This document shows positions 1-45,765 of a DNA stretch of 45,765 bases, piece by piece. The notes beneath the pieces are model-generated. The model was given only the letters and a program-made list of their open reading frames with translations, had not been told where the DNA came from and did not search any database. Within the stretch, counting starts at the first letter, position 1. Each line of letters starts with the position of its first letter. The DNA is from Chloroflexota bacterium (lineage in GTDB: Bacteria; Chloroflexota; UBA6077; SHYK01), in NCBI GenBank assembly GCA_009377635.1, contig WHTR01000002.1:45300-91064 (forward strand), given 5' to 3'. The translations under genes were made by a program, and so were the position numbers.

Positions 1-258
1 GGCGATGAAGGATGGGGCGGGGGCGGCTACCGGCGCTCACCGCGCGCGCTCGAGGAGACGCTCCGCGAGGTGGTCCGCTGCACCAAGGACGAGATCACGA
101 TCAACACGTTCATGATGGAGCGGGAGCGCTACCTCTCGGAGTTCGTGGCGACGATGGCGAAGCTGAACCGCGGGCGCGCTTTCTTCGCGTCCGCAAGTCG
201 GCTGGGAGAGTACGTCCTGCTGGACTACGTGGCCAACAAGCGAAAGGTCGTCCGGTAG
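1..258 (+). CDS. C-terminal end of a VWA-domain protein (Mg-chelatase/CoxE-like), truncated by window start
   Basis: Frame 1 open from base 1: GDEGWGGGGYRRSPRALEETLREVVRCTKDEITINTFMMERERYLSEFVATMAKLNRGRAFFASASRLGEYVLLDYVANKRKVVR*. Confidence 0.6.
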   Translation, partial: GDEGWGGGGYRRSPRALEETLREVVRCTKDEITINTFMMERERYLSEFVATMAKLNRGRAFFASASRLGEYVLLDYVANKRKVVR

Positions 259-280
259 GACGCGGCTCCGCGCCTGCCGG

Positions 281-1225
281 TCACGCTTCTACGCGGTGTT
301 GCGCGCGTACGCGGCCCGCGGTAGCCCGAGCGATCGCTGCTTTCTGCTGGAGAAGCACCGCGTTGATCTCGCCGCCGATCAAGAGAATGAGGGCGACCGC
401 GTACATCCAGACCATCAGCATGACTGCGGCCCCGAGGCTCCCGAACGTGCGCTCGTACGCGCCGAAGTTCGCGATGTACACGCTGAACCCAATGGTGAGG
501 GCCATCCAGCCAACGGTCGCGAACGCAGCCCCTGGCGCCGCCGCCCGGAGCGAGACCTGCGTGTTCGGCAGGACGACGTAGAGCGCCAGGAGTACGATCC
601 CGAGTCCGAGGGTCACGCCCGGGCCGCGCAGCAGATCCCAGAGAGCCAAGAAGCCGGGTCCGAGACCGAGGATTGTGGCCAGCGTCGATCCGAGCCATCC
701 ACCAGCGGTGTAGAGAATCACCCCGCCCATCATGACGACGGCGAGGGCGACCGTCGTCCCGAGGGCCAGGATCTGCGCCTTCCAGAACGGCCGACTCTCC
801 GGAACGTCGTACGCGCGGTTGAGTCCCTTGATCAGGCTCCCCACCCCGCCAGCCGCGCCCCACAGAGCTCCGACCGCGCCCGCTGTGAGGAGTCCCCGCC
901 ATTGGACATCGATGACGCGCGCCATCCAGCCTCGCACGACTTCGCGGACCTCGGAGGGCAACAGAAACCCGATGAGGCTCATGACCGTGGTGAAGAGGTT
1001 CTCTGAGCCCACCGTGGCGCCGATGAACCCGACGAACGCTGCGAGAAAGATGAGGAATGGGAACAGAGCGAAGAGGAAGCGGTACGCCATCTCTGCGCCA
1101 ATCCCCGGCACATCGTCGGCAGAGGATTCAGCGACGAGCGTGCGGACGAACCGAACGGGAGGTGCCGCGAGCATCGTCCGCAGTATGAGGCGCAGGCCTG
1201 CTGGCAGTCGGTCGGTGATCGCCAC
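281..1225 (-). CDS. YihY/virulence factor BrkB family membrane protein
   Basis: Multi-TM 314 aa protein with BrkB-like pattern (AEMAYRFLFALFPFLIFL, WGAAGGVGSLIKGLNRAYDVPESRPFWKAQ, NFGAYERTFGSLGAAVMLMVWMY). Confidence 0.9.
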   Translation of the reverse strand: MAITDRLPAGLRLILRTMLAAPPVRFVRTLVAESSADDVPGIGAEMAYRFLFALFPFLIFLAAFVGFIGATVGSENLFTTVMSLIGFLLPSEVREVVRGWMARVIDVQWRGLLTAGAVGALWGAAGGVGSLIKGLNRAYDVPESRPFWKAQILALGTTVALAVVMMGGVILYTAGGWLGSTLATILGLGPGFLALWDLLRGPGVTLGLGIVLLALYVVLPNTQVSLRAAAPGAAFATVGWMALTIGFSVYIANFGAYERTFGSLGAAVMLMVWMYAVALILLIGGEINAVLLQQKAAIARATAGRVRAQHRVEA

Positions 1226-1265
1226 TGCGCGCCTCCTTCGTGGAGGAACTCAGGTTCCTCCTTCA

Positions 1266-2054
1266 TCATGCCTCACGCGCGAGGTTTCGTAGCAGCGATT
1301 CAACGGCCGGGACATCGGCCAGCGTGTAGTCGGCCAGGTCCGCGAGCTCGGGCGCCATCTCTCCGCTCGCAACCGCGAGCGCGACGCCTTGACGTCCCGG
1401 CTCCGACGCTCGCCACTGTCGGATCGTCTCGAACGCTGGAATGTCCGTGCGGTCGTCTCCGAGGTATACGAGCGACGCCAGCTGTCGCTCGCGCGCGAGG
1501 TCGGCCAGCGACCAGCCCTTCCCCAGGTGCAGTGGCGGACGGAGCTCCACGACCTTCCGCCCCTCCATGACGGCCAGCCCGTGCGCCTTGGCGACCTTGC
1601 TCACGCCGGCGATGATCGTGTCGCGCGTGCCCTCGAGACTCGTCGACTGCCGGAAGTGGATCGCCAACACGAGGCCTTTGTCCTCTATCGATGCGTCCGT
1701 AGACTTGAGCTGTTCGAGCAGCGACGGCAAGGCCTGGGAGATGCGTTCGGCGAATGGAGCGGCGTCCGGGTGCACCATCAGACCATCGGGCGTCCAGCGG
1801 ACCATGCCATGGGTGCCCAGGTACTCGACGCCCTCCAATCCGACCATGCGGCGCGCGACGTCCGGCTCGCGGCCGGTGAGGACGGCCACGAGGTCGAGTC
1901 GGCGGGCGAGAACGGCGAGAGCGTCGCGGCAACCGGGGAGCACGGCCGCTGCCGCGGGATTCTGCACGATCGGGCTGATCGTCCCATCGATATCTGTAAC
2001 AAGGCCAGCGGGCCGAGACGCCAGCGCCTCCCGGCATGCCCGCAACGCGCTCAA
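1266..2054 (-). CDS. otsB: trehalose-phosphatase (HAD superfamily)
   Basis: VTDIDGTISPIVQNP motif I, VAVLTGREP, LGTHGMVRW, GKGWSLADL, YLGDDRTDIPAF. Confidence 0.88.
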   Translation of the reverse strand: MSALRACREALASRPAGLVTDIDGTISPIVQNPAAAAVLPGCRDALAVLARRLDLVAVLTGREPDVARRMVGLEGVEYLGTHGMVRWTPDGLMVHPDAAPFAERISQALPSLLEQLKSTDASIEDKGLVLAIHFRQSTSLEGTRDTIIAGVSKVAKAHGLAVMEGRKVVELRPPLHLGKGWSLADLARERQLASLVYLGDDRTDIPAFETIRQWRASEPGRQGVALAVASGEMAPELADLADYTLADVPAVESLLRNLAREA

Positions 2055-2263
2055 TCTGCCTCGAGAAGGGCGTGTGCTTCCGCCTGCACGCCAAGCGCCT
2101 CGCAGTCTTGCAGCGTGGAGCGAAGGGCCGCACTGACAAGCGTCTGTCCGGCATCGCGTGTCGACTCTTGGGTCGAGAGCCGCGTCCGCAGCTTCATCAG
2201 CCGCACGAGTCGCATCAGAAACATTGCCTGGAGATCGTCGTAGCCGCGGGTCCCCCTGCTCAA
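2051..2263 (-). CDS. small hypothetical protein translationally coupled to otsB
   Basis: 70 aa ORF whose stop overlaps the otsB start by 4 nt; no recognised family. Confidence 0.4.
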   Translation of the reverse strand: MSRGTRGYDDLQAMFLMRLVRLMKLRTRLSTQESTRDAGQTLVSAALRSTLQDCEALGVQAEAHALLEAD

Positions 2264-2517
2264 CGCCGACCTCCTGCCAGACGAGCTGGGCTTGCGATCG
2301 CTCCCGCCTGTACCAATCCTGTCACATGGTACCTCTGGCTCCCAAGCACCGTCCAGCTGCCGAACTCCGTTGACGGTTCCGTAATGCTGCCTCTATACTC
2401 ATTTTAACGTGTAGTTCACCCTTTCCGAGTGATTATGCGTCGACGCACCCACCGCAGTGGCCAGGCAGAGGTGAATGCCAGTGCGACGAAGCACAGGGCG
2501 CGCTGCAATTCTCGAGC

Positions 2518-2552
2518 TGAACGCCAGTCCCCAAGGTGCGGGCTGGCGTTCA
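2518..2552. repeat. strong hairpin upstream of the SWIM gene
   Basis: TGAACGCCAGTCC / GGGCTGGCGTTCA, 13 bp stem with one G-U, 9-nt loop. Confidence 0.6.
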
Positions 2553-2651
2553 CTGTGTCCGCGGTCAGGCCGCCGAACAGGACCGCGTGCATTGGAAAGG
2601 ACAGCGCCTCTCTGACCACTGCCTCAACTCTTTGCTCCGACGGGAGGACCC

Positions 2652-2924
2652 ATGCACTCGAGCCTCATCGGGAAAATCCAGAAGGCCCATCTCTACGCAG
2701 AGGAACCCGACCGGATCGAAGTCCGCGAGTTCTCCGCCCGATTCCGAGGCGAGCACGACAGCTACGTTGTGGCGTACCGTGATGGGCACTGGAGCTGCAC
2801 GTGCAGCTTCTTCCCGCAGTGGGGTGTGTGCAGCCACACGATGGCGACCCAGCGCGTATTAGGCGAGATCGCGCCCAGGGATGAGGCCCGTGCAGACGCG
2901 GCTCGGGTAACCGCCACCGCATAG
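2652..2924 (+). CDS. SWIM zinc-finger domain protein
   Basis: CTCSFFPQWGVCSH matches CxCx(n)CxH; 90 aa stand-alone. Confidence 0.75.
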   Translation: MHSSLIGKIQKAHLYAEEPDRIEVREFSARFRGEHDSYVVAYRDGHWSCTCSFFPQWGVCSHTMATQRVLGEIAPRDEARADAARVTATA

Positions 2925-3117
2925 CAGTCGGACCGCCGCTCCCACGTCGACGACTTGGGTGATGACCCGATCGGTCGACACGTCCGCTACGTCTATCGTC
3001 CGGCCAGATGCAGGCCTCACCTAGATGCGTTGTCACATGCGCGATTGGACAGCGAGGACCGATCCCAAGAGTCTCGCACGTGTGTCCACGTCAATCGAAT
3101 GCGGGAGGAAACCGATT

Positions 3118-3642
3118 GTGATTCCAAGGCAAGGCCTCGCTCTGTCGGCGCTGGTGCTCCTGAGCGCATGCGCGCCGAGCGCGGGAATTCCGCCCGAGGC
3201 AGAGGCTGTGCGGAAACGCTTCGGCTCGCACACAGTGGAGCTGGCAGCGAGCGAGGGGTACGTTCGAGACGAGTTCTGCCTCGATGCCACATCCTTTGGT
3301 CAGTCCGCCGATCAGGGAGCGATGGGGTTTCATGCCACCAACGACACGCTGCTTCGGGGCCCCATCGACCTCAACCAGCCGCAGGCGCTGATGTTTGACG
3401 CGCACGGGCGAGTGCTGGGAGTCGAGTATGAGGTGATGGTGGACGCGGTGTCCGAGGCACCGCGCCTCTTCGGACAGACCTTCGCCAGGCTCCCGGCCCA
3501 TCCTGGCGTGCAGCACGAACATTATGCGCTCCACCTGTGGTTCGTGGAGAACTCGACCGGGGCGCTCGCGGATTTCAATCCTGCTATATCGTGCCCGGCC
3601 GGGAGCACGCCTCCGCATGGGGACGGCGGCGGAGGGCACTAA
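3118..3642 (+). CDS. hypothetical lipoprotein
   Basis: GTG start after GGGAGGAAA SD; lipobox LLSAC; no recognised domain. Confidence 0.55.
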   Translation: MIPRQGLALSALVLLSACAPSAGIPPEAEAVRKRFGSHTVELAASEGYVRDEFCLDATSFGQSADQGAMGFHATNDTLLRGPIDLNQPQALMFDAHGRVLGVEYEVMVDAVSEAPRLFGQTFARLPAHPGVQHEHYALHLWFVENSTGALADFNPAISCPAGSTPPHGDGGGGH

Positions 3643-3651
3643 GCGAGGCAG

Positions 3652-4437
3652 ATGGCTCTGCTGCCCCGTCTTCACACCTCTCTCGCGGCCAATCTCCTCG
3701 CCTTTCTCGTCGCGCTCCAGTTCCTCACGCGACTCCCCACACCTGTCCGAGGCGAGATCACCACAGGTGATGTCTCGCGCTCGGTTGCGTACTTCCCCGC
3801 CGTCGGCGCCATCGTCGGGGCGCTCCTCGTCGCCGCGGATCTCGCGGCCAGCCTCCTCCTCACGCCGGCGGTCACCAGTGCCCTCCTGGTCGTCGTCCTC
3901 GTGACCGTCACCGGGGCGCTCCATCTTGACGGGCTCGTTGACACCTTTGACGGGCTTGCTGCGGAGGGGGATGCGGAGGCCCGCCTCGCTGCGATGCGGG
4001 GAGGCGTAGCCGGCGTGCCCGGTGCGCTCGCGGGCTGCACAGTGCTGCTGGCTCTGTTCGTCGCCCTCTGGGCCTTGCCGACAGCGGCGCGAGCGCCGAC
4101 GTTGTTCCTCGCGCCGGTGGCTGGGCGGAGCGCGATTCTTCTCGCGTACTGGGCGCATCCGTACGCCCGACGAGAGGCTACGGTGAGCCTCGCCCTGAAG
4201 CAGGGCGCGACGACGTTTCGTGCTCTCGCGGGCCTTGCCGCAGCATGCATCCTCGCTATCGCCGTGGCCGGGATCGCTGGGCTTGCCCTCCTTGTTCTGT
4301 CGGCCGCCGTGATGCAGGTCGTCGCCTGGTTCGCGCGCGCAGGGATCTCGGGCTTGACGGGCGATGTGTGCGGGGCGATCTGCGAGATGAGCCAGCTCTC
4401 GGTCGTCGTAATCGCGCCGTTCGTGCTCCGATCGTGA
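3652..4437 (+). CDS. cobS: adenosylcobinamide-GDP ribazoletransferase paralogue 1 (divergent)
   Basis: ALQFLTRLPTPVRGE, YFPAVGAIVGALL, GALHLDGLVDTFDGL, GLTGDVCGA. Confidence 0.85.
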   Translation: MALLPRLHTSLAANLLAFLVALQFLTRLPTPVRGEITTGDVSRSVAYFPAVGAIVGALLVAADLAASLLLTPAVTSALLVVVLVTVTGALHLDGLVDTFDGLAAEGDAEARLAAMRGGVAGVPGALAGCTVLLALFVALWALPTAARAPTLFLAPVAGRSAILLAYWAHPYARREATVSLALKQGATTFRALAGLAAACILAIAVAGIAGLALLVLSAAVMQVVAWFARAGISGLTGDVCGAICEMSQLSVVVIAPFVLRS

Positions 4438-5180
4438 GGGGCTTCTTCATCGCCTTCCAGTTCCTCACACGCCTTCCGTCACCGATTCGAGGCCAGGTAG
4501 CCCTTGAGGAGATGGGCAGATCAATGCGCTGGTTCCCGGTGGTCGGGGCGCTCATCGGCCTGCTCGTGGCTGCGGTCGACTTCCTCCTCAGCCAGATCAC
4601 GACTCCTGAAATCCGGGCGGTGTCCGCCGTCGCGCTGCTGGCCGCTCTCACTGGCGGGCTCCATCTCGACGGCCTGATGGACTCCTGCGACGGCCTGTTC
4701 GCGTTCACGACGCCGCAACGCCGACTCGAGATCATGGGGGATAGCCGCGTTGGGAGCTTCGCCATCGCAGGCGTCGCCACGATGCTTCTGATGAAGTTCG
4801 CCGCGATTCTGTCCCTCCCGCCGGAGCTGCGCGTCGTCGGGTTCATCTCCATGGGCGCACTCTCGCGGTGGGCGATGGTGTACGCCACCGTGCGATACCC
4901 CCCGGCGCGGTCCAGCGGACTCGCCCACGACTTCAAGATCAGCGCTGGCCGCGTCGACGTGGCGATCGCCACAGCAACCGCCGTGCTCGTGGCACTCACA
5001 GCCGGGCCCGCTGGCCTTGGCGCGGCGCTGCTCACCTTTGCCGTGACCGTCGGCGTCGCTCGTTATGCCATCGCGAAGCTCGACGGACTGACGGGCGATG
5101 TCTACGGAGCAATTGCCGAGGTCGTCGAAGTGTCGGTCACGGTGGCGCTTCCGCCCCTTGCCCGGCTCATCCTCGTGTGA
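4434..5180 (+). CDS. cobS: adenosylcobinamide-GDP ribazoletransferase paralogue 2
   Basis: GTGA overlap with paralogue 1; AFQFLTRLPSPIRGQ, WFPVVGALIG, HLDGLMDSCDGLF, RLEIMGDSRVGSF, LDGLTGDVYGAIAE. Confidence 0.9.
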   Translation: MRGFFIAFQFLTRLPSPIRGQVALEEMGRSMRWFPVVGALIGLLVAAVDFLLSQITTPEIRAVSAVALLAALTGGLHLDGLMDSCDGLFAFTTPQRRLEIMGDSRVGSFAIAGVATMLLMKFAAILSLPPELRVVGFISMGALSRWAMVYATVRYPPARSSGLAHDFKISAGRVDVAIATATAVLVALTAGPAGLGAALLTFAVTVGVARYAIAKLDGLTGDVYGAIAEVVEVSVTVALPPLARLILV

Positions 5181-5328
5181 TTGCTGTGACCCGCGGACGC
5201 GCAGCGGGTTCATGGTATGCTCCTCAACGTCGCCTCGTGAGCTCTAATCGGAATCCAACGTGAGACCCGCAAGATGTCGTGTCTGCGGAATGCGCGTGTG
5301 ACGGTGGAATAAGAACAGAGGTGTTGAC

Positions 5329-6483
5329 GTGTCAACCGCCACAACCCGCAGCCTTCAGCTCGCTGCGCTCGAGGAGCTGGATATCCTATTCCCCTACGCC
5401 CGGGACGACGGCAGGCACTTTGCGCTGCGCGTGCAGGGCCAGCGCCCGCTGTTTGTCTGCGTCATTGCCTCCACGGATACGGCGCTCATCCCCGGCATCT
5501 CTGCGGCCGGAGCGACTGCTCAGCTCATCCCGTTTACGGCCGCGGCCGACGCCGAAGTGCTGACCTATGGAGCCGCCCGCTGCATACCCGGTGTTCCGTC
5601 CAACCCGCTCGGGCCGCCCGGACCGGCCATCATCACCCGGGCGGCACTGGAGCTCGCCGAGATCCCGCACAAGATCGTCAACGCGGGGTGTCGAATCGTC
5701 CCACGGAGCCCGACGCTCGATCTCGGGAGAGAGCCGGGCGGTTGCATCGGCGAGGAGGCCGCCGTGCCCGGCGCCCACGAGCTGTTCGGGCGAGCATGCC
5801 GAATGGGTGAGCGGCTCGCACGGGAGTATCCGTATCTCGTCGTTGGGGAGAGCGTGCCCGGCGGCACAACGACTGCGCTGGCCCTGCTCCTGGCGCTCGG
5901 CATCGCCGCTGACGGTCGGGTGAGCAGCAGCATGGCGGCGAACGCGCACGGCCTCAAGAGCCGTGTCGCCAAGGCCGCGCTGGAGCGCCTGGACTGGGGG
6001 GCGACGGCGGAAGACCCGCTCGTCGCGGTGGAGACCCTCGGAGACCCCATGCAGGGCGTCGCCGCGGGGCTCTGCGCAGGGGCAATCGGCGTTGGAGTCC
6101 CCGTCCTTCTGGCCGGTGGCACACAGATGGCGGCGGTGCTCGCGCTTCTGCGCAGTATGTCGGACCGTCGCATCGGGCCGGACCCGTCCGGGCTCGTTGC
6201 CGTCGCCACGACGCGGTGGCTCCTCGAAGACCCAACCTCTGACCTCATCGGCCTCATGGACGACATCCGCGCGGGACCGCTGCTGGCAACTCGGCTCTCC
6301 TTCGCGGGCTCGCGGCACCATTCGCTCCGCGGCTACGAAGAGCATCTGGTAAAAGAAGGCGTGGGCGCGGGGGGATCGGCCGTGAGCGCGGCGCTCGCCG
6401 GCGGCGTAACGTGTGACCAGCTTCTGACCCGAATCGAGGAGATCGCCGACAGGCTGGCTGACGTGATGCGCCATGAGCCATGA
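5329..6483 (+). CDS. cobT: nicotinate-nucleotide-dimethylbenzimidazole phosphoribosyltransferase, archaeal/cyanobacterial-type CobT (UPF0284/TIGR00303-like)
   Basis: FVCVIASTDTALIPGISAAGAT, VVGESVPGGTTTALALLLALG, VLLAGGTQMAAVLAL. Confidence 0.82.
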   Translation: MSTATTRSLQLAALEELDILFPYARDDGRHFALRVQGQRPLFVCVIASTDTALIPGISAAGATAQLIPFTAAADAEVLTYGAARCIPGVPSNPLGPPGPAIITRAALELAEIPHKIVNAGCRIVPRSPTLDLGREPGGCIGEEAAVPGAHELFGRACRMGERLAREYPYLVVGESVPGGTTTALALLLALGIAADGRVSSSMAANAHGLKSRVAKAALERLDWGATAEDPLVAVETLGDPMQGVAAGLCAGAIGVGVPVLLAGGTQMAAVLALLRSMSDRRIGPDPSGLVAVATTRWLLEDPTSDLIGLMDDIRAGPLLATRLSFAGSRHHSLRGYEEHLVKEGVGAGGSAVSAALAGGVTCDQLLTRIEEIADRLADVMRHEP

Positions 6484-7369
6484 GTCTGACGACCGCCACC
6501 TTCCCCCGACTCCGTGCGGCGACACTACGTTCCACTGGGGCACCCGAACCTACGTCATGGGGATCCTGAACGTCACGCCGGACTCGTTCTCCGGTGACGG
6601 CATCCTCGATGCCGATGCCGCGGCAGCCCACGGCATGTATCTGGCCGCGCACGGCGCGGACGTCATCGACGTCGGCGGCGAGTCAACGCGTCCGGGATCG
6701 GAGCCGGTCAGCGCCCTCGAAGAGCAGCGCCGAGTCGTCCCCGTCATCCGGGCGCTTCGGCAGCGGGCAAGCGCTCCCATCTCCGTGGACACGTACCGGG
6801 CGGAGGTCGCCGAGGCCGCCCTGGACGCCGGCGCGTCCATCGTGAACGACGTTTGGGGGTTCCAGCGCGATCCGGGCCTGGCGGAGATCGTCGCGCGCCG
6901 GGGCGCGGTGGCCATCGCGATGCACAACCGGCCGGCGCCCCCCAAAACCGCGCAGAGGCTGGGAGGATTCTTCCCGGCTGTCGAGTACCACGACCTCCTC
7001 GGGGAAGTCGTGGGCAAGCTCCGAGAGAGTATCGACATCTTGACCTCGGCCGGTGTCCCCTTCGAGCAGATCATCGTCGACCCCGGCATCGGGTTCGGGA
7101 AGACGCCGCAACACAACCTCCAGCTGCTCGCCCATCTCAAGGAACTGCGCGCCCTCGGGCGACCCGTGCTGCTCGGCACGTCGCGCAAGTCGTTCATCGG
7201 GCTGACACTGGAACTCCCGCCCGATGAGCGCGTCGAGGGGACGGCGGCAACCGTCGCACTGGGCATCCTGCACGGGGCGGATATCGTCCGCGTCCACGAC
7301 CTCCCAGCCATGGCGCGGGTCAGCGCCGAGACCGACGCCGTCGTGCGTGCCGGGCGCGATGGCGGTTAG
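6473..7369 (+). CDS. folP: dihydropteroate synthase
   Basis: VMGILNVTPDSFSGDG, DVIDVGGESTRPGSEPV, IVNDVWGF, IIVDPGIGFGKT, GTSRKSFIG. Confidence 0.95.
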   Translation: MSHESDDRHLPPTPCGDTTFHWGTRTYVMGILNVTPDSFSGDGILDADAAAAHGMYLAAHGADVIDVGGESTRPGSEPVSALEEQRRVVPVIRALRQRASAPISVDTYRAEVAEAALDAGASIVNDVWGFQRDPGLAEIVARRGAVAIAMHNRPAPPKTAQRLGGFFPAVEYHDLLGEVVGKLRESIDILTSAGVPFEQIIVDPGIGFGKTPQHNLQLLAHLKELRALGRPVLLGTSRKSFIGLTLELPPDERVEGTAATVALGILHGADIVRVHDLPAMARVSAETDAVVRAGRDGG

Positions 7370-7383
7370 CGAGGGCACAGCGC

Positions 7384-8844
7384 ATGGCGAAGTCCACTCA
7401 CTCCGCATCCCGAAACGACTACAAAAATGCCCTGCGCTTTCTCGCCGAGTTCGCGGACTTCGAGCACGGTGGGGGAGCAAGCATTCGCCTCGGCCTTGAG
7501 CGGACCGACCAGCTTCTGGGGGCTCTTGGCCATCCTGAGGTGCGCTTCCCCTCTGCGCTCATCGCTGGCACCAAGGGGAAGGGGTCGACAGCCGCAATGG
7601 TCGAGCGCGCCCTGCGGGCCGCGGGCTACCGGACCGGTCTCTACACGCAGCCCCATCTTCATACGATCCGGGAGCGCGTCCGCGTCGATGGGGAGCCCGT
7701 CTCAGAGGAGGATTTCGCTCGCACCATGGAGGTCGTCCGGGCTGCGATGACCCGCGACCGCGGCGCCAGCTGCACAACAACCGCCTACGAGGTCATGACC
7801 GCGCTCGCTATCGAGCACTTCGCCGAGCGGCATGTGGACGTCGGGGTCCTCGAGGTCGGCCTCGGTGGGCGGCTGGACGCAACCAACGTCGTGCCTGCCC
7901 GCGTGTCAGCCATCACCTCGATCAGTCTCGACCACACGCAGGTCCTAGGCAACACTCTGGAGGCCATCGCCAAAGAGAAAGCGGACATCATCAAGCCTGG
8001 GCAGCCATGCGTCTCGGCGCCCCAGCCGGCCGAGGCGATGGGGGTGATCCGGCACGTCGCGGCCGAGCGCGGCGCCCCGCTCCGGATCGCGTGCGAGGAT
8101 GGCGCCCGATGGGATAAAGACGCGGGAGAGCGGACGCTGGTGACCGGCCGAGGACGCATCGAGGCGGTGCGGCCTGCCCTTCAAGGAGGGTTCCAGCGCA
8201 TCAACATTGCGGTTGCAGCAACGCTCCTCGATACGCTTGCGGACGCTGGCCTCGAGCGCGTTACGCTCGACGCCGTTCGGACAGGAATCGAGGATGTCGA
8301 TTGGCCGGGGCGGTTCGACGTGCACGCCGGCCGTCCGGCGGTCGTGCTCGACGGCGCGCACAACGTCGAGTCCGCACAGCGGTTGCGAGAAGCGCTGGAC
8401 GAGGCGTTTGGGAAGCGCGGGATCGTCTTCGTCGTGGGCATTTATGCGGACAAGGACATTCCGGGCATCGTCGCGGCCTTGCTCGCGGAACAGCCGGCTT
8501 CGGATGTGCGTCTCGGTGCGGTGGTGCCTGAGACCCGTTCTGTTCTCGCAGGGGGGGCAGGTGCCCATCGAGTAAGGGGGGCGAGCATGTTTATAGCGAC
8601 CCGCTCGGCACACCCTCGGGCGGTGGATCCAGAGCGCATCGCCAGCCTCGCCCGCGCAGCCGGGGTCGACGCGACGAGTTCTCCAACTGTGGCCGCCGCA
8701 CTCGGGGTGGCGAGAGGGCGCGCGTCTCGAGCTGACGTGATCGTCGTGACCGGCTCGCTCTCCGTCGTCGCTGAAGCGCGGGAAGCGCTGGGGATCGCCC
8801 AATCGAGCGGAGAGCCCGCCTTCAATCCGTGGGCCGCGCGATGA
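7384..8844 (+). CDS. folC: bifunctional folylpolyglutamate synthase/dihydrofolate synthase
   Basis: AGTKGKGSTAAM, YTQPHLHTIRERVRVDGEPV, EVGLGGRLDATNVV, VVLDGAHN, FIATRSAHPRA. Confidence 0.92.
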   Translation: MAKSTHSASRNDYKNALRFLAEFADFEHGGGASIRLGLERTDQLLGALGHPEVRFPSALIAGTKGKGSTAAMVERALRAAGYRTGLYTQPHLHTIRERVRVDGEPVSEEDFARTMEVVRAAMTRDRGASCTTTAYEVMTALAIEHFAERHVDVGVLEVGLGGRLDATNVVPARVSAITSISLDHTQVLGNTLEAIAKEKADIIKPGQPCVSAPQPAEAMGVIRHVAAERGAPLRIACEDGARWDKDAGERTLVTGRGRIEAVRPALQGGFQRINIAVAATLLDTLADAGLERVTLDAVRTGIEDVDWPGRFDVHAGRPAVVLDGAHNVESAQRLREALDEAFGKRGIVFVVGIYADKDIPGIVAALLAEQPASDVRLGAVVPETRSVLAGGAGAHRVRGASMFIATRSAHPRAVDPERIASLARAAGVDATSSPTVAAALGVARGRASRADVIVVTGSLSVVAEAREALGIAQSSGEPAFNPWAAR

Positions 8845-9524
8845 TCCGCGTGATCCTCGCCCGTCACGGCGTCACGACATGGAACGAGGGAGGGCGCTAC
8901 CAGGGGCACCAGGACGTGCCGCTGGCGGACGACGGTCGCCTTCAAGCGCAGCGGCTCGGCATGCGACTGCGCGACACGCCGATCACCCTCGCCTACAGCA
9001 GCGACCTCTGTCGAGCGCGCGAGACGGCCGAGATCGCCCTCGAGGGACGGGACGTCCCGATCGTGACCACGCCCGCGCTTCGCGAGATGTGCTTCGGCAT
9101 GTGGGAAGGGCTCCGCCACGACGAGATCGCCCTCCGCTTCGCGCCCGAGTGGGGCACGTGGACCGTCGCACCCGCGACCACATGCCCGCCGGGCGGCCAC
9201 GAGACCCTCCAGGGCGTCCGCGACCGGGTGCGCGGGTTCTTTCGCGCTGCTGTCGGGGACGCGCCGCACCCCTCCCCAGCGCATGACTGGTTCTCGTACC
9301 GAGCGGCCGGTGAGGCGGCCAGGCCCGAGGACGGCCGAACGCTGCTGTTCGTCGCGCACGGGGGCCCCATCCGTCTGCTCCTCGCAGACCTGTTCCAGAT
9401 GCCAACGGCGGCGTACTGGCAGTTCGCCGTTCGGCCCGCGTCGGTCAGCCTGCTGGACGTCTACCCAGAGGGAGCGATTGCCGAGGTGATCGGTGACACG
9501 TCACACGTGCTCTGCAGCTCGTAG
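8841..9524 (+). CDS. cobC: histidine phosphatase family protein, probable alpha-ribazole phosphatase
   Basis: ATGA overlap with folC; ILARHGVTTWNEGGRYQGHQDVPL, YSSDLCRARETAEI, LFVAHGGPIR; context with cobS/cobT. Confidence 0.75.
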   Translation: MIRVILARHGVTTWNEGGRYQGHQDVPLADDGRLQAQRLGMRLRDTPITLAYSSDLCRARETAEIALEGRDVPIVTTPALREMCFGMWEGLRHDEIALRFAPEWGTWTVAPATTCPPGGHETLQGVRDRVRGFFRAAVGDAPHPSPAHDWFSYRAAGEAARPEDGRTLLFVAHGGPIRLLLADLFQMPTAAYWQFAVRPASVSLLDVYPEGAIAEVIGDTSHVLCSS

Positions 9525-9602
9525 ATCGACTGCCGCGCAACGATCGGTACTGTATGCCCGGACCGGTGGCCCGACGGGGGCCCCCAGACCGTGGTCGGCT
9601 CC

Positions 9603-10223
9603 ATGACCGCAGTCGTCGCGGCCATTGTCCTTGCGGCCGGCGAGTCCTCCCGCATGGGTCAGCCGAAGCCACTGCTTCCCCTCGACGGCGAGACGTTCCT
9701 CGGACATCTCCTGGCCGAGATCCGTAGCTCCCGGGTGGACCAGACGATCGTCGTCGTGGGCCATCGGCCGGACGTGATCCTCAGTGCGATGCCGGAGATC
9801 GCGCCACTGGTCGTCGTGAACCACAACTACGCGCTGGGCCAGCTCTCCTCGCTCAGGGTCGGCCTGGACACCTTAGGGGAGCGGGCAGACGCCATTCTCC
9901 TGTCTCTCGCTGACCATCCATTCGCGTCTCACACGCTCATCGACACGATCATCGACGCCCATGAACGGAGCCAGAGCCCGATTGTCATTCCCGTCCATCA
10001 GGGGCGACGGGGCCACCCCACCCTGTTCGCGCGGTCGCTGTTCCCCGAGCTGCGGTCTGCCCCGCTTGACCAGGGTGCTCGGGTGGTCGTTCACGCCCAT
10101 GCCGCCGACGTGCTCGAGCTGCCCACGGACGACGCCGGTGTCGTGGCTGACGTCGACACGCCCGAGCAGTACGCGCAGTGGCTCGCCTGGCACCGGGCAC
10201 GCCGAGGGGCCGGCAATGGATAG
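9603..10223 (+). CDS. MobA/MocA-like NTP transferase (probable molybdenum cofactor cytidylyltransferase)
   Basis: AIVLAAGESSRMGQPKPLLPLDGETFL, VNHNYALGQLSSLRVGL, DVDTPEQY. Confidence 0.82.
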   Translation: MTAVVAAIVLAAGESSRMGQPKPLLPLDGETFLGHLLAEIRSSRVDQTIVVVGHRPDVILSAMPEIAPLVVVNHNYALGQLSSLRVGLDTLGERADAILLSLADHPFASHTLIDTIIDAHERSQSPIVIPVHQGRRGHPTLFARSLFPELRSAPLDQGARVVVHAHAADVLELPTDDAGVVADVDTPEQYAQWLAWHRARRGAGNG

Positions 10224-10304
10224 GGTCGATTGCCGGACGCATGGGAGCGGGGCCCGCCGAATCGGTAAGCTGTAGGCGGCGCATATGGTCGGACGGAGGT
10301 ACGC

Positions 10305-10604
10305 GTGGCGGATGACCTGACGGGTCACGAGCAGGCCCGCGAGCGGGCGCGAGCCAGAGCGCGGCATGCTGTCTACGAGCGGATGGCGCTCATCTCCGCC
10401 CTCATCTGGGTGCTCGGCACCCTCGCGCTCTTCGTCTTCACCGTCCCCTTCATCGACCGACCGCAACCGTACATGCTCCGCGCGATCGTCGTTCCCATCC
10501 TACCTGCGGCGTTGCCGTGGATCCTGTACCCGTGGATCAGCGATGGGCTGGCTCGCCGGTGGGCGGAGCAGGAGAACGCTGCCCTGGAGCATCGCAATGG
10601 ATGA
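10305..10604 (+). CDS. small hypothetical membrane protein (two TM segments)
   Basis: 99 aa with hydrophobic stretches ISALIWVLGTLALFVFTVPF and AIVVPILPAALPWILYPW; overlaps next start. Confidence 0.5.
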   Translation: MADDLTGHEQARERARARARHAVYERMALISALIWVLGTLALFVFTVPFIDRPQPYMLRAIVVPILPAALPWILYPWISDGLARRWAEQENAALEHRNG

Positions 10605-11025
10605 CACCGGACGGGCCGTCGTCGCGGTGAATGCCGATTTCTATCGCGCGTTGGGGAGCTGCGACCTGGCGTTGATGACTCGCGTGTGGCTCCAGGGTCC
10701 CGAGGCGACGTGTGTACACCCTGCGTGGCCGCTCATCGAGGGCTGGGACGCGATCTACGCGAGCTGGAGCCGCATCTTCGAGCATCAGCCGCACATGCGC
10801 GCGTGGCCCAGCGACGTGGAGGTCACCGTGGACGGCCAGGCGGCCGTCGTGACGTGCATGGAGAATCTCGATTCATCCGCGGGATTCGTCGCCTCCATGA
10901 CACAGGCCCGGGCGCGAAACGCGTTCCGGCTGACGGATGGCGAGTGGAAGATGCTGCACCACCACGCGCGCCCGGTCGAGCCGAGGGGAGGGCCCGCCCG
11001 CGCTGCCCGGCCGCGCCTCAACTGA
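10597..11025 (+). CDS. SnoaL-like/NTF2 fold protein
   Basis: NADFYRALGSCDLALMTRVWLQGPEATCVHPAWPLIEGWDAIYASW. Confidence 0.75.
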   Translation: MDDTGRAVVAVNADFYRALGSCDLALMTRVWLQGPEATCVHPAWPLIEGWDAIYASWSRIFEHQPHMRAWPSDVEVTVDGQAAVVTCMENLDSSAGFVASMTQARARNAFRLTDGEWKMLHHHARPVEPRGGPARAARPRLN

Positions 11026-11269
11026 ATGCGGGGATCAGGACCAGAATGCGTCGACCGCCGCCTGGTCAGCCCAGAATTCCCATGCCTCCTTGACCCAACC
11101 ACACGAACGGAAGTCGCATCGTGGATTGGAAGATCGAGCAGGCATCACAGGATCCTTGGGGATTGGCCCACGGCGGGGCACCGGACCGCTCCGCACGAAA
11201 CGCATGTTCAGTTCCCCATCGGAGACGGCCTACGGAGGTCCGGCCTACCGAACACGTCTGCGTGGCAGG

Positions 11270-11330
11270 CACGAAGCCCGCCGTCCGCCTGTCAGGCTCG
11301 ACTGAGTCGCATCGGACAACGGGCTTCGTG
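11270..11330. repeat. inverted repeat just 3' of tRNA-Ser(GCU); possible terminator or processing structure
   Basis: Arms CACGAAGCCCG (11270-11280) and CGGGCTTCGTG (11320-11330), with further CGTCCG/CGGAC pairing inside. Confidence 0.5.
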
Positions 11331-11333
11331 TGG

Positions 11334-11425
11334 TGGCGGAGGAGCTGGGATTCGAACCCAGGACCCAGGTTTCCCCAGGTAACCGCTTAGCAGGCGGCCG
11401 CACTAGACCACTATGCGACTCCTCC
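11334..11425 (-). tRNA. tRNA-Ser(GCU)
   Basis: Acceptor GGAGGAG/CTCCTCC, anticodon loop CTGCTAA, long variable arm, T-loop TTCGAAT, encoded CCA. Confidence 0.93.
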
Positions 11426-11497
11426 AACGTTCGGGGCTCGCAACTGCATCCCGAAGAGCGAGCGCACCAGCCCCTTCTTCCCCAGTGCAGGGCCGGG

Positions 11498-11581
11498 CGG
11501 AGGGAGAGGGATTCGAACCCCCGAGGCTCATCGCCTTGCTGTTTTCAAGACAGCCGCCTTCAACCGCTCGGCCATCCCTCC
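11498..11581 (-). tRNA. tRNA-Ser(UGA)
   Basis: Acceptor GGAGGGA/TCCCTCC, anticodon loop CTTGAAA, long variable arm, T-loop TTCGAAT. Confidence 0.92.
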
Positions 11582-11607
11582 AACGCAGAGTATACCGGCG
11601 GGGGCGT

Positions 11608-12459
11608 TCACCGCAGCAAGCGAGAGAGTCGTCGGTCGGCGTAGGCTCGACCCTCCGCCTGGCAGCTCGGGCAGTACTGAAGCGACGAATCCGCGAGGTG
11701 AATCGAGGCGATGCGCGCGTCACAGCGAGGGCACGCCTGACCGTCGCGCCGATGCACCAGGAAGGCGCCGCGTTCGTCGCCACGGGCCATGAGCAGGTAG
11801 TTGCCCTCCCGGGCGTGGTCCTTGGCGCGTAGCAGCACCATCCGAATCGCCACGTGGAGCCGCTCGACCTCTCCGTCGCCCAGACTCGTGGTCAGCCGCA
11901 GCGGGGCCAGCCGTGCCTCCCATAGGATTTCGTCCGAATACGCATTACCGATGCCGGCGATGCGCCGCTGGTCCGTCAAGAAATGCTTGAGCTGCCACCG
12001 GTCAGCATGCAGGAGAGACCCAAGGCGGGCGACCGACAGGCCTGCGGATAGGGCGTCCACTCCCAGGGACGCGAGGTGTGCAGCGACATCCGCTCGGTGC
12101 AGCACGTGGACGGAAGTGCGCTTCTTGCTGCCTAGCTCGGCGATTTGGACGGCCGCGCCATCGTCCAGATCGATCCCCAGCGAGACGGAGCGCGATGCGT
12201 TCTTCCCAGCCACGCCGAAGACGAGTCGCCCACCGATGCCCAGGTGGACCGAGACCGTATGGTCGGCTCCCCAGTCCAGCAGGAGATGCTTGCCATGCCG
12301 ACGGGCGCCCGCAAACACGTCGCCGACGACGGCTTCGAGGGGCGGATCAAATGTCTTGACCAGCGCAAACTGGCGGACCCACACGGACATCGGGCGGACG
12401 GCATGCAGGCGAGCCTCGATCGTTTCCCGCAGGGCGTCGATCTCGGGAAGCTCCGGCAC
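11608..12459 (-). CDS. Fpg/Nei family DNA glycosylase
   Basis: (V/M)PELPEIDALRETIEARL N-terminus, GIGNAYSDEILWEARLAP, C-terminal zinc finger CPRC...YCPSCQ. Confidence 0.9.
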   Translation of the reverse strand: MPELPEIDALRETIEARLHAVRPMSVWVRQFALVKTFDPPLEAVVGDVFAGARRHGKHLLLDWGADHTVSVHLGIGGRLVFGVAGKNASRSVSLGIDLDDGAAVQIAELGSKKRTSVHVLHRADVAAHLASLGVDALSAGLSVARLGSLLHADRWQLKHFLTDQRRIAGIGNAYSDEILWEARLAPLRLTTSLGDGEVERLHVAIRMVLLRAKDHAREGNYLLMARGDERGAFLVHRRDGQACPRCDARIASIHLADSSLQYCPSCQAEGRAYADRRLSRLLR

Positions 12460-12479
12460 GGACTCTCCTCGCCGGACCG

Positions 12480-13253
12480 CTAACGGCCAGGCGCGAGCGC
12501 GACCGCCAGGGCCACGGCTCCGATCACGATGGCGGGGCCGATCCAACCCGACGCCGGCGAGCGCTCGAGACGGACGCCCACGACATCTCCGTCGAACCCA
12601 TGTACGACCCGTACGCGGGGCACCAGCCAAACAGCCGCCGCCACGCCCCCGATCAGCCCACCTGCGTGGCCCCAGTTGTCAATTCCCGGCTGCACGACGC
12701 CGTACACCGCGTTGATCGCCAGCACCGTGATGATGCCGCCCAGCTGTCCCTGGTCCGAAGCTGGATGCGCACGACGGTTGTACGCATAGAACACAGCGAG
12801 GGCACCCGCGATCCCGAAGATCGCTCCGCTGGCCCCCGCGCTCGGGCTCGGCGACATCAGGTAGCTCAACACCGAGCCCGCTACGCCGCTCACCAGGTAG
12901 ATGACAAGGAATCGGACGTGCCCGTACGTCGTCTCGACGAGGCGCCCGAAGCTGAGGAGGCCGACGGTGTTGAATACGAGGTGCACGACGCCGATGTGGA
13001 GGAACACGGGCATGATGAGCCGCCAGTACTCACCCTCGGCGATCAGTGCGTTGACCTTGGCACCAAAGTCGACGATCACCCGGGAGTTCATCGAGCCGCC
13101 GCTCGCCTCCATGGACAGCCACACGGCCACATTGATCCCGACGATTGCCCAGGTGAGTGCCGTGCCGGGGATCCGTAGACGCGAAGTCGCCGGAGGCGAC
13201 GTGTCTACTTCACCGGCTGCGCGATGTTCCTGGGGGTGCTCGGCGTCCGCCAT
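12480..13253 (-). CDS. rhomboid family intramembrane serine protease
   Basis: HIGVVHLVFNTVGLLSFGRLVE, GASGAIFGIAGA (catalytic Ser), WGHAGGLIGG (catalytic His). Confidence 0.92.
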   Translation of the reverse strand: MADAEHPQEHRAAGEVDTSPPATSRLRIPGTALTWAIVGINVAVWLSMEASGGSMNSRVIVDFGAKVNALIAEGEYWRLIMPVFLHIGVVHLVFNTVGLLSFGRLVETTYGHVRFLVIYLVSGVAGSVLSYLMSPSPSAGASGAIFGIAGALAVFYAYNRRAHPASDQGQLGGIITVLAINAVYGVVQPGIDNWGHAGGLIGGVAAAVWLVPRVRVVHGFDGDVVGVRLERSPASGWIGPAIVIGAVALAVALAPGR

Positions 13254-13378
13254 CCGCGGGCCGTCCTCGTCATGCTGGAGGTGTGCTCTTGGGTATCGGG
13301 AGATTGTAGAAGATCCGATGAATCAGAGAGAAGATGGCCGTATAATTTGCATTGCGTCCTTCCTGGAAAGGACTTCGT

Positions 13379-13452
13379 GGTGAGCGTGGCCTAGCGGTTA
13401 AGGCGCCAGGTTGTGGCCCTGGAGATCGTGGGTTCGAATCCCACCGTTCACC
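13379..13452 (+). tRNA. tRNA-His(GUG)
   Basis: Extra G-1, acceptor GTGAGCG/CGTTCAC, anticodon loop TTGTGGC, T-loop TTCGAAT. Confidence 0.92.
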
Positions 13453-13513
13453 CCCACCGGTTCGTGGCACGCGCAGGCGTCCTCAGACCGAGTCCTGCAT
13501 TTCGCCTTCGCCC

Positions 13514-13590
13514 GCGCCCGTAGCTCAGTGGATCAGAGCACTGGTCTTCGGAACCAGGTGTCGGGGGTTCGAATCCCTCCGGGCGCGCCA
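13514..13590 (+). tRNA. tRNA-Arg(UCG)
   Basis: Acceptor GCGCCCG/CGGGCGC, anticodon loop CTTCGGA, T-loop TTCGAAT, encoded CCA. Confidence 0.92.
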
Positions 13591-14132
13591 AATTACCACG
13601 ACCAAAGTACCATGACTGATAGATACATTCAGGAGTTCGGTTTGACATCTTGTCCGCACCGAGCGATTTGACGACAACCGGGCCGCACTGAGGCCGGAAG
13701 CATCTGTGTCCAGACAAGGCGCTGGACCGGTGTTCAAACAGCTCGGCGGAGCTGACGGATTGAGCCCCCACCTGCTCTTAGAACACCTTTGATGGCGCCC
13801 CGTAGATCGACACCGGCATAGCGCCGGCTCAGTAGTTGACGTCCGCGACGCGTGGACGATCTGAGCCTTTTTCCACCAGATTCGCAGATTCGACTCGACC
13901 TGGGAGAGTGATCCAGCCGTTCCCGCCTTAACCACTGGGCCTACGACTCGACACTCCTGTCGGCCCAGCGCGACCAGCGTCGGCACCGCGTGGAGGAATG
14001 ATGCTCTGAATTCCAAGCAGCCTTTCCCGTAGTCTGCCGGATTGCCACCTCCCTGACCCGATGTCGCGGTTTCGGTGTACTCTAACGGTGCTTGGAGTAT
14101 GTTCCAGCGAGACACTCGCCGGGGAGGGCGGA

Positions 14133-15404
14133 ATGCTGAGCAAAGAGGAGAATGATCTTTTGACCTGCATCGGTTCGGGCACTCCTGGCGGCGAATGGAT
14201 TCGTCGATACTGGCAGCCGGCCGCGCTCTCTGAAGAGGTTGCGGCTGGTGGTGCGCCCCTGCCGCTTCGACTCCTGGGCGAGGATCTCGTGCTCTTCCGA
14301 GACGAAACCGGCGAGCCGGGTCTGCTCGACATTCACTGCGCGCACCGAGGCGCCGATCTTTCTTACGGGCGGCTCGAAGATGGCGGAATCCGCTGCATCT
14401 ACCACGGCTGGCTGTACGATCGAAGTGGCCGCTGCCTCGATCAGCCGGGCGAACCAGTTGGCAGCACATTCCACGACCGAATCAGGCAGACAGCCTATTC
14501 GTGCATCGAGCGCTCGGGGGTCATATTCGCGTATCTCGGCCCCGGGGAGCCCCCACTCTTTCCCGCCTACGACTTCCTCACGGCGCCCGACGAGTGCGTC
14601 ACGGCAACAAAGTACTTCCAAGACTGCAACTATCTGCAGGGCAACGAGGGAAACTTCGATCCGCAACACCTCTCGTTTTTACACCGCCTAATCAGTACAA
14701 CGCCGGACGATTTCCGGAACGCTATTCAGTCGACAGACAAATCGCCCACCATCGACCCGGTTGAGACCGAGTTCGGGATGCAGCTCTACGCGGTGCGGAA
14801 AGTGGACGACAATCAGAATTTCGTAAAGGTTCGCTCGTTCGTCATGCCGGGTGCTTCCCTGGTCGATAGCCGAGGTGATGGCTGCTACCACTCGGACTGG
14901 CACGTGCCAATCGACGACACCCACCACTGGAAGTACAGCATCGCGTACAAGCGCACGGGGCTGGATCGGGAAGCCGATCTCGCCCTACGCAAGCGGCCGG
15001 CCGAGGCGGACTACACACTCAAGCGCAATCGAGCGAACCGCTACCTCCAGAGCCGAGAGAAAATGCAGACGGACACCTACATCGGCATGGGGCGGGACTT
15101 CATCATCCACGACACATGGGCAACCGAGGGCGAGGGCCCCATCTACGACCGGTCGTCCGAGCATCTTGGCTACACCGACCGCGGGATCATCATCTTGCGA
15201 AACCTCATGCTCGCAGGTATTCGAGCCGTACAAGAAGGGCGCGATCCGCTCGGCGTCGTCCGGGATCCCGCCAGAAACCATTTCCCGGACGTGCTCGCAC
15301 GCGACGATATGGTGCCCAGCAACGTTCCGTGGCGATTCCATTGGCGACGGCAGTCGGTCGAAGGCGAGCCGGCTTCAGCCGCGGCTTCCGCGGCAACTCG
15401 ATAG
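14133..15404 (+). CDS. Rieske [2Fe-2S] aromatic ring-hydroxylating/O-demethylase-type oxygenase
   Basis: CAHRGADLSYGRLEDGGIRCIYHGW Rieske motif; EGNFDPQHLSFLH mononuclear Fe motif. Confidence 0.9.
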   Translation: MLSKEENDLLTCIGSGTPGGEWIRRYWQPAALSEEVAAGGAPLPLRLLGEDLVLFRDETGEPGLLDIHCAHRGADLSYGRLEDGGIRCIYHGWLYDRSGRCLDQPGEPVGSTFHDRIRQTAYSCIERSGVIFAYLGPGEPPLFPAYDFLTAPDECVTATKYFQDCNYLQGNEGNFDPQHLSFLHRLISTTPDDFRNAIQSTDKSPTIDPVETEFGMQLYAVRKVDDNQNFVKVRSFVMPGASLVDSRGDGCYHSDWHVPIDDTHHWKYSIAYKRTGLDREADLALRKRPAEADYTLKRNRANRYLQSREKMQTDTYIGMGRDFIIHDTWATEGEGPIYDRSSEHLGYTDRGIIILRNLMLAGIRAVQEGRDPLGVVRDPARNHFPDVLARDDMVPSNVPWRFHWRRQSVEGEPASAAASAATR

Positions 15405-15417
15405 ACAGGAGAGCACG

Positions 15418-15981
15418 GTGGAAAATCTCCCATCCAGCGAAGGCACCGAATCTCTGCACATCAATCCCTACACGGTCAAGGAACACGGTTGGCGCGGGCT
15501 CACGATTCCAGGCAGCCGCAAGCGGAAGTGGTACACGGTCCTCCACAACGACAAGCTCCTCGTGACCGCGCTCCTGACAGGCATCCCCGGCGAATACGGC
15601 CTCCGTCACTCCCACGAGACGGGAGAGCTCTCGATCCACTTCCGCGACGAGATGCGACCGGAGGTGACGTGGAATCCCCCGGGGGTCCTCCACGGAGGGA
15701 TGCCCCAACCAAAGGCGAATCTCGCGGACGCGGTGGCGGCCAGCCTGAAGCAGCGCGGGGCAGCGCTCCAGGCCGGCAATGCCGACGTGGCCCAACTGGT
15801 TGGCATGATCACCGAGCTGCAGCAGCAGATGGCGGAGCTCCAGCAACAGCTACGGGATGCCGTCAGCCCGGGCCCGGCCCCGCGGGTCATCATCGACATC
15901 ACGTTCCCGCCCTTCCGAACGCTGATCGACGATCCAGCGCTTCCGGAGCAGCGCGTTGTCACCGGCCAGTGGTACGACTGA
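15418..15981 (+). CDS. conserved-looking hypothetical protein, possible cupin-like core plus C-terminal coiled coil
   Basis: GTG start after AGGAGAG; GLRHSHETGELSIHF...PPGVLHGGMP; LVGMITELQQQMAELQQQLRD. Confidence 0.5.
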   Translation: MENLPSSEGTESLHINPYTVKEHGWRGLTIPGSRKRKWYTVLHNDKLLVTALLTGIPGEYGLRHSHETGELSIHFRDEMRPEVTWNPPGVLHGGMPQPKANLADAVAASLKQRGAALQAGNADVAQLVGMITELQQQMAELQQQLRDAVSPGPAPRVIIDITFPPFRTLIDDPALPEQRVVTGQWYD

Positions 15982-15998
15982 ACGCTGAGCCGCGTGCC

Positions 15999-16502
15999 TT
16001 GAGAGTCAGGTGGGCGGCAGTGTCGCTTGCGCTGGTGGCGGTCATGGCGTGCGCGTCGACAACGCCCGGCCCGCCCAGCGAGCGAGCTGACAGCGCTGCA
16101 CCGTCGGAGCCAGCGGTCCACCGCCTCGTACTCAGCGTACCGGCTCCAGGCACCGAAAGCAACACCGTGCGCCTCATTGTGCAGGGCGAGGCGTGGCAGC
16201 TCAGGCCGATGTACGAGCACCTCATCCGTGTCGATTCGACCACCGGTCAGTTCATCCCCATGCTCTCCACCAAGTGGAGCGTGGAGCCGGACGGCAAGTC
16301 CTACCGTTTCAAGCTTCGCCACGGCGTCCAGTTCCACGGTGGTTACGGCGAGCTCACCGCCAAAGACGGCGTCTTTTCGTGGCAAGTCACGACGAAGGAA
16401 GACGCGATCGGCGCCAATCCAAAGCTGATCGTACTCGACGAGCCAGTCTCGGCACTCGACGTGTCGATCCAAGCGCAGATCATGAATCTCCTCAGGAGTT
16501 GA
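15999..16502 (+). pseudogene. chimeric remnant: N-terminus of family-5 ABC substrate-binding lipoprotein fused in frame to Walker B segment of an OppD/DppF-type ATPase
   Basis: Lipobox VMAC, YEHLIRVDSTTGQFIPMLSTKWSVEPDGKSYRFKLRHGVQFHGG (SBP_bac_5), then ANPKLIVLDEPVSALDVSIQAQIMNLL (ATPase). Confidence 0.82.
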
Positions 16503-16506
16503 TCCC

Positions 16507-17184
16507 ATGGCCATTTTGCTGAACAACCAGGAGCAGGAACACGCGATCACGCCGAAAGATGCAGTCGACGCGTTGGAGAGCGGGCTCCGCCAGCTGGCCC
16601 GGGGGGATGCGACGCGCCGACCCCGCATCGACAACTTCTGTCCAACCTCACGACCCGACGAGTTTTTCTGCTTTAGCTCCATGGAAGGCGTCGTGCGGGA
16701 CCCCGGCTACTACGCTCTGCGCATCAAGCCCGACGTCATTTCCTGGCCCGTCGTGAACGGGGTGCGGCGCCGCGAGACCTACAATACGCAGCCTGGCCTC
16801 TATGGTGGTCTGGTCTTTCTCTTTCGGGTGGACAACGGCGAGCTCCTGGCCATCCTGAACGACGGTTTCGTGCAGCACGGCCAGCCGGAAGAGCGGGCGC
16901 GCATCCCCGCCGGGCCCACGCCCACCAACCGACATCCCCACGCACGGTACGTGGACTGCATCGACTGGGAAACGGGAGTCCGCTACGTGCGCGCTCGGGT
17001 CGACGAGGTCACGGCTCTGGCCAGCTCGTCCTTCGGCGCCGTGGTGGGCGAAGGCGCGGCCAGCGCCGGCATCCAGGGACTCCAGTTCGCCACTGTGGCC
17101 GGGCGCATCTACGAGCGAGCCGTCGAGCAAGGACTGGGCACGCTCTTCCCGGCCGAGCTGTTCCTCCAAGACATTCCAACCTGA
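16507..17184 (+). pseudogene. ornithine cyclodeaminase/mu-crystallin family with in-frame loss of the central Rossmann domain
   Basis: N-terminal half to GGLVFLFRVDNGELLAILNDGFV then directly C-terminal GIQGLQFATVAGRIYERAVEQGLGTLFPAELFLQD; 225 aa, no NAD-binding GxGxxG segment. Confidence 0.72.
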
Positions 17185-17199
17185 TGCGGATGAGTCCCG

Positions 17200-17590
17200 C
17201 GAGGGCCTCGGGTCGCCGGCTGGAGCATAGGCATGAAGGTAGATAGCGCACTGGGAACGAAGAGGGCGAGGATTCCGTAGCCCACCAAGACGAGAGAAGC
17301 GGCACGCCCGATGAGCGGGCCGGGCGGTAGCGACGTCTCGGCGAAGATGAGCAGCGTCAGCGCCGCCATCGCGGCGAGATTCATCACCCGGAGCGGAACA
17401 GGGATAACGAACCGTAGCCAGCAGCACCGCAGACAGTAGGCACCGTGTTTGAGACCCATCTGCAGGGTACCCAGATAGCCATCACGCCAAGGGGCCGAGA
17501 ACGAAATCGAGCGGCGTGTGGCACTTGGCAAGGCAAATGCGCTTGGAGATCGGTCCGATCAGTTACAATGAGCCCCCCTAGATGGCCGGC
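17200..17590 (-). pseudogene. DUF2182 family membrane protein remnant, frameshifted and 5'-truncated
   Basis: KRICLAKCHTPLDFVLG in one frame, WRDGYLGTLQMGLKHGAYCLRCCW...VMNLAAMAALTLLIFAE in another. Confidence 0.65.
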
Positions 17591-17748
17591 GTTCCGGAGG
17601 AGCAAGTTCTTTACTACGATCTGCCGAAACCGCGCGCGCATGGACACCTCACCAGGACTGCGATAGAGTGGCAACCGTAAACATCTCGCTGGCCGACGGC
17701 CGCCCTTCGGTCCCGTGAGAGTGTCTTGTAAATGGACAGGAGGTCCGT

Positions 17749-18288
17749 ATGGTAATCGCGAAGGTGAGAGTCGTCGATCCTCCCAAGGAAGAAATTGCGA
17801 TCCCGACCACCCAGGCACCGCTCAAGCTCACCGGCTGGGACCACATCGCGATCGTGGTTCCAGACATGGTTGAGGCGGAGCGTTGGTACGTAGACCTACT
17901 GGGAGCGGAGGTTGTCGGCCGTTACAACTGGGGCGGCGACACGGCGCATCCCGTGACTCCCCATGAAGATATTCGGCTCGGCAAGGACGTCATCAGCCTC
18001 TTCCATGGTGACCCCACAGCTTCGAACCCGCGCATGGTCCATTACGCGTTCAACTGCCGGAGCATGGAAGAGCTGGACGTCTGGAAGGCGCACCTCGAGA
18101 GCAAGAATGTCGCGATCCGCGGTCCGATGGCTCATCCTGGCTTCGGTGCCGTGAGCATCTACTTTGAAGATCCATGGGGCTATCGGCTCGAGATCACCAA
18201 CTGGCTCCCGGATTTCGAAACAGGCAAGGCCGAGGCGCTGAAGCGCGGCGGCGGCATCATGGGCGGCGGCCCGCGCCCAACAGCCTGA
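17749..18288 (+). CDS. VOC (glyoxalase/bleomycin resistance/extradiol dioxygenase-like) protein
   Basis: WDHIAIVVPDMVEAERWYVDLLGAEVVGR, FEDPWGYRLEI. Confidence 0.85.
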   Translation: MVIAKVRVVDPPKEEIAIPTTQAPLKLTGWDHIAIVVPDMVEAERWYVDLLGAEVVGRYNWGGDTAHPVTPHEDIRLGKDVISLFHGDPTASNPRMVHYAFNCRSMEELDVWKAHLESKNVAIRGPMAHPGFGAVSIYFEDPWGYRLEITNWLPDFETGKAEALKRGGGIMGGGPRPTA

Positions 18289-18301
18289 TGTGACACTCCT
18301 G

Positions 18302-18640
18302 CTATCTCGCGACGTCGTCCGACTGCTGATTGGTCCGCGGGAAGCGCCGCTCCACGATGTCGTAAACGCTCGCCGTACCGGTGTCACGACGGACCATGAT
18401 GGCGAAACGGTCGTCATGAGGAAACGAGCAAATGGCGCGCAGCTCAGCCTTGGTGTTGGATGGCGCCTTCCCGGCCATCGCCGAGGCCGCGTACCAGTTG
18501 CGCGTCACCATGCCGATGAACCCCACCCGAAGCTTGGGAAACCGCCCCAGCAGGCCGAAGGCCATGATGAAGTAGAAGCCCCAGATGACGGGGACGGTTG
18601 CCGAGCAGATGAATGCATAGATGTTGTTTATATCCTCGGC
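18302..18640 (-). pseudogene. internal fragment of an Amidohydro_2 metal-dependent hydrolase
   Basis: NIYAFICSATVPVIWGFYFIMAFGLLGRFPKLRVGFIG closely matches FFCSATIPVIWGFVHIMASGLLSRFPELRVGFIE in the intact gene at 27197-28330; both ends missing. Confidence 0.7.
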
Positions 18641-18641
18641 G

Positions 18642-19037
18642 CTACCCTCTCACGACATTGCGCACGTAACCGCCGGCCCCGACGCTGGTGAGGGCGAAGT
18701 AGGAGAGGCGCTCGTCTCCCGAATTGCGGATGCCATGGACGCGCCCGCGCGGGACGATGACGCATTCGCCGGCCCGGATCGAGACGGTGGAGCCACCCTC
18801 TTTCAGGTAGTCGCCCTGCCCTTCGAGGATGATCAGGGCGTGGGCGTTCTCCGGGTGCTGATGCGTCCCATTTTCTTGCCCGGGCTCAAGGCTCCACACG
18901 ACCAGGCTGAGATCCTGATCTGAATAGACGGGGACGACGGTCGCCTTCTCCGCTGAGAATCTACGGAAGGCCTTGGGATTGTGGACACCGCTGCCCAGCG
19001 TTTCTGGGTTCATCGCTCGTCGCTCATCCGCTTTCAT
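18642..19037 (-). CDS. cupin domain protein
   Basis: GTHQHPENAHALIILEGQGDYLKEGG...ECVIVPRGRVHGIRN. Confidence 0.85.
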   Translation of the reverse strand: MKADERRAMNPETLGSGVHNPKAFRRFSAEKATVVPVYSDQDLSLVVWSLEPGQENGTHQHPENAHALIILEGQGDYLKEGGSTVSIRAGECVIVPRGRVHGIRNSGDERLSYFALTSVGAGGYVRNVVRG

Positions 19038-19393
19038 GTCGAGCCTCCAATCTCAATGAATCGTTTTTCGTCAGGCTCATCGATCTCCCGCGCGCAACCC
19101 GCCCCGCCACCCGACCTGCTCGGCCAGGTCTACGAGCACGGCCCTCTCGTCCCATCCCGCTCGTCGTCCCGACACACCTGGCCGGGCGGCGGACTAGTCC
19201 CCGCCCTACCGGAGCAACGGAACGACGCAATGGCGATATGCACGAGAAATGATCTACGAGTATATTCACCCGGAAGCCTATGGCGAAGCATGTGGTTCGA
19301 CAGGTTCGACAAGCGCGCCATGAGCGGTGCCATCCCCAGGCCGGGCTTGATGAACTGGACAGTCGGAGGCAGACAGTCATCACCACGAAGGCG

Positions 19394-19834
19394 ACCTACG
19401 ACGTGAAGCAGCTACCGGACGACCTGGCCGTGGCTGGGCACCAGATCAACTTCATGCCTGGCCAGAACGGCGTCTACCCGGCCTACAAGAGCCTGCGGAC
19501 CCGCGTCACCGCCTTCTGGTCCACCTCCGCGGCCATGGGGCCAGAGCCGCTGGTGGCGCTCATGAACGCGATCCACCGCGATGACGAGCGCAAGGTGGAC
19601 GAGATCTGGGAGGACATGCACAGGGTGCCGCCCATGGTTCCGCCCGGTGAGTTCTCGCATTTTCCGGAGTACAACGCCCAGGTGGAGAAGGTGCGCTTCA
19701 ACGCTGCGAGCTATGTCAACGCCGGCCCGTCGCGGGCTCCGTACCGCGATCTGCCCGACTACTAGCGGAAGCAGGCCGAGCTGCACGGCAAGGTCTGGGC
19801 GGAATTGCGGCGCAAGTACGCCCACGGGGAATGA
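19394..19834 (+). pseudogene. C-terminal part of a dihydrodipicolinate synthase/DapA-like aldolase interrupted by TAG
   Basis: INFMPGQNGVYPAYKSLRTRVTAFWSTSAAMGPEPLVALMNAI...GPSRAPYRDLPDY*RKQAELHGKVWAELRRKYAHGE*; amber at 19763-19765. Confidence 0.6.
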
Positions 19835-19916
19835 TCGGCCGTGAAGAGGGTAAGGCGCCTCTTCCCCACCCATTTTGGGGGAGAGACAGGGGCAACAGAC
19901 CACCGTCTACGAAGCC

Positions 19917-20870
19917 CTACCCCGCGTCGAGATGGAAGAAGCGGATGACGTTCCCGGCCAGCATCAGGTACTTCTCATCCTCCGGCACCTCTCCAAACTC
20001 CCGCTCGATCTGCTGGAGTGAATGTGGCCAGTCGCCGGCGGCGTGGGCAAAATCACTGCCCCACATGATCGTCTCGACCCCAATCTCGTGGCGCGTTCCA
20101 ATGCCGTACGGGTCGGAGAGGAACCCCCACAGGTTGTGCCGTCTCACATACTCTCTGAGCGGGACTTCGAGGAAATCGAACCCGAACTGGTCCTGCGCCA
20201 GGTACTTGTAGCGCTCATAGTTGGACTGCACCTGCACCAACGTCGATGGGAGCCAGCCGATCAAGGTCTCACCCCAGTAGATCTGCAGGTCCGGGAACCG
20301 GTCGTAGACCCCAGCCATTGCCATCTGCACCGGAGCGACAATGCCTTCGAACGTGTAGCGGAAGAACCAGGGGCGGATGGGGTCCTTGGCGAAGAACCCA
20401 CCGGCTCGATCTGGCGATTCGGACTTCTGGTAGTCGAACGTCGGCTCATCGTCGCGGGCCATCCGCGTCGAGCCCGAGCCGCAATGATGGGTGATCGGCA
20501 TCTTCATATCGAGGGCAGCAGCCCAGAAGCGGTCGTCCTCGGCAGCGGGAAATGGCTTCCCGCTGGGGTAGCGGTCGACCTGTACACCCTTCAGGCCGGC
20601 TTTGGCGCAGTACTCCATCTCCTTGATCGCGGCATCGACACCCGCCACGGGAAGCACACCGAGGGCAATCAGGCGATCAGGAGCGACGGCGGCGTATTCC
20701 TCGGCGAGATACGCATTGTAGGCATGATTGACGGCAAGATAGGCCTGGGGATCCGGGATCGAACGCAGCATGTCCAAGTTCCCGGGCTGCGTCGAGAACA
20801 TGATTTCGGCATCCACGCCGTCCTGGTTCTGCTCCTTGAGGCGTTGCATGGTCAATTCGTGAAACCGCAT
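19917..20870 (-). CDS. Amidohydro_2 family hydrolase, N-terminally truncated
   Basis: QDGVDAEIMFSTQPGNLDMLRSIPD..., GVQVDRYPSGKPF, MPITHHCGSGSTR, MWGSDFAHAAGDWPHS; lacks the N-terminal HxH segment. Confidence 0.75.
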   Translation of the reverse strand: MRFHELTMQRLKEQNQDGVDAEIMFSTQPGNLDMLRSIPDPQAYLAVNHAYNAYLAEEYAAVAPDRLIALGVLPVAGVDAAIKEMEYCAKAGLKGVQVDRYPSGKPFPAAEDDRFWAAALDMKMPITHHCGSGSTRMARDDEPTFDYQKSESPDRAGGFFAKDPIRPWFFRYTFEGIVAPVQMAMAGVYDRFPDLQIYWGETLIGWLPSTLVQVQSNYERYKYLAQDQFGFDFLEVPLREYVRRHNLWGFLSDPYGIGTRHEIGVETIMWGSDFAHAAGDWPHSLQQIEREFGEVPEDEKYLMLAGNVIRFFHLDAG

Positions 20871-20891
20871 GGCGCCCCACCGGATGACGGA

Positions 20892-22124
20892 TCAAGTCCG
20901 CGCTATTGGCTCCACCGGGACCACCTGCTGCCAGGCCGCGTCGGGCGCGGTCACGAAGCTGGCGCTATTGATCTGATCGTACTGGAGGCTCGCCTCCAGC
21001 CCGGGCGGGTCCTCTCCCTGCAGATGTGCCCGCGCGCACCTCAACATCAGATGGCGCATGGCGATCACGGCACCGTCCGAGCTGCCCAGGTGCTCATGGG
21101 TCCGGTCGAGGATCGGGCCCTGGGTCTCGTTCACCGCGTGGTCCTGGGTCATCACCCCCTCGATGCCGGACATGGTGCTGGTCTTCATGGCCTCCCGGTC
21201 CTGGAGATACCAGTTGTCGAGGTTGCGGGCTTTCCGAAACCCGGCGTCCACCTGGTGGCCCCCGTTCTGGACCCGCCACTCCACGTCGACTGGCTTCTCC
21301 ACGTCGAAGAAAAACTGGAAGTGCCAACTGGTGGTGTCGTCGCGGGGGACCCACGCGTTCACGATGCGCGACTGGTCCAGGTACGTGCCGGGCGGGACCA
21401 CGGTCCAGAATGGGAGAATAAACGGCGTGACCCGTACCAGGTTGCCGCCGTCGCGAGCGCGGCGAATCGCCGCGTACCGGAACCCGTAGGCGGCGGGCTC
21501 CACTTCCAGCCTCGGCGCCAAGTCGGCGTCGGTCGCCGCGACTCGTCCATCCTCGAGGCTGCCCCACGGGGCCAGGCGGTGGAGGATGGCGAGGTGGGCC
21601 GAATCGATGCCTCCTTCGATGGCCTGGGCGTAGTTGCATTCCTCCAGGGTCTTGAAGGCGTGGGCATAGCTGGGCGGCACCTTCAGCCACAAGAACTCGG
21701 GGAAGGGCGGCACTCGGTCGGGAGGCCCCAGGTAGGCCCAGATGACCCCGCCTCGCTCTCGGGTCGGATAGGCCAGGTGCTGGACGCGCAGCGTGGCCGG
21801 CTCGCACGGGGTGTCGAGCACACGCCCCTGCACGTCCATCTTCCACCCGTGGTAGATACAGCGCAGGCCCCCGTCCTCGTTGCGTGCCAGGGCCAGCGAC
21901 GCCTGGCGGTGCGGGCAGCGCTCTGCAAGCAGGCCGACCCTCTCCTCGGTGTCGCGGAAGGCCACCAACCGCTCGCCCATCAGCTGCACCCGCGCAGGTG
22001 CGCCATCGCGCTCGGGCAGCTCCTGGGAGAGCAGCGCTGGCATCCAGTACCGTCGAATCAGAGTACCCATCGGGGTACCGGGACCAATGTGCGTCAGGAG
22101 CTCGTTGTCTTCAGCGGAGAGCAT
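20892..22124 (-). CDS. Rieske oxygenase
   Basis: CPHRQASLALARNEDGGLRCIYHGW; EGGIDSAHLAILH. Confidence 0.92.
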   Translation of the reverse strand: MLSAEDNELLTHIGPGTPMGTLIRRYWMPALLSQELPERDGAPARVQLMGERLVAFRDTEERVGLLAERCPHRQASLALARNEDGGLRCIYHGWKMDVQGRVLDTPCEPATLRVQHLAYPTRERGGVIWAYLGPPDRVPPFPEFLWLKVPPSYAHAFKTLEECNYAQAIEGGIDSAHLAILHRLAPWGSLEDGRVAATDADLAPRLEVEPAAYGFRYAAIRRARDGGNLVRVTPFILPFWTVVPPGTYLDQSRIVNAWVPRDDTTSWHFQFFFDVEKPVDVEWRVQNGGHQVDAGFRKARNLDNWYLQDREAMKTSTMSGIEGVMTQDHAVNETQGPILDRTHEHLGSSDGAVIAMRHLMLRCARAHLQGEDPPGLEASLQYDQINSASFVTAPDAAWQQVVPVEPIART

Positions 22125-22164
22125 CTTTCCTCCCTTCAGCCACCAGCGATCCGTCTGCTAGCGC

Positions 22165-23442
22165 TTAACCCGTTTTCCTACGCGCTGCGCGGCTGACCAC
22201 TGATAGCCCCTCGGCAAGTGGGCAGGTCTCCTGCCAGCGGGCGCCCGCGGGCTGCACGAAGTCCGCACCCGCAATGCGCGCGAAGGGAATCGACGCCTGC
22301 ACGCCGGGCAGGTCCCCTCCAGCGGCTAGCGCCTGAGCAGCAGCCAGGAGATGCCGCCGCAGGGCCACGACGGCGGTGTCGGTGGCGCCCACGCGCTCCC
22401 GGGTCCGATCGACCACCATCCCCTGGATCTCGGCGAGGGCGTGGTCCTCGATGATCACCCCCTCGATGCCCGTGAAGCTGCGCAGGCGCATCGCCTCCCG
22501 GTCCTGGTCGTATCGGTTGGGCATGTCCCTGAGCTTCCGATACCCGGCGTCCAGTCGGTCCAGCCCACGGGTGGCCGTGTATTCGGCGATATCCACCGGC
22601 TCCTCGTTATTGAACCGAAACAGGAATTGCCAGTTGCTGCCGTCGTCCCGCGGCACGACCACCTGGGCCGTGGTATTGGCCCCTACGGCCGGCCCCAGAA
22701 TCAGGCAGGAGGGCATCACGTAGGAGGTCATGCGCACGTGCTCCTGGGTCTCGTCGCGTGGCCGAACCGCCGCGTACCGAAATCCATATGCCGTTTCTTG
22801 CACCTCGACGCGCGGGACCGTCTCGCGGCGGTCCAGGTCAGCCAACCGGACCCCCGCCCGCACCTGTCCATCGGTCAGGCGCCGATGGGCAATGGGGATG
22901 TGCGCCGGATCGACATCCCGCTCCAGGGATTGGGCGTAGTTACAGTCCTGGCGCACCTTGTAGGCCTGGCACTGCGTCGCTGGGAGCCGCAGCCAGGAGT
23001 ACTCGGGAAAGGGAGGCTCCCGCTCCGGCGGGCCGAGGTAGGCCCAGACCACCCCGCCGGCCTCGCGGTTCGGGTACGCCGGCAGCCGCACGGACTGCTT
23101 CACCTTACTGTCCTCTGGCTCGGTCGGGGTGTCGACGCACCGCCCCATCCCGTCGTACTTCCACCCGTGAAAGATACAGCGGATCCCGTACGCTTCGTTC
23201 CGGCCGTAAACCAGGGATGCCGATCGATGGGCGCAGCGCTCCTCCAGGAGCCCCACGGCGCCGGCGGTGTCCCGAAAAGCCACCAGGCGCTCTCCGAGAA
23301 CCTCCACCGCCACCGGCGCACCGTCCGGGTCGGCTACCTCTCGAGACAGCAGAACGGGAAGCCAGTACCGTCGAATCAGGGAGCCCATGGGAGTGCCCGG
23401 CCCGGTCCGCGTCAACAGCTCATTTTCTTCAGCCGTCAGCAT
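22165..23442 (-). CDS. Rieske oxygenase
   Basis: CAHRSASLVYGRNEAYGIRCIFHGW; ERDVDPAHIPIAH; internal start chosen at MLTAEENELL. Confidence 0.92.
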   Translation of the reverse strand: MLTAEENELLTRTGPGTPMGSLIRRYWLPVLLSREVADPDGAPVAVEVLGERLVAFRDTAGAVGLLEERCAHRSASLVYGRNEAYGIRCIFHGWKYDGMGRCVDTPTEPEDSKVKQSVRLPAYPNREAGGVVWAYLGPPEREPPFPEYSWLRLPATQCQAYKVRQDCNYAQSLERDVDPAHIPIAHRRLTDGQVRAGVRLADLDRRETVPRVEVQETAYGFRYAAVRPRDETQEHVRMTSYVMPSCLILGPAVGANTTAQVVVPRDDGSNWQFLFRFNNEEPVDIAEYTATRGLDRLDAGYRKLRDMPNRYDQDREAMRLRSFTGIEGVIIEDHALAEIQGMVVDRTRERVGATDTAVVALRRHLLAAAQALAAGGDLPGVQASIPFARIAGADFVQPAGARWQETCPLAEGLSVVSRAARRKTG

Positions 23443-24754
23443 GACGCACCCGCCGCCCCCTGCGGGGGAGGCGCGATGCTGCGCCAGCTCGCATCGCGGG
23501 GAGCGGGGGGCCAAAATCGGGGTCCAGGGGAGCCGCGTCCTGCCACCGAACGCTCGCCGGAGCCAGCGCGGTGGCGGCGGCGAGCTGATCGTAGGGGACG
23601 GCGGGATTCAGGCCCGGCGGGTCCCCGCCGGCCATACACGCCCGGACCGCGTCCAACATGCTGCGCCGCATGGCGATGACGCCCAGGTCGGAGGGCCCCA
23701 GGTGCTCCACGGCGCGATCGAGGATAGGGCCCTGCGTCTCGTTGACCGCGTGGTCCTGCGTGACGACGCCCTCCAGCCCGGACATGTTCTGCGCTTTCAT
23801 GGCTTCCCGGTCCTGCAGGTACCAGTTGTCGAGATTGCGGACCTTACGATAGCGGGCGTCCACCTGGTGGCCACCCACCCGGATGCGCCAGGGCACGTTG
23901 ACTGGCCCGCCTGGGTCGAAGTAGTACTGGAAGTGCCAGGTGCTGACGTCATCGCGCGGGACCCAGGCGTTCACGATGCGGTCGCCGGCCTGGTCGCTGG
24001 CCCCATAGCCATCTCTCGGCACGGTCGTCCAGAACGGCGCGACGAAATTAATGATCCGGATCAGCTGAGACTCCGGGCCAGCCGGGCGCACCGCCGCGTA
24101 CCGAAAGCCGTACCGCGTCGGTTGGATGTGCTGCTGGGCAGCCAACTCCCGCTCGACCACCCGGTCGGGGTCGATCAGGCCCCACGGGCGGGGCCGATGG
24201 AGGATGGCAGCGTGGGTATGGTCGAGGCCGCCCTCGAGCGCCTGGGCGTAGTTACACTCCTCCAGGATCTTGAAGGCGTGGTACTGGGCGGGCGGCAGCT
24301 TCAGCCACGGGAAATCGGGAAAGACCGGCCGCTTCTCGGGCGGGCCCAGGTAAGCCCACACCACCCCCGCCACCTCCCTGGTGGGGTACGCCACCGCCCG
24401 GACTCGGCCGCTGAGTGTGGATGTGGCAGGCTCGGTTGGCGTATCCACGCAACGGCCGGCCGCATCGTACTTCCAGCCATGGTAGATGCAGCGCAGGCCC
24501 CCGTCCTCGTTGCGAGCCAGGGCCAGGGAGGCGGACCGATGGGGGCAGTGCTCCTGGAGCAAGCCTACCCGCCCCTCCGTATCCCGGAACGCGACCAGGC
24601 GCTCGCCCAGGATCTGCACCCGAGCGGGCGGACCGTCGGCTGCGGGCAGCTCCTCGGAGAGCAAGGCCGGCATCCAGTAGCGACGGATCAGTGCTCCCAT
24701 GGGTGTCCCCAGCCCCACCTGCGTGAGTAGCCTATTGTCCTCGGTGGAAAGCAA
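23429..24754 (-). CDS. Rieske oxygenase
   Basis: CPHRSASLALARNEDGGLRCIYHGW; EGGLDHTHAAILH; 14-nt overlap with the downstream paralogue. Confidence 0.92.
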   Translation of the reverse strand: MLSTEDNRLLTQVGLGTPMGALIRRYWMPALLSEELPAADGPPARVQILGERLVAFRDTEGRVGLLQEHCPHRSASLALARNEDGGLRCIYHGWKYDAAGRCVDTPTEPATSTLSGRVRAVAYPTREVAGVVWAYLGPPEKRPVFPDFPWLKLPPAQYHAFKILEECNYAQALEGGLDHTHAAILHRPRPWGLIDPDRVVERELAAQQHIQPTRYGFRYAAVRPAGPESQLIRIINFVAPFWTTVPRDGYGASDQAGDRIVNAWVPRDDVSTWHFQYYFDPGGPVNVPWRIRVGGHQVDARYRKVRNLDNWYLQDREAMKAQNMSGLEGVVTQDHAVNETQGPILDRAVEHLGPSDLGVIAMRRSMLDAVRACMAGGDPPGLNPAVPYDQLAAATALAPASVRWQDAAPLDPDFGPPLPAMRAGAASRLPRRGRRVRHADG

Positions 24755-24861
24755 TTCTCACGCCCTCTGCGACGGCAATCTCGAGTAGGGTTCCTGCGTC
24801 TTGTAGTGTACTCCGCAGAAGCGCCACTCTGAACTCTGGGTGCGCCCTGAGATGTTGCGGG

Positions 24862-25016
24862 CGGCATCGCCACCCGGAGAATGCCCACGCACTGATCGTC
24901 CTCGAGGGGTGGGGCCACTATCAAAAAGAGGAATCACCAGCCTCGGAGCTGCAGGATACGTGCGGAACGTCGTCGCGAGGGGAGAGGATACTTCAGCTCA
25001 GAGAGACGTGTCGTGA
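24862..25016 (+). pseudogene. degenerate cupin paralogue with internal deletion and frameshift
   Basis: HRHPENAHALIVLEGWGHYQKEE in one frame, then SLGAAGYVRNVVARGE...* in another; matches HPENAHALIILEGQGDYLKEGG and SVGAGGYVRNVVRG of the intact cupin at 18642-19037. Confidence 0.8.
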
Positions 25017-25050
25017 TTAGCGCGAAGAGCGCGCCACCGGCAAGCGGCGT

Positions 25051-25815
25051 CTAGTTGAACGCGGCACCACCGTCGACCACGAGCGTCTGGCCGGTCATGA
25101 AGTCGCTGTCGCTCGAGCATAGAAAGGCCACCGCGCCCACGAGATCCTCGGGCGTCTGGACTCGTTTTATGGAGCGGCTCTGCGAGCGCTGTTCGAAGTA
25201 CTGCATGGTGGCGTCGTCGATCTCATCGAAGCTCTGCGTAAGCCCCGGAGCAACGGCGTTCACGGTGATGTTGTAGTCTCCCAGCTCCCGCGCCAGCACG
25301 CGAGTGAAGCCGATCACTCCGGCCTTCGAGGTGACGTAGTGCGCGAAGCGTGGGGTGCCGTTGAGCACGGTGCCCGAGCTGATGTTCACGATCTTCCCGT
25401 AGCGCTGGCGCCTCATATGCGGGACCACGGCGCGTGCGCAGAGGAACACACCGCGCAGATTGACCGCCATCACACGGTCCCACTCGTCGACGGTGATCTC
25501 CTCGAAGGGACCGCGGGAGACGGCGGGTCGCTGGTACATGGCGGCGTTGTTCACCAAGCCGTCGATACGTCCGAAGCGATCGACCGCTGCCCGGACCAGC
25601 CGCTCAGTCGCAGTGGGGTCGGACACGTCCGCCGCCACCGCCAGCGCATCGAACTCGGCCCCGCGCAACTCCTCTGCGACCGCTTCCGCACGCTGGGCGT
25701 CGATATCGGCGACCACAACGCTGGCGCCCTCGTGCGCCAGCCGCTCACAGTAGGCCCGCCCGATGCCCTGCGCCCCGCCAGTGACGATGATCGCGCGACT
25801 CTGGAGTCGTGACAT
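25051..25815 (-). CDS. SDR family NAD(P)-dependent oxidoreductase
   Basis: IIVTGGAQGIGRA, LVNNAAMY, ISSGTVLNGTPRFAHYVTSKAG, FMTGQTLVVDGG. Confidence 0.92.
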   Translation of the reverse strand: MSRLQSRAIIVTGGAQGIGRAYCERLAHEGASVVVADIDAQRAEAVAEELRGAEFDALAVAADVSDPTATERLVRAAVDRFGRIDGLVNNAAMYQRPAVSRGPFEEITVDEWDRVMAVNLRGVFLCARAVVPHMRRQRYGKIVNISSGTVLNGTPRFAHYVTSKAGVIGFTRVLARELGDYNITVNAVAPGLTQSFDEIDDATMQYFEQRSQSRSIKRVQTPEDLVGAVAFLCSSDSDFMTGQTLVVDGGAAFN

Positions 25816-25925
25816 ATTGGGCTCCTTCACCCTTCCATGTGGGACCCGTCCAGGACATGCCCGTCTGCATCAACGATGCGCATATGCTCTCCCTCTCAGA
25901 GATGACACGCGCGAGCCCGCCTGGG

Positions 25926-26816
25926 TCATTCGAGCGGGTAGGTGCTCCGAATGCGGGCTGCAGCTTTGACCAGCTCGATCATCGCCAAGTCCCGCCGGCG
26001 GAACGCCTCGTCCACGCCGTATTTTGTGTAGTCATAGTTCAGCCCGCTGGTGTTCACCTCGCCGCGCCGGAGCGGCGACATGGGACTGGTGAGGTCGCCG
26101 GAGCGAAGCAGCCCAAAGGTGGAGTACTTGGGGCCCAGGCAATAGAGGGCCGCCGTCTCGATGTCGTCCTTGCTCGCAACGCCCGCGTCGAGCAGCGCCG
26201 CCACCTCTTTTCGAAGCGCCTGCTGCAGCGCATTGATCACGAAGGAGTGCCGGTCCTTGAGGACGCGGAGCGGGACGGATCCCAACGATTCGATGAAGCC
26301 AACGACGGCCTCGAAGGTCTCCGACGAGGTCTTCTCTCCCCGGATCGCCTCGACCACGCGCAGCACGAACGGTGGCTGGAAGAAGTGAATGCCCACGACG
26401 CGCTCCGGCCGCCGGCAGCGCGCCGCGATCTCGCTGGTGGGAATGCCGGAGGCGTTCGAGGCGAGGATCGCATCGTCGCGGGCGAGTCCCTCGACGTTGA
26501 GGAACACCTCCTGCTTCAGATCGAGCCGCTCCGGCACCGCCTCGATCATCAGGTCCGCATCGGCCGCGGCGTCGCGAAGGTCCGCGGCCGGGCGAACCCT
26601 GGCCGTGGCGGCGTCCGCCTGAGCTCGGGTGATCTCCTCTGCCTCGACCAGCACGTCGAGGTTTCGCCGCACGCGCCGCAGCGAGCGGTCGAGGATCTCC
26701 CGCGAGAGGTCCGATATGGCAACCGGGTAGCCAGCCAGCGCGCAGACGGTTGAGATGTTGGACCCCATCTCTCCCGCCCCCACGATCGCGACGCGCTCAA
26801 TGCCTTCTGCGTTCAC
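25926..26816 (-). CDS. 3-hydroxyacyl-CoA dehydrogenase family protein
   Basis: VAIVGAGEMGSNIS, LMIEAVPERLDLKQEVF, ASNASGIPTSEIA, VVGIHFFQPPFVLRVVEAI, FVINALQQAL. Confidence 0.88.
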   Translation of the reverse strand: MNAEGIERVAIVGAGEMGSNISTVCALAGYPVAISDLSREILDRSLRRVRRNLDVLVEAEEITRAQADAATARVRPAADLRDAAADADLMIEAVPERLDLKQEVFLNVEGLARDDAILASNASGIPTSEIAARCRRPERVVGIHFFQPPFVLRVVEAIRGEKTSSETFEAVVGFIESLGSVPLRVLKDRHSFVINALQQALRKEVAALLDAGVASKDDIETAALYCLGPKYSTFGLLRSGDLTSPMSPLRRGEVNTSGLNYDYTKYGVDEAFRRRDLAMIELVKAAARIRSTYPLE

Positions 26817-26994
26817 GTTCTTCCTCCTCGCGTACGGTCAGGGCCGCCACTCCCAGCGATAAAGCTGTACCACCTCAGGCGCCCGTGGTGTGCAGCCCGG
26901 GGAAGGTGGCCACGGCCTCCCCGTCCCGCATAGGAGCACGCGTCATGCCAGGCGCTTGGGTTGCACCACGGTCCTGCTCGGTGGACGGGCGCGC

Positions 26995-27184
26995 TTAGGA
27001 GCCGGCTGGGGCGAGCCCGTAGAAGCGCTCCGCGTTTCCATGCAGGATCGCCTCCTTGTCCGCGCTGGTGAGATCCTCCAGATCGACGAGCTCGTTGATA
27101 TCTACCTTAAGGAAGGAACTTGGCGATGCCCTGGTTGTCTTCGATGACGTGCCCATCGCCGTCGATGATCCGAGTCGCTGGCAT
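26995..27184 (-). pseudogene. amidohydrolase scar: N-terminal ~20 codons joined out of frame to C-terminal ~38 codons
   Basis: MPATRIIDGDGHVIEDNQGIAKFLP* then DINELVDLEDLTSADKEAILHGNAERFYGLAPAGS*; matches both ends of 28779-29864 (IVDGDGHIQEDGPGI ... DIEDLLEGDELNQDDKEAILARNAERFYGWGG). Confidence 0.8.
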
Positions 27185-27196
27185 GGTTGCGCCTCC

Positions 27197-28330
27197 TCAC
27201 ACCCGATAGAACCGGGCGGCGTTGCCCCCCAGGAGCTTCTCCTTCACGCTGGCCGAAATGTCCTGGCGCAGCATCAGCTTGTCCACGAACTGCTCATCCG
27301 CGGATGCATCGCCATGGGGATAGTCCGTCGACATCATCAGCCCGTCTTCCCCCAAATGCTGCAGGAGATGGGGAAGGTCCTCGTCCGCCTCGAAGGTCAC
27401 AAAGGCCCTGCCTTCCCGGAACCACTCCGCCGGGTCCCGATACAGCTCGCGGTCGATGCCGCGCGCCCTCGGTTGCCTTGCCCCCTTGCCGCGGATCACG
27501 GTGGGCGGTTGGTAATGGCGCCGCAGCTGGTTGATCACGTAGGGCACCCACTGCGCGCCGGATTCGATGAATCCGACCCGCAGCTCGGGGAACCGACTCA
27601 GCAGGCCGGAGGCCATGATGTGGACAAAGCCCCAGATCACCGGAATGGTCGCCGAGCAAAAGAAGGCGTTCTTGGTGAAGAGCTGGGTCGCTGCAGGCGC
27701 GCCCCAACCCAGGTGCACGCATACCGGCAGGTCCTGCTCGCTCGCAGCCTCGTGCACCGGGAAGAAGCTGGGGTCATCGAGCTGGCGGTCGAAGATGACG
27801 CCCATGGTATAGATCGCCGAGGCTCCGAGCTCACTGGCCCGGCGGACCTCGGCCACGGCCGCCTCTGGATCCCGCCAGGGCACGCACGCTGCCCACAGGA
27901 GGCGGCCGTGAGACCTGGCGCAGGCGGCCCCCAGGTAGTTGTTGTACGCATGGTAGAGCGCGGCCTCCAGACGCACGTCCTCGGCGATGGACTCCAGGAA
28001 GAGGGTTGGATAGACAACCTGCCGCTCAATGCCGAACTCGTCCATCCCCTGCAGGCGCTCCTCGACGTTCTCCAGGGTCTGGCCGCCGATCGTCGCCCGT
28101 CGCGACGCGGCGGCTGGGCTGCCCGGAAAGCTCGGGGGGAAGGTCAGCCCACGCCCGGAGAACCGGGGCGCCACCTTGCCCTCGATGATCCACGCCCGGT
28201 TCGAGTCCCCCGAGTCCGCGTCGAGCGGCAAGGTCGTGGCAACCGGTCGCCGCGGATAAAACTCCTCCTCCACGTTGGCGAACATCGCCTCCGATTCCCA
28301 GATGTGACCATCGGCATCCAGAATTCCCAC
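27197..28330 (-). CDS. Amidohydro_2 family metal-dependent hydrolase
   Basis: GTG start after AGGAGG; LDADGHIWE, CVHLGWGAPA, FIESGAQWVPY, MMSTDYPHGDA. Confidence 0.88.
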   Translation of the reverse strand: MGILDADGHIWESEAMFANVEEEFYPRRPVATTLPLDADSGDSNRAWIIEGKVAPRFSGRGLTFPPSFPGSPAAASRRATIGGQTLENVEERLQGMDEFGIERQVVYPTLFLESIAEDVRLEAALYHAYNNYLGAACARSHGRLLWAACVPWRDPEAAVAEVRRASELGASAIYTMGVIFDRQLDDPSFFPVHEAASEQDLPVCVHLGWGAPAATQLFTKNAFFCSATIPVIWGFVHIMASGLLSRFPELRVGFIESGAQWVPYVINQLRRHYQPPTVIRGKGARQPRARGIDRELYRDPAEWFREGRAFVTFEADEDLPHLLQHLGEDGLMMSTDYPHGDASADEQFVDKLMLRQDISASVKEKLLGGNAARFYRV

Positions 28331-28778
28331 GACACTCCTCCTGGAAACCGCTATGCTCGCTCGACGAGCACCACGGCCGATGAGAATGCCCGTTCCCGAG
28401 GGGCCGGCCCCCGAACGGGTCTTCGCCGCCACGAGTATAGCGCTCGGTATCCGTTAGTTGCTATTGGTTGAACAAAGGCACATATCCGAATAGGTGTGCA
28501 ATCGCAGCGCCGAGATCCGGAAAGTCGAAGGCCAGATCGACCCTCGGCCCCTGACGGACTGTCTGCCAGAAGGTCCCAAAGCTCGCGCGCTCGAGTTGCT
28601 GAAGATTGGCAGGCTCGCTTACCATTCCGAGCCAGTAGAGCTGGGGCCGGGTGTTGCGAACATAATTGAGATGTTTCGACGTCAGTGCTATTTCAAGGGA
28701 AAATCTATTGGACTGGCAGTCGCCTCTGACATATGGTTGGGTACGAAAGTCTGCATCCAAGCTGGGAGGTACCGATCA

Positions 28779-29864
28779 GTGGCTATTCACGTCACTACCA
28801 AGATCGTCGACGGCGACGGACACATTCAGGAAGACGGGCCGGGGATTCTCTCCCACCTGGCTTCGCCCTATCGCGAGATCGCCGAGGGCCGCGGCTCCCT
28901 CTTTCCACCGCTTGACCATCTCCACGCGGGCCGCGCCGTGGAGACGCCCCCAACCCGGGATCGGCGACCTGTGGTCGGGCCCGAGGGCTGGCTCGCCTTC
29001 CTCGACGATGTCGGCATCGAATGGACAGTGCTCTACCCCACCGCCGCGCTGGCTTACGGCAAGATCGTCAGCCTCGACTACGCCGTCGCGGTGACGCGCG
29101 CCTACAACGACTGGCTTCACGAGACGTACCTACAGGTCAATCCGCGATTCAAGGGGATGGCGATCGTTCCGATGCAGGACCCCGACGAAGCCGTGAAGGA
29201 GCTACGGCGCGCGGTGACGGAGCTCGGGATGCAGGGGGCGATGTTGCCCTCCAACGGATTGGCTCTCCCGCTTGGCTCGAAAGCGTACTGGCCTATCTAC
29301 GCCGAGGCCGAGCGGCTCGGCTGCTGCATAGCCGTCCACGGCGGCTGCCACGACCGCTTCGGCATGGACCATCTCAACATGTACGTGCCAGTCCACGCGC
29401 TCGGCCACTCGTGGGGCCTCACCATCAGCTGTGCGAGCATTGTCTACAACGGCATCTTCGACCGCTTCCCGGGCATTCACATTGCTTTCCTGGAGGGCGG
29501 CATCGCCTGGCTGCTCCTGTGCCTCGAACGATTCCACTCCTCACACGAGACGCATTTCCAATACATGCCGGCGGGCCAACTTGGCCCACGAGAAGGCGAG
29601 CGTCCCGACAAATACATCATCAAGCAGATCAAAGAGGGCCGCTTCTTCATCGGGTGCGAGACCGAGGAGCTGACGATGCCATTCGCCCTCAAGGTGGTTG
29701 GGAACGAGCCATTCCTGTACTCGTCCGACTTTCCGCACGAGGTCACCAACCAGAGCTGCAAGCACGACATCGAGGATCTGCTCGAGGGCGACGAGCTCAA
29801 CCAGGATGACAAGGAGGCGATCTTGGCGCGCAACGCGGAGCGCTTCTACGGCTGGGGAGGCTGA
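28779..29864 (+). CDS. Amidohydro_2 family metal-dependent hydrolase
   Basis: GTG start after GGGAGG; IVDGDGHIQED, IAVHGGCHDR, FLEGGIAWL, LYSSDFPHEV, AILARNAERFYGW. Confidence 0.88.
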   Translation: MAIHVTTKIVDGDGHIQEDGPGILSHLASPYREIAEGRGSLFPPLDHLHAGRAVETPPTRDRRPVVGPEGWLAFLDDVGIEWTVLYPTAALAYGKIVSLDYAVAVTRAYNDWLHETYLQVNPRFKGMAIVPMQDPDEAVKELRRAVTELGMQGAMLPSNGLALPLGSKAYWPIYAEAERLGCCIAVHGGCHDRFGMDHLNMYVPVHALGHSWGLTISCASIVYNGIFDRFPGIHIAFLEGGIAWLLLCLERFHSSHETHFQYMPAGQLGPREGERPDKYIIKQIKEGRFFIGCETEELTMPFALKVVGNEPFLYSSDFPHEVTNQSCKHDIEDLLEGDELNQDDKEAILARNAERFYGWGG

Positions 29865-29943
29865 GCGAGCGGACCAGTGGAGGCAGGCTGCAGCCAGAGC
29901 TCGCAGAACCCGGCGCAACGCTGCCGACTATGTTGTGGTCATC

Positions 29944-30453
29944 TCAACCCCGCCTCGTGCGGGTCGACGCGTCTCGAATCGCGGCGGCGATGGCCGCGTA
30001 GCAGCCGCAGCGGCAGATGTTTCCACTCATCCAGTCAGCGATCTCCTCTTGGGACGGGGAGGAGTTGTGTAACAGCAACCCCTTCGCCGCCATGATTTGA
30101 CCAGAGGTGCAGTAGCCACACTGGAAACCCATGTGCCGAATAAAGGCCGCCTGGATCGGGTCCGGGCTATCCTCCGACCCGAGCCCTTCGATGGTCGTGA
30201 CCGACTTGCCGTTCGTCTCGAAGGCGAGGTGGCTGCAAGAGCTGGTGGGCGCCCCGTCGACGAGGACCGTGCACGCCCCGCAGACCTGGGATTCGCACGA
30301 CCGCTTGGTGCCGGTCAAGCCGAGTCGCCGCCGCAAGAGGTCGAGCAGGACCTCTTCGACCGGAACGTCGCCGGACCAGACCCGGCCGTTTACCGTGAGC
30401 TGCAGCGCAACCGTTTCCAGCGTGGCGATGCCCTCGCTCGATGCTTCCATCAT
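29944..30453 (-). CDS. (2Fe-2S)-binding subunit of a molybdenum hydroxylase
   Basis: CESQVCGACTVLVDG and CGYCTSGQ...GNICRCGCY iron-sulphur motifs. Confidence 0.93.
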   Translation of the reverse strand: MMEASSEGIATLETVALQLTVNGRVWSGDVPVEEVLLDLLRRRLGLTGTKRSCESQVCGACTVLVDGAPTSSCSHLAFETNGKSVTTIEGLGSEDSPDPIQAAFIRHMGFQCGYCTSGQIMAAKGLLLHNSSPSQEEIADWMSGNICRCGCYAAIAAAIRDASTRTRRG

Positions 30454-31322
30454 GACTCCGCGGCTTCGTTGGTATGCGCGGCCTCGCCGATTGCGCGGCC
30501 GAGCAGGACGCACGCGACGTGTATCTTGTACTCAGCGGACCCGAGCAGGTCGTCGACGGGCTCGAGGAGCTCGGTGAGGATGGGGCCGTATTCGCGGCCG
30601 ACGCGGGTCGCCTCGTCGACTCCGAGGCCGGTGACGCGCGTCTCGAGATCGCGGAGACGGATCGTCCGCGCGCCCACGCAGCCCACCGCCAGCCGGGCCT
30701 CGGCAATTCGCCCCTCCGCAGCGCGCACGCCGCTAGCTACGTTGACGGTCGGACGATGGTACCGCTCGATGCGGAGGAACGCCTGGCCAAATCCGGTCGG
30801 GAGCGGCTCCGCCTCAACGCCAGTCAGAATCTCGTCCGGCTGGATCGCGGTCTCGAAGGTCCCGACCAGGAAATCGTCCACCGGCAGGCGCCGCTCGCCG
30901 GCCGTGCACGAGAGCACCACCTGGGCGTCGTGCACCAGCAACGGCGCCTCGGGGTCGGAGTGGGGGTCCGCGAAGCAGAGGTTGCCGCCGATGGTGCCCT
31001 GATTGCGCACTCGGATGTTGCCGATGGTCCCCGCCGACTGGGCCAGGGTTGGGAGACGTTGGCGAACAATGGGGTCGCGCTCGACTTGTGAATGCGTCGT
31101 TGCGGCGCCGATGCGCGCGACCGTGCCGTCCCAGGTGACGCCGTGCAGTGATGGGATCCCCTTCACGTTCACGAGGTAGTCCGTCTGGAGGATGCCGTGC
31201 CGCATCAGCAGGACCAACTCGGCGCCGCCGGCATAGACTCGGGCCTGGTCGCCGAGACGCCTGAGCTCCGCGGATGCCTCCATGGCGGTCGTCGGCTCGA
31301 GCAGGCGGAATGGTCTAAGCAT
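30450..31322 (-). CDS. FAD-binding subunit of a molybdenum hydroxylase
   Basis: FRLLEPTTAMEASAELRR, VYAGGAELVLLMRHG, TIGNIRVRNQGTIGGNLCFADPHSD. Confidence 0.92.
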   Translation of the reverse strand: MLRPFRLLEPTTAMEASAELRRLGDQARVYAGGAELVLLMRHGILQTDYLVNVKGIPSLHGVTWDGTVARIGAATTHSQVERDPIVRQRLPTLAQSAGTIGNIRVRNQGTIGGNLCFADPHSDPEAPLLVHDAQVVLSCTAGERRLPVDDFLVGTFETAIQPDEILTGVEAEPLPTGFGQAFLRIERYHRPTVNVASGVRAAEGRIAEARLAVGCVGARTIRLRDLETRVTGLGVDEATRVGREYGPILTELLEPVDDLLGSAEYKIHVACVLLGRAIGEAAHTNEAAES

Positions 31323-31785
31323 CTGCCACGCCGGACGGCTGGATGCACGCAGCGCGGGTGTTCTCACCGAACTGCTTCATGATCTCATTCATCTTGCGCT
31401 TCATGGCGAACTGGCCGAGGCTCGCGACTTTTCCGAGCACCTCGACGTCACCCGTGACGTCCAGGCTCGTCTCGGTGGTCGAAACAGGCCGGAGGCCGAT
31501 CTCTAGCCATAGACGCTGGGTTGCGCCCAGCACCGTATCCTTGCCGATCGCTCGCAGTCGGATGCGATCCGGCGCGTGGACCTCCTCGACGGTGACTTCC
31601 AGCTCCGCCTCGATCTGAAAGGGCCCGATCTGGTCCACCATGTGGGCTCGATATGCTCGGCCAGGCTCGATCGTCATCACACGCTCGCATCCGGGGAGGC
31701 ATGCGGCCAACCGCTCGGTCTGCCACACGAAGTTCCAGACGTGGTCCTGGCTGGCTGGAATGAGCACTCGCTCCTCGATGCGCAC
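31315..31785 (-). CDS. CoxG-like SRPBCC protein
   Basis: IPASQDHVWNFVWQTERLAACLPGCE; position within the CoxS/M/L-type operon. Confidence 0.85.
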   Translation of the reverse strand: MRIEERVLIPASQDHVWNFVWQTERLAACLPGCERVMTIEPGRAYRAHMVDQIGPFQIEAELEVTVEEVHAPDRIRLRAIGKDTVLGATQRLWLEIGLRPVSTTETSLDVTGDVEVLGKVASLGQFAMKRKMNEIMKQFGENTRAACIQPSGVADA

Positions 31786-31787
31786 GG

Positions 31788-34058
31788 CTAGGGCCGATCT
31801 GTGAGCGTGCCGAGGGCGCGGAGCACTTTCTCGGGGGTGATCGGGGTGGAGGATACTGGCACGCCCACGGCGTCGAAGATGGCGTTGGCCACGGCTGGAG
31901 CCACACACGGAATGGACGTCTGGGCGATCCCTTTGGCGCCGAAGGGGCCGGGACCGTCGCCATTCTCGGTGATGAGGACCTGGAACGATGGCGGGACGTC
32001 GCGCATCAACGGGAGGCGGTATTGGAAGGCATCGGCATTCTGGACCTGTCCGTCCTCGTAGCGCAGCTCCTCGAACAGCGCGAGTCCGAATCCCATGACG
32101 GCTCCTCCCTCGAGCTGTCCCCGCGCCGAGTTGTAGTGGAGGATCTTCCCCGCTTCGGCCAGAATGGCGTATCGGAGAACGCTGATCTCGCCGGTGTCCC
32201 GATCGACATCGACCTCCGCCGCGGCTACGCCTGGCGTCCAGAATTCGGTTTCCCCGAACGCGTCGTCGGTCGGATACACCTCAGTATCGGAACCGACGGC
32301 CGAGAGCACGACACCGGGCGCCTCCTTCGCCAGATCGGACAGCGAGTAACGGACGTCGCCGAGCCATAAGCTCCCGCCCTGGATGATCCACGCATCCGGC
32401 GTGCCGCCCCGCGACTCGACCGCGAGATCGATGATCTGGCGCTTCAGGTTCGTACTCGCGGCGTAGACGGCGTTGCCTAACTCGATCGTCGTCCGCTGGG
32501 CGGTCGCGCCGGGGAAGCGCAGCATGGTGCTGGTATCCGGATTCTCGACGTGAATCTGGGCCTGGTCGAGGCCGAGGGTCTTGGCCGCCACGACGCTGAT
32601 CATGTTGTAGATGCCTTGGCCCAGATCCGAGGCCGTGTGCGCGACGGTTACCGTTCCGTCGGGGTTCAGAGTGGCTGATGCCTGACTCTCCTCGCTCCCT
32701 TTGGCCCAGTTCCGTAGGGACACGGAAACGCCGCGCCCTCTGACGAGAGATGGAGAGAGCGGCGGTTGCTCAGGCCCGAGCGCGTCCATTCCCTCGCGCA
32801 TGAGCGACGGGAAATCGATGGTCATGGGCGCACTGTCGCCGGCAATCCTGGAGCCTTCGACCGTGAAGCGCTCTGGCACACGCTCACCGGGGAGGAGCAC
32901 GTTGCGCTCGCGGAATTCGACCGGATCCGTGCTGATCGTCCGCGCGACCTCGTCCATCAGGCATTCAATCGCGAACGTGGTCTGCGTCTTGCCGGTCCCC
33001 CGGTGGGGCGTAGCGGGCGTCTTGTTCGTGAAGGCCGTCTTGGCCCGCACACGGAAATGGGGCACGCGGTAGGGCCCCCAGGCGGACGTGCACGCGTTGT
33101 GCGTCGCGACCTTTCCGCCGGTGAAGTACGCGCCGCAGTCGACGGCGAGATCGACGTCGAGCGCGACGAGACGCCCCTCGGCGTCTACGCCGACGCGGGC
33201 CCGGTACTCCATCGCGTGGCGCACGGCGACGTGGAAGCTTTCCTCACCCGTTGCGACCACCCGTATCGGCCGCCGGAGCTTTCGGGAGAGCGCGAGCGCA
33301 GCGGCCATCTCGCGGGTGGTTTTCTTCGCGCCGAATCCGCCTCCGACGTAGGGCACGCGGAGATGAACGTGGTCCGCCGGCACGCCCAATACGTGGGCGA
33401 TGTCGCTCGCATCGCGCATGGGTGTGTTAGTTGGCGCCCAGATCTCGGCGATGTCGCCCGCGAACCGCACCATGCCCGTTCCGACCGGCTCCATGGGATG
33501 GTGGAAGACGGTTGGGGAGACCAGATTCCGCTCAACGATGGTGACTGCCTGCCTGAAGCCGTCCTCGATGTCGCCCCACATGAGGCTGTCGTCGAAGATC
33601 GAGTTCGTGCCCCGATGGTCGTGCAGGATCGGTGCGCCCGCCTGAAGCGCGGCCTCAGCCGAAAACACCGGATCGAGAATCTCGTAATCGACGTCGACGA
33701 GCTCCGCAGCCCGGCGCGCGGTCCGCAGATCGGAGGCGACAACGACTGCGACCAGATCGCCCTGGTAGAGGGCCTTGTCGCCCACGATGAGGGCCGGATC
33801 CAGTGGGGCCAGCGCGTCGAGCTGGAGACCAAACTCGTGCAGGTTGTCGCGATACAGAACGCTGGACACGCCCTCGAGCGCCAATGCCCGGGAAACGTCG
33901 ATCGCTCCGACCCGGGCATGCGCGTAGGGACTCTTGACAGGCGCCGCGTAAAGCGAACCGGTCAACTCGGGCATGTCCTCGACGAAGGTCGCGCTCCCGG
34001 AGACCTTCCCCCACGAGTCGATGCGTGGGGCCTCTTGCGTTCGCTCAGCTTGCACCAT
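31788..34058 (-). CDS. xanthine dehydrogenase/CoxL-family molybdopterin-binding subunit
   Basis: GSATFVEDMPELTGSLYAAPVKSPYAHARV, VGGGFGAKKTTREMAAALALSRKLRRPI, DLGQGIYNM, YSLSDLAKEA. Confidence 0.92.
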   Translation of the reverse strand: MVQAERTQEAPRIDSWGKVSGSATFVEDMPELTGSLYAAPVKSPYAHARVGAIDVSRALALEGVSSVLYRDNLHEFGLQLDALAPLDPALIVGDKALYQGDLVAVVVASDLRTARRAAELVDVDYEILDPVFSAEAALQAGAPILHDHRGTNSIFDDSLMWGDIEDGFRQAVTIVERNLVSPTVFHHPMEPVGTGMVRFAGDIAEIWAPTNTPMRDASDIAHVLGVPADHVHLRVPYVGGGFGAKKTTREMAAALALSRKLRRPIRVVATGEESFHVAVRHAMEYRARVGVDAEGRLVALDVDLAVDCGAYFTGGKVATHNACTSAWGPYRVPHFRVRAKTAFTNKTPATPHRGTGKTQTTFAIECLMDEVARTISTDPVEFRERNVLLPGERVPERFTVEGSRIAGDSAPMTIDFPSLMREGMDALGPEQPPLSPSLVRGRGVSVSLRNWAKGSEESQASATLNPDGTVTVAHTASDLGQGIYNMISVVAAKTLGLDQAQIHVENPDTSTMLRFPGATAQRTTIELGNAVYAASTNLKRQIIDLAVESRGGTPDAWIIQGGSLWLGDVRYSLSDLAKEAPGVVLSAVGSDTEVYPTDDAFGETEFWTPGVAAAEVDVDRDTGEISVLRYAILAEAGKILHYNSARGQLEGGAVMGFGLALFEELRYEDGQVQNADAFQYRLPLMRDVPPSFQVLITENGDGPGPFGAKGIAQTSIPCVAPAVANAIFDAVGVPVSSTPITPEKVLRALGTLTDRP

Positions 34059-34323
34059 CGTGTTCCTGCTCCCGCGGCCCATCATACAAACAATGCGGTT
34101 CGAGGGCAACTGGTCGCCGTTGGGGAGCGCGCGCCGTCTGACAACGAATATTCCGGGCGGCTGCTGGCTATGGCCGAAGGCTACCGGGGACAGGACGGAG
34201 TTCAGCGGTGGCGCGCGAGGGCGATGTCCTCGTCCACGATGACGATCTAGCGCCCATGCAGCTCGGCGATACGCGCCTCCGAACTGCGGACGGTTCGTCG
34301 ATCGAGAGAAAGCGCCGCCAGTT

Positions 34324-36633
34324 TCAGCTTGGGCGGAGCGCCGTGCACTGCTGCGGATCGAAACAGACGTACACCGTGCTCCCCAGGCTCAAGTTGTCGA
34401 CGCCGCTGATCCGCGCCTGCAGCGAGACACCCTGAACGTTCACGAAGCACTCCCAGGCGTCGCCCACGTACAGCAGCGCCTCGAGCGCGCCGGGGAAGCT
34501 GTTCTTCCCCATCGCAGTGGGGTCGTCCGTCAGCCGCACGTGCTCAGGACGGACGGATACGAGCACTGACTCCCCCTGCTGCACATCGGGGGGAAGCATG
34601 CAGGTTACCTCCCCGATCGACATGGCGACCGTCCCCAACTCGCCATCCGTACGGACGACCCGGCCGTCCATCAGGTTGACCTTGCCGACGAACTGAGCGA
34701 TGAATGGCGAGACGGGGCGCATGTAGATGTCGGTCGGGCTTCCCTCCTGAATCACGAGCCCGTCGCGCATCACGGCGATGCGGTCCGACATGGAAAGCGC
34801 CTCCATCTGGTCGTGGGTCACGTAGAGGGTCGTCAGACGCAGACGCGTAACGAGCGCGCGCAGCTCCTTGCGCATGCCCTCGCGCAGCCGGGCGTCCAGG
34901 TTGCTGAGCGGCTCGTCCAGCAGGAGGACCCGCGGCTCGCTCACGAGCGCGCGCGCCACGGCGACGCGCTGCTGCTGGCCACCGCTCAGATTCGGGGCGC
35001 TCCAAAGCTCCCAGATCATCGTCGCGAGCACTGCATTTCCGGTCGTGCGGAGCAGCAGGGGGTACGTGAAGTCCCGGATACTGTGTGCGAAGATCCAGAG
35101 CCACCCATTGAGAATGGCGGGGAATACCAGCGGGACGATGACCTTGCGGAAAATCGTCAGCGGCGTCGCACCGCTCGTGATCCCGGCCTCCTCGAGCTCC
35201 TTCCCGATCTGCAGGATCGCCGGGCCGAGGAGACGCACACCGAACGGGAGGAACCCGACGACGTGGCCGATCACGATGATCCACACTGTGCCGAAGACGG
35301 GCGTGCGAATGAGCGTGACGAGCAGCGCGAGCGCCATGACGATGCCCGGGACGGCGAGCGGCATGAAGGCGAGGACCTCCAGCAGTCTGGTGCCCTTGAG
35401 CTTGATCCGTGTGGAGGCCCACGCGACCAGCGCCGCGAGCCCAATGCAAAGCGTGGGCGCGACGGCCACGAGGAGCGCGGTATTGCCGAGCGATCCTACC
35501 ACGCGCGCGCTGTCAAAGATGAACCGGTAGTTGTCAGCGGTGAGCAACTGAAAGGCGTTGACGGACAGCGGCTGATAGAAGCGCAGCATCGACGCCCACA
35601 GCAGTGCGAGGAAGGGGAGGCCAATCTTCACGAAGAAGATACCGAACACGAGCAACGCGGCCGAGCTCTTCCATCGGCCGAGGTCCAAGCGCGATGGCCG
35701 GTACCCTTTGCCCGTGATGACCTGAAACTTCTCTGCACGGCGCGTGACCCAAAAGGAGAGGGCGAGCAACGCGAGTCCGACGACGAGCGCAATCAGGGCG
35801 AACGTGGACGCGAGGCCATAGTGGACCATGCCGAATTCGGGCTGGGTGAGGAGGAATACGCGCACGCTGAGCACGGGGATGCCTGCCGTGAGCCCGATGG
35901 CCAGAGGGAACTCGAACAGTTGGATCAGGGTGACCATGTAGTACACGGCGACGGTCAGAATACCCGGAGTCAGCAGGGGCAGGGACACGTAGCGCAGCGC
36001 CGTCAGGCGGCTCGCCCCGCTCGCCGTGGCCGCTTCTTCGAACGATGGGTCCATGCGCTGGAAGTACGGCGCTAGGAAGATGAACATGCTACCAGCGAGC
36101 GAGATCCCCGTGACGAGGATCATGCCCGGCATCGTGAAGATGTCGATGGGCCCGCTCGTGGCGGATGAACCGACAGCGCCGCGGATGAGCACGTTCAGCA
36201 GCCCGGTGTTGGGGCGACCGAGGAGGATCCAGCCAAACGCCGTGACCACCCCCGGCATCGCGAAGGACGCGAGCGCCAGCGGGTATACCGCCTCTCGGAA
36301 CGGGACATTCGTGCGGCCGACCAGCCAGCTCAGGAGCGCACCCAGCGAGAAGCCGATGGCCAGGCTGCCCACGGCATAGACCAGCGTGTTGACGAACAGG
36401 CGATACGTCAGCGGATCAGCGAAGGTGACGCGGTAGTTCTCGAGGCTGAAGCCCTTGATCGGGAACGGGAGTCCTTCGCCCGGCTGGACGCTGGCGGTAA
36501 TCATGATGGCTATCGGGACGAGGACGAGCACTGCCAGCAGGAGCCCGGTCCCGTAGACGATCACGTGACGCTGGTCGATCCGCGAACCCCAACCGAGCCG
36601 CCGGATCCCGCGGGCTTGCGGCGTCGTTGCCAT
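34324..36633 (-). pseudogene. ABC transporter chimera: double-permease polypeptide (iron/thiamine/phosphonate-type) fused in frame to the C-terminal half of its ATPase
   Basis: Permease to ATMIWELWSAPN then directly LSGGQQQRVAVARALVSEPRVLLLDEPLSNLDARL...VTHDQMEAL; Walker A absent. Confidence 0.82.
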
Positions 36634-36691
36634 CGTGCCCTTCCCGTCGCCGTCCCCACCCCTCGACCGACTAAGGGGCAGGAGGACGCAG

Positions 36692-37819
36692 TCAGTTGCC
36701 TCGCGTCCCCTGAATTCCTGCCCAGAACTCAGCGACCTGGCGCTGGACGGCGCGGTCCTTCTCTACGTCCGCAAAGCTCCGTTGCTCGACCAGCGTGATC
36801 CGTCGCCCTTCGGCCCGCTGCTTGGCGAGTTCTTGTGCTTCGGCCGAGTTCGGGTTGGAGATGCGCCCGTTGAACTCATTGGCCGAGTAGGTGGGGAACC
36901 CGTCGGTCATCAGCCAGGCCGCAAACAGCTTCGCGGCATTCGGGTGCTTGGCCTCCTTTGGCACCGTGGCTAGCAGCGGGTTGAACAATAGGTAGTCCGG
37001 GTAGATGCAGTCGATCGGGGCGCCCTTTGCGATGTCCCCGCGGTTGCAGCCGCCAATCTGAATGGCCACTTCCCCCGCGATCACCTCTTGCCCGCGGCTC
37101 GCGGCGGCCAGCACGGGGTCGTTCCTCGAAAGCCGCTGCACCAGGTCCATGACCGTCGCTTCGGTCCAGTCTGGCGAGTGCATAAAGAAGTTGAACGGGA
37201 ATCCTCGGGCATCGATGCCGATCCTCCCTCGCCAGCGCGGGTCCGCGAGCCCCTCCCAGGTCGTCGGGACCTCCTCACGCCGTAGGAGATTCGTGTTGTA
37301 CGTGAACTCGTACAGCACGTCCCAGAAGTGAAGGGCATAGCCTTCGAGCTCCGTGAAGAAGACGTCGGTCGCTTCGCTGATGCCGGGGAAGCGCTGTCCG
37401 AACTCCTCCACCCAGTCGGTCTTCTCAACAACGCCCGCCTCGATCATCTGGGAGAGGAGGCCCGTGCTCGGCTGGCCCAGGTCCGCCACTTTCTGTCCCG
37501 CCTGGCTCTCCTGGATGACCCGACTCGTCATCGCAGAGGCAGGCATTGCGACAGACGTGATGCGTAGCGGAAAGCCAAAGTCTTGCTGCCACTTCTGCTC
37601 CAGCGCCCGCACCGTCTCCTCTTCCCAGTCGATCCAGACCTCAACCTCGCCCTCGTCACGCGCGGCGTTGACCATGTGCTCGAGCGCACTGCCCGACGGG
37701 ATTGGTGGCGGCTGGGAGGGCTGAGTCTCTGCCGCACGGGGTGCAGCGCAGGCGGCGGCGAGCACCAGGGCGCCCAGGACTGCGAGCCACCGGAGAGGGG
37801 GGGTACTCCGTGTACGCAT
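36692..37819 (-). CDS. ABC transporter extracellular solute-binding lipoprotein
   Basis: Signal peptide with lipobox LAAAC; DWEEETVRALEQKWQQDFG; adjacent to transporter chimera. Confidence 0.85.
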   Translation of the reverse strand: MRTRSTPPLRWLAVLGALVLAAACAAPRAAETQPSQPPPIPSGSALEHMVNAARDEGEVEVWIDWEEETVRALEQKWQQDFGFPLRITSVAMPASAMTSRVIQESQAGQKVADLGQPSTGLLSQMIEAGVVEKTDWVEEFGQRFPGISEATDVFFTELEGYALHFWDVLYEFTYNTNLLRREEVPTTWEGLADPRWRGRIGIDARGFPFNFFMHSPDWTEATVMDLVQRLSRNDPVLAAASRGQEVIAGEVAIQIGGCNRGDIAKGAPIDCIYPDYLLFNPLLATVPKEAKHPNAAKLFAAWLMTDGFPTYSANEFNGRISNPNSAEAQELAKQRAEGRRITLVEQRSFADVEKDRAVQRQVAEFWAGIQGTRGN

Positions 37820-38052
37820 ACATGCTCCTATGCTGCGATGGTGGCGCAATGATAGCCGTCGGCCCGCACAGGGATCAATACGCATTCCTCTATTGAAAGA
37901 TAGTCCTCTACGACAACGCGCACGGCCGAGCGGTTGAAGGCTCCCATGCCCCACGGGCCCCGGACCGCGGCTGTTGTCGCACCCGGGCTCCGCGCCGTAT
38001 GCTAGCGCCCGAGCGGCCGGGCTGACTTCAGGAGGGCGAAGGAGGCATTGTG

Positions 38053-39231
38053 ATGCTCAAAGCCTGGGATGCGGACGGGCACGTCTACGAGTCAGAGGCA
38101 ACGTTTTCAGACTCGTACTGGGATCCGACGTTCAAAGACCGTCGGCCTGTCGTGGTCGAGGCGAACGGCACATGGTTGTGGCTAATCGATGGGCGCCCGT
38201 TTCCGGTCACGTCCGGACCGAACGTCCGCCTGGGCGGCACGCCGGCGACCAAGGGAGGTGTCCCGGCGCCCTTCCACCGGCAGCGACCCTTCGACCCGGT
38301 GGACTCCTCGGACTTCCAGTCGGCCGCAGCGCGTCTCGCGGTCCTGGACCGCGAGGGAATCGCCCTGCAGGTGAACTATCCGACGATGCTGCTGTCCTGG
38401 CCCCTCGCCCACACCCCGGGGCTCGGCGCGGCCATCGCCCGCTCGTACAACAACTGGATGGCGGACATCAGCGGGCAGGCGCCGGATCGCTTGAAATGGG
38501 TCGCGTTGATCGACCCAGGCGATCCGAAACAGGCCGCTCGGGAGATCTACCGGACCAAAGCCATGGGCTCCGTGGGGGTGATGGTCTGGGGAGTGGTCGG
38601 GAACCGGCTCATCGACCATCCCGAACTCGAGCCCATCTGGGCGGCGGCCGCGGACACCGATCTCACCGTGGCCGTGCACGTGGGCTTCAGCTCGGTGCTC
38701 GGGGAGATGTATTTTACCCACGCCGACACCATGGCGGTCCCCTTCGTATTCCCACTGCTCATGGGGTTTCATAGCATCATCGCCCATGGTCTGCTGGACC
38801 GGTACCCTAGGCTACGAGTGGGATTCCTGGAGGCCGGCTGCCAGTGGCTACCCTTCATGCTCGAGCGTGTCGAAGAAACGTCCCCGTTCGCCCATCGGAC
38901 GTCCAGCGACCGTCGGGGGACCGACGCCCCGCCCCCTATGGCGCGATCTACACGGGCTGGGTACACCGCGGAACTGGAGCCGGAAGCGTATATCAAGCGA
39001 GGACAGATCTTCGTTGGGTTCGAGGTGGACGAGCCGATGCTGCCATACGTCATCGAACGCTACGGCGACGACTTCCTGTTCTTCGCCTCTGACATCCCGC
39101 ACAACCATCGTCTCGTCAACGCGAGCGCCTACCTCGAGGGGCGGACGGACCTGAGCCCCGGGAGCAAGCACAAGCTGCTAGTAGAAAACACCGCGCGACT
39201 CTACGGGTGGCCCGTGCCGGCCGGGGTGTAG
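38053..39231 (+). CDS. Amidohydro_2 family metal-dependent hydrolase
   Basis: WDADGHVYESE, VAVHVGFSSV, FLEAGCQWLPFMLER, FFASDIPHNH. Confidence 0.88.
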   Translation: MLKAWDADGHVYESEATFSDSYWDPTFKDRRPVVVEANGTWLWLIDGRPFPVTSGPNVRLGGTPATKGGVPAPFHRQRPFDPVDSSDFQSAAARLAVLDREGIALQVNYPTMLLSWPLAHTPGLGAAIARSYNNWMADISGQAPDRLKWVALIDPGDPKQAAREIYRTKAMGSVGVMVWGVVGNRLIDHPELEPIWAAAADTDLTVAVHVGFSSVLGEMYFTHADTMAVPFVFPLLMGFHSIIAHGLLDRYPRLRVGFLEAGCQWLPFMLERVEETSPFAHRTSSDRRGTDAPPPMARSTRAGYTAELEPEAYIKRGQIFVGFEVDEPMLPYVIERYGDDFLFFASDIPHNHRLVNASAYLEGRTDLSPGSKHKLLVENTARLYGWPVPAGV

Positions 39232-39395
39232 GCTGCTCGCGGTCCCGGGACGGAAAAAGCGTGCTGGCGCGATTCCCACATCGATCCGCTGAGCGTAAAG
39301 AACGCCATCTTCTTTCCGAGCGACGATGCCTGACGGCGCGGCAGGCTCCGCGGGGGCACGTCGACGCAGCGGCCACCGCGTGAGGGAGGTTCCCG

Positions 39396-39494
39396 ATGGC
39401 CGTAATCGAGGTCCACGAGCTCATCCGTCGGTTCGGCCTAGGCAACGCGATGGAGGGTGCGAGCTTTGCACATGTCCGCGGCCACGTGCGCTGA
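39396..39494 (+). pseudogene. N-terminal stub of an ABC transporter ATPase, ends before Walker A
   Basis: SD GGGAGG; MAVIEVHELIRRFGLGNAMEGASFAHVRGHVR*. Confidence 0.6.
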
Positions 39495-39517
39495 ACAGTC
39501 GAAGCTGTTCAGAGCGC
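39488..39517. promoter_or_regulatory. hairpin in the leader of the dienelactone hydrolase-like gene
   Basis: GCGC-TGAACAG-TCGAAG-CTGTTCA-GA-GCGC. Confidence 0.5.
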
Positions 39518-39537
39518 AGTCTGCAAGGAGGTCTCCG

Positions 39538-40116
39538 ATGGCTCAGGAAATCGTCGTGTTCCACTCCGCTCTCGGTCTGCGCCCGGCCGTACGCGCCTTC
39601 GCGGATCAGCTGCGCGCGGCAGGTCACACTGTACACACACCTGATTGCTTCGACGGCGACGTGTTCGATGACCTCGAGGAGGGCGTGCGCAAGCGGGACA
39701 CGCTCGGCATCCCGGAGCTCATGAGGCGCGCCCAAGCTGCCGTGGCCAATGTCCCGTCCAAGGTTGTGCTCGCAGGATTCTCGATGGGGACCGGCGCGGC
39801 TGAGTTCCTTGCCGCGACGCGCCCCGGGGCCAGGGCGGCCATCCTTATACACGGTGCCTTCGCGCCGGCTGAGTTCGGCATCGAGGCATGGCCTGGTGTA
39901 CCGGCGCAGGTGCACTACGCTGAGAACGACCCGTTGGTCGAGGTCGACCAGATTCTTGCGTTCGAGGCGATGGTGCGGGCGGCGGGCACCTCCGTCGAGG
40001 TGTATTCCTACGACGGCGGTGGTCACCTGTTCGAGGACGCCGGCTGGAAGGGCCATGATCCAGCGGCCGCGCAGCTCATGCTGGAGCGCATCTTGGCGTT
40101 CCTTGGCAGGCTGTGA
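39538..40116 (+). CDS. dienelactone hydrolase family protein
   Basis: AGGAGG SD; VVFHSALGLRPAVRAFADQLRAAGHTVHTPDCFDG, VVLAGFSMGTGAAEFLA, YDGGGHLFED. Confidence 0.85.
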   Translation: MAQEIVVFHSALGLRPAVRAFADQLRAAGHTVHTPDCFDGDVFDDLEEGVRKRDTLGIPELMRRAQAAVANVPSKVVLAGFSMGTGAAEFLAATRPGARAAILIHGAFAPAEFGIEAWPGVPAQVHYAENDPLVEVDQILAFEAMVRAAGTSVEVYSYDGGGHLFEDAGWKGHDPAAAQLMLERILAFLGRL

Positions 40117-40254
40117 CGGACGTTGGGCGTGGCTGGACGGCAGGCCGCGCCGGATGGACCCGCAATCCAAGGACGACTCGCTGAAGCACCGCGTGGACCC
40201 CGACCGCCAGGTCTTCCTTGGCTCGGGACCGGCCGGCACGGGACTGGGCGTGAC

Positions 40255-40491
40255 CGCAGTGCACGGCGATGCGCTGGTTGCGAGGCACCGCGAGTCCAGC
40301 CGTCGCCAGCGCTCCGGCCTCGACGTGGAGGGCTGGGCGTGGGCGATCCCGCGTGCGACGTGATGGTCGCGTGGACGCTCTTCTCCGGCGAAAGCCGGGA
40401 CGTGTTCCGCGCGACTCTGGCGGTCGACGACGCGATCTGGGCGCGAGGTCGCGGCTGGGCACTGTCCTGGGCGCTGATCTTCATCCCCTAC
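40255..40491 (+). pseudogene. aminoglycoside phosphotransferase-family C-terminal remnant, frameshifted
   Basis: VHGDAL ... VGDPACDVMVAWTLFSGESRDVFRATLAVDDAIWARGRGWALSWALIFIPY, cut at transposase-like sequence. Confidence 0.7.
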
Positions 40492-40740
40492 GGGCTCGTG
40501 GCTGGAGCGAACCGGGTCGCGGTAGATGCCTTTGGCGGCCATGCGTTTCCCCCACCGGCGCTCCAACGTCTCGTCGATGCCGAGAACCAACGGACCGGTT
40601 GGGTCGAAGGTCGCCACCAGGAGGCCGAGCAGGACCCGACTGGCCACAAGGCTGGACTACTGCGCGCGATTCAAGACGCGGCAACTGAACAGTGGCACGA
40701 ACGGCGCCAACAGGTGTAGCCTGGCGAGCGGTTTTGGCAT
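40492..40740 (-). mobile_element. remnant of a DDE (IS701/IS4-like) transposase gene
   Basis: FVPLFSCRV...SRVLLGLLVATFDPTGPLVLGIDETLERRWGKRMAAKGIYRDPVRSSH, with in-frame stops, internal deletion and no 3' end. Confidence 0.72.
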
Positions 40741-40743
40741 CGC

Positions 40744-40905
40744 GCGTTGCTCCTGCGAGCTTGGGGTCTCCGCTCGAACATGCGCGGATGGGACGCCATG
40801 TACGTTGCACTCGCCGATTCCTTTCAGGCAACACTGCTCGCCTCCGATACTCGTGTCGCTCGGGCGTCAGGCCCACGGTGTACCATCGAGGTCATCCAGC
40901 GCATG
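40744..40905 (+). pseudogene. C-terminal fragment of a PIN-domain (VapC-like) toxin
   Basis: LRAWGLRSNMRGWDAMYVALADSFQATLLASDTRVARASGPRCTIEVI; N-terminal half and stop codon absent. Confidence 0.7.
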
Positions 40906-40918
40906 CGTGGCCCGACCG

Positions 40919-42835
40919 ATGATCACGGAAGCCCGCGTCAGACAAATCATCGACAAGGCGATCGACGAGTTCACGGCATCCGAGTCCTTTCAGGACCTCG
41001 TCTCAGGCCGCCTGTCAGTGTCGGCCATGCGGCAATTCATCAGGGCGTGCTTTCTTCCCCATTACCAGTCGACCAGAGTGCTGGCGTTCGAGTATTCGGT
41101 CCACGGTGGACCGCAGTCCGAGCTCCTCCAGCACAACATGCTCGAGGAGATGGGCCTCGACGACGAGGGCATCTCCCACCCGAGCTTACTCGAGGATCTC
41201 GCCCTGGGCGCGGGGTATTCGCCGGACGAGGTGACAGAGCTGATCGAGGCGTCCGGCGAATACGCCCGCGCGTACTACGCACAGCAGATCGCTTTCCCAA
41301 CCTTGCGCGACCTGGGGCTGGCAATCCTGCTCGAATCCTCCGCCTTCGAGTGCTTCCTGTCGCGCCACGCCGACCAGATCGGGAGCGCGCTCGAGCAGCA
41401 TTTTGGCTTCCCAAAGGAGCGACTGCGCTGGTTCGCTCTCCACGGTGAGCTGGACGTTCGCCACGCCGAGGAAGCGCTCAGCGTGGTTCGGGGGTACGTG
41501 GACTTTCACCGCCTGGATGACGCGCATTTCGAACGCATCGCCCGCGCGACGTTTGCTCACAGTCCATTCCTGTCGCGCTATTTCGCGGACAGTCACCAGG
41601 CCATGCAGGCGCCCCAGGCTCCCGGGGCATTCCAGGCGTCCCGCGCACCCTCGCGCCTCATCCACGCGCAACCCACGGAGGGTCAGATCAGCGCGGTGAC
41701 CATCTACCGCCTGGACATTCCCTTCCGCAGCGCGTTTCGCCACGCTCTCGCCAACCGGACAGCCAGTGATTCCGTGATCGTCTGCATCCAGGACTCCGCC
41801 GGGGTCCGGGGGTATGGCGAGGGCATCGCTCGGGAATACGTGACGGGAGAGACGACCGCGACGATGGCTGAGGTCCTGGCGACCGCGCTGGCGCCGAGGT
41901 TGCTTGGACACGTCATCGACGACGATTGGTCGCTCGCCACGCTGCGGGACCTCTTCCGTGGTTGGCTGGCCGCAATGCCAGCGCTCAAAGGGGGCGCACC
42001 CCCCAACGCGGCCTGTTGCGCCCTGGAGCTGGCGATCATTGACTGGCTCCTCCGGCGCTCTCGGAGGTCCGCCGCGGATGTTCTGCCGCCCGCCCGTCAA
42101 GAGGTCGAATACAGTGGCGTGATCCCGGTGGAGGGACTAGCAGAGGTGGCCGCGCTGGCCCGTCGCTTCACCGAATTCGGCATCGCGCGTCTCAAGGTCA
42201 AGGTTGGCGTGGGGGATGACCTCGCCCGGCTGCGCACCGCGCGGGAGGTAGCGGGAGAGGGCGCGCAGCTCCGGGTTGACGCGAACGGCGCCTGGAGCGC
42301 GGAGGAGGCCATTGAGCGGTTGCGCCTGCTCCAGACGGTCGGGATCGAGTGCGTCGAGCAACCGGTCAGCGCGGCGGCGGGGGCGAATGCGCTGCGCAGA
42401 GTACGGGAGGCGACTGGCCTGCCGATCGCAGCCGATGAGTCCCTGGTGACCGTGGACGACGCACGGCAGTTGGCGGCGGCTCACGCTTGTGACATCTTCA
42501 ACATCAGGGTGTCCAAGAATGGTGGCCTCACTGGCGCCCTGGCCATTGCAGAGGTCGCGGAAGAGGCGGGCATCCGTGTGCAGGTCGGCGCCCAGGTCGG
42601 TGAAACTGCCATTCTCACGGCGGCGGGCCGCCATCTCGCCGCGCACGTGCCGGACCTCGTGTTCGCCGAGGGCTCCTTCGGGACACTCCTGCTGCAGGAA
42701 GACATCGCTGAGCAGGAGCTCCGCTTCGGCCCGGGCGGGCTAGCGCCCATACTGCGAGGGCCGGGCCTCGGGGTCGAGTGCCGACACGAGCAGATCGAGC
42801 GCTTTGCAGTCGAAATCATCGAGGTACGGGGCTAA
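40919..42835 (+). CDS. two-domain fusion: heme-oxygenase-like diiron (HDO/Haem_oxygenas_2-like) domain + enolase superfamily, muconate-lactonizing/dipeptide-epimerase subgroup
   Basis: HDO pattern HNMLEEMG...ISHPSLLEDL...LLESSAFECFLSRH...WFALHGELDVRHAEEAL; enolase pattern RLKVKVGVG, RVDANGAW, VEQPV, ADESL, NIRVSKNGGL. Confidence 0.82.
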   Translation: MITEARVRQIIDKAIDEFTASESFQDLVSGRLSVSAMRQFIRACFLPHYQSTRVLAFEYSVHGGPQSELLQHNMLEEMGLDDEGISHPSLLEDLALGAGYSPDEVTELIEASGEYARAYYAQQIAFPTLRDLGLAILLESSAFECFLSRHADQIGSALEQHFGFPKERLRWFALHGELDVRHAEEALSVVRGYVDFHRLDDAHFERIARATFAHSPFLSRYFADSHQAMQAPQAPGAFQASRAPSRLIHAQPTEGQISAVTIYRLDIPFRSAFRHALANRTASDSVIVCIQDSAGVRGYGEGIAREYVTGETTATMAEVLATALAPRLLGHVIDDDWSLATLRDLFRGWLAAMPALKGGAPPNAACCALELAIIDWLLRRSRRSAADVLPPARQEVEYSGVIPVEGLAEVAALARRFTEFGIARLKVKVGVGDDLARLRTAREVAGEGAQLRVDANGAWSAEEAIERLRLLQTVGIECVEQPVSAAAGANALRRVREATGLPIAADESLVTVDDARQLAAAHACDIFNIRVSKNGGLTGALAIAEVAEEAGIRVQVGAQVGETAILTAAGRHLAAHVPDLVFAEGSFGTLLLQEDIAEQELRFGPGGLAPILRGPGLGVECRHEQIERFAVEIIEVRG

Positions 42836-42860
42836 GCGACACGACGAGGCCAGACGCGGC

Positions 42861-44561
42861 ATGAGCTGGTGGTCGACGATACGAGGGCGGCTGCGCGGCA
42901 GCCAGTGGCGCGGCTGGGCCTTACGCGCATTCTCCCAGCAGGCCTGGAAGCGGTTCGAGGCAGCCGCCCGGCATGCGCCGCAGGCGCAGGCAGATCTCCT
43001 CTTCCGCTTGGTTCGTGCAAACCAGGACTCCCGCTTTGGCCGCGACCACGAGTTCAGGAACATTCGGAGCCTGGCCGATTATCGGTCTGCCGTTCCGATC
43101 GGAGACTACGAGCGCTTTCGTCCCTATGTCGACCGAATCGTGGCGGGCGAGGCGGACGCCCTCACGAGCGACCCGCCCTACATGCTCGCGCAGACCAGCG
43201 GGACGACCGGCGTGCCAAAGCTCATCCCGGTCACATTGGGACAGCGAGCCGCGGCGGCGGCGGCGACCCAGGTCTGGTTTTATCGCGCCCTGCTCGACCA
43301 CCCCCGGCTCCTGGACGGGCAAATCCTCGCAATGGTCAGCCCGGCGGTCGAAGGTCACACGCCGGGAGGCCTTCCGTACGGGTCTGCCTCGGGACACCTG
43401 TACCAGAATGCCCCATGGTCGGTTCGCCAGCTCTATGCCATTCCTTATGCCGTGACCGAGATCAAAGATTACGAGGCCCGTTATTACACCGCGATGCGGT
43501 TTGCCCTCCAGCAATTGGTTTCCTTTGTCGGCACCCCCAACCCGAGCACAATTAGCCGGCTGCTCGAGACCGTGAACGCATACCCGGAGGAGTTGATCCG
43601 GGACATCAATGACGGCACACTCTCCGCCCGGTTCGACATCTCCAACGATATCCGAGCGACCCTCGTCCAGCGGTTGGTACCTGACCCAAAACGCGCCGAG
43701 CACCTTCGCGGCCTGGCGGATGCCGCGGGAGCCTTGCGGCCCAAAGACTTCTGGCCTGACTTGCAGTTGGTAGGCTGCTGGAAGGGCGGCTCCGTCGGGG
43801 TTCAACTGCAACGCCTCCAGCAAGTGTTGCCCGCCGGGTTGCCGTTCCGGGACATCGGCTACCTGGCAAGTGAGGCCAATTTGGCCATCCCCATCCAGGG
43901 TGAGGGAGCCGGCGGCGTGCTCGCGGTGGGCTCGAACGTCTACGAGTTCATACCGGAAGACGCGATCGGACACCCTGGATGCCCTGTCCTCCGGTGTGAT
44001 GAGGTTGTCGCAGGCCACACGTACTACGTGGTGATCACGGTGTCCAACGGTCTGTACCGTTATGACATCAACGATGTCGTTCGGGTGAGCGGCTTCTTCT
44101 ATGAGGCGCCAATTGTGGAATTCGTGCGGAAGGGCCGGGACATGACCAGTATTGGCGGAGAGAAGATCCACGTGTCGCAGGTCACGGGCGCCATCGATGC
44201 AGCCCAGCGCGAGAGCGGTTGCGCTATTCGCCAGTACCGCGCCGTCGCCTCGGCCGCGCACAACCGCTACGAGTTCCTGGTCGAGCTGGAGGATGGTACC
44301 GATGAGGCTACGCTCGTCCGGTTGCTTGCCGCGATCGACCGCATTCTCGGGGAGCTCAACATCGAGTACGCGCAGAAGCGGGCATCACGGCGGCTCGACG
44401 ACCCTTGCCTGCGCGTGATGCAAGCCGGGTGGTCGGAGGCTGCGTATCTGAAACGCGTGGCCGCGGGAGCGCGCGACACGCAGTTCAAGCCGACGCTCCT
44501 ATCCGACCAGTTCGACGAGGGGGAGACGGACCAGATCCGGGTCACGATCGAGCTGCGGTAA
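42861..44561 (+). CDS. GH3-family acyl-adenylate amide synthetase
   Basis: YMLAQTSGTTGVPKLIPVT, GYLASEANLAIPI, YVVITVSNGLYRYDINDVVRVSGF, FVRKGRDMTSIGGEKI. Confidence 0.88.
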   Translation: MSWWSTIRGRLRGSQWRGWALRAFSQQAWKRFEAAARHAPQAQADLLFRLVRANQDSRFGRDHEFRNIRSLADYRSAVPIGDYERFRPYVDRIVAGEADALTSDPPYMLAQTSGTTGVPKLIPVTLGQRAAAAAATQVWFYRALLDHPRLLDGQILAMVSPAVEGHTPGGLPYGSASGHLYQNAPWSVRQLYAIPYAVTEIKDYEARYYTAMRFALQQLVSFVGTPNPSTISRLLETVNAYPEELIRDINDGTLSARFDISNDIRATLVQRLVPDPKRAEHLRGLADAAGALRPKDFWPDLQLVGCWKGGSVGVQLQRLQQVLPAGLPFRDIGYLASEANLAIPIQGEGAGGVLAVGSNVYEFIPEDAIGHPGCPVLRCDEVVAGHTYYVVITVSNGLYRYDINDVVRVSGFFYEAPIVEFVRKGRDMTSIGGEKIHVSQVTGAIDAAQRESGCAIRQYRAVASAAHNRYEFLVELEDGTDEATLVRLLAAIDRILGELNIEYAQKRASRRLDDPCLRVMQAGWSEAAYLKRVAAGARDTQFKPTLLSDQFDEGETDQIRVTIELR

Positions 44562-44985
44562 GCCACGCCCGGTGGTACGCGCCGACGCTGAGCACGAACG
44601 CCGCGAGCACGTAGTGGAAGAACACCGGCAGATGCACCAGGTGCTCGACAGGGCTCGGGGCGACGTATAGCACGTAGCGGGCAGAGTTGAGGAGCAGATA
44701 GGCGACTCCAAACCCGACCAGGGTAGTTCCAAGGAAAGGCTTGGGGCCTGCAAAGAGCCCGCGACCGCGGGTCAGGTCTACACACACTTTGACGATGACG
44801 CCAGTCAGGACGATCTGACCCGGGACGAGGAGGTGATACGGGACGACCCCAGAATGCCAGGCGGCCATGGGTGGCAGCCAGCTCGCCTGGCCGTTTGCTA
44901 CGAGCAGTTGGGCCCCAACCCGGAAGACGAACAACGCCAGCAGGACCCAAAGCAGCGGTGGCAGCCAACTGGGGCGGGCGGTCAT
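44542..44985 (-). CDS. small hypothetical integral membrane protein (~4 TM)
   Basis: 147 aa hydrophobic protein convergent with, and overlapping, the GH3 3' end. Confidence 0.55.
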   Translation of the reverse strand: MTARPSWLPPLLWVLLALFVFRVGAQLLVANGQASWLPPMAAWHSGVVPYHLLVPGQIVLTGVIVKVCVDLTRGRGLFAGPKPFLGTTLVGFGVAYLLLNSARYVLYVAPSPVEHLVHLPVFFHYVLAAFVLSVGAYHRAWLTAARS

Positions 44986-44994
44986 CCGGGTCGG

Positions 44995-45278
44995 TCAGGA
45001 CCGGGCGATCGCTTGCTGAATGACGTCGCGGACGTCGGCTTCGGGTACCTCGTCGGTGACCTTGAAGTTGAGGCTACCCCTGCCGGACTTGATGGACGGA
45101 TGGCGCTGCTTGAACGCGTCCGCGTCGACCGCGTGGAGCGAGACGTTGTCCTTCCACAGCCCGAGGTAGACGCGTCAGTGTCCGGGTAGAGATCGAGGAT
45201 GAGGGTTTGCAGGCGCTCGAAGAGCGGCCGGTGCGTCTCGGGGATCGCGTCGACGTACGTCGGAACCGCGGGATCCAT
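44995..45278 (-). pseudogene. DUF1801-like protein with small internal deletion/frameshift
   Basis: MDPAVPTYVDAIPETHRPLFERLQTLILDLYPDTD then, in another frame, RVYLGLWKDNVSLHAVDADAFKQRHPSIKSGRGSLNFKVTDEVPEADVRDVIQQAIARS*. Confidence 0.65.
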
Positions 45279-45304
45279 GGCGCTTCTCCTGGCGGTCTGC
45301 ATCA

Positions 45305-45425
45305 TGCGCCCTTCAGCTCCGCGAGCAGGTCAGCGAGGCGGTCCAGGCATTCATCGCGCCCTGTTCCATCCCCGCCTGGATCATCCTATCACGGTCCTCG
45401 ACTTGGAGCCTCTTTAATGACCGCT
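45305..45425 (-). pseudogene. C-terminal remnant of an Aha1-like SRPBCC protein
   Basis: DRDRMIQAGMEQG then, frameshifted, DECLDRLADLLAELKGA*. Confidence 0.45.
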
Positions 45426-45435
45426 ACTTGTCGAT

Positions 45436-45478
45436 TGGAGCGGGAGACGGGATTCGAACCCGCGACCACCTGATTGGA
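45436..45478 (-). tRNA. 3' half of tRNA-Gly(UCC), no matching 5' half found in the window
   Basis: CTTCCAA loop, T-arm GCGGGTTCGAATCCCGT, acceptor 3' strand CTCCCGC, T73, CCA. Confidence 0.6.
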
Positions 45479-45576
45479 AGGCGGGGGATTGGGGGTTGGG
45501 CAGGATCATGAAGTCGCCCAACTTGGTCGGTCAGGCATTACCTCGCGGGCTTTTCCCGTCAGCCAGAGAACGATAC

Positions 45577-45765
45577 TTAATCTGGTTGATCAGTACATAC
45601 GTTCCTTGGACCGGAGCCGTTAGGCGCTAGCTCACAGCCCGGGTAGACGTCGACATGCCTGATCCCCTTCGCGCGCAGATAGCTGCGGCGCTCGCCGGAC
45701 CCCTCTCTGGCAATAATGCGTGAGACACAGATGACCTGGTAATTAGTGTCGAGGGCGGAGAAGGA
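45577..45765 (-). CDS. C-terminal end of an unidentified protein running off the window
   Basis: Open frame to window edge: SFSALDTNYQVICVSRIIAREGSGERRSYLRAKGIRHVDVYPGCELAPNGSGPRNVCTDQPD*; missing from the ORF track because its start lies outside. Confidence 0.4.
   Translation of the reverse strand, partial: SFSALDTNYQVICVSRIIAREGSGERRSYLRAKGIRHVDVYPGCELAPNGSGPRNVCTDQPD

Follow-up and report, generated by a model that had tools for sequence, protein, structure and literature searches.

A diiron oxygenase-enolase fusion protein beside a GH3-family ligase: a candidate, apparently undescribed biosynthetic unit

We analyzed a stretch of 45,765 nucleotides (hereafter, the window) in which two open reading frames (ORFs) follow each other on the forward strand. 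The first (40919–42835, +; 638 codons plus stop) encodes a heme-oxygenase-like diiron oxidase/oxygenase (HDO) domain fused to an enolase, and the second (42861–44561, +; 566 codons) encodes a GH3-family adenylate-forming acyl-amido synthetase. A sequence-only reading had placed a GH3-family ligase 25 bp past the 638-codon ORF; the ORF coordinates, with a gap of 25 bp, and the Pfam GH3 domains agree with this. The protein length of 638 aa presumes a start at ATG 40919; the open frame extends upstream to 40526, which would give 769 aa, and homology begins at ATG 40919. Genes of a typically catabolic kind (for oxygenases, amidohydrolases and enzymes of the xanthine-dehydrogenase type) lie in the surrounding region of the window, a setting that fits the pathway proposed below less well.

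The HDO domain (residues 1–231; 40919–41611, +) was assigned using Pfam, ligand conservation, AF2 and Foldseek. Pfam Haem_oxygenas_2 (PF14518) matches residues 38–205 of the fusion protein (E 1.9e-15). Alignment placed the metal ligands at E77 (41147), H87 (41177), E144 (41348), H175 (41441), D179 (41453) and H182 (41462) on the forward strand; E77, H87, H175 and H182 were invariant across 17 relatives, and E144 and D179 matched residues of the homologue in planctomycete genome G404. That is, the 3-His/3-carboxylate set, which is canonical for HDOs (PMC13185094), is complete in the predicted diiron site, and the ligands are the same as in MboA and CADD. The HDO domain modelled alone gave a helical bundle with a mean pLDDT of 81; this model was used in place of the full-length fusion model, in which the HDO part was of low confidence. 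The AF2 model and the Foldseek search indicated the seven-helix heme-oxygenase-like bundle, and the best PDB matches were the diiron enzymes CADD and then UndA, with HrmI and FlcD also matched. The complete-looking HDO domain and plausible E/H/E/H/D/H ligand series noticed from the letters alone therefore held up, and none of the six ligands was lost.

CADD, a self-sacrificing 4-aminobenzoate synthase, was the top fold match (TM 0.67–0.76) and has the HxxxDxxH metal motif in common with the window HDO. However, the sequence match was weak (18% identity; NCBIfam CADD score 21, cut-off 200), and CADD is a stand-alone protein. UndA, a diiron fatty-acid decarboxylase/desaturase whose carboxylate substrate sits at the diiron site, shared 14% identity and has no enolase fusion. 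The substrate carboxylate is bound at iron in several HDOs (PMC13185094). An HDO of the window's type was absent from all 291 genomes of a Verrucomicrobiota-centred sample, searched without a positive control; similarly, no HDO relative was found in the viral contigs searched and no HDO match in the PLSDB plasmids searched.

A Pro/Ala/Gln-rich linker of about 25 residues (residues 232–255; 41612–41683, +) follows without an in-frame stop and was unstructured in the full-length model, with a pLDDT below 50 at about residues 231–255. The enolase domain (residues 256–638; 41684–42835, +) was assigned to the muconate-lactonizing-enzyme subgroup from Pfam, alignment, model and Foldseek. Pfam MR_MLE_C matches residues 409–623 of the fusion protein (E 1.4e-51). 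In a 21-row alignment, K426-x-K428, D454, E480 and D506/E507 were invariant or nearly so, and K533 was invariant within the clade; the subgroup residue set, i.e., KxK on strand 2, the D-E-D metal ligands (D454, E480 and D506) and K533 on strand 6, is present. The model of residues 256–638 had a pLDDT of about 76–98 per 10-residue block. Pfam, the catalytic residues and the model thus confirm the complete-looking enolase-superfamily domain that had been noticed earlier.

The nearest folds to the enolase in Foldseek were N-succinyl-Arg/Lys racemase (2p88), N-acylamino acid racemases and dipeptide epimerases (1jpm, 3q45), with a TM by target of 0.89–0.93 and the KxK / D-E-D / K catalytic set in common. 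However, the window enolase was 26–29% identical to them and differed in a clade-specific RxYxTGE loop, a VGE insertion, an EG segment and the lack of a DxD motif. This motif, at the last barrel strand, is typical of dipeptide epimerases; the window reads AEGSFGTLLL where 1jpm reads DF-DAPLML. Judged from the model, the likeness to N-acylamino acid racemases appears to be one of fold neighbourhood only. Muconate/chloromuconate cycloisomerases were the highest-scoring NCBIfam subfamily, although the score of 154.4 bits was under the muconate cycloisomerase (TIGR02534) cut-off of 334.95 and, unlike these enzymes, the cassette has no catechol dioxygenase in its conserved neighbourhood. This profile score and the missing DxD motif sit less easily with the pathway proposed below.

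The GH3 protein (566 aa) was identified by Pfam (GH3, E 7.1e-70), motifs and PDB matches. Its N-terminal, middle (GH3_M) and C-terminal (GH3_C) domains are all present (PF03321, PF23571, PF23572). The alignment located S113-G114-T-T-G (43197), K120, S337-E338 (43869) and Y401-x3-D405 on the forward strand, and S113, G114, K120, S337, E338, R400, Y401 and D405 were invariant in six rows. The three domains and nucleotide-binding motifs are those of GH3 acyl acid amido synthetases. The full-length GH3 fold and motifs are common to the plant enzymes JAR1 and GH3.8; however, the window GH3 matches these at E-values around 1e-25 only and is bacterial and operon-borne. Among PLSDB plasmids, only distant GH3 proteins were found (23–31%), and their annotated neighbourhoods (a Streptomyces PKS cluster, a Citrobacter radical-SAM cluster and Bacteroides) contained no enolase.

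Bacterial GH3 ligases were tied to a lipid pathway only recently. In the ornithine-lipid pathway of Singulisphaera acidiphila, OlsH is a GH3-like acyl-amino acid synthetase and OlsI an alpha/beta-hydrolase O-acyltransferase; the role of other bacterial GH3s was left open there (PMC12493201). Like most relatives of the cassette, this system is a bacterial GH3 operon with an alpha/beta hydrolase, and the planctomycete distribution is common to both; the G404 cassette, which has a methyltransferase besides its GH3, was also likened to it. However, the OlsG-OlsH-OlsI operon as described contains neither an enolase nor an HDO (PMC12493201). Cassette GH3s scored 99–140 bits (window, 102.9) against the OlsH equivalog (NF052613) cut-off of 620; therefore, they are not OlsH orthologues. 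As the scores of the cassette enolases and GH3s are all far under equivalog cut-offs, substrates cannot be transferred to them from these families. The open-access literature searched, which covers few subscription papers and is thus weak ground for an absence, contained no description of a gene cluster combining HDO or muconate cycloisomerase with GH3; papers on stieleriacine (N-acyl dehydrotyrosine) and alkylresorcinol mentioned neither enolase nor GH3.

We then considered the conservation of the neighbourhood. Among 399 genomes of the window's phylum, the enolase clade occurred in five, in all of which (5/5) a GH3 adjoins it, and such a GH3 occurred in nine; presuming independent genomes, the chance of this co-occurrence is 1.5e-9. 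Across two phyla, enolase and GH3 were neighbours in 16 genomes and directly adjacent in 13. Hydrolase-enolase-GH3-hydrolase operons were found in six of 393 Planctomycetota genomes, and one of the 393, G404, carries HDO, enolase, GH3 and an LCM methyltransferase as separate genes with ATGA, GTGA and TTGA overlaps. The enolase and GH3 trees were concordant (Mantel r 0.934; 0/5000 permutations), and the window and G404 were sisters (92/94). An alpha/beta hydrolase adjoins the GH3 in six planctomycetes and in genomes G007, G084 and G403; in the window, the HDO occupies this slot, and the nearest hydrolase, of the DLH family, lies about 800 bp upstream. In G677, a reducing PKS with a thioesterase, plus MMPL, adjoins the enolase, hydrolase and GH3. 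In some relatives, UbiD, an AMP ligase, a fumarate-reductase-like protein and an SDR accompany the pair; such neighbours would fit chemistry other than that proposed below as well. An outer planctomycete enolase branch without any GH3 also weighs against the proposal. An anti-phage defence role was rejected, with no PADLOC match for the cassette.

Because G404 has HDO, enolase and GH3 as unfused neighbours, the trio is very probably a genuine biosynthetic unit, and one that seems not to have been described before, as far as sequence and gene order can indicate. The two-phylum adjacency, concordant trees and G404 order likewise support the earlier suggestion that the three activities act in one pathway.

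With slightly less than even confidence, we propose that the conserved enolase-GH3 cassette, present in the window in an oxidative form, makes a modified acyl-amino-acid (amino-lipid-like) metabolite. By analogy with OlsH, the GH3 would probably adenylate a fatty or polyketide acid and couple it to an amino acid. More tentatively, the enolase might take the alpha-proton from the N-acyl amino acid so formed, leading to epimerisation or elimination. The HDO diiron site, standing in for the alpha/beta hydrolase of most relatives, may, likewise tentatively, bind the carboxylate of the conjugate or of its acid precursor and, with O2, desaturate, hydroxylate or decarboxylate it. With the two domains fused, the oxidised intermediate would stay close to the enolase. 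HDOs catalyse unusual oxidations. Here gene order, and in one case fusion, ties such an enzyme to an enolase and an amide ligase, so that its substrate can be narrowed to an acid or an acyl-amino acid and new chemistry can be assayed directly. The pattern also offers a rule that can be tested on a set of bacterial GH3 clusters, in which the enolase is constant and the hydrolase, HDO, methyltransferase or PKS variable.

Alternatively, the enolase of the same cassette could work ahead of the ligase, cycloisomerising, lactonising or dehydrating a free carboxylate, with the HDO oxidising first and the GH3 then capping the acid with an amino acid. We consider this rather unlikely. For the enolases of the window, G011 and G007, the muconate cycloisomerase subfamily gave the best NCBIfam score, the C-terminal EGSxGxLLL segment of the clade is closer to muconate enzymes than to the DFD of 1jpm, and UbiD, AMP ligase and SDR are added in some relatives, whereas by fold the enolase is closest to N-acyl amino acid racemases and dipeptide epimerases. 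With every score well short of its family cut-off, neither profile nor fold is decisive.

As to the fusion itself, the protein is possibly, though with less than even confidence, a true covalent bifunctional enzyme that carries out O2-dependent oxidation and enolate chemistry in succession on the GH3-made acyl-amino acid. It would then stand for the oxidative side of an enolase-GH3 natural-product family, as yet undescribed, that planctomycetes share with the phylum of the window. Alternatively, the cassette may be real but the joined frame an accident, with two normally separate genes brought together by loss of a stop codon or by an indel, whether in the cell or in the assembly; we regard this as rather unlikely. 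The search for the same domain order and a GH3 neighbour gave a conserved neighbour in two phyla but no second fused HDO-enolase in the genomes searched, and the one genome with the fusion is a draft (84% complete, 343 contigs). The G404 genes stay separate with an ATGA overlap, and further chimeric ORFs lie in the window at 34324–36633 and 15489–16502. However, both domains are full length around a plausible linker, and both the first predicted strand and the homology to other enolases set in at 256–257, upstream of GTG 41696. Because this sole nearby in-frame start lies inside the homology, a stand-alone enolase would have no normal start unless ATG 41603 were used.

It is improbable that the HDO, enolase and GH3 form a catabolic module that breaks down an aromatic or other acid within the window's oxygenase/amidohydrolase/dehydrogenase region. 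Rieske/LigXa-type oxygenases, amidohydrolases, a 3-hydroxyacyl-CoA dehydrogenase, a molybdopterin enzyme and a dienelactone-hydrolase-family protein do lie upstream; however, amide formation by GH3 costs ATP, i.e., it is a biosynthetic step, and the genes conserved alongside the cassette are those for PKS, ketosynthase, methyltransferase and hydrolase, with none of the catabolic neighbours among them. Relatives in which genes for PKS, ketosynthase, methyltransferase and MMPL lie nearby lead us to favour biosynthesis.

Finally, a deletion chimera of unrelated genes with no functional link, of the kind the sequence-only reading saw elsewhere in the window, is extremely improbable and in the main ruled out by the colinear unfused operon of G404, in another phylum, whose HDO is 34% identical over 229 residues (E 4e-30) and whose enolase is 41% identical. 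The neighbourhood is conserved and the trees are concordant; therefore, the cassette is real. The same reading had set two complete-looking domains around a linker apart from those chimeras, correctly so by the models and by G404, whose HDO and enolase pair has no linker counterpart and is otherwise colinear with the window protein.

We located the fusion ORF at 40919-42835 (+), where it encodes 638 residues. Its N-terminal part, a heme-oxygenase-like diiron oxidase/oxygenase (HDO) domain, has a match to Haem_oxygenas_2 (E 1.9e-15), and its C-terminal part, of the enolase superfamily, has one to MR_MLE_C (E 1.4e-51). The GH3 gene (42861-44561, +) lies 25 bp 3' of the fusion ORF and matches all three GH3 domains. 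The source is a 3.5-Mb draft assembly that comprises 343 contigs and has a completeness of 84%. A dienelactone-hydrolase-family protein is encoded 5' of the fusion (39541-40116, +) and may substitute for the Hydrolase_4 partner seen in relatives. Just 5' of the HDO start, at 40380-40900, an IS701-type transposase-like piece (-) and a VapC C-terminus-like piece (+) were judged by eye; neither had a Pfam match. Farther upstream, 14061-39231 is likely a catabolic region, with three Rieske/LigXa-type oxygenases, amidohydrolases, a 3-hydroxyacyl-CoA dehydrogenase and a molybdopterin enzyme.

When 101 related genomes were searched with a single sequence, four enolases ranked well above the rest (G011, E 4e-77; G007, 1e-70; G084, 1e-65; G015, 4e-44; next, 3e-35), and all four had a GH3 gene beside them. 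GH3 matches at E 1e-20 occurred in only 9 of 399 genomes of Chloroflexota, including those four and the window. A clade profile run on the 399 genomes returned the same five enolases at 494-596 bits and everything else at 232 bits or less; the profile was built from those five rows plus one, which favours their absolute scores, but the gap does not come from that alone. As independent draws, the enolase and GH3 genomes would overlap with a probability of 1.5e-9, which is a guide only, as related genomes are not independent. The sequence-only reading had named, as a ground for refutation, the absence from other genomes of the same fusion or neighbour: the neighbour proved to be conserved, whereas the HDO-enolase fusion is so far unique. 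A second GH3, 38% identical to that of the window, lies in the same genome region as one enolase-GH3 pair (L033, 2-7346), accompanied by an alpha/beta hydrolase, two NAD epimerase-type SDRs, an enoyl-CoA hydratase and an AMP ligase.

The enolase clade was widespread in a second phylum, Planctomycetota (393 genomes searched). Near the branch of the window, six genomes (G419, G600, G536, G593, G574 and G498) carry the order hydrolase-enolase-GH3-hydrolase. G403 has hydrolase-GH3-enolase with an AMP ligase, UbiD, an SDR and a fumarate-reductase-like gene, and G015, from the other phylum, is much alike. The arrangement GH3-enolase-AMP ligase-UbiD with an FAD reductase, an SDR and a hydrolase (L036, 479-10909; L138, 1973-11466) is a second, UbiD-containing cluster type common to the two phyla. 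In G677, the enolase and a hydrolase face the GH3 and adjoin a reducing PKS with a thioesterase, a PanE-like gene and an MMPL transporter; ketosynthases also lie near the cassette in G457 and G779. An outer branch of planctomycete enolases was without GH3, and those at L144, L145 and L148 adjoin a gene resembling, by eye, the hopanoid radical-SAM enzyme HpnH.

One planctomycete, G404 (L131), carries the HDO and enolase as separate genes: an HDO (263 aa), an enolase (383 aa), a GH3 (556 aa) and a leucine-carboxyl-methyltransferase-type protein (296 aa) run in the same direction with a 4-base overlap at each junction. Its HDO was 34% identical to that of the window over 229 residues (E 4e-30), and the other HDOs compared were 13-23% identical. 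No further genome among 345 searched in the phylum of G404 had an HDO of this type. A short ORF near this cassette (L131, 12622-13077, -) matches the Csx12/Cas9 helical lobe.

The enolase and GH3 trees recovered the same groups, (G007,(G011,G084)), (G403,G015), (G457,(G677,G779)) and the six operon-bearing planctomycetes, with GH3-less rows additionally included in the G457/G677/G779 group of the enolase tree. Pairwise identities of the two proteins were correlated (r 0.934, 0/5000 permutations), in part owing to common species history. The concatenated tree placed the window and G404 as sisters (92/94, slightly short of the starred level), and together with the six they formed an eight-row group (96/99). 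The simplest history, we infer, would be a single gain of the HDO on the window/G404 branch, followed by its fusion to the enolase in the lineage of the window.

The fused frame may instead reflect a sequence or assembly indel, and the searches across the two phyla returned no second fused protein. The linker frame is open throughout, with ATG 41603 and GTG 41696 as the only nearby in-frame starts. As starts are few and enolase homology begins upstream of GTG 41696, a separately translated enolase of normal length is hard to construct. The G404 HDO and enolase, joined end to end, align with nearly the entire window protein, the extra linker being the sole large difference. Other chimeric ORFs in the window are truncated at the join, whereas the HDO-enolase fusion is not. 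ORF 34324-36633 (-) is a deletion chimera in which ABC permease domains are followed by the C-terminal portion of a PotA-like ATPase whose Walker A half is missing, and ORF 15489-16502 (+) runs from the start of an SBP_bac_5 domain into an ABC-ATPase-like end, the latter judged by eye.

The diiron ligands that the sequence-only reading had assigned to the HDO domain are present. Canonical HDO ligands comprise three His and three Glu/Asp; iron is additionally bound by the carboxylate of the substrate in several HDOs (PMC13185094). E77, H87, H175 and H182 were invariant in an alignment with 16 relatives of the same class, and E144 and D179, which complete the set, are both present in the closest relative, G404. 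The domain was modelled at a mean pLDDT of 81, with CADD (E 4e-6, TM 0.67/0.75) and UndA as best PDB matches. HDO-type genes (PF14518) are absent from most genomes of the window's class; they are multiplied in G009 (14 places), with fewer (6) in the window's own genome. In the enolase, K426, K428, D454, E480 and D506/E507 were retained in a 21-row alignment and K533 within the clade; residues 256-638 were predicted at pLDDT of about 76-98 per block, the first strand starting at residue 257. The GH3 retains its nucleotide motifs, including a serine that we read from the alignment as equivalent to S115 of OlsH.

GH3 enzymes adenylate an acid and then transfer it to an amine. Bacterial OlsH, for which S115 is required for activity, yields N-acyl ornithine, and its operon includes an alpha/beta hydrolase acyltransferase (PMC12493201). 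The GH3 here probably acts on fatty or polyketide acids, which fits the conserved hydrolase partners and the thioesterase-bearing PKS of G677. The enolase scored best in sequence with cycloisomerases, under every family cut-off; its nearest folds are racemases/epimerases of N-acylated amino acids, which makes the GH3 product a possible substrate. Taken singly, the HDO fold, the enolase subgroup and GH3 are known, and in the literature open to search we found no description of the enolase-GH3 cassette, the HDO variant or the HDO-enolase fusion. We classed the cassette as a GH3 pathway, of amino-lipid-like or small-molecule type, that includes new partners. The HDO occupies the place of a hydrolase in relatives, and the economical reading is that it would make an O2-dependent change to the acid or acyl-amino acid, be it desaturation, hydroxylation or decarboxylation. 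Elsewhere, a GH3 gene lies within a type I PKS cluster, also bearing thrS, on a Streptomyces plasmid (L055, 11887-13557).
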